Positions 1-64,000 of a stretch of DNA of 64,000 bases are shown one piece after another. The position numbers were made by a program, and so were the translations under genes. Origin of the DNA: Pseudomonas sp. Choline-02u-1 (GTDB lineage Bacteria > Pseudomonadota > Gammaproteobacteria > Pseudomonadales > Pseudomonadaceae). The notes under the pieces are model-generated. The model made no database searches and had not been told where the DNA came from. It worked only from the letters and a program-made list of their open reading frames with translations. Each line of letters begins with the position of its first letter. Position 1 is the first letter of the stretch. Location of the stretch: contig NZ_PJBC01000062.1 of assembly GCF_002836515.1 (NCBI RefSeq), forward strand, positions 62,001 to 126,000, in the 5' to 3' direction.

Positions 1-820
1 TGTCATCGAAGCCGATCACCGACAGCTCAGCCGGCACCCGCACGTTTCGTTCGGCCGCTGCGCGCAGCACACCGATGCCAATCATGTCATTACCGGCAAA
101 AATCGCGCTGGGCGGACTGCTTTCGAGTAGCCGGGCAGCGGCGTTGTAACCACCGGTACTGGTGAAATCGCTGTCCAGCATGCGCTCTTCGCGCACCTCT
201 ATCCCCGCCTCTTGCAGCGCTCGGCAGTAACCGGCCTGACGCATTTGCGCCACGCTGGTACTGGCCGGACCGCCGATGGTGGCGATGTCGCGGTGCCCCA
301 GCTCTAGCAGGTGACGGGTGGCCAGATAAGCGCCGTATTCGTGGTCGATGCGCACCAGATCGGCATTCACACCTTCCAGGCCCCGGTCGACGATGACCAT
401 CGGCGTCTTCACCCCCGCCAGCCCTTCCGCCAGACCACTGTCACCGCCCGCGGAGGCGACGATCAAACCGTCGATGCGTTTTTCCAGCAACACGCGCAAA
501 TAACTGCGCTGCTTGTCCGGATTGTCGTCGGAGTTGCAGAGGATCACGCAGTAGCCGTTACGCTCGCAGTAATCCTCGATTCCCCGCGCCAGTTCAGCGA
601 AGTACGGGTTGAGGCTATTCGGCACCAGCAGGCCGATGGTGGCGGTGGTCTTGGCTTTCAGCGAGCGCGCCACGGCACTGGGTACGTAGTCGAGGCTTTT
701 GATCGCCGCCTCAACTTTGCGCCGCACTTCCTGACTGACCGGCCGGGTGTTGTTCACCACGTGCGACACGGTTGTATAGGAAATGCCCGCGAGCGCCGCT
801 ACATCCTTGATCGTTGCCAT
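1..820 (-). CDS. rbsR: LacI-family ribose operon regulator RbsR (partial, C-terminus beyond the left edge)
   Basis: The first 273 residues of a LacI/GalR-type repressor are visible. The N-terminus (MATIKDVAALAGIS) is the usual LacI helix-turn-helix, at about residues 3-22. It is followed by a hinge and a periplasmic-binding-like sensor domain that contains the family phrase VIGFDD just before the window ends. It starts 3 bases after rbsC, as the fourth gene of a ribose transport operon, so it probably senses ribose and represses the palindromes upstream of rbsB. The family is certain. The RbsR name rests on operon position. The C-terminal sensor end is not visible. Confidence 0.9.
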   Translation of the reverse strand, partial: MATIKDVAALAGISYTTVSHVVNNTRPVSQEVRRKVEAAIKSLDYVPSAVARSLKAKTTATIGLLVPNSLNPYFAELARGIEDYCERNGYCVILCNSDDNPDKQRSYLRVLLEKRIDGLIVASAGGDSGLAEGLAGVKTPMVIVDRGLEGVNADLVRIDHEYGAYLATRHLLELGHRDIATIGGPASTSVAQMRQAGYCRALQEAGIEVREERMLDSDFTSTGGYNAAARLLESSPPSAIFAGNDMIGIGVLRAAAERNVRVPAELSVIGFDD

Positions 821-823
821 GGT

Positions 824-1801
824 TCAACCCCGGCGACTGGCGCGTTGACTGCGATAGGTGTCGAGCACCACGGCAATGACGATCACCGCACCGGTGATGA
901 TGCGCTTGGTTGGCTCAGTCGCACCAATCTGCGCGAGACCGGCTGCCAGAACGGAAATGATCAACACGCCGAAGAAAGTGCTGATCACCGAACCGCGCCC
1001 GCCCATCAGGCTGGTGCCGCCGATAACCACCGCTGCGATCACCTGCAGTTCCAGGCCCGAACCTGCGTTCGGATCAGCCGCTTCCAGACGCGAAATCTGA
1101 AACAGCGCAGCGATGCCCGCCAGCACACCCATCAGACTGAACACCAGAATCTTGTATGGTTTAGGATTGATCCCGGCCAGACGTACAGCCTCTTCGTTGG
1201 TGCCTATGCCGATCAGGTAGCGGCCAAAAACAGTACGGGTCAAAACTGCTTGCGCGATGAAAATAATCAGCAAAGCGATGATGAATGATGGGGAAATGCC
1301 GAACGCGATCGGATTCGACAGCCAGGCAAACGCATCGCCAATGTACGCAGTACGCGACCCGGTCATCTGATACGCCACACCGCGGGCCATCTCAAGCACG
1401 CCGAGGGAGACGATAAACGACGGGATTCGCCAGGCCACGGTGATCGAGCCGGTGATGGTGCCAGCCAAAGCCGCCACCGCCATGCCGAGCAGAGCCGCCG
1501 GCAAAACGCTCCAGCCCCAGCCGAGAATCGCAACGCTGACGGTCGACGCGGCCAGCGCCAGCACCGAGCCGACGGACAGGTCGATGCCGCCGATGATCAA
1601 TACAAAGGTCATGCCCACCGCGAGCACCATCAGGTCAGGAATCTGGTTGGCCAGGGTGCTGAAAGTGTTGTACGAGAGGAAATGGCTGCTCAGGACCGAG
1701 AACAGCGCAATCATCGCCAGCAAGGCACCGGCCAGACCCAGATAAGTACCCAGGCCGAAAAAGTTGCCGCTACGTTTACTGGCAGAAGATGCAGTTTTCA
1801 T
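824..1801 (-). CDS. rbsC: Ribose ABC transporter permease RbsC
   Basis: A 325-residue, very hydrophobic inner-membrane permease of the BPD_transp_2 (RbsC/XylH) family. The family phrase GGIDLSVGS stands at residues 71-79, and GGTSLMGGRGS lies near the C-terminus. It forms the channel that moves ribose delivered by RbsB, driven by RbsA. Its start overlaps the rbsA stop by 4 bases (ATGA), so the two are translationally coupled, and rbsR follows after 3 bases. Length and motifs are normal. Confidence 0.93.
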   Translation of the reverse strand: MKTASSASKRSGNFFGLGTYLGLAGALLAMIALFSVLSSHFLSYNTFSTLANQIPDLMVLAVGMTFVLIIGGIDLSVGSVLALAASTVSVAILGWGWSVLPAALLGMAVAALAGTITGSITVAWRIPSFIVSLGVLEMARGVAYQMTGSRTAYIGDAFAWLSNPIAFGISPSFIIALLIIFIAQAVLTRTVFGRYLIGIGTNEEAVRLAGINPKPYKILVFSLMGVLAGIAALFQISRLEAADPNAGSGLELQVIAAVVIGGTSLMGGRGSVISTFFGVLIISVLAAGLAQIGATEPTKRIITGAVIVIAVVLDTYRSQRASRRG

Positions 1802-3351
1802 GGGAGATCCCTAGGCGCTGCTTCGTTGAGCAACGCATCACGTTTTTGGTAGCCGGCGAATGCGGCAGCAAGCAAATCATCCTGGGTCCAGCTGTCGCGC
1901 TCGAAGGTGTCGATCAGACGCCCCGCCGAGAGCACGCCGATCCGGTCGCAGATCAGCATCAACTCGCGCAGGTCACTGGACACCACTACCAACGCCTTGC
2001 CCTGACGGGTCAATTCGCCGAGCAAGCCATAAATATCGAATTTGGCGCCGACATCGATACCGCGAGTGGGCTCGTCGAACAACAGTACTGAACAGTCGCG
2101 CTCCAGCCAGCGGCCGATCACGACCTTCTGCTGATTACCGCCAGACAGTTGCGAGACCAGTTGCGTCGGGCTCGAACTGCGGATGCGCATGGCCTCGATC
2201 TGACGCTGTGCCAGGGAGATTTCATCGCCATTGTTGACGAAGCCGCCACTGGAGATTTCAGGCATGTTGCCCAAGGCGATGTTGGCGCTGATCGACTGAC
2301 TGAGCAGTAGCCCTTCGCCCTTGCGATCCTCAGTGATCAGAGCAATGCCGTTGCGCACGGCGTCGACAGGCGAGCGAACGTTTACAAGCTTCGCCGGTGA
2401 GCCGAGCGCGATGGTGCCGCTGTCGGCGGCATCGGCCCCGAAGATCAGCCGCAACAACTCCGTACGCCCTGCCCCGATCAACCCGGAAATGCCGAAAATC
2501 TCCCCGGCTCGCACTTCGAAGGAGACGTCGCGGACTTTGTCCGAACGAGTCAGGCCCGTAACCGTCAGCGCCGGAGCGCCGATCTTGCGCGGCCCCATGT
2601 CGATGTGTTCGCCCAGCTCGCGACCGACCATCAGGGTAACCAGTTGCTCGCTGTTGTAGTTGGCCATCGGCTCGACGCAGACCAGATTGCCGTCACGCAG
2701 CACGGCGATACGCTGCGCCACCCGCGCCAGTTCTTCGAGGCGGTGGGAAATGTAAATGATGGAAACGCCGCGAGCCTGCAAACGCGTGATCTGCTCGAAG
2801 AGCATTTCGACTTCGCGCGCCGTGAGCATCGCCGTGGGCTCATCGAGGATCAGTACGTGGCAATCGCCGATCAGGTTACGCGCGATTTCGACCATCTGTT
2901 GATGACCGATACCCAGCTCACCGACCAGCGTGTCCGGGTCGATTGCGTCGAGGCCGACTTGCGCCATGGCTTCGATCGCCGCCTTGCGCAGTTGCTTGCG
3001 GCTGATCCAGCCAGCGCTGCTCGGCAAATTATCCAGAAACAGGTTTTCCGCCACCGAAAGCGTCGGCAACAGATTGAGTTCTTGCATGACCATGCGCACG
3101 CCAAGCTCTTCTGCCTGGGTACGGCTGCCCGGACGGTAGTCCTTGCCCTGAAATTGCATCTGGCCGGTTGTAGGCGTAACCAGACCGCCAATGATCTTCG
3201 ACAGGGTACTTTTGCCGGCACCATTCTCGCCGGTCAGCGCCAGTACTTCACCGCGCATCAGCGTCAGATCGATGCCGGTGAGCACCGGTTGCGCATAGGT
3301 CTTGCCGATACCGCTGACCGAGAGGACAGCGTTCGGGGCGGAAACTGACAT
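1798..3351 (-). CDS. rbsA: Ribose ABC transporter ATP-binding protein RbsA
   Basis: A 517-residue protein with two fused ABC ATPase domains, as expected for sugar importers of the RbsA/MglA type. The first domain has an intact Walker A (GENGAGKST, residues 41-49) and a Walker B ending LDEPTAM. The second has the usual degenerate P-loop (GLIGAGRTE) and an LSGGNQQK signature. The frame stays open 13 codons further upstream. The ATG at 3351 is preferred because GGAG stands 7 bases before it. The gene sits between rbsB and rbsC and powers ribose uptake. Confidence 0.93.
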   Translation of the reverse strand: MSVSAPNAVLSVSGIGKTYAQPVLTGIDLTLMRGEVLALTGENGAGKSTLSKIIGGLVTPTTGQMQFQGKDYRPGSRTQAEELGVRMVMQELNLLPTLSVAENLFLDNLPSSAGWISRKQLRKAAIEAMAQVGLDAIDPDTLVGELGIGHQQMVEIARNLIGDCHVLILDEPTAMLTAREVEMLFEQITRLQARGVSIIYISHRLEELARVAQRIAVLRDGNLVCVEPMANYNSEQLVTLMVGRELGEHIDMGPRKIGAPALTVTGLTRSDKVRDVSFEVRAGEIFGISGLIGAGRTELLRLIFGADAADSGTIALGSPAKLVNVRSPVDAVRNGIALITEDRKGEGLLLSQSISANIALGNMPEISSGGFVNNGDEISLAQRQIEAMRIRSSSPTQLVSQLSGGNQQKVVIGRWLERDCSVLLFDEPTRGIDVGAKFDIYGLLGELTRQGKALVVVSSDLRELMLICDRIGVLSAGRLIDTFERDSWTQDDLLAAAFAGYQKRDALLNEAAPRDLP

Positions 3352-3405
3352 AGAAATCTCCATGCGCTCGCCCGAACGGACGAGCGCCATTGTGTCGCAG
3401 ATGAC

Positions 3406-4362
3406 TTACTGGGTGACCAGCTCGACCGGTGTTTCGATCACGCCGTTGGCACCGCTGTCGACTTTTTCGCCTTTGATGATCTTCAGTGCGGTTTCGATGC
3501 CGAATACGGCCTGCTTGGCTGCAAACTGGTCAGCCGTCGCCAGCACACGACCGTCCTTGAGCATTGGTTTGATGGCATTGATGTTGTCGTAACCTACGAC
3601 CTGAACCTGGCCAGCCCCACCGGCGGCGCGGACTGCGGAAACGGCGCCGACTGCCATGCTGTCGTTACCGGCAAGCAGTGCCTTGATCTGTGGATACTCG
3701 CTGAGCATCGAGGAGGCAACCTGGTTGCCCTTGTTGATTTCCCAATCACCGGATTGCAGCGAGACTACTTTGATCTGCGCGGCTTCCATCGCATCCTTGA
3801 ACCCGGCCGTACGCGCCTGCGCGTTGGTGGTGGTGGACACACCTTCGATGATGCCGACTTCGTCGCCCGCCTTCAGTTGCTTGGCCAGATATTCACCAAC
3901 CAGGCGTGCACCCTTGCGGTTGTCCGGACCTACGAAAGGCACATTGATGTTTTTGCTTTTGACCACGGCCGGGTCGAGCTGGTTGTCGATGTTGATCACC
4001 GTGATACCGGCGTCAACGGCCTTTTTGATTACGGGCACCATGGCCTTCGAGTCAGCCGGCGCGATCACCAGAGCATCGACTTTCGAGACGATCATCTGTT
4101 CGACGATACGGATCTGGTTGGCAGTGTCGGTTTCGTCCTTGATGCCGTTGGACACCAGATCGAAATCGGCGGAGTGTTCTTTCTGGTAGGCCTTGGCGCC
4201 GTCTTCCATGGTCAGCAAGAATTCGTTGGCCAGAGATTTCATGACCAGCGCGACTTTGGGTTTTTCCGGGGACTCGGCGAATGCCGAGGAGACAGGTAGT
4301 GCAGCGGCTGTAGTAGCCAGCATAGCGACAGCAAGAAGACGTGCGGCGAAGGGCAGCTTCAT
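3406..4362 (-). CDS. rbsB: Periplasmic ribose-binding protein RbsB
   Basis: A 318-residue exported substrate-binding protein (Peripla_BP_4 type). A signal peptide of about 29 residues ends at AFA. The mature part has typical binding-protein phrases such as NIDNQLDP and VGYDNINAIKPML. It captures ribose in the periplasm and passes it to RbsC/RbsA. It is the first gene of the operon, 54 bases before rbsA, and lies just downstream of LacI-type palindromes. Ribose as the substrate is inferred from sequence and from the linked RbsR-type regulator. A related sugar cannot be excluded. Confidence 0.9.
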   Translation of the reverse strand: MKLPFAARLLAVAMLATTAAALPVSSAFAESPEKPKVALVMKSLANEFLLTMEDGAKAYQKEHSADFDLVSNGIKDETDTANQIRIVEQMIVSKVDALVIAPADSKAMVPVIKKAVDAGITVINIDNQLDPAVVKSKNINVPFVGPDNRKGARLVGEYLAKQLKAGDEVGIIEGVSTTTNAQARTAGFKDAMEAAQIKVVSLQSGDWEINKGNQVASSMLSEYPQIKALLAGNDSMAVGAVSAVRAAGGAGQVQVVGYDNINAIKPMLKDGRVLATADQFAAKQAVFGIETALKIIKGEKVDSGANGVIETPVELVTQ

Positions 4363-4391
4363 GGATTCACTCCGATCTTATGATTATTGTG

Positions 4392-4405
4392 AGCAACGTT
4401 TGCGC
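4392..4405. promoter_or_regulatory. Second, imperfect LacI-type half-palindrome before rbsB
   Basis: AGCAACGTTTGCGC shares the core ACGTTTGCG with the perfect site 63 bases away (centre to centre). It lies only about 30 bases before the rbsB start. Two sites about six helical turns apart would suit a looping or roadblock type of repression. Confidence 0.5.
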
Positions 4406-4454
4406 TGACGTAAGCTACATCACGGCTGCATGGGCGTCCGACCCGCTAAAGCCG

Positions 4455-4468
4455 CGCAAACGTTTGCG
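4455..4468. promoter_or_regulatory. Perfect LacI-type palindrome, probable RbsR operator
   Basis: The 14-base sequence CGCAAACGTTTGCG is a perfect palindrome with the central CG typical of LacI/GalR operators. It lies 93 bases before the rbsB start codon. The linked rbsR gene supplies the obvious ligand-responsive repressor. The assignment is inference from motif and context. Confidence 0.75.
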
Positions 4469-4559
4469 TAGATCGAACTATGGGAATCCCGCCGACATTT
4501 GTCAATAATCAGAAATCGTCATTTATCGCAGGGCTAATTGCCGATTGGCCCCATCGACA

Positions 4560-5006
4560 TCATGCGGTGGTGTTGACCAGGCCACCACTGGCGCCCTTGG
4601 ACATTTCCTTCACCAGTGCACCGGCGACTTCCATCATTGCCGCGCTGGTCTGCGCGATCTGCCCCTGAATGGACATAACTGCCTGGGCCTTGGCTTCGGG
4701 CGTTGGATAGCGTGCAGCCTGCGCTGCTGCCAGTTGCTGCTGCTGTTCCTGAAGCTGTTTCTGCAGTTCCTGCATGCGCTTGAGCAGTGTTTTAACGGCG
4801 ACGCTCTGATTCCCGTCGCTCTCGGCCTTGCTGTCCTCCTGAACAGGACCGCCACCGGTTCTGACCTGATTTTTTTCAGTCTTCTCGGTACCCAGCGCCT
4901 GACTCGATGCCTCATTGGTCGCGTCGTTCAGGGTGGTGATCGTCGCTGCAGTTTTACCGCCGATGATGACTGCAGCAGGATTGGCAAAACCGACCGTCAG
5001 TGACAT
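4560..5006 (-). CDS. Hypothetical protein with glutamine-rich coiled coil
   Basis: I do not recognise this 148-residue protein. It has no signal peptide or membrane segment. Residues 73-98 form a likely coiled coil rich in Q, L and K (LLKRMQELQKQLQEQQQQL). The segment before it (about residues 35-70) is polar and looks disordered. The tail (about 105-140) is alanine- and methionine-rich and probably helical. The start at 5006 has AGGAGC upstream, and the open frame beyond it is not supported. It is monocistronic between rbsB and ansB. A structural or secreted-effector-like role is possible, but nothing in the sequence shows it. Confidence 0.7.
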   Translation of the reverse strand: MSLTVGFANPAAVIIGGKTAATITTLNDATNEASSQALGTEKTEKNQVRTGGGPVQEDSKAESDGNQSVAVKTLLKRMQELQKQLQEQQQQLAAAQAARYPTPEAKAQAVMSIQGQIAQTSAAMMEVAGALVKEMSKGASGGLVNTTA

Positions 5007-5106
5007 GTGAGCTCCTAAGATTTGGTTTCCTTGAGGACGCATCGGCCTGAAGGCACATTTCTTTAGCGGTAATTTGTCACGCGGCCGGCAATTCAAAATA
5101 TTGCCT

Positions 5107-5120
5107 ATCGGCGAGCCGAA
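5107..5120. promoter_or_regulatory. AauR-like box 1 upstream of ansB
   Basis: ATCGG-CGAG-CCGAA matches 9 of the 10 fixed bases of TTCGGNNNNCCGAA, the inverted repeat described for AauR, the response regulator that activates acidic amino acid and amide catabolism in Pseudomonas. It lies 237 bases before the ansB start, a distance suited to an enhancer site. Confidence 0.5.
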
Positions 5121-5137
5121 CAAGAATCCGCCTGTTG

Positions 5138-5151
5138 TTCGGAATCCCGGA
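5138..5151. promoter_or_regulatory. AauR-like box 2 upstream of ansB
   Basis: TTCGG-AATC-CCGGA matches 9 of 10 fixed bases of TTCGGNNNNCCGAA. Its centre lies 31 bases (about three helical turns) from box 1, so both would sit on the same DNA face. Confidence 0.5.
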
Positions 5152-5304
5152 TGGACGAGCCCGCAGCAAGACCCTGACCCTCGACAAATGTTGATGTAAA
5201 TCATCGAGTTAAACATTTTCCGCTGGCACATTACGCATGGTATGAATCCTGCTCTCCTCCCTACACCTCAAGCGTTCAGATCGGCTTGGGGCGCATCTAG
5301 ATGA

Positions 5305-6432
<1,128 letters not shown>

Positions 6433-6441
6433 TTGATCTTC

Positions 6442-6499
6442 GCCTGATCAGTCCTTGATCAGGCAATTGCTCACCACCTGCCGGACTTGGCAGGTGGTG
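6442..6499 (+). terminator. Two consecutive hairpins after ansB
   Basis: The first stem is GCCTGATCA/TGATCAGGC (6442-6464). The second is an 11-base stem CACCACCTGCC/GGCAGGTGGTG with a 6-base loop (6472-6499). Neither has a strong T-run, so they may end or stabilise the ansB transcript rather than act as a classical terminator. Confidence 0.5.
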
Positions 6500-6624
6500 C
6501 CTCGCTTACACCCTCAAGCATTTCTCCCACGAAAACTCGCCAAGCCTTACACCAAAATCGGAAACCTGGTGTCAGAGGATTTTCTTGAATTTTAAGCGGT
6601 TGCGAAATTGCTTACAGTTAAATA

Positions 6625-6640
6625 CTGTATGCACGTACAG
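6625..6640. promoter_or_regulatory. LexA-type SOS box before DUF1654-endA
   Basis: CTGTATGCACGTACAG has the CTG-N10-CAG arrangement of gammaproteobacterial LexA boxes and matches 12 of 16 positions of CTGTATATATATACAG. It lies 18 bases before the GTG start and overlaps a weak candidate -10 (TACTGT at 6623), so bound LexA would block transcription. Confidence 0.65.
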
Positions 6641-6658
6641 CTTAATAAGGATAACCTC

Positions 6659-6898
6659 GTGGTCACCTCTCCTGCTGCTCCTGACGCTTACGAACGCATG
6701 GGTATGCGCGTTCAGAAAATCATCAATTCCCCCACCGCGCAAAAGGCCAAAGCCGCACTGATTTTCCGTTTACCGGATGAGCCGATGGATGACTGGGAGC
6801 GCCTGCTCGAGGAGATCGACGAGAACGACAACGTCACCCTCGCTTATCGCGATGACGGTGGCGTGCAGATTTTTTGGGTTGTGCCGAAGGAAGATTGA
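6659..6898 (+). CDS. DUF1654 family protein
   Basis: A 79-residue protein matching the pseudomonad DUF1654 family. Its core runs from [15 protein letters not shown] through [16 protein letters not shown] and [10 protein letters not shown] to a C-terminal stretch ending VQIFW. The function of the family is unknown. The GTG at 6659 has AAGGA 7 bases upstream. An in-frame ATG at 6629 lies inside the LexA-type box and is less plausible. It stops 4 bases before endA, so the two form an operon, probably induced by DNA damage. There is no signal peptide. The small acidic, helical make-up would suit a nucleic-acid or partner-binding role, but that is speculation. Confidence 0.8.
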
Positions 6899-6902
6899 TT
6901 CA

Positions 6903-7592
6903 ATGAGTGTCCGCTGTGTTGCTTTGCTGTTGTTGTTTTTCGCCATGGGCGCCCAGGCTGGCGCCCCACGAACCTTTTCGGAAGCCAAGAAAGCCGCGTG
7001 GAAACTTTATGCTCCGCAGTCAACCGAGTTTTACTGCGGCTGCAAGTACACCGGCAACAAGGTCGATTTGAAAGCTTGCGGTTACGTGCCGCGCAAGAAC
7101 GCCAAGCGCGCTTCAAGAATCGAGTGGGAGCACATCGTGCCGGCCTGGCAGATCGGTCACCAGCGACAATGCTGGCAGCAAGGCGGACGCAAGAACTGCA
7201 CACGCTACGATCCGGTGTATCAAAAAGCCGAAGCTGACTTGCACAACCTGGTGCCGAGCATTGGGGAGGTCAACGGCGACCGCAGTAACTTCAGCTACGG
7301 CTGGCTGCCGGTGCAATCCGGCCAGTATGGATCCTGCCTGACTCAGGTCGACTTCAAGGCCAAGAAGGTCATGCCCCGCCCTTCGATTCGCGGCATGATA
7401 GCCCGTACGTATTTTTATATGAGCAAACAATACGGGTTGCGTCTGTCGAAGCAGGATAGGCAGTTGTACGAAGCGTGGGACAAGACTTACCCGGTGCAGG
7501 ATTGGGAGCGCCAGCGCAACCAAAGCGTGGCGTGCGTGATGGGGCGCGGCAATGAATTTGTCGGCTCGGTGAATCTGAAAGCCTGCGGCTGA
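6903..7592 (+). CDS. endA: Endonuclease I (EndA/NucM family), exported
   Basis: A 229-residue periplasmic or secreted nuclease. The signal peptide ends at AQA (residue 19). The His-Me finger motif is clear: EWEHIVPAW (residues 74-82, H77) and [19 protein letters not shown] (112-130). There are eight or more cysteines, consistent with the disulphides of this family. Such enzymes cut double-stranded DNA outside the cytoplasm, in DNA turnover or biofilm DNA degradation. It is the second gene after the DUF1654 protein, downstream of a LexA-type box, and is followed by a strong terminator. Confidence 0.92.
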
Positions 7593-7610
7593 TCGCAGCA
7601 CAAATACAAA

Positions 7611-7640
7611 GGCCTCGAGCGTTATGCTCGAGGCCTTTTT
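7611..7640 (+). terminator. Rho-independent terminator after endA
   Basis: A 10-base perfect stem GGCCTCGAGC/GCTCGAGGCC with loop GTTAT is followed by TTTTT. Adenines before the stem allow some activity for the convergent SPOR lipoprotein gene as well. Confidence 0.9.
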
Positions 7641-7676
7641 CATGTCCGTGTCTCAGCTGTGTTGAAGGCGCGTCGT

Positions 7677-8042
7677 TTATGGCGTGAGCGGATGCTCAAT
7701 CACCACCGATTCAATATTTTGTTTCTTGGCTTTTACCAATGCTGCATCCACCTGCACCTTGCGCGCCTCGGCGTCAGCCTGGGAGTTGAACGGACCGATC
7801 AGAATTCGTGTTTTACCGCTGCCATCCTTGACGACTGTCGGAACGAAAGCGTGCTCGATCAACCAGCCGCTCAGATCACTGACCGCCTGAGGGGTTTCAC
7901 CACGCACTTCCAGATCCCACTGGGGCGCAGCGGCCGCCGACGCTGCCGCGACCTTCGCCTCAGGCTTGGGCGCATCTACATTCTTGCCTTCACCGCAGCC
8001 TGCCAATGCCAGTGCCGCTACCAGCCAAACCAATTTGCGCAC
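7677..8042 (-). CDS. SPOR-domain lipoprotein
   Basis: A 121-residue putative lipoprotein. The signal peptide ends in the lipobox LALAGC with the modified cysteine at residue 16. After a short alanine-rich linker, residues from about 41 to the end form a SPOR-like domain (WDLEVRGETPQAVSDL, then RILIGPFNSQADAEA), which in known cases binds denuded peptidoglycan at the division septum. The start is a GTG with GAGG 8 bases upstream. It is convergent with endA and shares its terminator. The exact role is unknown. The SPOR assignment is by pattern only. Confidence 0.75.
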   Translation of the reverse strand: MRKLVWLVAALALAGCGEGKNVDAPKPEAKVAAASAAAAPQWDLEVRGETPQAVSDLSGWLIEHAFVPTVVKDGSGKTRILIGPFNSQADAEARKVQVDAALVKAKKQNIESVVIEHPLTP

Positions 8043-8278
8043 AACGCTTTCCTCGGAATTCGTAAAGCGGCGATCTTATCATTCATAAATACTTCGCGAG
8101 CCCCGCAAAATGGGCACAAAACAACGAGAATGATGATTGCAGCCTCTGTATAGTTACGCCCTGGGAATTAATGTCGCATCTGCGCGTCAGAAAGAGGCAC
8201 CCAAACCGTGAGACTTCGCACTAATCTATAGATACCACCGACCTCTGCACTGTCTGAATCAGGTGCCCTACAAAGCAA

Positions 8279-8288
8279 TCAAGGAGAA
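8279..8288 (+). promoter_or_regulatory. CsrA/RsmA-type binding site over the rsmE ribosome binding site
   Basis: TCAAGGAGAA contains the ANGGA core and matches 9 of 10 positions of the consensus (A/U)CANGGANG(U/A). It includes the AGGAG Shine-Dalgarno sequence of the following gene, so the protein could repress its own translation. Confidence 0.55.
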
Positions 8289-8292
8289 GACC

Positions 8293-8487
8293 ATGCTGAT
8301 ACTCACCCGCAAAGTCGGTGAAAGCATAAACATTGGTGATGACATCACGATCACCATCCTCGGAGTCAGCGGCCAACAGGTGCGCATCGGCATCAACGCT
8401 CCGAAAAACGTGGCAGTGCACCGTGAAGAAATTTACCAACGCATCCAGGCCGGCCTTACCGCTCCGGACAAGCCGCAAACGCCCTGA
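8293..8487 (+). CDS. rsmE: CsrA-family translational regulator RsmE
   Basis: A 64-residue CsrA/RsmA protein: [16 protein letters not shown] at the N-terminus and [11 protein letters not shown] at the C-terminal helix. The 64-residue length and the ending [11 protein letters not shown] resemble RsmE of fluorescent pseudomonads rather than the slightly shorter RsmA. It binds ANGGA motifs in mRNA leaders and blocks translation of secondary metabolism genes until Gac-controlled small RNAs remove it. The ATG has AAGGAG 7 bases upstream, and this overlaps an Rsm site. It is monocistronic. The family is certain, and the RsmE paralogue is very likely. Confidence 0.92.
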
Positions 8488-8503
8488 GCCACACCGCCTC
8501 ACG

Positions 8504-8538
8504 TAGCCAGTCCTTTTGCCCCTGCGCAAGACTGGCTA
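8504..8538 (+). terminator. Hairpin after rsmE
   Basis: TAGCCAGTC/GACTGGCTA forms a 9-base stem with an inner TTGC/GCAA extension. No T-run follows, so terminator function is uncertain. Confidence 0.45.
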
Positions 8539-8706
8539 AAGATTCACGCGCCGTTTAGCCATCCGCATTCCACACCGCTGGGCACGGCGCCTGAAGCATG
8601 CTGACTTTCCTCGCTTGCCCACTTTTCCCCCCTTGCGCCGATGTTACCTTTCACTCCCGAAGCTGGCTGTCGGACGTTTCTGATAGAGCGCGGAGAATTT
8701 CGCCTT

Positions 8707-9162
8707 CTAAGCAAATACCACTCCGCGCGCCATGCCTGTCGCGGCGACCATCATCAACATCAGAAGCAGCGCCTCAACGTGACTGATGCGCGCGTACAAT
8801 TTCCCCAGTCCGATATCAGGCGCCGTACCGCGCGATGTCGCGATGCGCCATTTGATCAGAGTGATCATCGGTGCAAGCTCTAGCAGAAGAATCAGCACCA
8901 ACAGTGTCATCTTAAGGTGGAACAGCGGTTGGTGAAGGTAATAGTCAGAGCCTTTCTCGTAGCCACCAAAGGCACGCATCGCTCCCGTGATCAGCAGCGT
9001 CAAAGCTGAAAGCCCCCACAGGTTATCCGCGAGCAAAATACGCTTCACGCCCCCTGCATCCACCGAGAGCTGACTTAAAGCTCTGCCGCGCGTCAGCACC
9101 GCCCAGAAAGCCAAAGCAAACGCGAATAGATGAACAGCCGCAAGAACCCAGTGACTCAGCAT
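8707..9162 (-). CDS. DUF2214-like membrane protein
   Basis: A 151-residue inner-membrane protein with four predicted membrane helices: about residues 5-25, 45-65, 80-102 and 128-148. The pattern (ADNLWGLSALTLLITGAMRAF and HLKMTLLVLILLLEL) resembles the DUF2214 family. I recognise no function. The ATG at 9162 is preferred because GGGG stands 7 bases upstream. A GTG two codons earlier also fits. It stands alone, with no clear partner nearby. Confidence 0.65.
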   Translation of the reverse strand: MLSHWVLAAVHLFAFALAFWAVLTRGRALSQLSVDAGGVKRILLADNLWGLSALTLLITGAMRAFGGYEKGSDYYLHQPLFHLKMTLLVLILLLELAPMITLIKWRIATSRGTAPDIGLGKLYARISHVEALLLMLMMVAATGMARGVVFA

Positions 9163-9271
9163 CGACACACCCCTCTGAAAGAACTGAAAATCGGCCAGTC
9201 AGTAGTAGACGAAAAGATCACGCCTCGCTCGGAGGTGAAGAAGGGATGGATGCCAAAGCCAAATCGCAGGC

Positions 9272-9309
9272 AAAAAAAATCCCAAGCAGCTGATGGAAGC
9301 TTGGGATTT
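9272..9309 (-). terminator. Orphan rho-independent terminator (minus strand)
   Basis: An 11-base stem AAATCCCAAGC/GCTTGGGATTT, read on the minus strand, runs directly into eight T residues. The nearest upstream minus-strand gene, tRNA-Val, already has its own terminator, so the RNA that this one ends is not identified. Confidence 0.75.
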
Positions 9310-9564
9310 AAAAATGCATAAACCGTGGTGGTGAACGCGGGGTGAATGTTACTTAAATTCACAATACGCGACAAGACCTTTTCCGATAACCGGTTGGAGA
9401 AAAAGAACTGTAAGCCTTTAAATATTCAGGTTTTTTCCAAGACGGACTCGAATCAATGCGCACCAAAATGGCGCTTGATCATTTAGCCGATACAGTACTG
9501 AATGCAGAGCTGACAGAGCGAGGCGACATTTACTGGAAACAACGCGAGCGCAAATCCAAGACAA

Positions 9565-9594
9565 CAAAAAAGGGCCCACCTTTCGGTGAGCCCT
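9565..9594 (-). terminator. Terminator of tRNA-Val(GAC)
   Basis: On the minus strand GGGCTCACC-GAAA-GGTGGGCCC forms a GAAA-capped stem with one mismatch, followed by six or seven T residues, 31 bases after the tRNA. Confidence 0.85.
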
Positions 9595-9624
9595 TCTAGA
9601 CCGCCCAGCAGAGCGGATTTTGTT

Positions 9625-9701
9625 TGGTAGGCGCGATTGGACTCGAACCAACGACCCCCACCATGTCAAGGTGGTGCTCTAACCAACTGAGCTACGTGCC
9701 T
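9625..9701 (-). tRNA. tRNA-Val(GAC)
   Basis: A 77-base cloverleaf with encoded CCA. The anticodon loop is TTGACAT, giving anticodon GAC. The T-loop is TTCGAGT. The acceptor stem AGGCACG/CGCGCCT carries one A-C mismatch at pair 5-68. It is a single gene with its own terminator. Confidence 0.95.
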
Positions 9702-9884
9702 GCTGTGAGGCGGCATTCTACGGAATTCCGGAGGGGTGTCAACACCTTTTTTTCACCTAACCCTATGAATATGCAAAATATTTAATTCCGGCTCAGCAAA
9801 GAACATTTTCCGGTGGCTGGCGGAGGTTTTTCAACTCGGGTAGGATCGGCGCACTCGTAAAATATATTAAACAGAGGCGGCAGG

Positions 9885-11168
9885 ATGGCGAACACCCAAT
9901 ACCCAGAGTCTTATTACGCTGCGTCGGCCAATGCCGTGCCGCCACGTCCTGTGCTGCAGGATGACGTGGAGACGGACGTCTGTGTGATCGGTGCCGGGTA
10001 TACCGGGCTGTCCTCCGCTTTGTTTCTGCTGGAGAACGGTTTTCGCGTAACGGTACTGGAAGCGGCCAAGGTCGGTTTTGGTGCGTCGGGGCGCAATGGT
10101 GGGCAGATCGTCAATAGCTATAGCCGCGACATTGATGTAATCGAACGCACCGTGGGGCCCAAGCAAGCGCGACTGCTGGGTGAAATGGCCTTTGAAGGCG
10201 GCCGCATCATTCGCGAGCGCGTTGCCAAATACGATATCCAGTGCGACCTGAAAGACGGTGGCGTGTTCGCCGCCCTTTCCGCCAAACAAATGGGTCACCT
10301 TGAATCGCAGAAACGGCTGTGGGAACGCTTTGGCCACACGCAGCTGGAGCTCATGGACGAGCGCCGCATCCGTGAAGTCGTTGGCTGCGAACAATACGTC
10401 GGTGGCATGCTCGATATGAGCGGCGGCCATATCCATCCGCTGAATCTGGCGCTCGGTGAAGCGGCGGCAGTCGAGTCTCTCGGCGGCACCCTCTACGAGC
10501 AATCACCTGCCGTGCGCATCGAGCGCGGCGCCAATCCGGTTGTGCATACACCGCAAGGCAAGGTCAGGGCCAAGTTCATCATCGTCGCCGGCAATGCCTA
10601 TCTCGGCAATCTGGTACCGGAACTGGCGGCCAAGTCGATGCCGTGTGGCACTCAGGTGATCACCACCGAGCCACTGGGCGATGAGCTGGCGAAGGCGTTA
10701 TTGCCGCAGGATTACTGCGTGGAGGACTGCAACTATCTCCTCGACTACTACCGCCTGACCGCCGACAAGCGCTTGATCTTCGGCGGCGGCGTGGTTTATG
10801 GCGCGCGCGATCCGGCGAACATCGAAGCGATCATCCGCCCGAAGATGCTTAAAGCCTTCCCGCAACTCAAGGATGTGAAGATCGACTACGCCTGGACCGG
10901 CAACTTCCTGCTGACTCTGTCGCGGTTACCGCAGGTCGGGCGCCTGGGCGACAACATCTATTACTCGCAGGGCTGCAGCGGTCACGGCGTCACCTACACG
11001 CACTTGGCGGGCAAGGTCCTCGCCGAAGCGTTGCGAGGTCAGGCGGAGCGTTTCGATGCCTTTGCCGACCTGCCGCACTACCCCTTCCCCGGCGGGCAGT
11101 TGCTGCGCACACCGTTCGCCGCGCTGGGCGCCTGGTATTACGGCCTGCGCGATAAATTCGGGATGTAA
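9885..11168 (+). CDS. FAD-dependent amine oxidase, gamma-glutamylputrescine oxidoreductase type (PuuB/PauB-like)
   Basis: A 427-residue DAO-family flavoprotein. The dinucleotide-binding motif GAGYTGLSSALFLLENG starts at residue 36. The phrase GFGASGRNGGQI follows, as in PuuB/PauB enzymes. SQGCSGHGVTYTHLAGK near the C-terminus is the usual second FAD contact. Family members oxidise gamma-glutamyl polyamines or similar amines in the cytoplasm with release of peroxide. The length equals that of PuuB. The start has AGAGG upstream. No other polyamine gene lies beside it, so the substrate is inferred from similarity only. Confidence 0.8.
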   Translation: MANTQYPESYYAASANAVPPRPVLQDDVETDVCVIGAGYTGLSSALFLLENGFRVTVLEAAKVGFGASGRNGGQIVNSYSRDIDVIERTVGPKQARLLGEMAFEGGRIIRERVAKYDIQCDLKDGGVFAALSAKQMGHLESQKRLWERFGHTQLELMDERRIREVVGCEQYVGGMLDMSGGHIHPLNLALGEAAAVESLGGTLYEQSPAVRIERGANPVVHTPQGKVRAKFIIVAGNAYLGNLVPELAAKSMPCGTQVITTEPLGDELAKALLPQDYCVEDCNYLLDYYRLTADKRLIFGGGVVYGARDPANIEAIIRPKMLKAFPQLKDVKIDYAWTGNFLLTLSRLPQVGRLGDNIYYSQGCSGHGVTYTHLAGKVLAEALRGQAERFDAFADLPHYPFPGGQLLRTPFAALGAWYYGLRDKFGM

Positions 11169-11195
11169 AAAAGGGCCGCAAATAGCGGCCCTTTT
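11169..11195. terminator. Bidirectional terminator between the FAD oxidase and xdhC
   Basis: AAAAGGGCCGC/GCGGCCCTTTT is an 11-base stem with a 5-base loop. T-runs on both strands let it serve the two convergent genes. Confidence 0.85.
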
Positions 11196-11212
11196 CATTT
11201 TACGTACACACT

Positions 11213-12184
11213 TCAAAGCTGATACCGAGCGATCCCGCTGCGAATCCGCAGGATATCTGCCAACACCGCCAGCGCAATTTCCGCCGGCGTCTTGCTGCCG
11301 AGATTGAGACCGATCGGCGCATGAATCCGCGCCAGCTCAGCCTCACTCAATCCACCAATGCGCTTTAAGCGCTCGAAACGTTTTTGCGACGTCTGCAGCG
11401 ATCCCATCACACCAATGTAAAACGCCTCGGTGCGCACCGCCTCCATCATCGCCAGATCGTCGATACGCGGATCGTGGGTCAGCGCCACCACGGCTGTATC
11501 GCGATGGCAACCACCGTCGGCAATGAACACCGAAGGCAACTGCCGACGGATTTCCACGCCATTGAGCACCACACCTTCGAGGACTTCATCGCGCGGATCG
11601 CAGAGAATCACTTCGAAGCCGAGCCCAACTGCGAACTCGGCGCACGCCTGCGCCACACTGGAGTAGCCGGCCAACAACAAACGCTGCGCTGCGCCAATAC
11701 GAATGCGCACCCGATCGATCTCACGCTTGATCCGTGCGCCCTGCTCGCGATCAGCAAAAATAGCGCGCGCACCGCTGGCCAAACCGACCTCGCGAATCAC
11801 ACGACGCTGCCCCTGCAGCGCCGACTCCAGTTCACGCAGATGCGCCTGCACCTCGCAGTCGGCGTCAAGTTTCTCCACCAGCACGTCGAGAATGCCACCG
11901 CAAGGCAAACTGACCCGCGAGCGCGGATCATCGCCTTCGCCGTAACGCACAACGCAGATCGTTTCGAGAAACGCACCTTCGGCGACGCGCTCAAGAAAAT
12001 CCTCCTCGACGCAACCGCCCGACAGCGAACCGATCCACTGCCCGCCCTCGTTTACCGCCAGCAGCGAACCCGGCGCGCGCGGTGCCGAGCCATAGGTGCT
12101 CAGCACGGTGCACAGCCAGATGCGCTGTCCCGCTACCGACCACTGCAACGCCCGGCGCACCACTTGCAGATCGAGATACTGCAT
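11213..12184 (-). CDS. XdhC/CoxI-family molybdenum hydroxylase maturation factor
   Basis: A 323-residue protein with both parts of XdhC. The N-terminal XdhC/CoxI domain has GSAPRAPGS, GSLSGGCVEEDF and PCGG. The C-terminal Rossmann-like domain carries LLLAGYSSVAQ and YIGVMGS. Such proteins bind molybdenum cofactor and help insert its sulphurated form into xanthine-dehydrogenase-family enzymes. It begins 1 base after the stop of the cytochrome gene and is the last gene of the operon, so its client is almost certainly the large subunit at 13956-16787. The ATG at 12184 is preferred to the open upstream frame. Confidence 0.88.
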   Translation of the reverse strand: MQYLDLQVVRRALQWSVAGQRIWLCTVLSTYGSAPRAPGSLLAVNEGGQWIGSLSGGCVEEDFLERVAEGAFLETICVVRYGEGDDPRSRVSLPCGGILDVLVEKLDADCEVQAHLRELESALQGQRRVIREVGLASGARAIFADREQGARIKREIDRVRIRIGAAQRLLLAGYSSVAQACAEFAVGLGFEVILCDPRDEVLEGVVLNGVEIRRQLPSVFIADGGCHRDTAVVALTHDPRIDDLAMMEAVRTEAFYIGVMGSLQTSQKRFERLKRIGGLSEAELARIHAPIGLNLGSKTPAEIALAVLADILRIRSGIARYQL

Positions 12185-12185
12185 A

Positions 12186-13421
12186 TCAGTGGGCCTTGTG
12201 CTCGGCGCTCGGCGCGTCGGCTTGCAGCTTCTGCACGTCACTCACCGCCAGCTCAGCACTCTGGCCACCCCAACCCTGACGCAGGTAGTTGAGCAGATCA
12301 GTCAATTGCTCAGGACTGAGCTTGTCGGCGAAACCCGGCATCGGTTGCATGCGCTCGAACCCGGAGAATTTCTGTTCGCCGATGCCGTCTTCGATCACTC
12401 GCAACAGGTTGCGCGGATCTTCCAGGCGCAACGTGGTGTTGCCGCGCATGGCCACGGCGATGTGCGACTTGCCTTCACCGCCAGCGGCGTGGCAACCGGC
12501 GCAGACGTTCAGGTATTCTTGGCGGCCGCGCTGAGCGCTTGCGCTGAGCTTGTCCAAGGACACCTCGACGAGCTCCTTGGCTGGCGGCGGTTGCTCGCCG
12601 AGCAGGAACGTCGCCATGGCCGCCAGATCAGCATCGCTCAGACCTTGAGTGCTGTTGTGAAACACCGGGAACATTTCGTTGAACATCGTCCCTTGCGCGC
12701 TCATGCCATGCTTCAGAAACGTGCTCAGATCCTGCTGATTCCAGCCGCGCGCGGCCAAGTCGGTGGCCAGCAGGCTCGGCGCCAGATAACCATTGAGGAT
12801 GCCGCCGGTCATCCGCTTGTCCATCTGCATCGCGCCCGGCAGGCCGCGTGGCGTATGGCATTCGCCGCAGTGACCGAGAACATCGACCATGTATTGGCCG
12901 CGCTTCCACGCCTCACTTTTGCCTTCGGCCGGCTCCAGCTTGACGTCTTTGCCGTAGAGCATGTTCCAGCCGGTCAGGCCCAGACGCACGTTGAACGGAA
13001 AGCTCAGGCTGGTCACCGGCGCGGCGCGCTCGATCGGCTCGATGGTTTTCAGATACGCGTGAATCGCATCGGAATCGGCGCGCGGCATAAGGTGATACGA
13101 GGTGTACGGCATCGCCGGATACAGATTCGCACCGTCGCGCCGTTTACCTTCGGTTAGCGCAGCGAAGAACTCGTCATCGCTGTACAGACCGATGCCGTGC
13201 TCTTTGCTCGGGGTGATGTTGGTGCCGTAGATCGTGCCGAATGGCGAGACGATCGGCAGGCCGCCGGCGTACGGCGCGCCACCCGGTGCGGTGTGGCAGG
13301 CCATGCAGTCGGCGGCGCGGGCGAGGTATTCGCCGCGCTTGACCTGATCGTCGGCGTGCGCCCCCAACAGCGGCGCAGCCATTGCGACAGCAAAAGCCAG
13401 GCGGGTCAGTAAATGCTTCAT
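12186..13421 (-). CDS. Triheme cytochrome c subunit of a periplasmic dehydrogenase
   Basis: A 411-residue exported cytochrome. The signal peptide ends at AHA (residue 23). There are three CxxCH heme sites: CMACH (39-43), CGECH (185-189) and CAGCH (307-311). This is the layout of cytochrome subunits of alcohol and aldehyde dehydrogenases. It should take electrons from the 2Fe-2S subunit encoded next to it and pass them to the respiratory chain. The start has a strong AGGAGG and lies 2 bases after the preceding gene. It is third in the four-gene operon. Confidence 0.9.
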   Translation of the reverse strand: MKHLLTRLAFAVAMAAPLLGAHADDQVKRGEYLARAADCMACHTAPGGAPYAGGLPIVSPFGTIYGTNITPSKEHGIGLYSDDEFFAALTEGKRRDGANLYPAMPYTSYHLMPRADSDAIHAYLKTIEPIERAAPVTSLSFPFNVRLGLTGWNMLYGKDVKLEPAEGKSEAWKRGQYMVDVLGHCGECHTPRGLPGAMQMDKRMTGGILNGYLAPSLLATDLAARGWNQQDLSTFLKHGMSAQGTMFNEMFPVFHNSTQGLSDADLAAMATFLLGEQPPPAKELVEVSLDKLSASAQRGRQEYLNVCAGCHAAGGEGKSHIAVAMRGNTTLRLEDPRNLLRVIEDGIGEQKFSGFERMQPMPGFADKLSPEQLTDLLNYLRQGWGGQSAELAVSDVQKLQADAPSAEHKAH

Positions 13422-13423
13422 GC

Positions 13424-13963
13424 TCAACCCTCCTTGACCAAGCCGAGATCGGTCAGCACGTTGCGCGTCGCGTTGTAATAACGCACGTAGCCGGTGCAGC
13501 GGCAGACGTGATGGCCAAGACTGTCCTCGATGACTTGCTCCAGCTGACTTTTGACGATCGGCTGACGCTGCAGCTTCTCGACCAGCACGGTCGCAGCGTT
13601 GACGAAACCCGGTGCGCAGTAGCTGCACTGGAAGGCGAACTCGTCGACGAAGCGCTGCTGGATCGGGTTCAGCTCGGTGACCTGGCCTTGCTCGTCGCGA
13701 CTGGCGTGACCTTCGATGGTGCGAACTTTCTTACCCTCGAAGTAATGCGCGCCGGTAATGCAGGTACGCACCTCCTCGCTGGTGCCGTCCGGGTTGTCGA
13801 CGATCACTACGCAGGCGTGGCAGATGCCCTGGCCACAGCCCAGACGCGAGCCGGTGAGGTTTTTGTATTCGTGCAGGTAGTCGATCATCGGCAGGTCATC
13901 AGGGATGTCCACCGGGCCGACGGATTGACCGTTGAGGGTCAGTTGAAGCGGACGGTTAGCCAT
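13424..13963 (-). CDS. 2Fe-2S subunit of a molybdenum hydroxylase (IorA-like)
   Basis: A 179-residue electron-transfer subunit. A plant-type ferredoxin domain has cysteines at about 43, 48, 51 and 68 (GCGQGICHAC). A C-terminal helical domain binds the second cluster through CSYC (113-116) and CRC (154-156). This is the normal small subunit of isoquinoline 1-oxidoreductase, aldehyde oxidase and related enzymes. It overlaps the end of the large-subunit gene by 8 bases. It has no signal peptide, so it probably leaves the cytoplasm bound to the Tat-exported large subunit. Confidence 0.9.
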   Translation of the reverse strand: MANRPLQLTLNGQSVGPVDIPDDLPMIDYLHEYKNLTGSRLGCGQGICHACVVIVDNPDGTSEEVRTCITGAHYFEGKKVRTIEGHASRDEQGQVTELNPIQQRFVDEFAFQCSYCAPGFVNAATVLVEKLQRQPIVKSQLEQVIEDSLGHHVCRCTGYVRYYNATRNVLTDLGLVKEG

Positions 13964-16787
13964 TGAGGGCCTCCTTGATGCGCGCAGCGGTGATAGGCAA
14001 GTCCCGAACACGTTTACCGATGGCGTGCGCCACGGCGTTACCGATGGCACCGACAATCGGGATCATCACCACTTCGGCGATGCCTTTGGACGGATCGCTC
14101 GGTGACAGCGGCGGCAGAATTTCCGCGGTCTGCTTCCACACCGCAACGTGACGGGCCATCGGCAGACGGTAACGGTTGAAGTTCCAGTCACCCTCCCCCG
14201 GCCCGCCTTCATAAAGCGGCATCTCCTCCATCAGCGCGTGACCGATACCCATGGCGATGCCACCTTCGAGCTGGCCCTTGACCAGCTCTTCAACCAGCAC
14301 ACGACCGCACTCGATCCATGAGTGGTGGTTGAGCACCTGAACTTCCGCCGAACCCTTGTTGACCTTCAGCTCGACCAGGGTGGCGACAGGGCTGTAATAG
14401 GTCACCGCTGCGTTGTTCAACTGCACAACCGGGTAACTGACGTTCTGCCGATCAAGCAAATGGAAGCCTGCGCTGTTCATTTGCGCTTTCTTGGCTTGCG
14501 GCGCGCCATCGCCGTATTTCACTGCCAGACCGTCGAGCGGCAGGCGCTCGCGCACGCCGTCGATGCTGTACTCGGCCTCGGCCCAGCTCCAGCGGTTAAA
14601 ACCGTGCACCGTGGCGCCGGTCACCAGACCGCGCTCGTGGGCGCGCTTGGCCAACTCTTCGAAGCTCAGCGGCTGCATACCGTTGGCAGTGAGTTTGCCA
14701 TCGACCCAATGCGCATCTTCGCGACGGACCACATAAGGGTTGGCCTGGCCGCCATACGGGCCCTGACGCCAGATCTCCAACGCCGCCGGCCACAGACCGT
14801 GATTGAACAGCACACGCGCCGCTTCACGGGTCGCATGGCTGAAGTAATAGGCGGAGTTGGTCGCCGACGAGGCCGAAGCCAGCTTGCCCACCCAGCGCGG
14901 ATTGCGCAGCAGATTGTCCTGCTCGGCCTGGCTCATGATGTACGGGTTGCCGCTGGTGATCAGCTGCATTTCCTTCCATTCGGTTTCGCCAGTCTTCACA
15001 TCATGCGCCGGGCTGCCGAGAAAATCGGCGACGACCAAGGCTTGCGAGGTGGACATGCCGGTGCCAATTTCGATGCCGATGTGACGCAGGGTGATACGGC
15101 CGTCAGCGGTGAATTGGATGCTGGCCATCGGCGCTTCGGAACCGGTGCCGAAGTCTTTCTGGCAGATGGCGAAACCAACGCCGTACCAGTTATCCGGATC
15201 TGCCGCTTCACGTTGCTGCTTGATCGCGTCGCGGTTTTTCCAGACCTCATGCACCGAGGCCTTGTCGAGAATTTCGTGCAGGCGCAGTGCACCGGCCGGG
15301 ATCGCGCCCTGGGTATTTTTCATCCCCGAACGCAAGGCGTTCCGACGGCGCAAATCGATGGCGTCGACACCCAGGCGATTGGCGATCTCGTCGACCATCA
15401 TTTCGGTCGCTGCCATGCTTTGCAGGGTGCCGTAACCGCGCATCGAACCCGCCTCGACCGCGCGCGAGTGATACGCCGTAACCTGCAGATCGTTCTGCGG
15501 CATGTAGTAGATCGACTGCGCCGCAGTGGCACCAACTGCTGCCACAGATGGGCTGTAGTTGACCCGACCGCCACCGTCGACGCTCATTTCAGCGCGGAAA
15601 ATCTTGAAGGTGTAATCGTTCTTGTCCACCGCCAACTGGTAGCGGATATCGAACGGGTGACGCTTGATGCCGCTCTGGAACTGCTCGTAGCGGTCGTTGG
15701 CCAGACGCACCGGCACACCGGCGCCGTACAGCGCGGCCAAGGCTGCGTAGTAGACAAAGATGTTGTGGTCTTTGGAGCCGTACCCGACGGTGTAGCCCGG
15801 GTGCATGTTCAGATTGGCCAGGCCAAAACGCGACGGCCCGATCATCTTCGCGGTTTCGGTCGCGACTTCTAGCGGGCACTGGGTCGCCACAACGAAATGC
15901 AGTGTCTTGGTCTTCGGGTCGTACCAGCCGTTGCCGTTGTCCGGCTCGAGGGCAGCCGGTTCGATCGACGGGGTTTTGTAGCGCTCGTCGAACACCAGCC
16001 AGTTGTCCGGCGGCGTGTCGATTTCCTGCTTCATGCGGTCGGCGTAAAACAGCCCGCGCTCGGTGAGATTACCGTGCAGGTTCGGCGATGCATTCCACAC
16101 CGGACGGCGGTTCTTCAGCATCGGGAACAGGATCGAGTCCTTGAGACTGGCGAACTCGTCCTCATCGGCAGAAGTCGCACCGCCGACGCGCACGTAGCGG
16201 AAACTGCCGTAGGGATCACCTTCGTAAAACGGCACCTTGGCACCGTAACGAATCGCTTTGTCGTTGAATTTGAGTTGATTCTTGGCCTGACGGAAACGCT
16301 CGAAATCGTTCCAGATCAGAATCGCCACCGGGTGACCGATGAACATCGGCACTTTGCCTTGCGGCAGCAATGGATCGGGAGCGTGCTCTTCAGGAAAGAC
16401 GATACCGTCCTTGTCCAGGTCGGCAGCGGTGACGATGCGGTCCGGCTGCAGATCAGCGCCGAGCCACGACAAGTCGTAGCCTGCGTAAATGCGGTCGGCC
16501 TTGATGGTTTTCAGCAGCATGGCGTGACCTTGTTGCTCAGGCCAGCCGGGCATGTCCTTGGCGCGGATGTCGCGAGCGAAGACTTTGCTCCCGCAGACCT
16601 TGGAAAGGGCGTCGTTGCGTTGACGCGCCTTGCCGTTATTGCCGAGCCATTTCTCGGACGGCACGGTGACGCTGTTTTCCATCAAGGCAGCCAGCGCCTG
16701 ACTGCTGAGCGGCGTAAGCGTAACGCTCACACCCGCCACCAGCCCGCCCTGAAGGAACGAGCGCCGGGATATTTCACGGTTGGACAT
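13956..16787 (-). CDS. Molybdopterin-binding large subunit of an aldehyde/isoquinoline oxidoreductase (IorB-like)
   Basis: A 943-residue xanthine-dehydrogenase-family subunit. The N-terminus has a twin-arginine signal (SRRSFLQGG at about residues 8-16, hydrophobic stretch to ALA near 33). The rest is one continuous molybdenum-cofactor-binding region, with phrases such as RGYGTLQSMAATEMMVDE and GIEIGTGMSTSQALVVADFLG. It should hydroxylate an aldehyde or N-heterocycle in the periplasm, together with the 2Fe-2S and cytochrome subunits downstream. The operon order is large subunit, 2Fe-2S, cytochrome, XdhC. The substrate cannot be read from the sequence. Confidence 0.9.
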   Translation of the reverse strand: MSNREISRRSFLQGGLVAGVSVTLTPLSSQALAALMENSVTVPSEKWLGNNGKARQRNDALSKVCGSKVFARDIRAKDMPGWPEQQGHAMLLKTIKADRIYAGYDLSWLGADLQPDRIVTAADLDKDGIVFPEEHAPDPLLPQGKVPMFIGHPVAILIWNDFERFRQAKNQLKFNDKAIRYGAKVPFYEGDPYGSFRYVRVGGATSADEDEFASLKDSILFPMLKNRRPVWNASPNLHGNLTERGLFYADRMKQEIDTPPDNWLVFDERYKTPSIEPAALEPDNGNGWYDPKTKTLHFVVATQCPLEVATETAKMIGPSRFGLANLNMHPGYTVGYGSKDHNIFVYYAALAALYGAGVPVRLANDRYEQFQSGIKRHPFDIRYQLAVDKNDYTFKIFRAEMSVDGGGRVNYSPSVAAVGATAAQSIYYMPQNDLQVTAYHSRAVEAGSMRGYGTLQSMAATEMMVDEIANRLGVDAIDLRRRNALRSGMKNTQGAIPAGALRLHEILDKASVHEVWKNRDAIKQQREAADPDNWYGVGFAICQKDFGTGSEAPMASIQFTADGRITLRHIGIEIGTGMSTSQALVVADFLGSPAHDVKTGETEWKEMQLITSGNPYIMSQAEQDNLLRNPRWVGKLASASSATNSAYYFSHATREAARVLFNHGLWPAALEIWRQGPYGGQANPYVVRREDAHWVDGKLTANGMQPLSFEELAKRAHERGLVTGATVHGFNRWSWAEAEYSIDGVRERLPLDGLAVKYGDGAPQAKKAQMNSAGFHLLDRQNVSYPVVQLNNAAVTYYSPVATLVELKVNKGSAEVQVLNHHSWIECGRVLVEELVKGQLEGGIAMGIGHALMEEMPLYEGGPGEGDWNFNRYRLPMARHVAVWKQTAEILPPLSPSDPSKGIAEVVMIPIVGAIGNAVAHAIGKRVRDLPITAARIKEALNG

Positions 16788-17020
16788 GGATCATCCTCTG
16801 GACGGTTATAGGTCCGCCCTTGTGGTTATGTACTGGGGATCTCGAGTCGTGCAGAAGCTCTTTCTGGCGAAGCAAAGAGCTGTGTTGACAGTGCAAAGCT
16901 GACCGAAAGGTTAACTTTAAAGCTTTCTGCGTCCGCAGCAAACAACCAGTTACAAAAACCTGACTAATTAATCAAAAAAATCAATGCGACGTGGTAGCGC
17001 AGAAGGCTTGCCGAGATTCT

Positions 17021-17113
17021 TGTAGGAGCTGTCGAGTGAAACGAGGCTGCGGTCTTTTGATCTTGCTTTTTTTAACCAAGATCAAAAGATCGCAGCGTAC
17101 CGCAGCTCCTACA
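17021..17113. repeat. Long palindromic intergenic repeat (TGTAGGAGCTG family)
   Basis: The ends TGTAGGAGCT/AGCTCCTACA are inverted, and the inside carries the inverted phrase GATCTTG...CAAGATCAAAAGATCGCAG. The same layout recurs at 55805-55894, and related shorter forms recur elsewhere in the window. Confidence 0.85.
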
Positions 17114-17162
17114 GGGCGATGTGCGCAGGAGTTAGGGAGAGGATTAGCCAGATTTCAGACAC

Positions 17163-17190
17163 AAAAAACCCCGGTCTTTCGACCAGGGTC
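17163..17190 (-). terminator. Terminator of the Val-Asp-Asp tRNA cluster
   Basis: On the minus strand ACCCTGGTC-GAAA-GACCGGGGT is followed by TTTTTT, 74 bases after the last tRNA-Asp. Confidence 0.85.
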
Positions 17191-17263
17191 TTTGCTATCG
17201 ATCCGATTCAGCCGGTGGCTGGTTTCGGCGCTTCAAGGCGTTCAGTGGTCCTTGAAGCAGATA

Positions 17264-17340
17264 TGGCGCAGCGGACGGGACTCGAACCCGCGACCCCCGG
17301 CGTGACAGGCCGGTATTCTAACCGACTGAACTACCGCTGC
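17264..17340 (-). tRNA. tRNA-Asp(GTC), copy 2 of the cluster
   Basis: A 77-base cloverleaf with CCA. The anticodon loop CTGTCAC gives GTC. The acceptor stem GCAGCGG/CCGCTGC is perfect. The sequence is identical to the copy at 17433-17509. Confidence 0.96.
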
Positions 17341-17432
17341 GTATCGCTTTGAGCTTGCACTCAAGTAACTCGTTTGATTGCAGGCTTCGGTGCCTTGCAA
17401 TCGCGAACCAGATAAATCTGACTCGTAAAATA

Positions 17433-17509
17433 TGGCGCAGCGGACGGGACTCGAACCCGCGACCCCCGGCGTGACAGGCCGGTATTCTAACCGACTGAAC
17501 TACCGCTGC
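17433..17509 (-). tRNA. tRNA-Asp(GTC), copy 1 of the cluster
   Basis: Identical in sequence to the tRNA-Asp 92 bases downstream. It is transcribed between tRNA-Val(TAC) and the second tRNA-Asp. Confidence 0.96.
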
Positions 17510-17564
17510 GCGTCGGTGCAGGCACTTTCAGCCTACTCTCTTGCTTGCGCAAGCTTCTCGGGAG

Positions 17565-17640
17565 TGGTGGGTGATGACGGGATCGAACCGCCGACATTCT
17601 GCTTGTAAGGCAGACGCTCTCCCAGCTGAGCTAATCACCC
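17565..17640 (-). tRNA. tRNA-Val(TAC)
   Basis: A 76-base cloverleaf with CCA. The anticodon loop CTTACAA gives TAC. The acceptor stem GGGTGAT/ATCACCC is perfect. It is the first gene of the Val-Asp-Asp cluster. Confidence 0.96.
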
Positions 17641-17765
17641 GTTTGCATCTCCGAGGCCGCGAAATTTACGCAGGTGGCGAAGCTAAGTCAATAGCAGGAT
17701 TGGAGTTTTTCTGAAAAAGACGAAATTGCTTCATTCCTGAACAAGCCATCGACCGATGGACCGCA

Positions 17766-17790
17766 TTCGCGAGCAGGCTCGCTCCTACAG
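17766..17790. repeat. Single REP element (TTCGCGAGCAGGCTCGCTCC type)
   Basis: One copy of the short GC-rich palindrome GAGCAGGCTC with its flanking TTCGC and CTACAG. It lies just after the short-chain dehydrogenase gene. It belongs to the same family as the pair at 30854-30920. Confidence 0.8.
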
Positions 17791-17806
17791 AACGCGGCTT
17801 CGCTTG

Positions 17807-18583
17807 TTATTCGGCGTAGATCATCTTCTTGGTCATGCCGCCATCGACAACGAATTCCTGCCCGGTGACAAACCCGGCGTTGCGCGACAGCAACCACGCC
17901 ACCATCGCCGCCACGTCCTCGACCGTGCCCACCCTGCCCGCCGGATGCTGGGCGTGATCGGCATCGGCCAAAGGTTCAGCGCGACGCACCGAGGGATCAC
18001 GCGCATCGATCCAGCCTGGACTGACGGCGTTGACCCGGATTTCCGGCCCCAGACTGATCGCCAGCGCATGGGTCAGCGCCAACAACCCGCCCTTGCTTGC
18101 GGCGTAAGCCTCGGTATCCGGCTCCGACTGCCCGGCGCGAGTCGAAGCCAGGTTGACGATCGAGCCGTTATGCGCACGCAGGTACGGGGCACAGTGCTTG
18201 GCCAGCAACATCGGCCCGCTCAGATTCACTGCCAGCACCCGATTCCAATAAGCCAGATCGAGGCTTTCCAGGGTGATGTTGTGCGGATCGGCCACCGCCG
18301 CGTTGCAGACCAGCGCATCGAGGCGACCAAACTGCCCCAACACCTCGGCCACGCCCAACGCGACCTGATTTTCATCGGCGACGTCCATGGCGATGAACCA
18401 GGCACTCTCGCCCAGCACTTTGGCCACTTTCGAACCGCGCACCCGATCGAGATCGGTGAGCACTACCTGCCAGCCTTCGCTGATCAACCAGGCCGCAATG
18501 CCCAGACCGATACCGCGTGCGGCGCCGGTGACCAGCGCCACGCGACCATGGGTATTGGCCACCGGTGTGGACAATTCGATCAC
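17807..18583 (-). CDS. Short-chain dehydrogenase/reductase (SDR)
   Basis: A 258-residue classical SDR. The cofactor motif TGAARGIG is at residues 19-26, NAA follows at 94-96, and the catalytic residues are S147, Y160 and K164 (YAASK). The aspartate after the second strand (LTDLDR) points to NAD(H) rather than NADP(H). Its start overlaps the metZ stop by 4 bases, so the two are co-translated. This pairing is conserved in pseudomonads. The substrate is unknown. A link to methionine synthesis is suggested only by position. Confidence 0.85.
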
Positions 18584-19791
18584 AATGCCGCCAGACCGCG
18601 CGTCAGGTCAGCTTGCAGGTCAGCCACATCTTCCAGACCGACCGCCACGCGGATCAGGCTGTCACGAATGCCTGCCGCTTCACGCTCCTGCGGCGCCAGA
18701 CGGCCATGCGAGGTGGTGCTCGGATGGGTGATCGTGGTTTTGCTGTCACCGAGGTTGGCGGTGATCGAAATCAACCGCGTGGCATCGATAAAGCGCCAGG
18801 CACCCTCTTTGCCGCCCTTGACCTCGAAGCTGACTACCGCACCGAAGCCCTTCTGCTGACGCTGAGCCAACTCGTGCTGTGGATGGCTCTTGAGGCCGGC
18901 GTAATGGACTTTCTCGATGCCGTCCTGCTGCTCCAGCCATTCGGCCAGCGCCTGGGCATTGGCACAATGCGCCTTCATGCGCAGGTTGAGGGTCTCGAGG
19001 CCTTTGAGGAAGATCCACGCATTGAACGGGCTGAGGGTCGGCCCGGCGGTACGCAGGAAACCCACCACCTCCTTCATTTGTTCGCCGCGACCGGCAACAA
19101 CGCCACCCATGCAGCGGCCCTGACCGTCGATGAATTTGGTCGCCGAATGCACGACAATGTCCGCGCCGAGCTTCAGCGGCTGTTGCAGCGCCGGGGTGCA
19201 GAAGCAATTGTCGACCACCAGCTGCGCGCCCTTGGCGTGGGCGATTTTTGCCAGCTCGGCGATGTCCACCAGTTCGGCCAACGGATTGGACGGCGATTCG
19301 ACAAAAAGCAGCTTGGTGCTGGATTTGATCGCCGCGTTCCAGGCCGACAGATCGGCGAGCGGCACGTAATCGACTTCAACGCCGAAGCGCTTGAAGTATT
19401 TCTCGAACAGGCTGATGGTCGAGCCGAACACGCTACGCGACACCAGCACATGATCGCCGGCACTGCAAAGGCTCATCACCACGGCCATGATTGCAGCCAT
19501 GCCGGTTGCCGTGGCGACGGCCTGCTCCGCGCCTTCCAGCGCGGCAATACGCTCTTCGAACGCACGCACGGTCGGGTTGGTGTAGCGCGAATAGACGTTG
19601 CCTGGCACTTCGCCGGCAAACCGTGCCGCAGCGTCGGCAGCGGTGCGGAACACGTAGCTGGAGGTGAAGAACATCGGATCACCGTGTTCACCTTCCGGCG
19701 TGCGGTGCTGACCCGCACGAACGGCCAGGGTATCGAACGCTACGCCTTCGAGGTCGCTGTCCAGCCGACCGGCATCCCATTCCTGACTCAT
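18580..19791 (-). CDS. metZ: O-succinylhomoserine sulfhydrylase
   Basis: A 403-residue PLP enzyme of the Cys/Met metabolism family. The PLP lysine is K219 in [12 protein letters not shown]. Typical phrases are [21 protein letters not shown] and ATATGMAA. It makes homocysteine directly from O-succinylhomoserine and sulphide, the pseudomonad route to methionine. It lies downstream of purF, as in other pseudomonads, behind a moderate hairpin. Full length, with all key residues visible. Confidence 0.92.
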
Positions 19792-19832
19792 GCTGTCTCT
19801 CCTTGCTGTGTTCTTGAAAAAATGTCAGATAC

Positions 19833-19855
19833 AAAACCGGCCCCTCAGGGCCGGT
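19833..19855 (-). terminator. Hairpin between purF and metZ
   Basis: ACCGGCCC/GGGCCGGT forms an 8-base stem with a 4-base loop, followed on the minus strand by four T residues. It may partly separate metZ transcription from purF. Confidence 0.6.
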
Positions 19856-19861
19856 GGAAAC

Positions 19862-21367
19862 TCAGTTGTTGTACAGATCGATGATCGCACTGACCGCCTG
19901 GGTCTTGACCTTCGAGGCATCGTTGCGCGCCTGCTCGATCTTGTCCAGATAAGCCTCGTCGACGTCACCGGTCACGTACTTGCCATCGAAGACGGCACAA
20001 TCGAAGTTTTCGATTTTGATCTTGCCGCCGCCGACTGCTTCGATCAAGTCAGGCAAGTCCTGATAGATCAGCCAGTCAGCGCCGATCAGATCAGCTACGT
20101 CCTGGGTCGAACGGTTGTGTGCGATCAGTTCGTGAGCGCTCGGCATGTCGATGCCGTATACGTTCGGGAAGCGCACCGCAGGGGCCGCCGAGCAGAAGTA
20201 GACGTTTTTCGCGCCGGCTTCGCGGGCCATCTGGATGATCTGCTTGCAAGTGGTGCCGCGCACGATCGAGTCATCGACCAACATCACGTTCTTGCCACGG
20301 AATTCCAGCTCGATGGCGTTGAGCTTCTGGCGTACCGACTTCTTGCGTGCAGCCTGGCCCGGCATGATGAAGGTGCGGCCGATGTAACGGTTCTTGACGA
20401 AGCCTTCGCGGAATTTCACACCCAGGTGATTGGCCAGCTCCAGCGCGGCAGTACGGCTGGTGTCCGGAATCGGGATGACCACGTCGATGTCGTGCTCAGG
20501 GCGCTCGCGCAGGATCTTCTCGGCGAGCTTCTCGCCCATGCGCAGACGCGCTTTGTACACCGACACGCCGTCGATGATCGAATCCGGACGCGCCAGGTAG
20601 ACGTGTTCGAAGATGCACGGGGTCAGCGACGGGTTGGTTGCGCACTGACGGGTGTGCAGCTTGCCGTCTTCAGTGATATAGACCGCTTCGCCCGGCGCGA
20701 GGTCGCGAATCAGGGTGAAACCCAGCACGTCCAGCGAAACGCTTTCCGAAGCGATCATGTACTCGACGCCTTCGTCGGTGTGACGCTGGCCAAACACGAT
20801 CGGGCGGATGCCGTGCGGATCGCGGAAACCGACGATGCCGTAACCCGTGATCATCGCCACAACAGCGTAACCACCGACGCAGCGGTTATGCACGTCGGTC
20901 ACGGCGGCGAACACGTCTTCTTCGGTTGGCTGCAGCTTGCCGCGCTGGGCCAGCTCGTGGGCGAACACGTTGAGCAACACTTCCGAGTCGGAACTGGTGT
21001 TGACGTGACGCAGATCGGATTCGTAGATCTCTTTGGCCAACTGTTCAACATTGGTCAGGTTACCGTTGTGCGCCAGGGTGATGCCGTATGGCGAGTTGAC
21101 GTAGAACGGCTGGGCTTCGGCCGACGTCGAGCTGCCGGCAGTCGGGTAACGGACGTGGCCGATACCCATGTGACCAACCAGACGCTGCATGTGACGCTGC
21201 TGAAACACGTCACGCACCAGGCCATTATCCTTGCGCAGGAACAACCGGCCATCATGGCTGGTCACGATACCGGCAGCGTCCTGGCCGCGGTGCTGGAGCA
21301 CGGTTAGCGCGTCATACAGCGCCTGATTGACGTTCGACTTACCGACGATACCGACGATGCCACACAT
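19862..21367 (-). CDS. purF: Amidophosphoribosyltransferase
   Basis: A 501-residue enzyme for the first committed step of purine synthesis. The N-terminal glutaminase domain begins MCGIVGIVG, so the nucleophile is the cysteine exposed after methionine removal. The choice of the ATG at 21367, not one three codons earlier, follows from this. The phosphoribosyltransferase domain holds the PRPP motif [13 protein letters not shown]. It follows cvpA at a short distance in the conserved accD-folC-SPOR-cvpA-purF run. Confidence 0.96.
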
Positions 21368-21408
21368 GCGACGCAACCCCTACTTAATGGATCTGAACTG
21401 AACAACAC

Positions 21409-21969
21409 TCACTGAGGCGTTTTCGCCGTCGGCAAGAGTTGCTCCTTGAACGGAATCTCAGCGGGTACGCTGATTCCGCTGGCAAGCCACTGACTGCTCC
21501 ACCCGAGTATCAGGTTTTTGGACCAGTCGGCAACCAATAGAAACTTGGGCACGAGCTGTGATTCTTTCCACCACCCGTCCTGCTGTACCGGCCCCAGGCT
21601 CAACAGCCCGACCGCCACGACCACCAGCAACACGCCACGCGCTGCGCCGAAGGCCATGCCGAGGAATCGATCGGTCCCGGACAACCCGGTGACGCGAACC
21701 AACTCGCCGATAAGATAATTGATCATTGCGCCCACGATCAGTGTGGCGACAAACATGATGGCACAGCCCGCGATGACGCGAGCCGATGGGGTTTCGATGT
21801 ATCCGGCGAGGTACTCGGACAGTGAGCCACCAAACATCCAGGCAACCGCTCCTGCGATGATCCAGGTCAGCAGCGATAACGCTTCCTTTACGAAGCCGCG
21901 GCTCAGACTGATCAAAGCGGAGATGGCGATGATTGCAACGATCGCCCAGTCAACCCAGGTAAATGGCAC
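21409..21969 (-). CDS. cvpA: CvpA family membrane protein
   Basis: A 186-residue protein with four predicted membrane helices in the first 130 residues and the family N-terminus (FTWVDWAIVAIIAISALISL, then SRGFVKEAL). Known members are needed for colicin V production and envelope stress resistance. The molecular role is unclear. It lies 41 bases before purF, its usual neighbour. Confidence 0.9.
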   Translation of the reverse strand: MPFTWVDWAIVAIIAISALISLSRGFVKEALSLLTWIIAGAVAWMFGGSLSEYLAGYIETPSARVIAGCAIMFVATLIVGAMINYLIGELVRVTGLSGTDRFLGMAFGAARGVLLVVVAVGLLSLGPVQQDGWWKESQLVPKFLLVADWSKNLILGWSSQWLASGISVPAEIPFKEQLLPTAKTPQ

Positions 21970-22067
21970 AGTGCAGCCTACAGACGGATAAGGCGGCGCA
22001 TTTTAGCAGAGCGCATGGCTGTCGGTAAGCTGCGATTGTCAGTGCTTTTCAATCGAGGTGATAGATT

Positions 22068-22718
22068 TCAGCCACGTTCAGGCTGGAAACGGACAACAAA
22101 GCCCTTGAGGTTCTGCTGTCGGCTCAGCAGATCGCGCAGACGATCGGCTTCGGCGCGCTCGATCAGCGGCCCGACGAACACCCGATTCTTGCCATCGGCC
22201 GAGCGAATGTAGGCGTTATAGCCTTGGCTGCGCAGGTTTTTCTGCAGGCTTTCGGCGCTGGCACGACTCGACAGACTGGCCAGTTGCACCGACCAGCTCA
22301 CCGACAGACCGTTGGCATCGACGCGGCTTTGCGTAGCGTCAGGCTTGTTCGCGGCTGAGGTGATCGGCTGGGCCGGCGCAGGTATAGGCTTGGCCACTGG
22401 CGGCGGCGTTGCCGGCCGGGCAATTTGAGCAGGGATGGTCGGCGCCGGAGCAGCCGGAGCAGCAGGCGCCGCTTCTTCAGCGACTTCTTCGTCAGTCGGC
22501 ACAGGCTCTTGCGGTAAAGCCTGCGGCTCAGGAACGGCAACCGGGTCCATTTGCACTTGGGGCATGGCCGAAGGCTGAGGCGCAGCCGGGGCCTCGACGG
22601 TCACCTGACGCTGCTCGTCCTGACGGGAAAACAGCATCGGCAGGAAGATCACCGCCAGCGCCACCAGCACCAGCGCACCAACCATGCGCTGCTTGTACGC
22701 TTTATCCAGCAAAGCCAT
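22068..22718 (-). CDS. SPOR-domain inner-membrane protein (DedD-like)
   Basis: A 216-residue protein. A short cytoplasmic N-terminus is followed by one membrane helix (about residues 12-31: VGALVLVALAVIFLPMLF). Then comes a long proline/alanine-rich periplasmic linker (about 45-130) and a C-terminal SPOR domain (SWSVQLASLSSRASAESL to the end), which targets septal peptidoglycan. This architecture and position match DedD. It overlaps the end of folC by 17 bases and has a strong GGAGG before the ATG at 22718. Confidence 0.87.
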   Translation of the reverse strand: MALLDKAYKQRMVGALVLVALAVIFLPMLFSRQDEQRQVTVEAPAAPQPSAMPQVQMDPVAVPEPQALPQEPVPTDEEVAEEAAPAAPAAPAPTIPAQIARPATPPPVAKPIPAPAQPITSAANKPDATQSRVDANGLSVSWSVQLASLSSRASAESLQKNLRSQGYNAYIRSADGKNRVFVGPLIERAEADRLRDLLSRQQNLKGFVVRFQPERG

Positions 22719-24009
22719 TTGCCGCTTCCTCCGTGGAGCACCGAGCCAGCCATTCAAGGGCTTCGGCGACACAATAAAATGATCCGAACAAAAGAATCTC
22801 GTCGTCGCTGGTAGCTACCGCACACTGCCCTTCCAGAGCCGCCGCGACGCTGTCGTAAGACGCAACCGAAGCACCAAGGTTCTGCAGCGCTGCCTCAAGC
22901 TCAGCCACGGGGCGCGAGCGCGGCGAATCCAGCGGCGCGACAGCCCAGTGCGCGACACTAGCATTCAACTCGCCAACAACACCATCGAGATCCTTGTCCG
23001 CCAGTAGCCCGAACACCGCCAGGCGCCTGCCAGCTGGCGGCCGCGCCGCCAGACGCCGAGCGAGGTATTCAGCGGCATGCGGATTGTGGCCAACATCCAG
23101 CAGGACATTCAGGCGCTTGCCGTGCCATTCGAACGAACGACGATCGAGGCGCCCGACCACGCGCGTCGCCTGCAAAGCCGCACCAATCTGCACCGCATTC
23201 CAAGGCAAACCTGTCAGCAGGTAAGCTTGCAGCGCCAGCGCGGCGTTCTCCATCGGCAGGTCTAGCAACGGCAAGTCGTGCAGCTCGACTATTTGGCCCT
23301 GCACATCGGTGCCGCGCCACTGCCAGTGCCGCTCGGTGATGCCGAGGTCGAAATCGCGACCGCGGAGGAAAAACGGGCAAGCCAGTTCACGTGCCTTGTC
23401 GAGCAGCGGTTGCGGAGGATTCAGATCGCCACATAACGCAGGCTTGCCCTGACGGAAAATTCCAGCCTTCTCGTAGGCTACGGATTCGCGGGTATCGCCC
23501 AGATAATCGGCATGATCGACGCCAATGCTGGTGACCAGCGCGATATCGGCATCAACCACATTGACCGTGTCCAAGCGCCCGCCCAGACCAACCTCAAGCA
23601 CCACAGCGTCCAGCGCAGACTGCTGAAACAGCCAGAACGCCGCCAGGGTGCCCATTTCGAAGTAAGTCAGGGAAGTGTCGCCGCGGCCCGCCTCGACCGC
23701 AGCAAAGGCTTCGCACAGCTGCGCGTCAGTGGCTTCGACGCCATTGAGCTGCACCCGCTCGTTGTAACGCAGCAGGTGCGGAGAATTGTAGACACCAACG
23801 CTCAGGCCCTGCGCACGCAGCAAAGAAGCCACGAAAGCGCAGGTTGACCCCTTGCCGTTGGTGCCGGTGACCGTGATCACCCGAGGCGCCGGCTGGCCCA
23901 GCCCCATGCGGGACGCTACCTGTTGCGAACGCTCCAGGCCCATGTCGATGGCCGACGGATGCAACTGCTCGAGGTAGGCGAGCCATTCACCAAGGGTGCG
24001 CTGGGTCAT
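22702..24009 (-). CDS. folC: Bifunctional folylpolyglutamate synthase/dihydrofolate synthase
   Basis: A 435-residue Mur-ligase-family enzyme that makes dihydrofolate and lengthens its glutamate tail. The P-loop TGTNGKGST lies at residues 48-56. The downstream phrases [15 protein letters not shown] and EVGLGGRLD are typical of FolC. Its start overlaps the accD stop by 4 bases, so the pair is coupled. The glycine-rich central domain and C-terminal ligase domain appear complete. Confidence 0.94.
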
Positions 24010-24926
24010 ACGTTGGCAGGCACCGGCGGCACCACGATCGGCTCGATTGGCGCGGCGACGAATTTCGGCGTCGGTTTACCGGTCATCTGTGCCAGCAGGT
24101 TACCCAGACGCGGGCGCAGCTCCTGACGGTGAATGATCATGTCGATCGCGCCGTGCTCCAGCAGGAACTCGCTACGCTGGAAGCCTTCCGGCAGTTTCTC
24201 GCGCACGGTCTGCTCGATCACACGCGGGCCGGCGAAGCCGATCAGGGCTTTCGGCTCGCCGACGATGACGTCGCCGAGCATCGCCAGACTGGCGGAAACA
24301 CCGCCGTAGACCGGGTCGGTAAGCACCGAGATGAACGGAATACCTTCTTCACGCAGACGTGCCAGCACGGCCGAAGTCTTGGCCATCTGCATCAGCGAGA
24401 TCAGCGCTTCCTGCATACGCGCGCCACCGGAAGCGGCGAAGCAGATCATCGGGCAGCGGTTTTCCAGCGCGTAGTTGGCAGCACGAACGAAGCGCTCACC
24501 GACGATGGCGCCCATGGACCCCCCCATGAAATTGAATTCGAACGCCGAAACCACTACAGGCATGCCCTGCAACGTACCGCTCACCGAGATCAGCGCGTCT
24601 TTTTCGCCGGTCTGCTTTTGCGCGGCAACCAGACGATCCTTGTACTTCTTGCCGTCGCGGAATTTCAGACGGTCAACCGGTTCCAGGTCAGCACCCAGTT
24701 CGTTGCGGCCTTCCGGGTCGAGGAAGATGTCGATGCGCGCACGTGCGCCGATACGCATGTGATGGTTGCACTTGGGGCAAACGTCCAGGGTCTTTTCCAG
24801 CTCCGGCCGGTACAACACCGCCTCGCAGGATGGGCATTTGTGCCATAGACCTTCAGGCACCGAGCTCTTCTTGACCTCCGAGCGCATGATCGAAGGGATC
24901 AGTTTGTCTACTAACCAGTTGCTCAT
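24006..24926 (-). CDS. accD: Acetyl-CoA carboxylase carboxyltransferase beta subunit
   Basis: A 306-residue subunit that joins AccA to transfer carboxyl groups to acetyl-CoA, the first step of fatty acid synthesis. The zinc ribbon is formed by C31, C34, C50 and C53. The crotonase-like carboxyltransferase core contains [15 protein letters not shown] and SGGARMQEA. It lies 198 bases after trpF, its normal pseudomonad neighbour. Confidence 0.95.
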
Positions 24927-25124
24927 GCTTTCTTTCTCCAGTACCGGCGGCCCGAACGCTCTGGTTCGCAGCCCCGTGTATGCCCTTGAGCTAAATTCAT
25001 GTGTTGGCGATGGTTGATAAAGGGTCGCGGTCAGCGCGAAACATGACCTGCGTACGCTTCAGCAACCCTCAGCCGCGCCTGCTTTGTGCAAGTGCATTGA
25101 TGGACGGCGGCAGACTGCCAGCCG

Positions 25125-25757
25125 TCACATCGGCGATGTATTGCCGCGCACCGCGTTGATGAATGCGCGAATCTTGTGGTGATCCTTGATGCCTTTGCTC
25201 GCCTCTACCCCGCCGCTGACATCCACTGCGTAAGGCTTGACCCGCGCTACCGCGTCGGCAACGTTCTGCGGGGTCAGACCACCGGCCAGAATCAGCGGCT
25301 TGCTCAGGTGTTGCGGAATCAGTGACCAGTCAAACGCCTCGCCGGTTCCGCCGGGCACCCCTTCGACAAACGTGTCGAGCAGCACGCCACTGGTGCCGGG
25401 AAAGGCATCGCAGGCAGCGGCAATGTCATCACCCGCTTTCACACGCAGCGCTTTGATGTAGGGACGGTGCCAGCCTTCGCACTCCTGCGCGCTTTCGTCG
25501 CCATGGAACTGCAGCAGATCCAGCGGCACGGCATCGAGAATTTCTCCAAGCTCACAACGACTGGCATTGACGAACAATCCCACGGTGGTGACGAACGGCG
25601 GCAACGCCTTGATGATCGCCCGCGCCTGCTGCACATTCACCGCTCGCGGGCTCTTGGCGTAAAACACCAGACCGATCGCATCGGCACCGGCTTCGACGGC
25701 GGCCAGCGCATCTTCGATGCGGGTAATGCCGCAGATCTTGCTGCGAACGGCTGACAT
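25125..25757 (-). CDS. trpF: Phosphoribosylanthranilate isomerase
   Basis: A 210-residue TIM-barrel enzyme of tryptophan synthesis. The N-terminal KICGITR holds the catalytic cysteine. The C-terminal phosphate-binding region is [18 protein letters not shown], with the catalytic aspartate in VDVSGG. It lies 63 bases after truA and is probably in the same transcript. It is separate from the other trp genes, as is usual in Pseudomonas. Confidence 0.94.
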
Positions 25758-25820
25758 GTCAGGAAAACCTCAAGGCAAAATCGAAAACGTCCCGGATGGT
25801 AACAAAAGCGTTCAAGGGCG

Positions 25821-26675
25821 TCAGCCGTCAAGTTCGGAGAAACCCGTAAGGAAATGTGGCCCGATAAAACGCTCGGGCAACGGGAATTCGTCGTGGTACT
25901 CGACCTGAACCAGATACAGCCCGTATGGATGCGCAGTCACCCCGCCGGAGCGGCGCTCGCGACTTTCAAGCACTTCCTTCATCCACTCCACCGGTCGCTC
26001 ACCGGCACCGATGGTCATCAGCACACCGGCAATATTGCGCACCATGTGGTGAAGGAAAGCATTGGCACGGATGTCGAGCACGATCATCTTGCCGTGACGA
26101 GTCACACGCAGGTGATGCATTTTCTTGATCGGCGACTTGGCCTGGCACTGACCGGCCCGGAACGCGCTGAAGTCGTGGGTACCGATCAGGTACTGCGCGG
26201 CCTCGGCCATGCGCGCAGCGTCGAGCGGACGGTGATTCCAGGTGATTTCTTCGTTGAGGTGCGCAGGGCGAATCTGATCGTTATAGATCACATAGCGATA
26301 ACGCCGGGCGATGGCTTTGAAGCGGGCGTGAAAATGTGCCGGCATGACCCTGGCCCAACTGACACTGATGTCGTGGGGCAGATTGATGTTGGCGCCCATG
26401 ACCCAGGCTTTCAGCGAGCGATCGACCAAGGTGTCGAAGTGCACCACTTGACCGCACGCATGCACGCCAGCGTCGGTACGCCCGGCGCACTGCAGCGAAA
26501 CCGGCGAATTGGCGACTTTGGACAAGGCCTTTTCAAGCTCTTCCTGCACCGTCGCCACGCCGGTCAGTTGGCGCTGCCAGCCGCTGTAACGCGAGCCTTT
26601 ATACTCAACGCCCAGCGCGACGCGGTAAAAGCCGTCGGGCGCCATTTCGGCGACCGGGTTATCTATGTTTGCCAA
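25821..26675 (-). CDS. truA: tRNA pseudouridine(38-40) synthase TruA
   Basis: A pseudouridine synthase of 284 residues from the TTG at 26675, or 296 from the first ATG at 26711. The catalytic aspartate lies in CAGRTDAGVHACGQVVHFD. LGVEYKGSRYSGWQ near the N-terminus and FLHHMVRNIAGVL are TruA phrases. The ATG at 26711 falls inside a near-perfect promoter -10 box, so translation should begin downstream. TTG (encoding LANIDNP as MANIDNP) is my choice, although no clear ribosome binding site precedes it. Confidence 0.85.
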   Translation of the reverse strand: MANIDNPVAEMAPDGFYRVALGVEYKGSRYSGWQRQLTGVATVQEELEKALSKVANSPVSLQCAGRTDAGVHACGQVVHFDTLVDRSLKAWVMGANINLPHDISVSWARVMPAHFHARFKAIARRYRYVIYNDQIRPAHLNEEITWNHRPLDAARMAEAAQYLIGTHDFSAFRAGQCQAKSPIKKMHHLRVTRHGKMIVLDIRANAFLHHMVRNIAGVLMTIGAGERPVEWMKEVLESRERRSGGVTAHPYGLYLVQVEYHDEFPLPERFIGPHFLTGFSELDG

Positions 26676-26709
26676 GGTGGGCCAGCCTGCTGATTTTGCA
26701 AAGGCGGGC

Positions 26710-26738
26710 ATTATAAGGCGGTGGGCCGGGGATGCCAG
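26710..26738 (-). promoter_or_regulatory. Sigma-70 promoter of truA-trpF
   Basis: On the minus strand CTGGCA (26733-26738) and TATAAT (26710-26715) are separated by exactly 17 bases. The -10 is a perfect match and the -35 matches 4 of 6. The start point would fall around 26703, just inside the open reading frame of truA. Confidence 0.65.
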
Positions 26739-26743
26739 TTTCA

Positions 26744-26822
26744 GATCAAAAGATCGCAGCCTTCGGCAACTCCTGCACGGGAATGCGCCCTCTGCAGGAA
26801 CTGCCGAAGGCTGCGATTTTCT
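26744..26822. repeat. Inverted pair of the GATCGCAGCCTTCGGC repeat
   Basis: Two inverted copies of GATCGCAGCCTTCGGCA, with decayed arms (TCCTGCA/TGCAGGA) around a short loop, lie between the truA promoter and the fimV terminator. Related copies stand at 47637, 50439 and 61931. Confidence 0.8.
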
Positions 26823-26840
26823 GATTCCAGTGACTCAAAC

Positions 26841-26867
26841 AAAAACGGCAGCCCCACCGGGCTGCCG
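26841..26867 (-). terminator. Terminator of fimV
   Basis: CGGCAGCCC/GGGCTGCCG is a perfect 9-base stem with a 4-base loop, followed by TTTTT on the minus strand, shortly after the fimV stop. Confidence 0.9.
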
Positions 26868-26887
26868 CTTGTTGTTTACCGCTGAAC

Positions 26888-29539
26888 TTACGCCAGACTG
26901 GACAGCATTTCCTTGGCCTCGCCCCGCTGCTTCTCGTCACCCTCGGTCAAGACTTCGTTGAGAATGTCACGCGCACCGTCGGCATCGCCCATGTCGATAT
27001 AAGCCTGAGCCAGATCGAGTTTGGTCGCCGCTTCGTCAGTACCGGCGAGGAAGTCGAAATCGTCCTCGCCCAAATCATCACCCAACGCTGCGTCCGCTTC
27101 AGTGAAGCTCGGTTCGGCCATGCTTTGCGACAGGCGATCCAGCTCGGCGTTGACGTCGTCCAGCTCGGCCGCAAAGGCATCCGGCTCGGCGGCTGGGTTG
27201 CTGTCCATTTCGTCGGCCAGCGACAAGTCGAAATCGGCAGGCAACTCCAGATCGTCCTGAGGCACGTCAGCAACTACCGGCGTCTCGACCGGTGGCAAGT
27301 CCTTCACGCCGTCATCCAGATCCAGCAGGAAGTCATCTTCAGCCAGCGTAGTTGGCGATGGCTCGGCGCCGAGATCCATGTCCAGATCGAAGTCCGACAG
27401 ATCGTCGAGATTCTCTTTCATCTCGGTCTGTTCTTGCAGCACCGAGGCGAAACTCAGATCGTCTTCCGCCGGAAATGCATCCAGCTCGACCGGTGCTTCT
27501 GGCTCAACCACTGGCGCAGGGTCGACCGGGGTGATGTTGTCGAGATCGTCCAGGCTCAAATCGAACGCGGTGTCCAGATCATCAGCCGCAGGCTCAGGCG
27601 TTTGCGGCTCGTCCTGCAGCAGTTCCTTGACGTATTGCGCATCGAGCTCTGCGGCGACGGCGGCAGCCGCAAGCCCACCGGCAGCGACCACGGCCATGGC
27701 CGGGAAGCGGCTTTTCAGCGCTTCGACCTTGGCAAAGTTGTCGCCGTTGGCGACCAACTGACGCTCTTGCGCGACGAACGCATCGCGATCGCCCTGCTGG
27801 CCGTAGACTTCCATCAGTTTCAGGCGCAGATCACTGCGTTCCGGCTCGAGGCTGACACCTTCTTCCAGCAGCGCGGCGGCCTGGTTCAGGCGACCGGCAT
27901 TGATGTGCGATTGCGCCTTGTCGAGCACGTCGTCCGAGCGCTCACCCGCCGGAGCCACCAGAGGCGCGGCGATCGGAGTGGTCATCACCACCGGAGCAAC
28001 GACCGGTGCAGGAGCAGGAGCAGGAGCTGGCGTATTGAGCTTGACGCTGGCTGCCGGAGTTTCCAGGCCCGAAAAACTGCTTTCCGGCAGATCCTGCTCA
28101 GCGGAGAACTCCTGCTCTTCAGCCAGAGCGCGGGCCATGCGCAGGTGCTTTTCGGCTTCCTGCTGAGCTTTGCGGCGACGCGCCAGCAGCAATAGCAGGA
28201 GCAGCAGAACCACCGCACCGCCGCCGATCAGGCCGAGCAGGATCGGATTGGTCAGCAGTTCGTTGAAAGCTTTGTCATCGTCAGCAGCAGCCGGTGTGGT
28301 TTCGACCACTGGCTCGACAACCGGCTCAACCGGTGTTTCCGCTGGTGGCGCAATGGCCGATTCCGGGGTGGGTGAAGCCGCTGCAGCGTCGGCCGGGGTG
28401 GCTGGCGGAGTCGCGGCCAGTTCGGCAGTAATCGCCGGTACCGGCGGCACGGCAGCATTGGCGCCAGGCGCAGCGCCCGCGCCGTCAGCCTGCATCTTCG
28501 CCAGTTGATTGTTCTTCAGCTCGATGAGCTTTTGCAGCTTGTCCAGTTGGCTCTGAAGATCAGCCATGCGGCTTTTCAGTTCCTCGTTGTCACGACGGGT
28601 CGTGTCGAGGTTTTCCTGAGTGATCGCCAGTTTGTTGCTCAGCGCCTTGGCGTCGCCCGCCGGGCCTTTCGCGCCGGGCTTGGCGCTTTCGGCCGAGACC
28701 AGGCTCAGGTTGTCCTGAGTGTTCGACGCCGCACCAGCATTGCCACGGCCGCGATTGGTCGCATCCAGCTGCTGCTGACCGGTGCCAGGCTTGGCCACAT
28801 AACGACGGCCCTGACGCCAGGCTTCGTTCTGCGCTGCCACTTCAGCGATGGCGGCCGATTGCGGCAGCGCCGTGCTTTGCACCGGGTCCGGCAGACGCAG
28901 CACTTGGCCGGTCTTCAGACGGTTGATGTTGCCGTCGATGAATGCATCTGGATTGAGTGCCTGGATCGCCAGCATGGTCTGCTGCACCGAGCCGCCGTTG
29001 CGCGCTTTCGCGGCGATTTCCCACAGGGTGTCGCGCGGGGTGGTGGTGTACTGATTGCGATGGGTAGCGCCAGTGGTCGGCGCAGTGATGGTCTGCGACG
29101 GCGCCGGTTGCGCGGCGGCATCAGCGGTCTGCGGCGAGAACTTCGACGGATCGAGCAGTACGCTGTAGTCACGCAGCAAGCGGCCATTGGGCCACATCAC
29201 CTGCACAAGAAACTTCACCATCGGTTCCGACAGCGGCTGGCTCGACGTCACGCGCAACACGCTTTTGCCGTTGGCGTTGAGCACCGGAGTGAACGTCAGA
29301 TCATTGAGAAAGGCCTGACGATCAACGCCTGCCTTGGCGAAGTCTTCAGGTGAAGCCAGGCTCGGCACCACCTCGGCGGCGGTGAGATCCTTGACGTCGA
29401 GCAGCTCGATTTCAGCCACCAACGGCTGGTTCAGGGTCGACTTCAGGGTCAGCTCCCCGAGCCCGAGGGCATGCGCCATACCGGAGGACAGCGCCGAGGC
29501 GGCCGCTATTGCTAACACCAGTTTGCGAACTTGAACCAT
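26888..29539 (-). CDS. fimV: FimV/TspA-family polar hub protein
   Basis: An 883-residue FimV. The N-terminus has a signal-like segment ending near residue 24 and the family phrase LGLGELTLKSTLNQPLVAEI. A LysM-type peptidoglycan-binding segment follows (DTLWEIAAKAR, then INRLKTGQVLRLPDP, about residues 167-216). A coiled coil lies near 305-350 and one membrane helix near 440-460 (LLGLIGGGAVVLLLLLLLL). The cytoplasmic half is very acidic, with TPR-like segments and the conserved FimV C-terminus (LDLAQAYIDMGDADGARDIL). It organises the cell pole for type IV pili and second-messenger control. Confidence 0.93.
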   Translation of the reverse strand: MVQVRKLVLAIAAASALSSGMAHALGLGELTLKSTLNQPLVAEIELLDVKDLTAAEVVPSLASPEDFAKAGVDRQAFLNDLTFTPVLNANGKSVLRVTSSQPLSEPMVKFLVQVMWPNGRLLRDYSVLLDPSKFSPQTADAAAQPAPSQTITAPTTGATHRNQYTTTPRDTLWEIAAKARNGGSVQQTMLAIQALNPDAFIDGNINRLKTGQVLRLPDPVQSTALPQSAAIAEVAAQNEAWRQGRRYVAKPGTGQQQLDATNRGRGNAGAASNTQDNLSLVSAESAKPGAKGPAGDAKALSNKLAITQENLDTTRRDNEELKSRMADLQSQLDKLQKLIELKNNQLAKMQADGAGAAPGANAAVPPVPAITAELAATPPATPADAAAASPTPESAIAPPAETPVEPVVEPVVETTPAAADDDKAFNELLTNPILLGLIGGGAVVLLLLLLLLARRRKAQQEAEKHLRMARALAEEQEFSAEQDLPESSFSGLETPAASVKLNTPAPAPAPAPVVAPVVMTTPIAAPLVAPAGERSDDVLDKAQSHINAGRLNQAAALLEEGVSLEPERSDLRLKLMEVYGQQGDRDAFVAQERQLVANGDNFAKVEALKSRFPAMAVVAAGGLAAAAVAAELDAQYVKELLQDEPQTPEPAADDLDTAFDLSLDDLDNITPVDPAPVVEPEAPVELDAFPAEDDLSFASVLQEQTEMKENLDDLSDFDLDMDLGAEPSPTTLAEDDFLLDLDDGVKDLPPVETPVVADVPQDDLELPADFDLSLADEMDSNPAAEPDAFAAELDDVNAELDRLSQSMAEPSFTEADAALGDDLGEDDFDFLAGTDEAATKLDLAQAYIDMGDADGARDILNEVLTEGDEKQRGEAKEMLSSLA

Positions 29540-29748
29540 AGCCTCATCCTTTGTTTGAACGTTCCTCGGCCAGCGAGAAGCTTTTGAATACCGCTGCCGT
29601 AAGGCATTGCACGCGACGACGGAAGTCGCCGCGCGCGATCATTTCTGTGCTGCCCCGGAAAGTCCCGGAGGGTGACTCGTCATCGACGCGCTCCGGGCAA
29701 GCATAGCGCTCACCTAGAATCAGTCGACAAATTGTTGCCAAGTATCTT

Positions 29749-30759
29749 TTACAGCAGGCCTTTTATCAACAACTCAGCCAGTTGCACGGCATTGAGGGCC
29801 GCGCCTTTGCGTACGTTATCTGACGTCAGCCAGAGATTTAGTTCCGCCGGGTCGTCGACGCCGCTGCGCACGCGGCCGACATAAACCACGTCCTGCCCCA
29901 CCGCATCGCCGACAGCGGTCGGATAATCGCCAGCCTCAACCAGTTCGATACCCGGTGCGGCCTCGAGCGCTGCGTTGACCTTTTCCAGGTCAACAGCGCT
30001 GCCCGACTGCAAGGTCACGCTAAAGCTATCGCCAAAAAACACCGGGGCTTGAACGCAAGTGGCAGAAATCTTCAATAAAGGTTTCGCCAGGACCTGGCGC
30101 AGCTCACGCACCAGACGTTTTTCCAGCAGCGTATGGCCTTGCGCATCCGGCGTGCCGACCTGCGCCAGCAGGTTGAAAGCCATTTGCCGATCGAAGAAGG
30201 TCGGTTCCAGCGGGCGCATGTTCAGCAGTTCGGCGGTCTGTCGCGCGAGCTCGGTTACCGCCTCGCGACCTTGCGCAGAAACGGCCAGATTGGCGCTGAC
30301 GTTGACGTATTGCAGATCGAGCAGACCAAGCAGCGGCGCCAGCACCACGGCAAGCGCAGTGGCCGACGGGCTTGGGCTGCTGACCTGGAATGGGCTTTTC
30401 AGACTGGCGAGAATATCGGCATTGGCCTCCGGCACCACCTGCGGCGCCTGATCGGCCGGCAAGGCGCCGGACAGGTCGATCAATGAGCACCCGGCGGCAT
30501 GGGCGCGCGCCGCATAGCTCAGCGACACCGCAGCGCCGGCAGCGAAGAACGCCAGTCTGACTTTGCTGAAATCGAACTCGTCGACCTCGCGCACGCGCAC
30601 ATTCTTGTTGCGGAACAGCACCGAGCTGCCGGCCGATTCACTGCTGGCCAAGAGGTGCAGATTGCCGACCGGAAAGTCGCGCTCTTCGAGAATCTGTACG
30701 AGGGTTTCGCCGACAGTACCGGTGGCGCCGATAACGGCGATATCGAAAGTCTGGGTCAT
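29749..30759 (-). CDS. Aspartate-semialdehyde dehydrogenase paralogue lacking the catalytic cysteine (Usg-like)
   Basis: A 336-residue protein of the Asd fold. The NADP-binding phrase IAVIGATGTVGETLV is intact at the N-terminus. Where true Asd enzymes have NCST or NCTV with the nucleophilic cysteine, this one has SSPSPSATAL, so normal dehydrogenase activity is unlikely. Pseudomonads keep such a copy between asd and fimV, as here. The start at 30759 has AGAGG upstream, and the longer open frame runs back into repeat DNA. Its function is unknown. A regulatory or structural role is possible. Confidence 0.82.
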   Translation of the reverse strand: MTQTFDIAVIGATGTVGETLVQILEERDFPVGNLHLLASSESAGSSVLFRNKNVRVREVDEFDFSKVRLAFFAAGAAVSLSYAARAHAAGCSLIDLSGALPADQAPQVVPEANADILASLKSPFQVSSPSPSATALAVVLAPLLGLLDLQYVNVSANLAVSAQGREAVTELARQTAELLNMRPLEPTFFDRQMAFNLLAQVGTPDAQGHTLLEKRLVRELRQVLAKPLLKISATCVQAPVFFGDSFSVTLQSGSAVDLEKVNAALEAAPGIELVEAGDYPTAVGDAVGQDVVYVGRVRSGVDDPAELNLWLTSDNVRKGAALNAVQLAELLIKGLL

Positions 30760-30853
30760 GGAGCTACCTCTGGCAAAACGGGGGGAGCGGCACTTTACCG
30801 GGTGGCTGCCATGCAGGCAATTTCTGCAGGGTTTGCGGTGGCCGTTCGGACGC

Positions 30854-30920
30854 CTTCGCGAGCAAGCCCGCTCCCACACTTCAATTGCATTCCCATGTGG
30901 GAGCGGGCTTGCTCGCGAAG
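30854..30920. repeat. REPIN: perfect inverted pair of REP elements
   Basis: Two perfect 25-base arms (CTTCGCGAGCAAGCCCGCTC plus CCACA, and the complement at 30896-30920) face each other across a 17-base spacer. This is the classic mobile REP doublet of fluorescent pseudomonads. It sits between asd and its paralogue. Confidence 0.9.
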
Positions 30921-30955
30921 AGGCCGGCACACTCACCCGACAAATTTCGGGCATA

Positions 30956-30989
30956 AAAAACCCGCGCCTTTCTCAAGGCACGGGTTTTT
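30956..30989 (-). terminator. Terminator of asd
   Basis: AAAAACCCG-C-GCCTT/AAGGC-A-CGGGTTTTT is a long, A/T-flanked stem with one internal mismatch, 16 bases after the asd stop. T-runs stand on both strands. Confidence 0.88.
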
Positions 30990-31004
30990 CATTGCTTAAA
31001 GCGA

Positions 31005-32117
31005 TCAACGCTCCAGCAGAATCCGCAGCATGCGGCGCAGCGGTTCGGCCGCGCCCCACAGCAGCTGGTCGCCAACGGTGAAGGCACCGACGAATTGCGA
31101 CCCCATGTTCAGCTTGCGCAGACGACCGACCGGGACATTCAGAGTGCCGGTGACCTTGGTCGGGCTCAGCTCCTGCATGCTGATCTCGCGGTTGTTCGGT
31201 ACCAGCTTGACCCACGGATTGTGCTGGCTGATCAGCCCTTCGATATCGGCGATCGGTACGTCTTTGTTCAGCTTGATGGTCAGCGCCTGGCTGTGGCAGC
31301 GCATGGCACCGATGCGCACGCAGATGCCGTCGACCGGGATCGGGCTTTTGAAGCGACCGAGAATTTTGTTGGTCTCGGCCTGTGCCTTCCACTCCTCGCG
31401 GCTCTGACCGTTCGGCAGTTCCTTGTCGATCCATGGGATCAGGCTGCCAGCCAGCGGTACGCCGAAGTTTTCGGTTGGGTACGCTTCGCTGCGCATGGCG
31501 TCGGCCACGCGACGATCGATGTCGAGGATCGCACTGGCCGGGTCGGCCAGTTGGTCGGCGACAGCGGCGTGAGTCGCGCCCATCTGCTTGATCAGTTCAC
31601 GCATATTCTGCGCGCCGGCACCGGAAGCCGCCTGATACGTCATGGCGCTCATCCACTCGACCAGACCGGCTTCGAACAGACCGCCCAGGCCCATCAGCAT
31701 CAGGCTGACGGTGCAATTGCCGCCGATGTAGTTCTTGGTGCCCGCATCCAGTTGCTGGTCGATGACCTTGCGGTTGACCGGGTCGAGAATGATCACCGCG
31801 TCGTCGTTCATGCGCAGGCTCGACGCCGCGTCGATCCAGTAACCCTGCCAGCCGGCTTCGCGCAGCTTGGGGAATACTTCGCTGGTGTAGTCGCCGCCCT
31901 GGCAGGTCAGGATCACGTCGAGGGTCTTCAGCTCGTCAATGCTGTAAGCATCCTTGAGCGGAGCAATGTCCTTGCCCACGGACGGGCCTTGGCCACCGAC
32001 ATTGGACGTGGTGAAAAACACCGGCTCGATAAGATCGAAATCCTGCTCTTCCAGCATCCGCTGCATGAGCACGGAACCGACCATCCCGCGCCAACCGATC
32101 AGACCTACACGTTTCAT
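31005..32117 (-). CDS. asd: Aspartate-semialdehyde dehydrogenase
   Basis: A 370-residue enzyme of the Gram-negative Asd type that makes aspartate semialdehyde for lysine, threonine, methionine and diaminopimelate. The N-terminus [18 protein letters not shown] binds NADP. The nucleophilic cysteine lies in [15 protein letters not shown]. The [13 protein letters not shown] segment follows. It lies downstream of leuB, as in other pseudomonads. All active-site phrases are intact, in contrast to the paralogue that follows it. Confidence 0.95.
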
Positions 32118-32183
32118 CGCAACTACACCTTCTTGAAAAGTGGGCCGCTGCTTTGTATTGAATTTCGCAGCGGGCCCGAGAGA

Positions 32184-33266
<1,083 letters not shown>

Positions 33267-33320
33267 GCTTTCCTCGTGTCTTCAAGCGGTGCGCCTTCAC
33301 CGGCGCGCCCGGAAAAATGC

Positions 33321-34088
33321 TTATCGCTCAGCCATCAGTACGATTACATCGGTACTGAACGAGCCATCGGCATCAATTTCAAAATACTCGCGCACTTCGT
33401 TGCCCATCGACTGCTGCAACTGGCGGATCGCTGCGCGCATGACATCGGGCGTACGCATGCGCTCGACCCAACTGCTGTACTCCAGACGCAGGCGCTGACG
33501 CGTGGTGCTGCGCACATGCAGACCGGCCTCGCTGACCTGGCGCAGCCACTCGGCGGCGCAGTAGTCGCGGACATGACTGGTGTCGCGCAGCACTTCAACG
33601 CTTTGCAGGTAAGTGTCGAACAACGGGCTGCCCGGTGACAACACATCAACGAACGCTGCCACCCCGCCCGGTTTGAGCACCCGGCGCACTTCGCGCAAGG
33701 CCAGGCCGAGGTCGCTCCAGTGATGCGCCGAATACCGGCTGAACACAAAATCGAACTCGCCATCGGCAAACGGCAAGCGCTCGGCTGCGCCGTTGACGGT
33801 AACGATGTTGCTCAAGCCGCGATCGACGGCGGCGCCGGCAACCACATCGAGCATTTGCTGCGACAGATCGTAAGCCACCACTTCCCTGACCAGCGGTGCC
33901 ACATGAAAACTCACATGACCGGCACCGCACCCCAGATCGAGCACGCGCGCCCCGCCCTGCCCGGCCAGCTCAGCCTGCAGCAGCGCGAATTCACTGCCTT
34001 GGGCGTGAACGGCGCTGCTCAGGTAAGCGGCGGCCTGGTCGCCGAATTGCTTCTGGACGACCTGGGTGTGCTGGGCGGTCCTGGTCAT
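33321..34088 (-). CDS. Class I SAM-dependent methyltransferase
   Basis: A 255-residue Methyltransf_11-type enzyme. The SAM-binding motif I is VLDLGCGAGHVSFHVAP, followed by AYDLSQQMLDV and the later phrase FDFVFSRYSAHHWSDLGLALREVRRVLKPGG. This resembles UbiE-like small-molecule methyltransferases. The ATG at 34088 has AGGA 7 bases upstream and is preferred over one two codons earlier. It lies between leuD and leuB, a conserved place in pseudomonads. The substrate is unknown. Confidence 0.85.
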   Translation of the reverse strand: MTRTAQHTQVVQKQFGDQAAAYLSSAVHAQGSEFALLQAELAGQGGARVLDLGCGAGHVSFHVAPLVREVVAYDLSQQMLDVVAGAAVDRGLSNIVTVNGAAERLPFADGEFDFVFSRYSAHHWSDLGLALREVRRVLKPGGVAAFVDVLSPGSPLFDTYLQSVEVLRDTSHVRDYCAAEWLRQVSEAGLHVRSTTRQRLRLEYSSWVERMRTPDVMRAAIRQLQQSMGNEVREYFEIDADGSFSTDVIVLMAER

Positions 34089-34125
34089 GGTCATTTCCTG
34101 GCATTTGTGTTGTTTGAGCTACCGC

Positions 34126-34207
34126 CTTCGCGAGCAGGTCGAATCGTCGCACCGTCGCTCCCATCTTTGAAATGCGTTCCCCTGTGGGAGCGGGCTTGCT
34201 CGCGAAG
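34126..34207. repeat. REPIN with a disrupted left arm
   Basis: The right arm (34183-34207) is an intact copy of the arm found at 30896-30920. The left arm starts CTTCGCGAGCAGG but is interrupted by about 14 extra bases (TCGAATCGTCGCAC region) before CGCTCCCAT resumes. It lies between leuD and the methyltransferase gene. Confidence 0.8.
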
Positions 34208-34242
34208 AGGTCAGCCCTGACTGCATCAATCTCAAATCTTGC

Positions 34243-34887
34243 TTACGCGTCGCGAAACAACCACGGCTGGCTGACCCGATGCTTGGCCTCGAACGTCGCG
34301 ATCGCATCGCCGTCCTGCAGGGTCAGGCCGATATCGTCCAGACCATTGAGCAGGCAGTGCTTGCGGAACGCATCAATCTCAAAGCTGTAGACCTTGCCGT
34401 CCGGACGGGTCACGGTCTGCGCTTGCAGGTCGACGTGCAATTGATAACCCGGCTCGGCTTCAACCTGCTTGAACAGTTCATCAACTTCCGCATCGCTGAG
34501 GATGATCGGAAGCAGGCCGTTCTTGAAGCTGTTGTTGAAGAAGATGTCGGCGTAGCTCGGCGCGATGATGCTACGGAAACCGTACTCTTCCAGCGCCCAC
34601 GGCGCGTGTTCACGGCTCGAACCGCAGCCGAAGTTCTCGCGGGCGAGCAACACGCTGGCGCCTTGATAACGCTCGGCGTTGAGCACGAAATCCTTGTTCA
34701 ACGGGCGCTTGGAGTTGTCCTGATACGGCTGGCCGACATCCAGATAACGCCACTCGTCGAACAGGTTCGGACCGAAGCCAGTGCGTTTGATCGATTTCAG
34801 GAACTGCTTGGGAATGATCTGATCGGTGTCGACGTTGGCACGATCCAGAGGCGCGACAAGACCAGTGTGCTGGGTAAAAGCTTTCAT
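34243..34887 (-). CDS. leuD: 3-isopropylmalate dehydratase small subunit
   Basis: A 214-residue swivel-domain subunit. Key phrases are [14 protein letters not shown] near the N-terminus and [16 protein letters not shown]. It pairs with LeuC to isomerise isopropylmalate. It starts 11 bases after the leuC stop in the same operon. Confidence 0.96.
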
Positions 34888-34898
34888 GCTGCGCTCCT

Positions 34899-36317
34899 TT
34901 AGATCAATTCACGAACGTCGATGAAACGGCCGTTCACCGCTGCTGCCGCCGCCATGGCCGGGCTGACCAGGTGAGTGCGGCCACCAGCGCCCTGACGGCC
35001 TTCGAAGTTGCGGTTGGAGGTCGAGGCGCAATGCTCGCCGGACTCCAAACGGTCCGGGTTCATCGCCAGGCACATCGAGCAACCCGGCTCACGCCATTCG
35101 AAACCGGCTTCGAGGAAAATCTTGTCCAGACCTTCGGCTTCAGCCTGCGCTTTCACCAGACCCGAGCCCGGCACGACGATTGCCTGCTTGATGGTCGAGG
35201 CCACCTTGCGGCCCTTGGCGATCACTGCAGCGGCGCGCAGATCTTCGATGCGCGAGTTGGTGCAGGAACCGATGAACACGCGATCGAGCTGAATGTCGGT
35301 GATCGCCTGATTGGCGGTCAGCCCCATGTATTTCAAGGCGCGGACGATTGAGTCGCGCTTGACCAGATCCATCTCTTTAGCCGGATCAGGCACGTTCTGA
35401 TCAACGGCCAAAACCATCTCCGGGGAAGTGCCCCAGCTGACTTGCGGCTTGATTTGCGCGGCGTCGAGCTCGACCACGGTGTCGAATTTCGCGTCGGCGT
35501 CGGAGACCAGATCTTTCCAGGCTTCGACGGCCATGTCCCACTGCTCGCCCTTCGGCGCGAATGGACGACCTTTGACGTAGTCGATGGTCTTCTGGTCCGC
35601 CGCCACCAGACCCACGCGGGCGCCGGCTTCAATGGACATGTTGCAAATGGTCATGCGGCCTTCGACGGACAGATCGCGGATCGCGCTGCCGGCGAATTCG
35701 ATGGCGTGGCCGTTACCGCCGGCGGTGCCGATCTTGCCGATCACCGCAAGGACGATGTCCTTGGCGGTCACGCCGAACGGCAATTGGCCTTCGACGCGCA
35801 CCAGCATGTTTTTCATTTTCTTGGCGACCAGGCACTGAGTAGCGAGCACATGCTCGACCTCGGAGGTGCCGATGCCGTGTGCCAATGCACCGAATGCACC
35901 ATGGGTGGAGGTGTGCGAGTCGCCGCAGACCACGGTCATGCCCGGCAAGGTCGCGCCCTGCTCCGGGCTGATCACGTGGACGATGCCCTGGCGAACGTCG
36001 TTCATCTTGAACTCGACGATGCCGTATTCATCGCAGTTGTCGTCGAGGGTCTGCACCTGCAAACGCGAAACCTGATCGGCAATGGCTTCAATGCCGCCCT
36101 TGCGCTCCGGCGTAGTCGGTACGTTGTGGTCCGGGGTCGCGATGTTGGCATCGATGCGCCACGGCTTGCGCCCGGCCAGACGCAAGCCTTCGAAGGCTTG
36201 CGGCGAGGTCACTTCGTGAATGATGTGACGGTCGATGTAGATCAGCGCAGAGCCATCGTCGCGCTGCTTGACCAAATGCGAATCCCAGAGCTTGTCGTAC
36301 AGCGTTTTGCCGGCCAT
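34899..36317 (-). CDS. leuC: 3-isopropylmalate dehydratase large subunit
   Basis: A 472-residue aconitase-family subunit. The three cysteines that hold the 4Fe-4S cluster lie in IGSCTNSR and [31 protein letters not shown] marks the substrate site. The start at [14 protein letters not shown] (36317) fits the family, and GAGG stands 9 bases upstream. It is the first gene of the leuCD run and diverges from a LysR regulator. Confidence 0.96.
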
Positions 36318-36385
36318 CAGACGGTTCCTCATCAGCTTGTTTCTATGCCCTGGGCTTATCAATAACCCTTTGGCTTGTGAGGCCG

Positions 36386-36414
36386 ATCCTATGGGGTTAG
36401 ATTAAATAACTCAA
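36386..36414 (-). promoter_or_regulatory. Sigma-70 promoter of leuCD
   Basis: On the minus strand TTGAGT (36409-36414) and TAGGAT (36386-36391) are 17 bases apart, each matching 4 of 6 consensus positions. The start point would be near 36379, giving a leader of about 60 bases. Confidence 0.5.
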
Positions 36415-36417
36415 ATT

Positions 36418-36430
36418 CATATTTTTTATG
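36418..36430. promoter_or_regulatory. Inverted repeat CATA-N5-TATG, possible LysR binding site
   Basis: The repeat sits immediately upstream of the leuC -35 box and before the divergent LysR gene, where LysR-type activators normally bind. It is AT-rich and short, so chance is possible. Confidence 0.35.
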
Positions 36431-36456
36431 CTTTGGATAACCAACTGGAATGCGAC

Positions 36457-37347
36457 ATGGATCTGGCTAACCTGAACGCTTTTATCGCCATCGCCGAGAC
36501 TGGCAGCTTCTCGGGCGCTGGCGAACGCCTGCACCTGACCCAACCGGCAATCAGCAAACGCATCGCCGGGCTTGAGCAACAATTAAAGGTGCGCCTGTTC
36601 GACCGACTGGGCCGCGAAGTTGGCCTGACCGAGGCCGGCCGCGCCCTGTTGCCAAGGGCTTATCAGATTCTCAACGTGCTTGACGACACCCGCCGGGCCC
36701 TGACCAACCTCACCGGCGAAGTCAGCGGTCGCCTGACCCTGGCCACCAGTCACCACATCGGCCTGCATCGCTTGCCGCCCTTATTAAGGGAGTTCACCCG
36801 CCGCTACCCACAGGTCGCGCTGGATATTCAGTTCCTCGATTCGGAAGTGGCCTACGAGGAAATTCTCCACGGCCGTGCAGAACTGGCAGTTATCACGCTG
36901 GCGCCGGAGCCGCACACGCTGGTCAAAGCCACCCCGGTTTGGGACGACCCGCTGGATTTTGTCGTGGCGCCGGAGCACTCGCTGATCAACAACGGCGCCG
37001 TCAGTCTGGCCGACATTGCCGGCCATCCGGCGGTTTTCCCTGGTGGCAACACCTTTACCCATCACATCGTCCAGCGTTTGTTCGAAGCCCAAGGCCTGAC
37101 GCCGAACATCGCCATGAGCACCAACTACCTGGAAACCATCAAGATGATGGTCTCCATCGGCTTGGCCTGGAGCGTGCTGCCGCGCACCATGCTCGACGAA
37201 CAAGTGGCAAGCATCGCATTGCCGGGCATACAGCTCACTCGCCAGCTAGGCTATATCTTGCACACCGAACGGACGCTATCGAACGCAGCAAGAGCCTTCA
37301 TGGCCCTGCTGGACGCACAAATCGATCGGCCAGGGATCCCGGCCTGA
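36457..37347 (+). CDS. LysR-family transcriptional regulator, divergent from leuC
   Basis: A 296-residue LysR regulator. The helix-turn-helix lies in residues 3-60 (MDLANLNAFIAIAETGSFSG, then LHLTQPAISKRIAGLEQQ). The rest is a periplasmic-binding-like effector domain. The start at MDLANL is typical of the family and is preferred to an ATG eight codons earlier. Its place opposite leuC is conserved in pseudomonads, so control of leuCD by a leucine-pathway intermediate such as isopropylmalate is likely but not shown. Confidence 0.88.
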   Translation: MDLANLNAFIAIAETGSFSGAGERLHLTQPAISKRIAGLEQQLKVRLFDRLGREVGLTEAGRALLPRAYQILNVLDDTRRALTNLTGEVSGRLTLATSHHIGLHRLPPLLREFTRRYPQVALDIQFLDSEVAYEEILHGRAELAVITLAPEPHTLVKATPVWDDPLDFVVAPEHSLINNGAVSLADIAGHPAVFPGGNTFTHHIVQRLFEAQGLTPNIAMSTNYLETIKMMVSIGLAWSVLPRTMLDEQVASIALPGIQLTRQLGYILHTERTLSNAARAFMALLDAQIDRPGIPA

Positions 37348-37410
37348 CTTGTGCTACTCCTATAGAGCCGCTCCTGTGCCTCACGCCACTCAGCTCAAGG
37401 CCCGCTGACA

Positions 37411-40400
37411 ATGCCGAAATCTGTTGACCGAATTCCGCCGATGCCGCGAATCCAGGCTGTTGATCCGCGCCATTCCGAGCAGAGCTGGGAAAGCGCGCCG
37501 CAATTGCTCGCCGCGCTCAACGGCGCGCGGCTCGGTGCCTGGTATTGGGACATCGAGCGCGGGCAGATCAGTTGGTCGCGCGGCACGCAGGCGTTGTTCG
37601 GTTTCGATCCACGGCAGCCGCTTCCGGCAGACCTTGAATACCTCGACCTGTTGCCGCCGGAAGACCGCGCGAAAACCGTGCGCGCCTTCCACGCGGTAAT
37701 CGCCGGCGCACCGCTGGAGCAGGCGATGCACCACCGCATCCGCTGGCCCGACGGCAGCCTGCACTGGCTGGAGATCAGCGGCAGCCTGCTGCCGGACAAA
37801 AACGGCCGGCCCCGAATGATCGGGGTGATTCGCGAAATCACCCACCAACGCCAACGCGAGCAAGCCCTCAGCAGCTCGGAGAAACGTTTCGCTACACTTT
37901 TCCATCTATGCCCGAACATGGTTCTGCTCACCCGTCAGGAGGACGGTCTGATCAGCGAGGCCAATCAGTATTTCGAAAGCCTGTTCGGCTGGCCGGTGCA
38001 AAGCGCCATCGGCCGCACCACGCTGGAGCTTGGCTTGTGGGTGCACCCGGAACAACGCGCCGAACTGGTGAAGAAAACCAAGGCCAAGGGTGAACTGATC
38101 AGCATGGAAGTGCAGTTCCGTGCCAGCAACGGCCAGGTCCACGATGGCATCCTCAGCGCGCAAAAGGTCGAGCTCGAAGGCCAGCCCTATCTGCTCAGCA
38201 CGTTCCTCGACACCACCGAGCGCAAAGCCGCCGAACTGGCCTTGAAGGACAGCCAGGAACGCCTCGACCTGGCGCTGGATTCAGCGCAACTCGGCACCTG
38301 GGACTGGCACATCCCCAGCGGCATGCTTTACGGCTCGGCGCGCGCCGCGCAATTGCACGGGCTGGAACCGATTCCGTTTCACGAGTCATTCGAGGAGTTT
38401 TTCGAAGGCGTACCGGGCGACGAGCGCGACACCATGCGCGATGCCTACCGAAGCCTGCGCGAAGGCCCGGCGGGCAATTATCAACTGACCTATCGCGTGC
38501 AATTGCCCGACGGCAGCTCGCGCTATCTGGAAAGCCGCGCGCGCCTCTATCGTGACGAAAACGGCGCGCCGCTGCGCATGGCCGGCACGCTGTTGGACAT
38601 CACCGATCAGGTCGAGCGCGAGCAGCGGCTGGTGGCCTCGGAAGAGAAATTCGCCACGTTGTTTCAGGTCAGCCCCGATCCGATTTGCGTAACGCGTCAG
38701 GAAACCGGGGAATTCATCGAGATCAACTCCAGCTTCAGCCAGACCTTTGGCTGGAGCGCCGCCGATGTGATCGGCCACACCGCTGAAGAAATCGGCCTGT
38801 GGGACGCCTCGGCAAAAAGCCTGCAACGCATCGAACGGGTCATTCGTGAACAAGGCCTGAGCAACGTGGCCATTCTGGTTCAGCACAAGGACGGCCAGTC
38901 GCTGACCTGCGTGATTTCCAGCCGGCAGATCAGCGTTGGTGATCAGCCGTGCATCGTCACCACCTTGCGCGACATCACCCAGCAACAACGCTCGGAAGCG
39001 GCACTGAAGGCCAGCGAGGAAAAATTCGCCAAGGCGTTTCACTCCAGTCCCGACGCCATCACCATCACCGAGCGCGACACCGGGCGATATCTGGAGGTCA
39101 ACGACGGCTTCTGTCGCCTCACCGGTTACCGCGCCGACGAAGTGGTGGGCAAAACCGTTTACCAGGTGGGCATCTGGGCCGAAGAAAAACAGCGCTCGAC
39201 GCTACTCGCCGAACTGCAGATCAAGGGCCGCGTGCATCATCAGGAAATGCTCGGGCGCAACAAGCGCGGCGAACTGCTCACGGTGGAAGTCTCGGTCGAG
39301 CCGATCACCCTTAACGAAACCGCGTGCCTGCTGCTGACCGCGCGCGACGTCAGCCTGTTGAAGAATGCCGAAGCGCAGATTCGTCACCTGGCCTACCACG
39401 ACCCGCTGACCAACCTGCCCAACCGCGCCCTGCTGATGGATCGCCTGAGCCAGCAGATCGCCCTGCTCAAGCGCCATAATCTGCGCGGCGCCTTGCTGTT
39501 TCTCGACCTCGATCACTTCAAGCACATCAACGATTCCCTCGGTCACCCGGTCGGCGACACCGTGCTGAAAATCATCACCGCGCGGCTCGAAGCCAGCGTG
39601 CGCATGGAAGACACGGTAGCGCGCCTCGGTGGCGATGAGTTCGTGGTGTTGCTTAGTGGGCTTGAGGGTTCACGCAGTGAAGTCAGCGAACAAGTGCGCG
39701 CGCTGGCCGACACCATTCGCGAACTGCTTTCGGAGCCGATGTTCCTCGACGGTCAGCGCCTGCAAGTAACGCCGAGCATTGGCGTGGCGCTGATTCCCGA
39801 TCATGGTTCGACCCCGACCGACCTGCTCAAACGCGCCGACATCGCCCTGTACCGGGCCAAGGATTCCGGGCGCAACACCACGCAGATGTATCACAACACC
39901 ATGCAGAAAGCGGCCAGCGAGCGCCTGCGCATGGAGACGGACCTGCGTCTGGCGCTGTCTCGCGGCGAGTTCAACGTGCACTTTCAACCGCAGGTCGATG
40001 CCCGCGACAATCGCATCATCGGCGCCGAAGCGCTGGTGCGCTGGAATCACCCCGAACTCGGCGCGCAATCGCCCACCGAATTCATCAAAGTGCTGGAAGA
40101 CAGCGGCCTGATTCTCGAAGTCGGCACCTGGATCCTCGATGAAGCCTGCAACGCCTTCAAACAACTGATCGCGTTGAAACGGGTCGACCCGCTCAACTTC
40201 AGCCTGTGCGTGAACATCAGCCCACGGCAGTTCCGGCAGAACGATTTCGTCGAACGCATCGAACACAGCCTGAGCAGTCACGGCCTGCCCTGCTCGCTGC
40301 TGAAACTGGAGATCACCGAAGGCATCGTCATTCAGAACCTGGAAGACACCATCAGCAAAATGCGCCGTTTGAAAAAGCTCGGAGTGAGTTTCGCCATGGA

Positions 40401-40689
40401 CGATTTCGGCACCGGTTATTCATCGCTGACCTATCTGAAACGCCTGCCGGTAGACACGTTGAAAATCGACCAGTCGTTCATCCGCGACGCGACCACCGAC
40501 TCCAACGTCGCGGAGATCATTCGGGCAATCGTCGCAATGGCCCGCAGCCTTGAGCTGGAAGTCATTGCCGAAGGCGTGGAGACGCCGGCGCAACTGGCGT
40601 TTTTGCAAGAATTGGACTGCCACTTGTATCAGGGCTATCTGCATAGCCGGCCGGTGGCGCTCAAGGATCTGAAAAAAATGCTGCCCTGA
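37411..40689 (+). CDS. Diguanylate cyclase/phosphodiesterase with five PAS domains
   Basis: A 1092-residue soluble c-di-GMP enzyme. Five PAS segments begin near residues 25, 153, 279, 410 and 534. The last, fourth and second share the opening EKFAxxFxxSPD or EKRFATLF. The GGDEF domain starts at HDPLTNLPNR (about 662), with an intact GGDEF at 740-744. The EAL domain has EALVRW at 873-878, KLEITEG, DDFGTGYSSL, KIDQSFI and IAEGVET. Both catalytic sites look complete, so it may make or degrade c-di-GMP, or use GGDEF to sense GTP. No membrane segment or signal peptide is seen. Confidence 0.93.
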   Translation: MPKSVDRIPPMPRIQAVDPRHSEQSWESAPQLLAALNGARLGAWYWDIERGQISWSRGTQALFGFDPRQPLPADLEYLDLLPPEDRAKTVRAFHAVIAGAPLEQAMHHRIRWPDGSLHWLEISGSLLPDKNGRPRMIGVIREITHQRQREQALSSSEKRFATLFHLCPNMVLLTRQEDGLISEANQYFESLFGWPVQSAIGRTTLELGLWVHPEQRAELVKKTKAKGELISMEVQFRASNGQVHDGILSAQKVELEGQPYLLSTFLDTTERKAAELALKDSQERLDLALDSAQLGTWDWHIPSGMLYGSARAAQLHGLEPIPFHESFEEFFEGVPGDERDTMRDAYRSLREGPAGNYQLTYRVQLPDGSSRYLESRARLYRDENGAPLRMAGTLLDITDQVEREQRLVASEEKFATLFQVSPDPICVTRQETGEFIEINSSFSQTFGWSAADVIGHTAEEIGLWDASAKSLQRIERVIREQGLSNVAILVQHKDGQSLTCVISSRQISVGDQPCIVTTLRDITQQQRSEAALKASEEKFAKAFHSSPDAITITERDTGRYLEVNDGFCRLTGYRADEVVGKTVYQVGIWAEEKQRSTLLAELQIKGRVHHQEMLGRNKRGELLTVEVSVEPITLNETACLLLTARDVSLLKNAEAQIRHLAYHDPLTNLPNRALLMDRLSQQIALLKRHNLRGALLFLDLDHFKHINDSLGHPVGDTVLKIITARLEASVRMEDTVARLGGDEFVVLLSGLEGSRSEVSEQVRALADTIRELLSEPMFLDGQRLQVTPSIGVALIPDHGSTPTDLLKRADIALYRAKDSGRNTTQMYHNTMQKAASERLRMETDLRLALSRGEFNVHFQPQVDARDNRIIGAEALVRWNHPELGAQSPTEFIKVLEDSGLILEVGTWILDEACNAFKQLIALKRVDPLNFSLCVNISPRQFRQNDFVERIEHSLSSHGLPCSLLKLEITEGIVIQNLEDTISKMRRLKKLGVSFAMDDFGTGYSSLTYLKRLPVDTLKIDQSFIRDATTDSNVAEIIRAIVAMARSLELEVIAEGVETPAQLAFLQELDCHLYQGYLHSRPVALKDLKKMLP

Positions 40690-40724
40690 ATCGGCGGTTG
40701 CACAGCCTGGCAACAGAGCAACAA

Positions 40725-40753
40725 TTGCCACAGTTTGCGGCAGCCTGTAGGGT
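40725..40753 (+). promoter_or_regulatory. Possible promoter of hscC
   Basis: TTGCCA (40725-40730) and TAGGGT (40748-40753) are 17 bases apart, matching 5 and 3 of 6 consensus positions. It stands 31 bases before the hscC start. No heat-shock promoter pattern is visible here. Confidence 0.35.
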
Positions 40754-40783
40754 CGCGGTTTTTGCGCCGTTTCGAGAGCAACC

Positions 40784-42475
40784 ATGCAGGATGCAACCCT
40801 TCTCCGCCCGGCCTTGCTGGGCATCGACCTTGGTACCACCAACAGCCTGATCGCCGTCTGGCGTGAGGGCCGCGCTGAACTGATCGCCAACGCCCTCGGC
40901 GACGTACTGACACCGTCGGTGGTCAGTCTCGATGAAGACGATACGATTCTGGTCGGCAAAGCCGCCCGCGCCCGCCTGACCACGCACCCGGAACGCACCA
41001 CTGCCGCGTTCAAGCGCTTCATGGGCAGCGACCGACAAATCCAGCTCGGCACACGCCGGTTCAGCCCGGAAGAATTGTCGGCGCTGGTGCTTGGCTCACT
41101 CAAGCAGGACGCGGAAGCGTTTCTAGGCCAACCGGTTACAGAAGCGGTCATTTCCGTACCGGCGTATTTCAGTGACGAACAGCGCAAGCGCACCTTGTTC
41201 GCCGCCGAACTGGCCGGGCTGTCCGTGACGCGCCTGATCAATGAGCCGACCGCTGCCGCCATGGCGTACGGCCTGCACGAGCAGAAATTCGAACGCACGC
41301 TGATTTTCGACCTCGGCGGCGGCACATTCGACGTCACCGTGCTCGAATACGCGCTGCCGTTGATCGAAGTGCATGCCTCCACTGGCGACAACTTTCTCGG
41401 CGGCGAGGATTTCACTGCCGCCCTGCTGCAGGCCTGCCTGAAACACTGGCAACTCACACCTTCATCGATCGATGCGCAAGCCATGGCCAGTCTCGGTGAT
41501 GCGCTGGAACAGCTGAAATGCAAACTCGGTGAAGGCGCGCAGCAGTTGAGCTGGCGCCACGCCGAGCGAACGTTCGAATGGGAACTGGATGAAGCCGCTG
41601 CGGTGAAGATCTGGGAGCCGTTGCTGGCCCGCTTGCGCGCACCCATCGAACAGGCCTTGCGCGATGCCCGACTGAAACCACGCGACCTCGACAGCCTCGT
41701 GCTGGTCGGTGGCGCCACGCGCATGCCGGCGGTGCAGCAGATGGTTGCCACGCTGTTCGGACGCCTACCTTATCGGCATCTCGACCCGGACACCATTGTG
41801 GCGCTGGGCGCGGCGACGCAGGCGGCATGCAAGGCGCGGGACGGTGCGGTTGAAGAACTGATCCTGACGGATGTCTGCCCCTATACGCTGGGGATTGAAA
41901 CCATGCGCGGCAAGGATATCGACGGAGCATTTTCGCCAATCATTGAGCGCAACACTATTATTCCAACCTCCAGAGTCGAGCGTTACTACACCACTCATCC
42001 TCGACAAACGGTGATCCGGATTGCGGTTTATCAGGGGGAAAGACCATGGGTGCGTGACAACATTCTGATCGATACTTTCGATGTCACCTTGACGCCCAGC
42101 GAAGAGATACAAGCGTTGGACGTGCGCTTCAGCTATGACATTAACGGCCTGCTTGAAGTCGACGTAACCCTGCTCAATACCGGCGAACGCCACAGCCATA
42201 GCATCGATCGCAGTCCCACTGGGCTGGACGAGCAGGCTCGGCAGGCCAGTCACAACCGTCTTTCGACATTGAAGGTGCATCCGCGCGACGCCCTGCCCAA
42301 CCGTACCTTGCTGGCACGACTGGAACGGGCATGGATGCAGAGTCTGGGCAGCCAGCGCGAGCAAATTGCCGAATGGCTGGACAGCTTCACTACCGTGCTC
42401 GGCGGCCAGCAATCTGCAGAGATCGCCAGCCACCGCTCAGCGCTGAACAATGCGCTGGATCAACTGCGTCTTTAG
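40784..42475 (+). CDS. hscC: Hsp70-family chaperone HscC
   Basis: A 563-residue Hsp70 relative. The ATPase domain has GIDLGTTNS (residues 13-21), INEPTAAAMAYG, DLGGGTFDVTV and LVGGATRMPAVQ. The substrate-binding domain is present but the C-terminal lid is short, matching HscC (about 556 residues) rather than DnaK. It overlaps the end of a convergent J-domain gene by 4 bases, and a DUF1266 gene follows. This hscC, djlC-like and DUF1266 grouping also occurs in Escherichia coli, so the three probably work together. Confidence 0.92.
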   Translation: MQDATLLRPALLGIDLGTTNSLIAVWREGRAELIANALGDVLTPSVVSLDEDDTILVGKAARARLTTHPERTTAAFKRFMGSDRQIQLGTRRFSPEELSALVLGSLKQDAEAFLGQPVTEAVISVPAYFSDEQRKRTLFAAELAGLSVTRLINEPTAAAMAYGLHEQKFERTLIFDLGGGTFDVTVLEYALPLIEVHASTGDNFLGGEDFTAALLQACLKHWQLTPSSIDAQAMASLGDALEQLKCKLGEGAQQLSWRHAERTFEWELDEAAAVKIWEPLLARLRAPIEQALRDARLKPRDLDSLVLVGGATRMPAVQQMVATLFGRLPYRHLDPDTIVALGAATQAACKARDGAVEELILTDVCPYTLGIETMRGKDIDGAFSPIIERNTIIPTSRVERYYTTHPRQTVIRIAVYQGERPWVRDNILIDTFDVTLTPSEEIQALDVRFSYDINGLLEVDVTLLNTGERHSHSIDRSPTGLDEQARQASHNRLSTLKVHPRDALPNRTLLARLERAWMQSLGSQREQIAEWLDSFTTVLGGQQSAEIASHRSALNNALDQLRL

Positions 42476-45165
42476 CCGTTCAGTCGCCGTAAAGCGGCCT
42501 GCAGCCCGCCGGACAACACGTGTTCCCCGCTGTCCGGCGGCACGCCATAGCGATTGGGCAACTTGTCTCCAGCGAAACCGAACAACACCAGCGGCAGGAA
42601 TGGCAGAAACGGCGTCAGCCCAAGCATTATCAGCAGCGTGGGAATGCCACGGCCCATATCATGCAATCGCCGTAGAACCGCCGCAAACAACAGCAGCGCG
42701 CCGAGTAACATGATGACGATCCCGCCAATCGTTGTGCCCGTTATCAGCCCGGCGATTGGCGTTAGCACGACACACCCCAAGACCTGTGCGATAAAAGCCT
42801 TGCGCCCCAACCGTGTTCCGAGGCGCCAGAAAGCCCTGGCCGGTACTGGCTGAACATCACCGCTGGCCAACAATAAACGCTCCGACCATGACAGCAACGC
42901 GCACAGTGCCAAGCGCAAGCCGACGCTGTTCTGCACGTCATCCTTACCCTGCTGCAGTTGCCGTAACACTCGCGTTTTCGGTACACCGGCGGCGCCGTAA
43001 CGAATCAAACCCTTGAGCGCATCCAGCGCTTCATAAGCCAACAGTTTGTCGACACCGAAATCCGTCAACACTTTGCGCGGTGGCCACACCGGTTCGCCCT
43101 TGATCAGACCGTCGCGAAAGCCTTCAAACCAGTCATCCTCACAGCTGACCGCTGCAATCGATTGCAATAACGTCCGGTGTTGCTCGGCGCTCAGGCCTGG
43201 ATCGTGGTAAAGCACGCTCCAGAACATCAACAAGCCCAGCAGATCGTCGCCGCACGCCGCTCGGTCACTTTCGACGCAGGTGTAAAGCAGTGTATTGGCG
43301 GGCAGCCTGGCGCTGTCGAGGGCCTGTTCGACACTGAAGAGTTGTTGCACCAGCAAACCGTGTACCGGATCGTCGCCCTGCAACCAGCCCAGCAAACCGG
43401 CGCAATTACCCTGCTCACGCAGCAAGCGCCGCAATAGTGGCTGCAGCCGACTCAAGGGATGCGCAGGATTGAACGACAAGCGTTCCAGGCACTGCGCATC
43501 AATCAATTGCAACCAGCGCTCCGGTTGCTCCAGCAATGCCAGCAAAAACGCGGTTTGAGCGTGCCAATCCCAGATCGCCGCGCCTAACCCGATCGGCGGT
43601 AACCCCGTCGCGCGACGACTCAGTTGGAGCATCAGATCGAGCTCTGTCAGGTCATTGCCGTCTTTGACTGCACGCAGTTCGAACGCGTCCGCAATGCGCG
43701 CGAGCGCGGTGTCGCTGTAGGGTCGCAAGCGCTGCAACCACAGCCGACAAACCTTGTGCAGTTCGCCTTCGGACAACGCCGACGGCCATTGCGGTGAGAG
43801 TGCCCGCGAGTCAGTGAAAGCGCTCATGGCCTGCGCTACAGGCGCACTCTCCAACCAGCGCAGATGTTGCCGAGCCTGATACTTGAACTCGCTCAACACC
43901 AGGCGTTCCAGCGCGTCAACAGGGAGCGGTTCGTCGACAAGCTGCTGCAACAAGGCCGAATCACCGCGGTGCAGCGCCCAGGCGTGCCGGTACAGACGCA
44001 GCAAACGGCTGTCGTGGTGCTCGCCGAGTAATTGCGCGAGCAATGGCAGCTCATCGCCCACCATCCGCCAGTCAACAAAGCTACGCGCCAGTCCATCAAG
44101 CGTGAGCCGCCCGACACCCAACCAGCGAGTCAACGTCTCGGGGCGTTGTGACGGACTGCCAAACACCTGGCACTCATCGCCCAGATCATCCGACCAACCG
44201 GGGCAGTCTTCCAGGCGGTCGAAGGCCTGAATCAGCAACGGTAGAAAGGTCGGCTGACGCTTGGCGCACAGCTCCAGCAAACGATTTTCGGCCATGGGAT
44301 GACGATGTTCGCTCCAAAGCCGAATCCAGCATGTAAACGCTTGATCGTCGCGTCCCGACAAGCTGTATTGACACGCCAGCAGGTACAGCCAGTCGACGTT
44401 ATCCGGCGCGGCATCGTGTTGTTCGACACAACGGTGCAAGAACGTCGGGGTGCCAATCCCCGCTTGGGTGAACTGCACCAGCAAACGCTTGAGGTAGGCG
44501 GCATCATTGGGCAACGGCACGCACGTGTGCCGCGTGACAAAATCGGCAAACTCATGCAGGGGTCGGTGGGTGAAGATGTAGTCAAGGCTGCGGGCATACC
44601 ACAGCGATTCGGTCTGTGCTGGCTCTGGCCATGTACTCATCAGATCCGTATCAAAGGGGTCAGGCGTCTTGATGCGCTGCAAAAAGGTTTCTACCGCTTG
44701 CGCGTCATGGAATCCCAGAGCCAGCAGTTGCTGGTCCCAGGCCATGCGTTGCGCCAACAGATTCGCGCAACGGTAGGACAACGGACCGGCGTCGGCCATT
44801 CGGTGATACAAGCCCCAACTCAGATCATCGAGCACTTCCAGCGACAAGTCGTCGAGGCTGCGGACGAATGTTTCCCATGCCGCGAAGTGGAACCGGCGAG
44901 CGGGATCATCCAGCAACGCACAGAAATCCACGAACGCCCGCGGAACCTCAACAACATTGGCTTGTGCAGCGTCAATCTCGTCTTCGGCCTCTTCCTCCTC
45001 CCCTTCACGCGCCAGACGCAGGGCGTTTTCATAGGCCATGCGTAGCGCCTGAAACCCTTCCGGGTCGCTTTCCGGATGGTGCGCCGGCAGACGGGCGCGG
45101 TAGGCGGTGCGAATCAGGGTTTCGTCGGTAGTCGGCTCTATGCCCAGTCGAATCCAGCAACTCAT
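42472..45165 (-). CDS. DjlC-like J-domain protein with C-terminal DUF805-like membrane region
   Basis: An 897-residue likely co-chaperone of HscC. Residues 3-45 look like a J domain (CWIRLGIEPTTDETLIRTAY, then GFQALRMAYENAL), but the central HPD is HPE (HHPESDPEGF). A long helical, leucine-rich middle follows, with no recognised domain. At about residues 770-890 there are several membrane helices with RKAFIAQVLG, RRLHDMGRG and LPNRYG, like DUF805 proteins. It ends convergent with hscC and starts 4 bases inside the DUF1266 gene's stop, so those two are coupled. Confidence 0.8.
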   Translation of the reverse strand: MSCWIRLGIEPTTDETLIRTAYRARLPAHHPESDPEGFQALRMAYENALRLAREGEEEEAEDEIDAAQANVVEVPRAFVDFCALLDDPARRFHFAAWETFVRSLDDLSLEVLDDLSWGLYHRMADAGPLSYRCANLLAQRMAWDQQLLALGFHDAQAVETFLQRIKTPDPFDTDLMSTWPEPAQTESLWYARSLDYIFTHRPLHEFADFVTRHTCVPLPNDAAYLKRLLVQFTQAGIGTPTFLHRCVEQHDAAPDNVDWLYLLACQYSLSGRDDQAFTCWIRLWSEHRHPMAENRLLELCAKRQPTFLPLLIQAFDRLEDCPGWSDDLGDECQVFGSPSQRPETLTRWLGVGRLTLDGLARSFVDWRMVGDELPLLAQLLGEHHDSRLLRLYRHAWALHRGDSALLQQLVDEPLPVDALERLVLSEFKYQARQHLRWLESAPVAQAMSAFTDSRALSPQWPSALSEGELHKVCRLWLQRLRPYSDTALARIADAFELRAVKDGNDLTELDLMLQLSRRATGLPPIGLGAAIWDWHAQTAFLLALLEQPERWLQLIDAQCLERLSFNPAHPLSRLQPLLRRLLREQGNCAGLLGWLQGDDPVHGLLVQQLFSVEQALDSARLPANTLLYTCVESDRAACGDDLLGLLMFWSVLYHDPGLSAEQHRTLLQSIAAVSCEDDWFEGFRDGLIKGEPVWPPRKVLTDFGVDKLLAYEALDALKGLIRYGAAGVPKTRVLRQLQQGKDDVQNSVGLRLALCALLSWSERLLLASGDVQPVPARAFWRLGTRLGRKAFIAQVLGCVVLTPIAGLITGTTIGGIVIMLLGALLLFAAVLRRLHDMGRGIPTLLIMLGLTPFLPFLPLVLFGFAGDKLPNRYGVPPDSGEHVLSGGLQAALRRLNG

Positions 45166-45857
45166 GACCAGTCGAACTCCCCAAGCGATGCCGGACGAGG
45201 CGGCGCATCAATGTCCATGTGCCAAGGCAGATCGGCGAGAAAGTGTGGAATGTTCTGCGCAAGCCCACGAGCAATCCTGGTGTTGAAAGCGCTGGCGCCC
45301 TCGCGACTCATCTCGACCGCCAGTTCATCATCGCTTTTGCTCAAGCAGCACCAGAAGGTTCGCCCTATCAGAAAGCCGCTGAAATAAGCCATCCAGTTGC
45401 CGTAATGAAACTGTGCCCTCAATGCCAATCGACTGTGCAACCAGTTGCTCTCGGCCAGATCGATCCATTGATTACGCACTGCGCAGCGCAGCAGAAATCC
45501 CATGCGGCCATAATCCCAGGACAGGATACCGCCGGGACCACAGCTGGCGAAGGTACGACTGGCAAACTCATGGAGGACACGTTCACGCGGACTGAGATCT
45601 TCGAGCAACGCTTGCCATTCACTCGGCAAACAACGCTGCCATGCCCAATAGGCCGAACTGAGGTGTTTGGCATGACCGTCGTCAGTCATCCGCTCGAGCA
45701 TGTCGAACAATTGCTGCCGATCATCGATTCCCCAACTCTCTTTGAGGTCGATATAACGGTCGTCGCAGAACGCAGGGTCGTCATACCCGGCGCCGGTGTT
45801 GAGCGCGGCCATCGGTGCGGACAAGGCGCACAGCCAGCGCTGTTTGATTTCGTCCAT
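45162..45857 (-). CDS. DUF1266 family protein (YbeU/YbeR-like)
   Basis: A 231-residue soluble protein of the DUF1266 type. The core includes WGIDDRQQLFDMLERMTDDGH and LSWDYGRMGFLLRCAVRNQW, ending WMAYFSGFLIGRTFW. The open frame continues to a GTG at 45965, inside the ibpA terminator region. I chose the ATG at 45857, which has GGAG 9 bases upstream and gives the usual length of about 235. Its stop overlaps the J-domain gene start. The function is unknown. Its linkage to hscC and a djlC-like gene is shared with E. coli. Confidence 0.8.
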   Translation of the reverse strand: MDEIKQRWLCALSAPMAALNTGAGYDDPAFCDDRYIDLKESWGIDDRQQLFDMLERMTDDGHAKHLSSAYWAWQRCLPSEWQALLEDLSPRERVLHEFASRTFASCGPGGILSWDYGRMGFLLRCAVRNQWIDLAESNWLHSRLALRAQFHYGNWMAYFSGFLIGRTFWCCLSKSDDELAVEMSREGASAFNTRIARGLAQNIPHFLADLPWHMDIDAPPRPASLGEFDWS

Positions 45858-45970
45858 GAACAAAGGCTCCAGGCCGACTGCCGGAAAATGGGGGTCGGCA
45901 AAATTGTGCAGATTGTAAAGAGCCCCGACAGCAGCAGCAAACGCCGCATCGCTTTTTCTGCGCACACAAA

Positions 45971-45996
45971 AAAGGCCCCGACGTTTCGGGGCCTTT
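45971..45996. terminator. Terminator after ibpA
   Basis: AAAGGCCCCGA/TCGGGGCCTTT forms an 11-base stem with a 4-base loop. Read on the minus strand it ends in six T residues. Confidence 0.9.
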
Positions 45997-46045
45997 CGTT
46001 CAACGGCTTATCGTCGGTTCAGACGATTGTGTGTCAGCACGTGAA

Positions 46046-46492
46046 TCAATGCTGCAACGCCGGTTGCTGCGCTCCATTGATCGGGATGCGCTTGGCTTTC
46101 GCTTCTTCCGGGACCACACGCAGCAGATCGATGCTCAGCAGGCCGTTGCGCAGTGCAGCGTCCTTGATCTCGATGTGATCGGCCAGACGGAACGACAGCT
46201 TGAAGGCTCGCTGAGCGATGCCCTGGTGCAAGAACGTGACGCTCTCGTCAGTGTCGCGCTTGCCGCCACTGATGGTCAGCACACCCTTTTCGACTTGCAG
46301 GTCCAGGTCTTCTTCCTGGAAACCGGCGGCCGCAACGACGATACGGTATTGGTCATCACCGTGTTTTTCGACGTTGTAAGGTGGGTAGCTGCTGCCTGGC
46401 TCGTTACGCAGCGCAGTTTCGAACAGATCGTTGAAACGGTCGAAACCTACCGAGGAACGGAACAGTGGCGCGAGAGAAAATGCAGTACTCAT
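46046..46492 (-). CDS. ibpA: Small heat shock protein (Hsp20/IbpA)
   Basis: A 148-residue alpha-crystallin-type chaperone that holds unfolding proteins for the DnaK system. The N-terminus (MSTAFSLAPLFRSSVGFDRF) is that of IbpA. The crystallin domain runs from about residue 38 to 128 and includes YRIVVAAAGFQEEDLDL and ALRNGLLSIDL. The C-terminal I-x-I motif is IPI. The upstream region has a sigma-32 promoter and a ROSE-type leader, both annotated separately, so heat controls both its transcription and its translation. Confidence 0.94.
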   Translation of the reverse strand: MSTAFSLAPLFRSSVGFDRFNDLFETALRNEPGSSYPPYNVEKHGDDQYRIVVAAAGFQEEDLDLQVEKGVLTISGGKRDTDESVTFLHQGIAQRAFKLSFRLADHIEIKDAALRNGLLSIDLLRVVPEEAKAKRIPINGAQQPALQH

Positions 46493-46558
46493 GATTCAAA
46501 TCTCCTGAAAACAATCAGCAAGGTTTTGTGTCTCCGCGACCCGAATTCGGCATCGCGT
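46493..46558 (-). promoter_or_regulatory. ROSE-type RNA thermometer in the ibpA leader
   Basis: In the transcript, CUUGCUGA pairs with UCAGGAG, which is the Shine-Dalgarno sequence, leaving a bulged G opposite the GG. This is the hallmark UUGCU/AGGA pairing of ROSE elements known from Pseudomonas ibpA leaders. A second helix is possible upstream (CGCGA, GAATTC region). Warming should melt the pairing and free the ribosome binding site. Confidence 0.8.
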
Positions 46559-46565
46559 AACCCTT

Positions 46566-46593
46566 AGATAGGGACCGCTGTTTTGATTTCAAG
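46566..46593 (-). promoter_or_regulatory. rpoH-dependent promoter: Sigma-32 heat-shock promoter of ibpA
   Basis: On the minus strand CTTGAA (46588-46593) is followed after 14 bases by CCCTATCT (46566-46573), matching CTTGAA-N13..17-CCCCATNT with one mismatch. Confidence 0.85.
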
Positions 46594-46611
46594 AGATTAT
46601 TTTAAGATTTT

Positions 46612-47571
46612 TTACGCGGCCTCGACGAGCGGCAATCCGAGCAAACGGGAGACCTGATCAGGCTCGGTTTCGCGCCGCAGAACGGTGAACAGCTCGGCGG
46701 CTTCGCAGTAGTTGCGCGTCAACATGGCCAGCCATTGCTTGAGGCGGCCGGGCGATTGCCGCGCGGTCATCTGCGCTTTGGCCTGCAGCCAGAAATCCTG
46801 GATCAAAGGCATCAGTTCGGCCCAGGTCATCTCGACGACCTCTTCACCAGCGCGAGCGGCGGCGATCTGCCGGGCCAGATCCGGGCGGGAAACCAGACCG
46901 CGGCCGAGCATGATGTTTTCTACGCCGCTGATTTCCCGGCAACGGCGCCAGTCTTCAACGCTCCAGATGTCACCGTTGGCGAACACCGGCACCTTGACCA
47001 CGTCCTGTACGCGCGGGATCCACTCCCAATGGGCCGGCGGCTTGTAGCCGTCAACTTTGGTTCGGGCGTGAACAACAATGTGCTCGGCGCCGCCCTCGGC
47101 CAGCGCCGTGGCGCAGACCAGCGAACCGTCGGGGCTGTCGAAACCCAGGCGCATTTTCGCGGTGACCGGGATATGCGCCGGTACGGCGCGACGGACGTGC
47201 TCGACGATCCGGTTGAGCAGCTCCGGCTCCTTGAGCAGCACGGCACCACCACGGGATTTGTTGACGGTCTTGGCCGGACAGCCGAAGTTGAGGTCAATCA
47301 CTTCAGAACCGAGTTCGCAAGCCAGCGCGGCGTTTTCCGCCAGGCACACCGGATCGGAACCGAGCAACTGCACGCGCAGCGGCACACCAGACGCAGTGCG
47401 GGCGCCATTGAGCAGCTCGGGGCCGAATTTATGAAAGTACGCCGGGGTGAGCAACTGGTCGTTGACCCTAATGAATTCGGTCACGCACCAGTCAATGCCG
47501 CCAACGCGGGTCAGCACGTCGCGCAGGATGTCGTCGACCAACCCCTCCATGGGCGCCAAAGCAATTTGCAT
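46612..47571 (-). CDS. dusC: tRNA-dihydrouridine(16) synthase DusC
   Basis: A 319-residue flavoprotein that reduces uridine 16 in tRNA. The N-terminus [20 protein letters not shown] and the active-site phrase [16 protein letters not shown], which holds the proton-donor cysteine, are typical of Dus proteins. The early phrase [11 protein letters not shown] favours DusC. The frame is open further upstream, but the ATG at 47571 is where the family begins. It is monocistronic. Confidence 0.9.
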
Positions 47572-47636
47572 GGGAAAGACTACTTGAGGAAAAAACGTCC
47601 GGCAGTTTACTGGATATCGCAGAAAACCGCAGATCC

Positions 47637-47702
47637 CCTGTAAGAGCTGCCGAAGGCCGCGATCTTTGGTCTTGATCTGCAAAAAGCAAAATCAAAAGAT
47701 CG
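47637..47702. repeat. Decayed GCTGCCGAAGG repeat
   Basis: TGTAAGAGCTGCCGAAGGCCGCGATC, then a spacer, then ATCAAAAGATCGC: a degenerate inverted copy of the family seen at 26744 and 61931, located between dusC and the thioesterase gene. Confidence 0.7.
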
Positions 47703-48152
47703 CTACCGGACCGGGTCAGGCTGGAGCCAGATCGCCGAGCCATAGCCGTCGATAAACTCGGCCGGCATGCGCTTGGGCTTGCCTGTCGACAGTTCGATGC
47801 AGACAAAGGTGGTCTGGGCGCGCAACAGGGTGGCATTGTCACTGGGGCGCTTGAGCTGGAAATGCCGGGTCATTTTCAGGCGCTGATCCCAATCGACGAT
47901 CCAGGTCGCCAACTGCAACTCATCGCCCTCATAAGCCGCAGCCAGATAATCGATTTCATGGCGAACAACGGCCATCGCCCGATCCAGCCGCCGATACTCG
48001 ACCAGGTCCAGCCCCAGGCGTTGCGAGTGGCGCCAGGCGCAGCGCTCGAGCCAAGTCACGTACACCGCGTTATTGGCGTGCCCGAGCCCGTCGATGTCCT
48101 CAGCGCCTACTTGCAGATCAATGGTAAACGGCGTTGCCCGATCCCAGCCCAT
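47703..48152 (-). CDS. Hot-dog fold acyl-CoA thioesterase (4HBT/YbgC type)
   Basis: A 149-residue thioesterase. The phrase DIDGLGHANNAVYVTWLERCAWRHS carries the aspartate/histidine region of YbgC-type enzymes. The C-terminus has a second conserved strand (ATLLRAQTTFVCIE). It hydrolyses acyl-CoA esters in the cytoplasm, with the chain type unknown. The ATG at 48152 is chosen for GGAG 6 bases upstream and for family length, although the frame is open further. It follows the alpha/beta hydrolase gene by 46 bases. Confidence 0.82.
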   Translation of the reverse strand: MGWDRATPFTIDLQVGAEDIDGLGHANNAVYVTWLERCAWRHSQRLGLDLVEYRRLDRAMAVVRHEIDYLAAAYEGDELQLATWIVDWDQRLKMTRHFQLKRPSDNATLLRAQTTFVCIELSTGKPKRMPAEFIDGYGSAIWLQPDPVR

Positions 48153-48198
48153 GCCCCACTCCCGGTCAAAGTTTTCAACCGGGGCAGTGTAACGGAGC

Positions 48199-49032
48199 TC
48201 AGGCCGATTGGCGCGCCTGAAGGCTGCGCCCGGCCAGCAGTGATAACACGCCATCAATCACTCGAGGGTCGGCCAGCACGCGTTGATGACCGCCACTCTC
48301 CAAACGCAGCAGGCGGCTGTCGAACCAGGCTTCGTGAATCAGCTGCGATTCCTTGACCGAGACGAAATTGTCGTCCTCGGCATGCACGATCAAGCCCGGC
48401 ATATCCAGCTGATACTGCGCCACATCGAGGGTCGCGGCGCGCATGCCGACGTCCTGTTCGACCTGACGAATGAACGCGGATCGCGCTCGCGGCGGCATGC
48501 CGACCATGCGCGCGAAACCGCGCAGCACGCCGAGAATGCGCGACGGAGCGGCAATGCTCACCAGGGTTTCGGTGCGCAGGCCCAGTTGCACGGCGAGCAT
48601 CGCACTGGCACCGCCCATGGAATGGCCGATAACCGCTTGCAGCGGCGGCAATTCGGCAGCGGCTTCAAGCATGGCGCGGGCGAACAGCACCACATTGGCT
48701 TCGCGCCCGGGCGAGCGACCATGGGCCGGGCCGTCGAGTGCGACGACGGTATAGCCGGCTTCGACCAGAGCATTGATCAGCGAGGCGAATTGCGTGGGCC
48801 GTCCTTCCCAACCGTGCATCAGCAACACCGTAGGGCCCTGGCCCCAGCGCAGCGCCGACAGGCCGAAGCGCAAAGTGATGCGCTCGGAGCTCGCCAGCAA
48901 TGGCAGCTCCCAGTCCCGCAGCGGCAGCGCGCGAGGCGTCATGAACGCCAGACGCATTTTGCTCGCCACCTGTTTCGGTGCAATCCAGCCCAAGGTGCCG
49001 TTAACGCCACGAACCCACTTCAACGCGTTCAT
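48199..49032 (-). CDS. Alpha/beta hydrolase
   Basis: A 277-residue hydrolase. The nucleophile elbow is VIGHSMGGASAM. The acid is probably in VHAEDDNFVSVKES, and the histidine in LESGGHQRVL near the C-terminus. An oxyanion phrase LLMHGWEGRPTQF is present. It resembles serine esterases and thioesterases of small acyl groups. It begins 30 bases after the TetR-type regulator gene on the same strand, so it may be part of that regulator's unit. The substrate is unknown. Confidence 0.82.
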   Translation of the reverse strand: MNALKWVRGVNGTLGWIAPKQVASKMRLAFMTPRALPLRDWELPLLASSERITLRFGLSALRWGQGPTVLLMHGWEGRPTQFASLINALVEAGYTVVALDGPAHGRSPGREANVVLFARAMLEAAAELPPLQAVIGHSMGGASAMLAVQLGLRTETLVSIAAPSRILGVLRGFARMVGMPPRARSAFIRQVEQDVGMRAATLDVAQYQLDMPGLIVHAEDDNFVSVKESQLIHEAWFDSRLLRLESGGHQRVLADPRVIDGVLSLLAGRSLQARQSA

Positions 49033-49062
49033 CGCTCTCTCCTCAGGCTTGTTGCCTTCAGG

Positions 49063-49602
49063 TCAACGCACAGCCGACTTGGCAGCGCGCAGCAATCGAT
49101 CGGATAACTCTCCCGGACCCAGCGCTCTTGCCAGGGCCAGACCACCCACCATCAGCGCGACATCGGCCAAAGCCTTGTCGGTGTCTTCAGGACTGGCTGC
49201 CAGTTGCGCCACCATCAACTCCAAATGCTCGTTCAGCGCGATGCGGAACGACTCGGGCAGACGGCCAAGTTCGCCAATCGACGCCGGAATCGGGCACGCG
49301 GCTTCGCTGGAATCCCGGTGTTTGCGTGACAGATAGAACGCAGCCACCAAGGCGCGACGTTCTTCGCCAGTCAGATCGGCATCCATGTCGGCAATCAGGT
49401 CGCGACGCCGGCCCAGCAATTGCCTGAACGCTTCAAGCATCATCGCGTCCTTGCTTTCGAAGTGCGCATAGAAGCCGCCGACGGTCAGGCCGGCTGCGCC
49501 CATCACTTCACCCACGCTCGGGTCTGCCGGTCCGCGTTGAATCAGTGCGGCGCTGGCTGCCTTGAGGATACGTTCGCGGGTTTGAGCTTTTTTATCGTTC
49601 AT
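49063..49602 (-). CDS. TetR-family transcriptional regulator
   Basis: A 179-residue TetR-type repressor. The helix-turn-helix occupies about residues 10-50 (TRERILKAASAALIQRG, then GEVMGAAGLTVGGFYAHFESKDAMM). The rest is an all-helical ligand domain (TetR_C type). A perfect 25-base palindrome lies directly upstream, which suggests autorepression. The alpha/beta hydrolase and thioesterase genes downstream are the obvious candidates for co-regulation. The ligand is unknown. Confidence 0.88.
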   Translation of the reverse strand: MNDKKAQTRERILKAASAALIQRGPADPSVGEVMGAAGLTVGGFYAHFESKDAMMLEAFRQLLGRRRDLIADMDADLTGEERRALVAAFYLSRKHRDSSEAACPIPASIGELGRLPESFRIALNEHLELMVAQLAASPEDTDKALADVALMVGGLALARALGPGELSDRLLRAAKSAVR

Positions 49603-49626
49603 CGTCGCCTCCGAATATTACGACTA

Positions 49627-49651
49627 GAATATTATTCGCATAATAATATTC
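49627..49651. promoter_or_regulatory. Perfect palindrome, probable operator of the TetR regulator
   Basis: GAATATTATT and AATAATATTC are perfect 10-base arms around a 5-base centre (CGCAT), 24 bases before the regulator's start codon. The size and symmetry suit a TetR dimer or dimer pair. Confidence 0.7.
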
Positions 49652-49783
49652 CGCAAGTCATGAATATGACCGCTGGTCTGAAGCACAGTGTAAGGAAAAT
49701 GGAGAATTGGCCAAACGCCAGACAAACAAAAGGGCCATTCAATAATTGAATGACCCTTATAAATCCCGCAGAGCGGGTAATCG

Positions 49784-49859
49784 TGGCGTCCCCTAGGGGA
49801 CTCGAACCCCTGTTACCGCCGTGAAAGGGCGGTGTCCTAGGCCACTAGACGAAGGGGAC
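49784..49859 (-). tRNA. tRNA-Glu(TTC), second repeat unit
   Basis: A 76-base cloverleaf with CCA. The anticodon loop CTTTCAC gives TTC. The acceptor stem GTCCCCT/AGGGGAC is perfect. It is identical to the tRNA-Glu at 50068. Confidence 0.96.
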
Positions 49860-49939
49860 ACAAACCCTTCTATACAATTGATCAGTGCTGAGAGCTGATC
49901 GATTCAAGGCCGGTGTGGCCAGACCTTGAACTGTAAAAT

Positions 49940-50015
49940 TGGTGGAGCTAAGCGGGATCGAACCGCTGACCTCCTGCATGCCATGCAGGCGCTCTCCCAG
50001 CTGAGCTATAGCCCC
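49940..50015 (-). tRNA. tRNA-Ala(GGC), second repeat unit
   Basis: A 76-base cloverleaf with CCA. The anticodon loop ATGGCAT gives GGC. It differs from the copy at 50223 by a CG instead of UA pair in the anticodon stem and by T-arm bases. Confidence 0.95.
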
Positions 50016-50067
50016 GGATTTTCGCCTCGCGGCGGAGTGATCTCTTGCAACATCACTTCTGTAAAAC

Positions 50068-50143
50068 TGGCGTCCCCTAGGGGACTCGAACCCCTGTTAC
50101 CGCCGTGAAAGGGCGGTGTCCTAGGCCACTAGACGAAGGGGAC
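50068..50143 (-). tRNA. tRNA-Glu(TTC), first repeat unit
   Basis: A 76-base cloverleaf with CCA and anticodon TTC, identical to the copy at 49784. The order on the minus strand is Ala, Glu, Ala, Glu. Confidence 0.96.
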
Positions 50144-50222
50144 GCAAACCCTTCCATACAACTGATCAACGCTGAGTGTTGATCGCTTCAAGGCCGGTGT
50201 GGCCAGACCTTGAAGTGTAAAT

Positions 50223-50298
<76 letters not shown>

Positions 50299-50438
50299 TC
50301 ATCGCTGAGGACGGGGCGAATCTTAAGGGCGTATCGAAAGCCTGTCAAACTTATTTTTGAAAAATTTCAAAATTTTTTGTCGGGATAACAATCACTTACC
50401 GCCCTCCCCCGTAAACTCGGGAGAAACGCCGAAGGCAG

Positions 50439-50473
50439 GATCAAAAGATCGCAGCCTTCGGCAGCTCCTACAG
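50439..50473. repeat. Single GATCGCAGCCTTCGGCAGCTCC repeat
   Basis: GATCAAAAGATCGCAGCC followed by TTCGGCAGCTCCTACAG is one arm of the family that forms a pair at 61931-62056. It ends 3 bases before the gltX stop. Confidence 0.8.
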
Positions 50474-50476
50474 CGT

Positions 50477-51958
50477 TCAGGCGATGGCGCCGAGCAGCTT
50501 TTCCCACTCTTTGTTTTCTTTCTTCGACACGCCGCCCAGCAGGTCGATTGCCTGGCGCAGGCGATAACGGGTGAGGTCCGGCCCGAGAATTTCCATCGCA
50601 TCAAGCACTGACACCGAACTGGCCTGCCCGGTGATCGCCGCAAACATCAACGGCATCGCGTCGCGCAGTTTCAACTCGAGGGATTCGACCACCGCCTGAA
50701 TCGTCGCGGTGATGCTGTCCTTTTCCCACTGCCGCAGGCTTTCCAGTTTCCACAGGATCAACTGCATCAACTGACGAACCTGATCGCCGGAGAGCTTTTT
50801 CGACTCAAACAGCTTGGCGTCCGGGTTAACGCCGCCAGCGAAAAAGAACCCTGCCAGCGGTGCGACCTGGCTGAATGTTTCGACGCGGCCCTGCACATGC
50901 GGCGCGATCTTCATCATGTATTCAGAGTTGAGCGCCCACTTCTGCACGCGCGCGGCGAACTCTTCCACCGGCAGATCGCGCAGCCACTGGCCATTGAGCC
51001 ACGACAGCTTTTCAATGTCGAAGATCGGCCCGCCGAGGGATACGCGCTTGAGGTCAAAATTGTCGACCATTTCCTGCAGCGAGAACTTCTCGCGCTCATC
51101 CGGCATCGACCAGCCCATGCGCCCGAGGTAGTTGAGCATGGCTTCCGGCATGAAGCCCATGCGCTCGTAGAACGTCACCGAAGTCGGGTTCTTGCGCTTG
51201 GACAGCTTGCTCTTGTCCGGGTTACGCAGCAGCGGCATGTAGCACAGCTCTGGTTGTTCCCAGCCGAAGTACTCGTAAAGCAGAATCAGTTTCGGTGCCG
51301 ATGGCAGCCATTCTTCGCCACGCAGGACGTGGGTGATACCCATCAGGTGATCGTCGACGACGTTGGCGAGGAAGTACGTCGGCAGGCCGTCGGTCTTCAT
51401 CAGCACCTGCATGTCCATGCGATCCCACGGGATCTCGACGTCGCCACGCAACATGTCCGGCACCACGCAAACGCCTTCGCTCGGCACTTTCATGCGGATC
51501 ACGTGCGGTTCGCCAGCGGCCAGGCGCGCGGCGACTTCTTCCTTCGACAGCAACAGTGCGCGGCCGTCATAACGCGGAGTTTCGCCACGGGCCATTTGCT
51601 CGGCGCGCATCTGATCAAGCTCTTCAGCGGTGCAGAAGCACGGGAACGCATGGCCCATGTCGACCAGTTGCTGGCAATACTTCTGATAGATATCGCCACG
51701 CTCGCTCTGCCGGTAAGGGCCATGCGGGCCGCCGACATCCGGGCCTTCGCTCCAGTCGATGCCGAGCCAGCGCAGGGCGTCGAAGATCTGCTGTTCGGAC
51801 TCGCGGGTCGAACGCAACTGATCGGTGTCTTCGATGCGCAGGATGAACTCACCGCCGTGCTGCTTGGCAAAGCAGTAATTGAACAATGCGATGTAAGCGG
51901 TACCTACGTGGGGGTCCCCGGTAGGCGATGGCGCGATGCGAGTGCGGACGGTGGTCAT
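50477..51958 (-). CDS. gltX: Glutamyl-tRNA synthetase
   Basis: A 493-residue class I synthetase. The HIGH-type motif is in [16 protein letters not shown]. The KMSKS-type motif is KLSKRKN. The start [14 protein letters not shown] (51958) fits the family, and the longer frame is rejected. It charges tRNA-Glu, and the two tRNA-Glu genes lie just downstream on the same strand, an arrangement shared by other pseudomonads. Full length. Confidence 0.96.
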
Positions 51959-52085
51959 GGCATGTCTCGAAAAGAATGAAAAGCAAAACAATCAAGCGGC
52001 GAATGGTAACAGGCGACACCCGCCCCGCTCCAGCGGGCAGGGTATTTAAGCCGGAACCGGGACTCGCTTATACCGAGTCGCCCCC

Positions 52086-52153
52086 ATTCGCGAGCAAGCT
52101 CGCTCCCACAGGGATACACAATGATCGTTCCCACGCGCTGCGTGGGAACGATC
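52086..52153. repeat. REP element followed by a second hairpin repeat
   Basis: ATTCGCGAGCAAGCTCGCTC plus CCACAGG (52086-52113) is a single REP. A different perfect hairpin follows, GATCGTTCCCACGC-GCT-GCGTGGGAACGATC (52123-52153), with a 14-base stem. The same hairpin type recurs at 61994-62014. They lie between uvrB and gltX, where they may end the uvrB transcript. Confidence 0.85.
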
Positions 52154-52155
52154 CC

Positions 52156-54171
<2,016 letters not shown>

Positions 54172-54508
54172 ACACACCTCTGGAATCGCGGCGTTCCGAG
54201 ACAGACGGAGCACCACGAGGACGACCGCAAACGACCGATGTCGCGCAAGAAAAAATCTGGATTGTGCTTAATGTGGTGGCGATTGCCTGGGCTTTCAAGG
54301 CAAACGTCCTACATCCGGTAAAGACTCTGACAAACTCAATCGACTAACGGTCAAGAAATAATCGGAAAAACTTACCGCAAAAGCCGATTCGCCTGTCGCC
54401 ATTGCGCGGTGATGGCCTCTATACTAGCTCCCCGTTTGTGCACCGCTCTAGTGCATTCGGCTGGAGCGCTACACGTCCCTCCACTCTCCATTCAGAGCCG
54501 CCGTAATA
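54172..54508. other. Gene-free divergent region between uvrB and the aminotransferase gene
   Basis: These 337 bases hold no convincing gene. A possible promoter for the rightward gene is TCGCCA (54396-54401), 18 bases, then TATACT (54420-54425). No CTG-N10-CAG LexA box was found for uvrB. Confidence 0.5.
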
Positions 54509-55705
54509 ATGAGCCTGTTCTCCGCTGTCGAAATGGCACCCCGCGATCCAATCCTGGGCCTCAACGAAGCATTCAACGCCGATACCCGGACCACCAAGGT
54601 CAACCTGGGCGTGGGCGTGTATTGCAACGAAGAGGGGCGAATTCCACTGCTGCGCGCGGTGATCGAAGCCGAGACGATTCGGGTCGCTCAACACGCTTCG
54701 CGCGGTTACCTGCCGATCGACGGCATCGCTGCCTACGACCAGGCCGTGCAAAAACTGCTGTTCGGCCACGACTCGCCGCTGATCAGCGCCGGTCGCGTCA
54801 TCACCACTCAAGCCGTCGGCGGGACCGGCGCACTGAAAATCGGTGCCGACTTCCTCAAGCAACTACTGCCGAACGCCGTCGTGGCGATCAGCGACCCGAG
54901 CTGGGAAAACCACCGCGCGCTGTTCGAAACCGCCGGTTTCCCGGTGCAGAACTACCGTTACTACGACGCCGCCACGCACGACGTGAACCGTGCCGGCATG
55001 CTCGACGACCTCAACGCCCTGCCGAACGGCTCGATCGTTGTCCTGCACGCTTGCTGCCACAACCCGACCGGCGTCGACCTGACCCCGGCGGACTGGAACA
55101 AGGTGCTGGAAGTGGTCAAGGCCAAAGGGCACGTGCCGTTCCTCGACATGGCTTACCAGGGTTTCGGCGACGGCATCGATGAAGACGCCGCTGCCGTGCG
55201 TCTGTTCGCCGAGTCCGGCCTGACCTTCTTCGTTTCCAGCTCGTTCTCCAAGTCGTTCTCGCTGTACGGCGAGCGCGTTGGCGCATTGTCGATCATCAGC
55301 GAATCGAAAGAAGAAAGCGCGCGTGTGCTGTCGCAGGTCAAACGCGTCATTCGCACCAACTACTCCAACCCACCGACCCACGGCGCCAGCATCGTTGCTG
55401 CGGTGCTGAACAGCCCGGAACTGCGTGCGCAGTGGGAAGCCGAGTTGGCGGAGATGCGTCTGCGTATTCGCGGCATGCGCGAGCAGATGGTTGCCCTCCT
55501 GGCAGAAAAAGCCCCGGGCCGCGATTTCAGCTTCGTCGGTCGTCAGCGCGGCATGTTCTCCTACTCTGGCCTGACCACCGAACAGGTGCATCGCTTGCGT
55601 AACGAGTTCGGCATCTACGCTTTGGACACCGGCCGCATCTGCGTGGCTGCGCTGAACCAGAGCAACATCAAGGCGGTGACGGACGCGATCGTTCAGGTCA
55701 TCTGA
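54509..55705 (+). CDS. Aromatic/aspartate aminotransferase (TyrB/PhhC type)
   Basis: A 398-residue class I aminotransferase. The N-terminal phrase DPILGLNEAFNADTRTTKVNLGVGVY is typical of aspartate and tyrosine aminotransferases. The PLP lysine lies in SSSFSKSFSLYGERVG, and HACCHNPTGVDL precedes it. It moves amino groups between aromatic amino acids or aspartate and 2-oxoglutarate. It diverges from uvrB, as in other pseudomonads, and ends in a strong terminator. Choosing between aromatic and aspartate preference needs assay. Confidence 0.92.
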   Translation: MSLFSAVEMAPRDPILGLNEAFNADTRTTKVNLGVGVYCNEEGRIPLLRAVIEAETIRVAQHASRGYLPIDGIAAYDQAVQKLLFGHDSPLISAGRVITTQAVGGTGALKIGADFLKQLLPNAVVAISDPSWENHRALFETAGFPVQNYRYYDAATHDVNRAGMLDDLNALPNGSIVVLHACCHNPTGVDLTPADWNKVLEVVKAKGHVPFLDMAYQGFGDGIDEDAAAVRLFAESGLTFFVSSSFSKSFSLYGERVGALSIISESKEESARVLSQVKRVIRTNYSNPPTHGASIVAAVLNSPELRAQWEAELAEMRLRIRGMREQMVALLAEKAPGRDFSFVGRQRGMFSYSGLTTEQVHRLRNEFGIYALDTGRICVAALNQSNIKAVTDAIVQVI

Positions 55706-55721
55706 TTTCGCCGCCTGATGA

Positions 55722-55754
55722 AAAAACGGGAAGCCTTTGGGCTTTCCGTTTTTA
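55722..55754 (+). terminator. Terminator of the aminotransferase gene
   Basis: AAAAACGGGAAGCC/GGCTTTCCGTTTTT, with one G-U pair, forms a 14-base stem around TTTG and ends in a run of five T residues. Confidence 0.9.
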
Positions 55755-55804
55755 TTTGTCCCGGAAAACGCCTTGCAACCTCTAGACTGCACACAATCCA
55801 AAGT

Positions 55805-55894
55805 GTAGGAGCTGACGAGTGCAACGAGGCTGCGATCTTTTGATCTTGTTTCTAAGATCAAGATCAAAAGATCGCAGCGTTCCGCAGCTCCTAC
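55805..55894. repeat. Long palindromic intergenic repeat (GTAGGAGCTG family)
   Basis: Ends GTAGGAGCTG and CAGCTCCTAC are inverted, with GATCTTTTGATCTTG and CAAGATCAAAAGATC inside. It is a close relative of the repeat at 17021-17113, and shares the unusual segment GTGCAACGAGGCTGCG. Confidence 0.85.
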
Positions 55895-55933
55895 CGGTTT
55901 TGTGTACACCCGAAATTTTTGAAGAGAACCCAC

Positions 55934-56134
55934 ATGAAAAACGACAACCTGCGCGCCGACCGTGACGACCTGGATGATTTCATCCCGCGCGCTCCGGCCA
56001 AGCGTGAAAAGAGCCTGGTGTTGCAAGTCGCCACCGGGGTATTCCTCGGTGGTCTGGCCCTGTGGCTGGTGCAACTGGCAGCGACGGCAGCCTATGCCAA
56101 GCTGATGCTCGGCACGATCACCTTCGGCAGTTAA
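55934..56134 (+). CDS. Small single-pass membrane protein, unknown function
   Basis: A 66-residue protein. The N-terminal third is charged (RADRDDLDDF, then RAPAKREK) and one membrane helix lies at about residues 28-55 (LQVATGVFLGGLALWLVQLA). I do not recognise a family. The ATG at 55934 has AGAG upstream. The stop overlaps the stop of a convergent small gene by 4 bases (56131-56134). The location in the inner membrane is inferred from the helix. Confidence 0.65.
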   Translation: MKNDNLRADRDDLDDFIPRAPAKREKSLVLQVATGVFLGGLALWLVQLAATAAYAKLMLGTITFGS

Positions 56135-56361
56135 GCCAGTTCGGCCGAGCGCTGAGTGGCGGCATCGTCGTAAATCACATACAGCGATTCGGCGACCTGG
56201 CTCTTGATCGCTTTGCTGCTTTCCAGACCGAGGACGAATCCTTCAGCCTTGCCGCCCGCCCGGTTCAACGCTTCGGCGGTACTAGCTCCCGCGATTGCAT
56301 CGAAGAGTTTTTCGGCGTGCGGGCCGATCCCTTTGGGCAGGCTGATTTGTGTGGTGCTCAT
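56131..56361 (-). CDS. Small hypothetical protein (76 residues)
   Basis: A 76-residue, mostly helical, alanine-rich protein beginning MSTTQISLPKGIGPHAEKLF. No signal peptide, membrane segment or known domain is recognised. The start at 56361 has AGG 7 bases upstream and overlaps the stop of a 12-codon upstream frame. It is convergent with the small membrane-protein gene. Confidence 0.6.
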   Translation of the reverse strand: MSTTQISLPKGIGPHAEKLFDAIAGASTAEALNRAGGKAEGFVLGLESSKAIKSQVAESLYVIYDDAATQRSAELA

Positions 56362-56396
56362 GCGAGCACCTGGGTGTTGCGAGTGATTTGAGTCAT
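56358..56396 (-). CDS. Possible 12-residue leader peptide
   Basis: A tiny frame MTQITRNTQVLA has AAGG 8 bases before its ATG and ends in ATGA, overlapping the start of the 76-residue gene. This would couple the two translations. Whether it is translated is not known. Confidence 0.35.
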   Translation of the reverse strand: MTQITRNTQVLA

Positions 56397-56580
56397 GGCG
56401 CGTACCTTTGCGGCGAATGGCCGGCAGCGCGTGTGACCACTTCCGGGCTGCCATGGTAGACCTCTGGGGTCATTCTGGTAACCGCCAATCGCTGACAAAA
56501 TGCCGCCCGTCCCGACGATTCGCAAAAGTTGCCAACTGGCGCTTGACTTCTCTTTTTGAATCAGTAACATACGCACCAAT

Positions 56581-56656
<76 letters not shown>

Positions 56657-56662
56657 AATAGC

Positions 56663-56697
56663 AAAGCCCCTGAATCGAAAGGTTCAGGGGCTTTTTT
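56663..56697 (+). terminator. Terminator of tRNA-Asn
   Basis: AAAGCCCCTGAA/TTCAGGGGCTTT forms a 12-base stem followed by more T residues. Confidence 0.9.
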
Positions 56698-56715
56698 GTG
56701 GGCGCTCGAAAAATA

Positions 56716-56755
56716 CAGAAAAGGCCGATCTGCACGGGCAGGTCGGCCTTTTCTG
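56716..56755 (-). terminator. Terminator of the uracil-xanthine permease gene
   Basis: CAGAAAAGGCCGATCTGC and its complement form an 18-base stem with one G-T pair and a small loop. On the minus strand the right arm includes TTTTCT. It lies 16 bases after the permease stop. Confidence 0.8.
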
Positions 56756-56770
56756 ATTCAGACGCAGCGG

Positions 56771-58294
56771 TCAGACATGTTCGCTGCTCTTCACCTGCAC
56801 CTTCGGCGCGCCCTGCCCGAGGTCGTGGTCATCCGGTTCGATCACCGGTACCTCCTTGCCATCGCAGTCATGCAGCTTGCCGTCGCTGAAGTAATCGCCC
56901 TCACGCAGCGCGGCCAGATCGCGATAACGCAGAGTGCGCTCTTCCGCTGCGGCGAACACGGACTGCTGATCCGAGTTGCCGGCCGTGAAGTGGTTGAAAG
57001 CCAGGTTGAGCAGGATCGCCATGATTGCCGATGAACTGATACCCGAATGGAAAATCGTTGCGAACCAGCTCGGGAATTGATCGTAGAAGTTCGGCGCGGC
57101 GATCGGGATCATGCCGAAACCGATCGAGGTGGCAACGATGATCAGGTTGACGTTGTTGCGGTAATCCACCTTCGACAACGTGCGAATGCCGCTCGCCGCC
57201 ACCGTGCCGAACAGCACAATACCGGCGCCGCCCAGAACCGAAGTCGGCACAGCGGCGATCACACGCCCCATGAACGGCAGCAGCCCCAAAACCACCAGGA
57301 ACAGGCCGCCGGTGGCAACCACGAAACGGCTCTTGATGCCGGTCACCGCCACCAGTCCGACGTTCTGCGCGAAAGCACTTTGCGTAAACGAACCGAAGAT
57401 CGGCGCAAACATGCTCGACAGCATGTCGGCACGCAGGCCATTGCCCAGGCGCTTGGAGTCGACCTTGGTGTCGATGATCTCGCCAACCGCCAGAATATCC
57501 GCCGAGGTTTCCACCAGCGTCACCATGACCACGATGCACATCGACAGGATTGCAGCGAAGTGGAAGGTTGGCATGCCGAAGTGAAACGGTGTGGGGAAGC
57601 CGAACATCGGACCGGTGGTGACGCTGGAGAAATCAGCCATGCCGAGGAATACCGCCAGCACGGTGCCGATCACCATGGCCAACAGGATCGACAGGCGCGA
57701 AATGGTCGCACTGCCAACCTTGCTCAGCAGCAACACCAGCACCAGCGTGACCGCCGCCAGACCGATGTTTTGCATGCTGCCGAAATCCGGCGCGTGGCTG
57801 TTGCCGCCCATTGCCCAGCGTGCGGCAACAGGCATCAGCGTCAGGCCGATGGTGGTGATCACAATACCGGTGACCAGCGGCGGGAAGAACTTGGTGATGC
57901 GTGAGAACACCGGCGTGATCAGCAAACCGATCAACGAGGCGGCAATCACCGCACCCAGCACCGATTGGAAACCGCCCTCCCCGCCGCTGCTGACGATCGC
58001 GACCATGGTCGCCACGCCGGAGAACGATACGCCCTGGACCAGCGGCAACTGACAGCCGAAAAACGGCAGACCCAGGGTTTGCAGCAGTGTCGCCAGCCCC
58101 CCCGCAAACAATGAAGCAGCAATCAACAGACCAATGTCCGCCGGCGACAAACCGGCCGCCTGGCCAATGATCAGTGGCACCGCAACGATACCGCCGTACA
58201 TGGTCAGAACATGTTGCAGGCCGTAAGCCATATTCGCGCCGACCCCGAGGTTTTCGTCCTCGGGCCGTTGGTGTGAAACATGGGGCGTTTTCAT
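56771..58294 (-). CDS. Uracil-xanthine permease family transporter (NCS2)
   Basis: A 507-residue inner-membrane symporter with about 12-14 helices. Typical phrases are ANMAYGLQHVLTMYGG near the N-terminus and NVGLVAVTGIKSRFV in the transport core. The hydrophilic tail is unusually long (about residues 445-507). Family members import xanthine, urate or uracil with a cation. The start MKTPHVSHQRPED (58294) is preferred to the longer frame, which would run into the operator region. Two palindromes lie upstream. The substrate is not determined, and no purine catabolism gene lies beside it. Confidence 0.88.
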   Translation of the reverse strand: MKTPHVSHQRPEDENLGVGANMAYGLQHVLTMYGGIVAVPLIIGQAAGLSPADIGLLIAASLFAGGLATLLQTLGLPFFGCQLPLVQGVSFSGVATMVAIVSSGGEGGFQSVLGAVIAASLIGLLITPVFSRITKFFPPLVTGIVITTIGLTLMPVAARWAMGGNSHAPDFGSMQNIGLAAVTLVLVLLLSKVGSATISRLSILLAMVIGTVLAVFLGMADFSSVTTGPMFGFPTPFHFGMPTFHFAAILSMCIVVMVTLVETSADILAVGEIIDTKVDSKRLGNGLRADMLSSMFAPIFGSFTQSAFAQNVGLVAVTGIKSRFVVATGGLFLVVLGLLPFMGRVIAAVPTSVLGGAGIVLFGTVAASGIRTLSKVDYRNNVNLIIVATSIGFGMIPIAAPNFYDQFPSWFATIFHSGISSSAIMAILLNLAFNHFTAGNSDQQSVFAAAEERTLRYRDLAALREGDYFSDGKLHDCDGKEVPVIEPDDHDLGQGAPKVQVKSSEHV

Positions 58295-58344
58295 GGTGGG
58301 GGGTTCCCTGGTTTTTGTTATGCGCACACTGTATTCAATACTCA

Positions 58345-58356
58345 GGACAAATGTCC
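58345..58356. promoter_or_regulatory. Inverted repeat GGACA-N2-TGTCC before the permease gene
   Basis: Perfect 5-base arms with two bases between. The minus-strand TGGACA inside it could serve as a -35 box (5 of 6), with TACAGT 18 bases on as a weak -10. Confidence 0.45.
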
Positions 58357-58360
58357 ATAG

Positions 58361-58374
58361 AGTTGTATACAACT
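58361..58374. promoter_or_regulatory. Perfect palindrome AGTTGTATACAACT, probable GntR-type operator
   Basis: A 14-base perfect palindrome with the TTGTATACAA core typical of GntR-family regulators, 66 bases upstream of the permease start codon. No GntR gene is in the window, so the regulator would be encoded elsewhere. Confidence 0.6.
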
Positions 58375-58568
58375 TGTCAGTCACATAATGGTTAGGTAGC
58401 CATCCAACCTTCTAGCCGGCACTTCTTGCCCCAACAGATCCGGCAACACATCCCCGTTGCGTGCGCGCCAGTGCCCACCAGGCTGAAGCGTTTACGGCGA
58501 CCGACGGTGCAGTCGCGTTCTTTTTGCCAGCAGCAGATCCGTCGCGTGCTGGAGCCTGACGTAAAGCC

Positions 58569-59402
58569 TTAGACCGATAATGGCGCTATTACCGGGGCCA
58601 GCGCTTGTCGTACACGCGGTAAATCAGGCACCTCAAGGTCAAACTCACGCCGCAGCAATTCAACCAGCTCGTCGACGTCCGCCACCTCGCGCCGCTCACT
58701 CTCCGCCCCTATGCGGTGAATGGCAAAACTGCCGTTGTTCAGGGTCTTGCGCCAACCATTGCCGGTGCGTGCAATCATCAAACGATGCGCAAAAGGTGAC
58801 TCGGGATGGGTCGAGACGTACCAGTTGCCGACGGTGTAATCGATGTCTTCCTGGCGCTGCAAATCGAACAGGTACATCGGCCGCCACTCGCCCGCGACTT
58901 TCGCGCGCAGCAGGTAGCCATCCATTTGTTTGTCGATGCGGTAGGGTTCGTGCGGGGTTGGTTGCTCATCTTCACTGTCGAGCAACAGCGGCGCGGTGGG
59001 CACCATGCCGCCGAAGCCGACGTCGGTGATGTAACGCGCTTGGTCGATGGTCACCAGACTCAAACGATGGGTTCGCGCCGTCCAGCTGCCTTCGGGTTGA
59101 TTCATCACCACGCGCCCGCTGATTGCCCGCGCGTCGAACCCCAATTCCAGCAACAGCGCGAAGAACAAGTAATTGAGTTCGTAGCAATAGCCGCCGCGAC
59201 CACTGCGCAGGAGTTTTTCTTCGATGGACGCAAGGTCGATCAACACCGGCTCACCACTGACCGTCGCGAGATTCTCGAACACAAACTCGGCGGTATGGCG
59301 CAGTTGCAACTGACGCAAGGTTTCCAGCGTAGGTGGCGGCGGCGCATCGAAACCCAGCCGTTGCAGGTACAGATTGGGATTGGTCAGCTGTGGCGCGCTC
59401 AT
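58569..59402 (-). CDS. Arylamine N-acetyltransferase
   Basis: A 277-residue NAT enzyme that transfers acetyl from acetyl-CoA to arylamines and hydrazines. The catalytic cysteine lies in RGGYCYELNY, the histidine in THRLSLV and the aspartate in YITDVGFGG, forming the usual triad. The length is typical. The ATG at 59402 has AAGGA 7 bases upstream, and a longer frame is rejected. It is transcribed after the exonuclease gene on the same strand. Confidence 0.9.
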   Translation of the reverse strand: MSAPQLTNPNLYLQRLGFDAPPPPTLETLRQLQLRHTAEFVFENLATVSGEPVLIDLASIEEKLLRSGRGGYCYELNYLFFALLLELGFDARAISGRVVMNQPEGSWTARTHRLSLVTIDQARYITDVGFGGMVPTAPLLLDSEDEQPTPHEPYRIDKQMDGYLLRAKVAGEWRPMYLFDLQRQEDIDYTVGNWYVSTHPESPFAHRLMIARTGNGWRKTLNNGSFAIHRIGAESERREVADVDELVELLRREFDLEVPDLPRVRQALAPVIAPLSV

Positions 59403-59503
59403 TGCTCGATCCTTATGCATAGGGCCGCAGAACACTGCGAGGATGTTGCCCTGTATACGGGATCGGGCACGGCGTTCGACAATTGATTTCGCCAATCGCC
59501 CGC

Positions 59504-60298
59504 TCAGCGTTTTTTCCGCGAGCCGATACGAATCCACGTTGGCGCATGGTCACTGGCGTGCGGTTCGTTGCGCACCCAGGCGTCGACCCCGGCGTCGTGC
59601 AGGTACGGACTCAGTGCCGGGTTGAGCAGCAGATGGTCGATGCGCAGGCCGGAGTTGGTTTGCCAATGATTGCGGAAGTAATCCCAGAAGGTATAGATGC
59701 GCTCTTCGGGATACACGTGGCGCAGGGAATCAGTCCAGCCCTGATCCAGCAAACGCTGGTAGCACTCGCGGCTTTCGGGTTGCAACAAGGCATCCTTGAG
59801 CCAGGAACGGGTGTTGTAGATGTCCATGTCGGTAGGCACGACATTGAAGTCACCGGCCAGCACCACCGGGTGATCGCTGCTCTGCAGATCTTTGGCATAG
59901 CTGATCAGGCGTTCGAACCAGGCCAGTTTGTAATCGAATTTGGGGCCCGGTTGCGGGTTACCGTTGGGCAGATACAGGCAACCGACCAGCACGCCGTGCA
60001 CCGCCGCTTCGATATAGCGGCTGTGCGTGTCATCGGCATCACCCGGCAAACCGCGTCGACTCTCCAGCGGCTGCGCATCGCGCGCCAGAATCGCCACGCC
60101 ATTCCATGATGCCTGGCCCTGCCAGATCGCGCCGTAACCGGCGGCTTCCAGTTCAGCGGCGGGAAATGCGCTGTCCACTGATTTGAGCTCTTGCAGGCAC
60201 GCGATGTCCGGTTGTTCGCGCTTGAGCCATTCCAGCAGATTCGGCAATCGCGCGCGCATGCCGTTGACGTTGAAGGTGGCGATTCGCAGGTTTTTCAT
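59504..60298 (-). CDS. xthA: Exodeoxyribonuclease III family protein
   Basis: A 264-residue AP endonuclease/exonuclease of the EEP fold. Motifs include MKNLRIATFNVNGMRARLPN at the N-terminus, CLQELK, LAGDFNVVPTDMDIYN and the C-terminal SDHAPTWIRI. These carry the metal and catalytic residues (E, D, N, D, H). It cleaves DNA at abasic sites and degrades 3' ends in base excision repair. The ATG at 60298 is the family start. Other paralogues can exist in pseudomonads, so the symbol is by similarity. Confidence 0.87.
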   Translation of the reverse strand: MKNLRIATFNVNGMRARLPNLLEWLKREQPDIACLQELKSVDSAFPAAELEAAGYGAIWQGQASWNGVAILARDAQPLESRRGLPGDADDTHSRYIEAAVHGVLVGCLYLPNGNPQPGPKFDYKLAWFERLISYAKDLQSSDHPVVLAGDFNVVPTDMDIYNTRSWLKDALLQPESRECYQRLLDQGWTDSLRHVYPEERIYTFWDYFRNHWQTNSGLRIDHLLLNPALSPYLHDAGVDAWVRNEPHASDHAPTWIRIGSRKKR

Positions 60299-60381
60299 CG
60301 TCCGCAACTCCTGCCCGGTGGGATTAGAAATTGTGACCCTGAGAGCGCCGCGCAGGTTGCATCGAATGCCGACGGCGTGGC

Positions 60382-61824
60382 TCAGACGCGATGACGCAGC
60401 CACTGCAGGAAGCCTTTTTTCGGCGCAACGACTGGCGCGTCCTCAGTCAGCGACTGCGCCTTGTGCAAGCGGAAATCGAGCAACGCCTGCATCGCATCGT
60501 GAATGTCATGACGCGCATCCAGGCAGGGTTTCAGGTACGACTTCTCGATGCGATACAGGGCGCAGAACGTCTTCGCCGAAAAATCCGCCGGCAGCGCAGT
60601 ATCGGAAAGTATTCCGGCCTCGCCGATCACCTCTCCCGGCCCCATTCGCCCGGACTCCAGTGGTGTACCGTGGCGTTTGAGCGTCACCGAGACCACACCG
60701 GATTCAATGATGAACAAATGATCGCTGACTTCACCGCCCGCCAGAATCGTGTCCCCGGCACGGAAGGTTTGCAGGGTCATGTTCTGGCTGAAGGTGTCTT
60801 TTTCTTCCTCGCGTAGCGTCGAGAAAATCGGTGAGCTTTCCAGCAGTGCCCGTGGCCGCGATAACTGCGGCGCGGCGATGGTTTCGTTGCTCGACAGCAG
60901 ATTGACCCCGCAGGCCTGCAAATGTCGGTAGGCCAGATCAAACAACTGATTGCGCACCACGCGCTTCTCGCCCATCGAAGCGACAAACCCGCTGATCTCG
61001 TATTCCGCGCCGCCGCTGGCAGAACTCTTCAACGACACGCTCGGCGCGGGCGTGTCGAGCAATTGCCGACACCCTTGCATCGCCCGCTCCAGTGCTTCGA
61101 TCACCGAGCTGGGCCGGGCATGGGGGCTGACGGGCACGCTGATCGACACGCCGAACATGTTGCTTGGCCGACTGAAGTTGATGATTTTGGCCTTGGCCGC
61201 CAGCGAGTTGGGAATCACCGCCATGCTGCCCTGACTGGTCTGCAGACGCGTGGCGCGCCAGTCGATGTCGGTGACGCGGCCCTCGGTGCCGTCGATCGAA
61301 ATCCAGTCATCGAGCTGATAGGGCTTGGTGGTGTTGAGGACGATGCCGGAAAACACATCGCTTAAAGTGCTCTGCAGGGCCAGGCCGACAATGATCGCCA
61401 ACGCGCCGGAAGTCGCCAGCACGCCTTTGACCGGCAAATCCAGAACGTAGGCCAGCGCCGCAATGATCGCGATGAGGAAAATCACCGCGCCGAGCAAGTC
61501 CTGCAACAGGCGACCGGTGTGGCCGACCCGTTGCATCATCACCGCGCCGATCAACACCGTCAGCGTGCGCGCGCCGAACAGCCACCAACCGATCTGCAAC
61601 CCGGTCGCCGCCAGATGCAGCGGCACATTGTCGGCCCAGGGCGCCGGCTCCAGCGGGTTGAGGCCTTCGTTGAACAGAACGATGCTGAACAGGGCGAAGA
61701 TCAGCACCCGCACCAGCAACTTCCATTCACTGCCGCGGGAGCTGATCAGCCGCCACAGGCCCAGATCGAGCAGAATCAGGATCAATGCGCAAAACAACGG
61801 GTGTTCGGTCAGCAGAGACAGCAT
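60382..61824 (-). CDS. MscS-family mechanosensitive channel with C-terminal cyclic-nucleotide-binding domain
   Basis: A 480-residue membrane protein. Four or five helices occupy about residues 1-150. The MscS pore and beta domain follow (VLATSGALAIIVGLALQSTL, then GWR-like DWRATRL and IPNSLAAKAKI). A cNMP-binding domain covers about 330-450 (FRAGDTILAGGEVSDHLFII, SGVVSVTLKRHG). It may open on membrane tension or on nucleotide binding. The start at 61824 has GGAG 7 bases upstream. It lies upstream of the xthA gene, on the same strand. Confidence 0.88.
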   Translation of the reverse strand: MLSLLTEHPLFCALILILLDLGLWRLISSRGSEWKLLVRVLIFALFSIVLFNEGLNPLEPAPWADNVPLHLAATGLQIGWWLFGARTLTVLIGAVMMQRVGHTGRLLQDLLGAVIFLIAIIAALAYVLDLPVKGVLATSGALAIIVGLALQSTLSDVFSGIVLNTTKPYQLDDWISIDGTEGRVTDIDWRATRLQTSQGSMAVIPNSLAAKAKIINFSRPSNMFGVSISVPVSPHARPSSVIEALERAMQGCRQLLDTPAPSVSLKSSASGGAEYEISGFVASMGEKRVVRNQLFDLAYRHLQACGVNLLSSNETIAAPQLSRPRALLESSPIFSTLREEEKDTFSQNMTLQTFRAGDTILAGGEVSDHLFIIESGVVSVTLKRHGTPLESGRMGPGEVIGEAGILSDTALPADFSAKTFCALYRIEKSYLKPCLDARHDIHDAMQALLDFRLHKAQSLTEDAPVVAPKKGFLQWLRHRV

Positions 61825-61930
61825 CAAACAACTCCGACAAAGGCCAATCGCGAGAAGATCGCACAGATTGGCACAGTGTAGGAGCAATTGATTTGAGCGG
61901 ATGAACCGCTGCTTGAAAACACTGCGAAAC

Positions 61931-62056
61931 CCTGTAGGGGCTGCCGAAGGCTGCGATCTTGAGGCTATGGGACGCGGAGCGTCCCCGGCTGCATTCCCAC
62001 GCAGAGCGTGGGAACGATCAGATCAAAAGATCGCAGCCTTCGGCAGCTCCTACAGG
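61931..62056. repeat. Composite nested palindromic repeat
   Basis: An outer inverted pair of CCTGTAGGGGCTGCCGAAGG plus CTGCGATC and its complement encloses two other hairpins: GGGACGC-GGA-GCGTCCC (61969-61985) and TTCCCACGC-AGA-GCGTGGGAA (61994-62014). The second is the type found alone at 52123-52153. It lies between the channel gene and the pirin gene. Confidence 0.85.
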
Positions 62057-62066
62057 GTGTTTTGCG

Positions 62067-62933
62067 TTAAGGGTGCATCCGGCCAAAGCGGCCGGACTGG
62101 AAGTCGGCGAAGGCCTGGTGGATTTCCTCCTCGGTGTTCATCACAAACGGGCCATGGCCGACGATCGGTTCGTCGATCGGCTCGCCGCTGAGCAGTAACA
62201 CCACCGCGTCTTCGCTCGCTTGCAGTGTGAGGCGATCACCGTCGCGTTCGAACAGCGCCAACTGCCCTACTCCCACCGACTCCGCGCCGTTGACCTGTAC
62301 CGAACCTTTCAACACGACTAGTGCGGTGTTGCGTCCTTCGTGCAGATCAAGCGTCAGCAGCTTGTCGGCGTTGAGGCGCAGATCCCAGACGTCGATGGGC
62401 GTGAACGTCCGCGACGGTCCGGTGTGCCCATCGAATTCACCGGCGATCAGACGCAGGCTGCCGGCGCCATCCTTGAGCGCGACGATCGGAATGTCACGGT
62501 CGAGAATCGTCTGGTACCCCGGCGCGGCCATTTTGTCCTTGGCCGGCAAGTTGACCCACAGCTGGACCATTTCCAGCTTGCCGCCGGTTTTTGCGAAGTT
62601 TTCCGAGTGAAATTCCTCATGAAGGATGCCGGACGCTGCCGTCATCCATTGCACGTCGCCCGGGCCGATGGTGCCGCCGCTGCCGGTGGAGTCGCGGTGT
62701 TGCACTTCGCCGTCGTAGACGATGGTGACGGTTTCGAAACCACGGTGCGGGTGCTGGCCGACGCCACGCTGTTCAGTGGTCGGGGTGAATTCGGCGGGAC
62801 CTGCGTGATCGAGCAGCAGGAACGGGCTGATGTGCTTGCCCAGGTTGTCGTAGGAAAACAGGGTGCGCACCGGGAAACCATCGCCGACCCAATGGCCGCG
62901 CGGGCTGGTGTAGATGCCGATGATGTTTTTCAT
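62067..62933 (-). CDS. Pirin family protein
   Basis: A 288-residue bicupin of the pirin type. The N-terminal cupin carries the metal ligands in GVGQHPHRGFETVTIV and HEEFHSE, so iron binding is likely. The C-terminal cupin is less conserved. Bacterial pirins include quercetin-oxidising enzymes and regulators of metabolism. The ATG at 62933 has GGAG upstream. It follows the kinase gene by 141 bases. The function in this organism is not known. Confidence 0.88.
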   Translation of the reverse strand: MKNIIGIYTSPRGHWVGDGFPVRTLFSYDNLGKHISPFLLLDHAGPAEFTPTTEQRGVGQHPHRGFETVTIVYDGEVQHRDSTGSGGTIGPGDVQWMTAASGILHEEFHSENFAKTGGKLEMVQLWVNLPAKDKMAAPGYQTILDRDIPIVALKDGAGSLRLIAGEFDGHTGPSRTFTPIDVWDLRLNADKLLTLDLHEGRNTALVVLKGSVQVNGAESVGVGQLALFERDGDRLTLQASEDAVVLLLSGEPIDEPIVGHGPFVMNTEEEIHQAFADFQSGRFGRMHP

Positions 62934-63074
62934 GGGGTCTCCAATGGGTGATTGCATTGGATTAAGCCTAAAGGCATATCGAATATTCGACTAGATGGTC
63001 AAAATCGGCTTGAGTGTTCCATTTACAGAACAGTGCTGGCAATGCGTGCTTCACGAGCAGGTGACGGCATTTGT

Positions 63075-64000
63075 TCAGAGACTTCGGGCGAGGCCGTGCA
63101 TGACTTTGCGCAACTCGTCGATGGCACCGTCGACCACCGCGTTTTCACTGTCCCGGCACGCCGTTTCCAGAGCTGCACACGCGGCCACAATTCGCGCCGC
63201 GCCGACCATTTGCGCACCGCCCCTGATGCGATGGGTCAACTCGCGCAAGCCTTCGCGGTCGCCCGCCTGCAAATGATCCAGAGTGTGCAGATCGTCGCGC
63301 AGGCTGTTGCCGACTTGCTTGCGCAAGCGTTCGATCAACGAGTGATCGGCCCCGACCATCTGTTCCAGAGCACTCAGATCAAGCTCAACGCCCGGCGATT
63401 CATCTTCGTAAGGCTCGCAGCCGCGAGCGCCATTCAAGGCTTCAGCCAGATCATGCAAGCGAATCGGTTTGAACAGACAGCCGTCCATGCCGGCATCCAG
63501 ACAGCGCAAGCGCTCCTCGACCTGCGCATTGGCAGTAAAACCCAGGATCAGACAGGGTCTGCGGCCGCTGGCGGCTTCTTCGTTGCGAATCGCCTGCGCC
63601 AATTCATAGCCGTTGCGTCGCGGCATGTTGCAGTCGGTGATCACCACATCGAAGGCCTGCGTGCGCCAGCGTTCCAGCCCCTGCTCACCATCGCCAGCGT
63701 CTACCGTGCGATGTCCCAGCTCGCTCAGTTGCCAGCCCATCAGCAAGCGGTTGACCGGATAATCGTCCACCACCAACACGTCCAATACACGGGCAACGGG
63801 CGTCACGTCGGGCGATACCGGTGTGGCCGTCATCGCGCTCAGCAGGGGCAACCGCAGGTTGATTTCCACTCGCGTGCCTTGTCCCAGGTCACTGTCGAGG
63901 CGCAGCATGCCACCCATCATTGCGCAGAGGTTGCGGCTGATCACCAGGCCAAGGCCGGAACCACTGCGCGCCGCTTGTGGACTATTGCTCACTTGAACGA
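63075..64000 (-). CDS. Hybrid sensor histidine kinase, C-terminal part (ATPase end, receiver, HPt)
   Basis: The visible 308 codons are the C-terminal part of a BvgS/EvgS-like hybrid kinase whose N-terminus lies beyond the right edge. The first segment holds the G2 box SGSGLGLVISRNLCAMMGG of the ATPase domain. A receiver domain follows (VLVVDDYPVNR, phospho-aspartate in DVVITDCNMPRRNG). The last 100 residues form an HPt domain with the histidine in LTHRIRGGAQMVGAARI. The frame continues without a stop to base 64000, and a GTG near 63992 is not its start. The input signal cannot be seen. Confidence 0.88.
   Translation of the reverse strand, partial: VQVSNSPQAARSGSGLGLVISRNLCAMMGGMLRLDSDLGQGTRVEINLRLPLLSAMTATPVSPDVTPVARVLDVLVVDDYPVNRLLMGWQLSELGHRTVDAGDGEQGLERWRTQAFDVVITDCNMPRRNGYELAQAIRNEEAASGRRPCLILGFTANAQVEERLRCLDAGMDGCLFKPIRLHDLAEALNGARGCEPYEDESPGVELDLSALEQMVGADHSLIERLRKQVGNSLRDDLHTLDHLQAGDREGLRELTHRIRGGAQMVGAARIVAACAALETACRDSENAVVDGAIDELRKVMHGLARSL

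Follow-up and report, generated by a model that had tools for sequence, protein, structure and literature searches.

The locus raises the question of whether an HPE triad, found where the HPD triad of J domains is expected, marks an impaired contact between one J-domain protein and its Hsp70 or is the normal state of a larger family. The window analyzed here is the whole stretch of 64,000 nucleotides from Pseudomonas sp. Choline-02u-1, in which hscC faces a djlC-like gene adjoined by a DUF1266 gene. The initial annotation of this DNA had compared the trio with that of E. coli, had noted HPE and several C-terminal membrane helices in the J-domain protein, and had taken the triad as a sign of an unusual or altered J-Hsp70 contact. 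The features of the locus, in window coordinates, are as follows.

40784-42475, + strand: hscC, a specialized Hsp70 of 563 aa (Pfam HSP70, 417 bits)
42472-42475: stop codons of the convergent hscC and djlC genes, overlapping tail-to-tail with four bases in common
42472-45165, - strand: djlC-like gene for a J-domain membrane protein of 897 aa, with placement and orientation kept in 26/26 Pseudomonas loci
42544-42816, - strand: DUF805 membrane tail, DjlC residues 784-874 (Pfam 30.6 bits, cut-off 25.7)
42856-44940, - strand: all-helical middle region, residues ~76-770, with helices in pairs in the AlphaFold2 model
44995-45165, - strand: J domain, residues 1-57 (sub-threshold Pfam DnaJ match, home-made J profile, and AlphaFold2 model)
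45070-45078, - strand: HPE triad replacing HPD, residues 30-32, invariant in 27/27 Pseudomonas DjlC
45162-45165, - strand: ATGA, in which the DUF1266 stop codon and the djlC start codon overlap
45162-45857, - strand: DUF1266 gene of the ybeU/ybeR family, 231 aa (Pfam DUF1266, 110.6 bits)
45912-45917, - strand: TACAAT, a -10-like element 5' of the DUF1266-djlC pair, present in the window and in loci L006-L031

All 26 of the other Pseudomonas loci compared (L006-L031, retrieved with DjlC as the query) have the order hscC-djlC-DUF1266, and the trio is therefore not a chance grouping. The ATGA junction between the DUF1266 gene and djlC is identical in all of these loci, and judging from the sequence, translation of djlC is probably coupled to that of the DUF1266 gene through this overlap. 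The window locus is the HscC-DjlC-DUF1266 system, the Pseudomonas counterpart of the E. coli ybeU-djlC-hscC cluster, as the initial annotation had recognized; it belongs to a known system, and its tail is unusual. Between TACAAT and the Shine-Dalgarno sequence of the DUF1266 gene lies an inverted repeat, GCCGAC ... GTCGGC (45873-45899, - strand). Of the 19 Pseudomonas leaders aligned, 16 have it unchanged; it differs by one base in L021 and is altered in L024 and L027. This repeat could possibly form a leader hairpin regulating the DUF1266-djlC pair. Immediately 5' of the DUF1266 gene, beyond a terminator-like hairpin with a T run, an HSP20 gene is positioned at 46046-46492 (- strand). HSP20 adjoins in 25 of the 26 loci L006-L031 and also in L093 and L094, and was not found in the remaining 16 convergent loci searched.

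The DUF1266 protein cleared its Pfam cut-off of 27 bits with a score of 110.6, in a scan that began at a longer frame start, and was the single DUF1266 match in the window's genome. Its structural model was fair (pLDDT 77.3); Foldseek found no fold relatives at E<=0.001, and the sequence search of the PDB gave a sole match at E=0.62. The linkage to hscC was evaluated in two genome collections. Among 149 Pseudomonas genomes, the hscC type of the window was detected in 29 (E below 1e-260), and the same collection contained 40 DUF1266 matches, of which the 29 scoring at least 86 bits belonged to exactly the 29 genomes with this hscC type, all within ~3.1 kb of hscC; the remaining 11 scored at most 77 bits and were located elsewhere. 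Among 398 Pseudomonadota genomes, the convergent type was present in four (G000, G190, G334, and G374), each with DUF1266 adjoining hscC, and the co-directional locus G207 also carried DUF1266 beside hscC; the other DUF1266 matches in this collection had no HscC alongside at the threshold used. The initial annotation had named routine unlinking of the three genes as evidence against its proposal; in Pseudomonas, the trio is linked in 29/29 genomes. DUF1266 is a conserved partner, as the initial annotation had it. Two DUF1266 domains in a single frame of 765-967 aa were observed in G046, G050, G086, G308, G314, G354, G383, and G395, which represent one family of the same order and in which no HscC was found at the threshold used.

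The J domain of the window protein falls under the cut-off of Pfam PF00226 (14.7 vs. 27.8 bits, E=0.034), and the AlphaFold2 model, weak in this part (block pLDDT 43-70), places its helices at residues 2-6, 15-25, and 35-57. The J homology of DjlC is sound because its relatives match PF00226 more clearly: E. coli DjlB with E=3.3e-4, the relative at L067 with 30.1 bits, over the cut-off, and 45 of 61 partner proteins with E<=0.01. Lack of J similarity in a profile search, named initially as a ground for refutation, was thus encountered in part, for the sub-threshold domain of the window itself, and was offset by these clearer relatives. The N-terminal J domain of DjlC carries HPE, and PF00226 has four matches elsewhere in the window's genome, each with HPD.

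Downstream of the J domain, the middle region gave a weak match to Pfam TPR_20 (E=0.06). A Foldseek search with the DjlC model returned 718 matches at E<=10 and none at E<=0.001; the best of them, all above that threshold, were mostly helical-repeat proteins, TPR proteins included. As the AlphaFold2 model is weak (mean pLDDT 63.8, pTM 0.36), client binding by this region is a guess. The DUF805 tail contains three hydrophobic segments in a crude hydropathy scan, in agreement with the membrane helices noted earlier. DUF805 was detected in 15 of 61 partner proteins (E<=0.01) and was checked singly in seven convergent loci (the window, L027, L066, L067, L068, L097, and L146), with the scores of L067 and L146 falling under the cut-off; other partner tails matched TonB_C (2/61) or Sel1 (1/61). 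The crude scan predicted hydrophobic segments, chiefly in the C-terminal half, in 57 of 60 partner proteins; the exceptions were L069, L153, and the protein of L091, which stops at its contig end. Membrane anchoring therefore looks like a family rule, with the type of tail varying. In the Asp-first J protein of L075 (7235-8620, - strand), TonB_C is present at the C-terminus with 69.4 bits, an arrangement suggesting that a J domain in the cytosol is connected, through the membrane, with a TonB-like part in the periplasm. The Asp-first J protein of L069 (7036-8766, - strand) has a TonB_C match of 20.4 bits, under the cut-off, and no predicted hydrophobic segment.

The J triads were surveyed in 117 regions, comprising the window, L005, L006-L031, and L066-L154. 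To make the search independent of the J motif, the query was HscC, except for L005 and L006-L031, which were found with DjlC. Three DnaK-like regions (L083 and L084, with HPD, and L085) were set aside, leaving 114 HscC-clade loci. The J profile, although started from HPE and HPD domains before iteration, still recovered triads without H, P, or acid. A J-like gene adjoins hscC in 112 of the 114 loci; of the two misses, L090 has its upstream frame truncated where the contig ends, and L134 has a frame disrupted close to the J domain. HPD was found in none of the 112 partner J domains, which carry HPE (46), RPD (51), other x-P-E triads (7), or Asp-first triads (8). Type I consists of the 45 convergent loci, E. 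coli and Erwinia included, all with HPE and all with DUF1266. The alignment of DjlB/DjlC homologues proposed by the initial annotation hence makes HPE the norm of the family, and the triad is no peculiarity of this locus. Type II consists of 67 co-directional loci, in which the J frame abuts or overlaps the hscC frame, with the J gene upstream in L089, and in which DUF1266 was present once (L081). Their triads are RPD (51), RPE (3), GPE (2), HPE, KPE, and NPE (1 each), and the eight Asp-first forms DQQ, DPQ, DQG, DPA, DVD, DVE, DQV, and DIE. They come from Pseudomonas, Rahnella, Duffyella, Pantoea, Variovorax, Eleftheria, Rhizobium, Paracoccus, and others.

As to the make-up of this sample, one HscC search gave 36 rows, of which the window and 20 others entered the set; the other 15 (E 1.8e-95 to 9.6e-91, 38-42% identity) were left out of the long-flank set and were taken as DnaK-like by analogy with three examined rows near that score range. 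Another HscC search gave nine rows, seven of which were fetched and two of which were already in the set. The Pseudomonas HscC search gave 75 rows, 56 of which entered the set; the remainder comprised 14 with the hscC type of the window and five of the second class. The genus Pseudomonas contributed 41 of the 67 type II loci, the same species may recur across loci of different collections, and every locus with a name or placement is from Pseudomonadota. Six further J-like frames were present in the fetched flanks, namely, E. coli djlC, four type II copies, and one canonical HPD frame (L080). The second J-like frame near hscC in the type II Pseudomonas loci L117, L123, L133, and L139 carries RPD in three and RLD in L139. 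Near the DnaK-like gene of genome G057, a 108-aa frame (L085:7438-7761, + strand) has a J-like domain with a PPE triad.

In a 71-row tree, HscC formed one clade against DnaK with 100/100 support, with the window HscC inside. Type I, represented by 17 of its 45 loci, formed one clade with E. coli (100/100), and type II, whose deep branching is tentative, showed several long branches. The first triad position changed at least 10 times on the tree, and the acid at the third position was lost once; the Asp-first state accounts for four changes, at least two of them forced by well-supported branches. The arginine of RPD is written with five codons across the 51 loci (CGC 22, CGG 15, CGT 7, CGA 6, and AGA 1) and is therefore held by selection; both aspartate codons are in use for the last residue, and the glutamate of HPE in type I is encoded by GAA in 23 loci and GAG in 22. 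Crude pairwise dN/dS of the J domain (dS 0.2-1.5) had a median of 0.26 for RPD (508 pairs) and 0.13 for HPE (619 pairs). By these measures, selection acts on the triads of both classes. In DnaJ numbering, L10, Y25, and L50 are kept in 112/112 J domains, L29 in 111/112, R51 and F47 in 106/112 each, and the acid at position 35 in 107/112, and the six loop residues 39-44 are missing from all 112.

The HscC side of the contact was compared with the DnaK-DnaJ structure, in which H33 contacts the backbone of L391, P34 contacts P419, and D35 contacts R167 and Q378, and D211 and D477 of DnaK are among the acidic anchors for DnaJ (PMC8215388, in part). R167, Q378, P419, and D393 (DnaK numbers) are unchanged in 45/45 type I HscC, and P419 and D393 are retained in 112/112 and Q378 in 108/112 HscC overall. 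A reading of HPE as the mark of an impaired contact is not supported, given the kept R167, Q378, and P419 and the stimulation of HscC ATPase by E. coli DjlC (PMC8215388, in part). R167 is kept in 46/46 HPE loci, gives way to K in 36/51 RPD loci, and to T in a single Asp-first locus. All 112 HscC have S or T for D477 and T for L392; the D211 loop is missing from HscC but likewise from three DnaK-like rows and is therefore not diagnostic here. Residue 391 is M in 7/8 Asp-first, L in 46/46 HPE, and L in 48/51 RPD loci. Covariation of the triad with residue 391 was rejected, with two to four independent pairs on the tree, no significance, and a pattern inseparable from shared ancestry, and so was R167K as compensation for H33R, for which two to three independent pairs were available, none favoring it. 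The D481 clamp is N in 45/45 type I HscC. Loss of this clamp as the change that let HPD relax was also rejected, as alignments place N there in both BiP and the 2v7y DnaK, and Hsp70s bearing this N cooperate with HPD proteins. Where DnaK has G at position 328, type I HscC has R in 45/45, and the RPD class has R or K in 48/51.

It is quite probable that the locus encodes a membrane DjlC platform that recruits HscC, with DUF1266 as a partner, in a family whose sampled J partners lack HPD. DjlC would be held in the inner membrane by its DUF805 tail, and its cytosolic HPE J domain would dock on the nucleotide-binding domain and linker of HscC and trigger ATP hydrolysis in Pseudomonas. The helical part of DjlC would then present clients, most likely segments of membrane proteins, for HscC to grip. 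Synthesis of the DUF1266 protein would keep pace with that of DjlC, of which it is probably an adaptor or partner. At the family level, one class would have fixed HPE and the other, mostly RPD, would have drifted further with HscC keeping most of the receiving pocket; the RPD and Asp-first J domains would presumably be active as well. The wider proposition that a whole Hsp70 branch runs without HPD, J activation needing no histidine and sometimes neither proline nor acid, is tentative, its chances being slightly short of even.

The altered triads, chiefly those outside the HPE class, could instead dock without triggering hydrolysis, acting as tethers or brakes like Pam16 (DKE) next to Pam18, with HscC cycling alone or with a distant canonical J protein. 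The resemblance of the Asp-first triads (8/112) to Pam16 DKE (PMC13254874, in part) speaks for such a role, as does the loss of stimulation on changing H to Q or D to N of HPD in all systems tested (PMC8215388, in part). However, HPE-bearing E. coli DjlC stimulates HscC, for which DnaJ, CbpA, and HscB fail (PMC8215388, in part), the acid at position 35 was lost only once on the tree, and a canonical HPD J gene is present beside the counted one at L080 only, in flanks that are short and unequal; this joint reading is regarded as rather unlikely. Variable triads, weak Pfam J scores, and the J reading frame broken in L134 might also be taken to indicate J-like domains in decay, the genes being retained for their membrane parts alone. 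This is very unlikely, as L10, Y25, and L50 are invariant, the same loop is missing in 112/112, and RPD in 51 loci shows five arginine and both aspartate codons with a median dN/dS of 0.26, whereas the tails (DUF805, TonB_C, and Sel1) are what varies.

That the three genes are merely neighbors without a joint function is hardly credible. HSP20 and GGDEF/EAL genes likewise adjoin in 25 of the 26 loci L006-L031, as mere neighbors might, but a search of 18 further convergent loci recovered HSP20 in two and a GGDEF gene in three (at least 84% identity), with L066 as a fourth GGDEF case at a 38% match. In contrast, djlC and DUF1266 accompany hscC in 45/45 convergent loci, E. coli and Erwinia included, and E. 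coli genetics ties hscC to djlB/djlC (PMC8215388, in part).

HPE of E. coli DjlB and DjlC is already in print, and the wider result, that HscC partners lack HPD, concerns loci outside the window. According to a 2026 review, no replacement of HPD other than HPE is tolerated (PMC13254874, in part), which makes the RPD class a testable anomaly. HPD-less HscC partners as a group and the RPD class were not found in the literature searched, which included the consulted parts of PMC8215388 and PMC13254874, and priority is uncertain. HPD is treated as an indispensable feature of J proteins, yet 66 of 112 HscC-linked J domains are without the triad histidine, and they occur where the J domains look constrained and HscC keeps most of the contact (P419 in 112/112 and Q378 in 108/112). 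The HscC-J pairs are natural test material for the role of HPD and for the non-interchangeability of DjlC and DnaJ, and the window locus supplies Pseudomonas genes for studying DUF1266. On a plasmid of Pseudomonas oryzihabitans (L148, 1-7689), an operon for copper resistance, with its two-component regulator, precedes a type II hscC-J pair; this placement, a single case, fits a metal-stress role.

Compared with the window, the second HscC class likewise has an HscC-clade Hsp70 and an adjoining short-loop J protein, mostly with predicted membrane segments, but differs in the co-directional hscC and J gene, in other triads and tails, and in the absence of DUF1266 from 66/67 loci. The mitochondrial Pam16-Pam18 pair is similar in that the Asp-first triad of eight type II partners resembles Pam16 DKE (PMC13254874, in part); it differs in that no canonical J gene was found in the fetched flanks of the Asp-first HscC genes. 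With DnaK-DnaJ, the locus shares the general Hsp70/J-domain machine and the R167, Q378, and P419 of type I HscC, whereas HPD is replaced, the D477 anchor is S/T in 112/112 HscC, and the J loop is six residues shorter.

The closest likeness is to the E. coli cluster of ybeR-djlB, ybeU-djlC, and hscC, which has an HscC-clade Hsp70, HPE in the J domains of both DjlB and DjlC (L005), a DUF1266 gene overlapping djlC by 4 nt, and hscC convergent on djlC. The window HscC is ~57% identical to E. coli HscC, and its 563 aa are inside the 550-580 aa range of the HscC subfamily (PMC8215388, in part). According to the same source, in part, E. coli HscC is without the GrpE signature and does not use GrpE, its ATPase is stimulated by DjlC and not by DnaJ, CbpA, or HscB, DjlC resides in the plasma membrane, and loss of hscC, or of djlB and djlC together, leads to Cd2+ sensitivity (PMC8215388). 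The E. coli cluster differs in having two DUF1266-djl pairs against one in the window, and its DjlC has 483 aa against 897 aa for the window protein, with ~32% identity across residues 2-316. Pfam found no DUF805 match in either DjlB or DjlC of E. coli, and the crude scan showed a single hydrophobic segment at the C-terminus of DjlB, in contrast to the multi-helix DUF805 tail. The single C-terminal tail anchor of E. coli DjlB/C is thus not shared by the window protein, which is still membrane-anchored by prediction and is therefore a DjlC with a different anchor.
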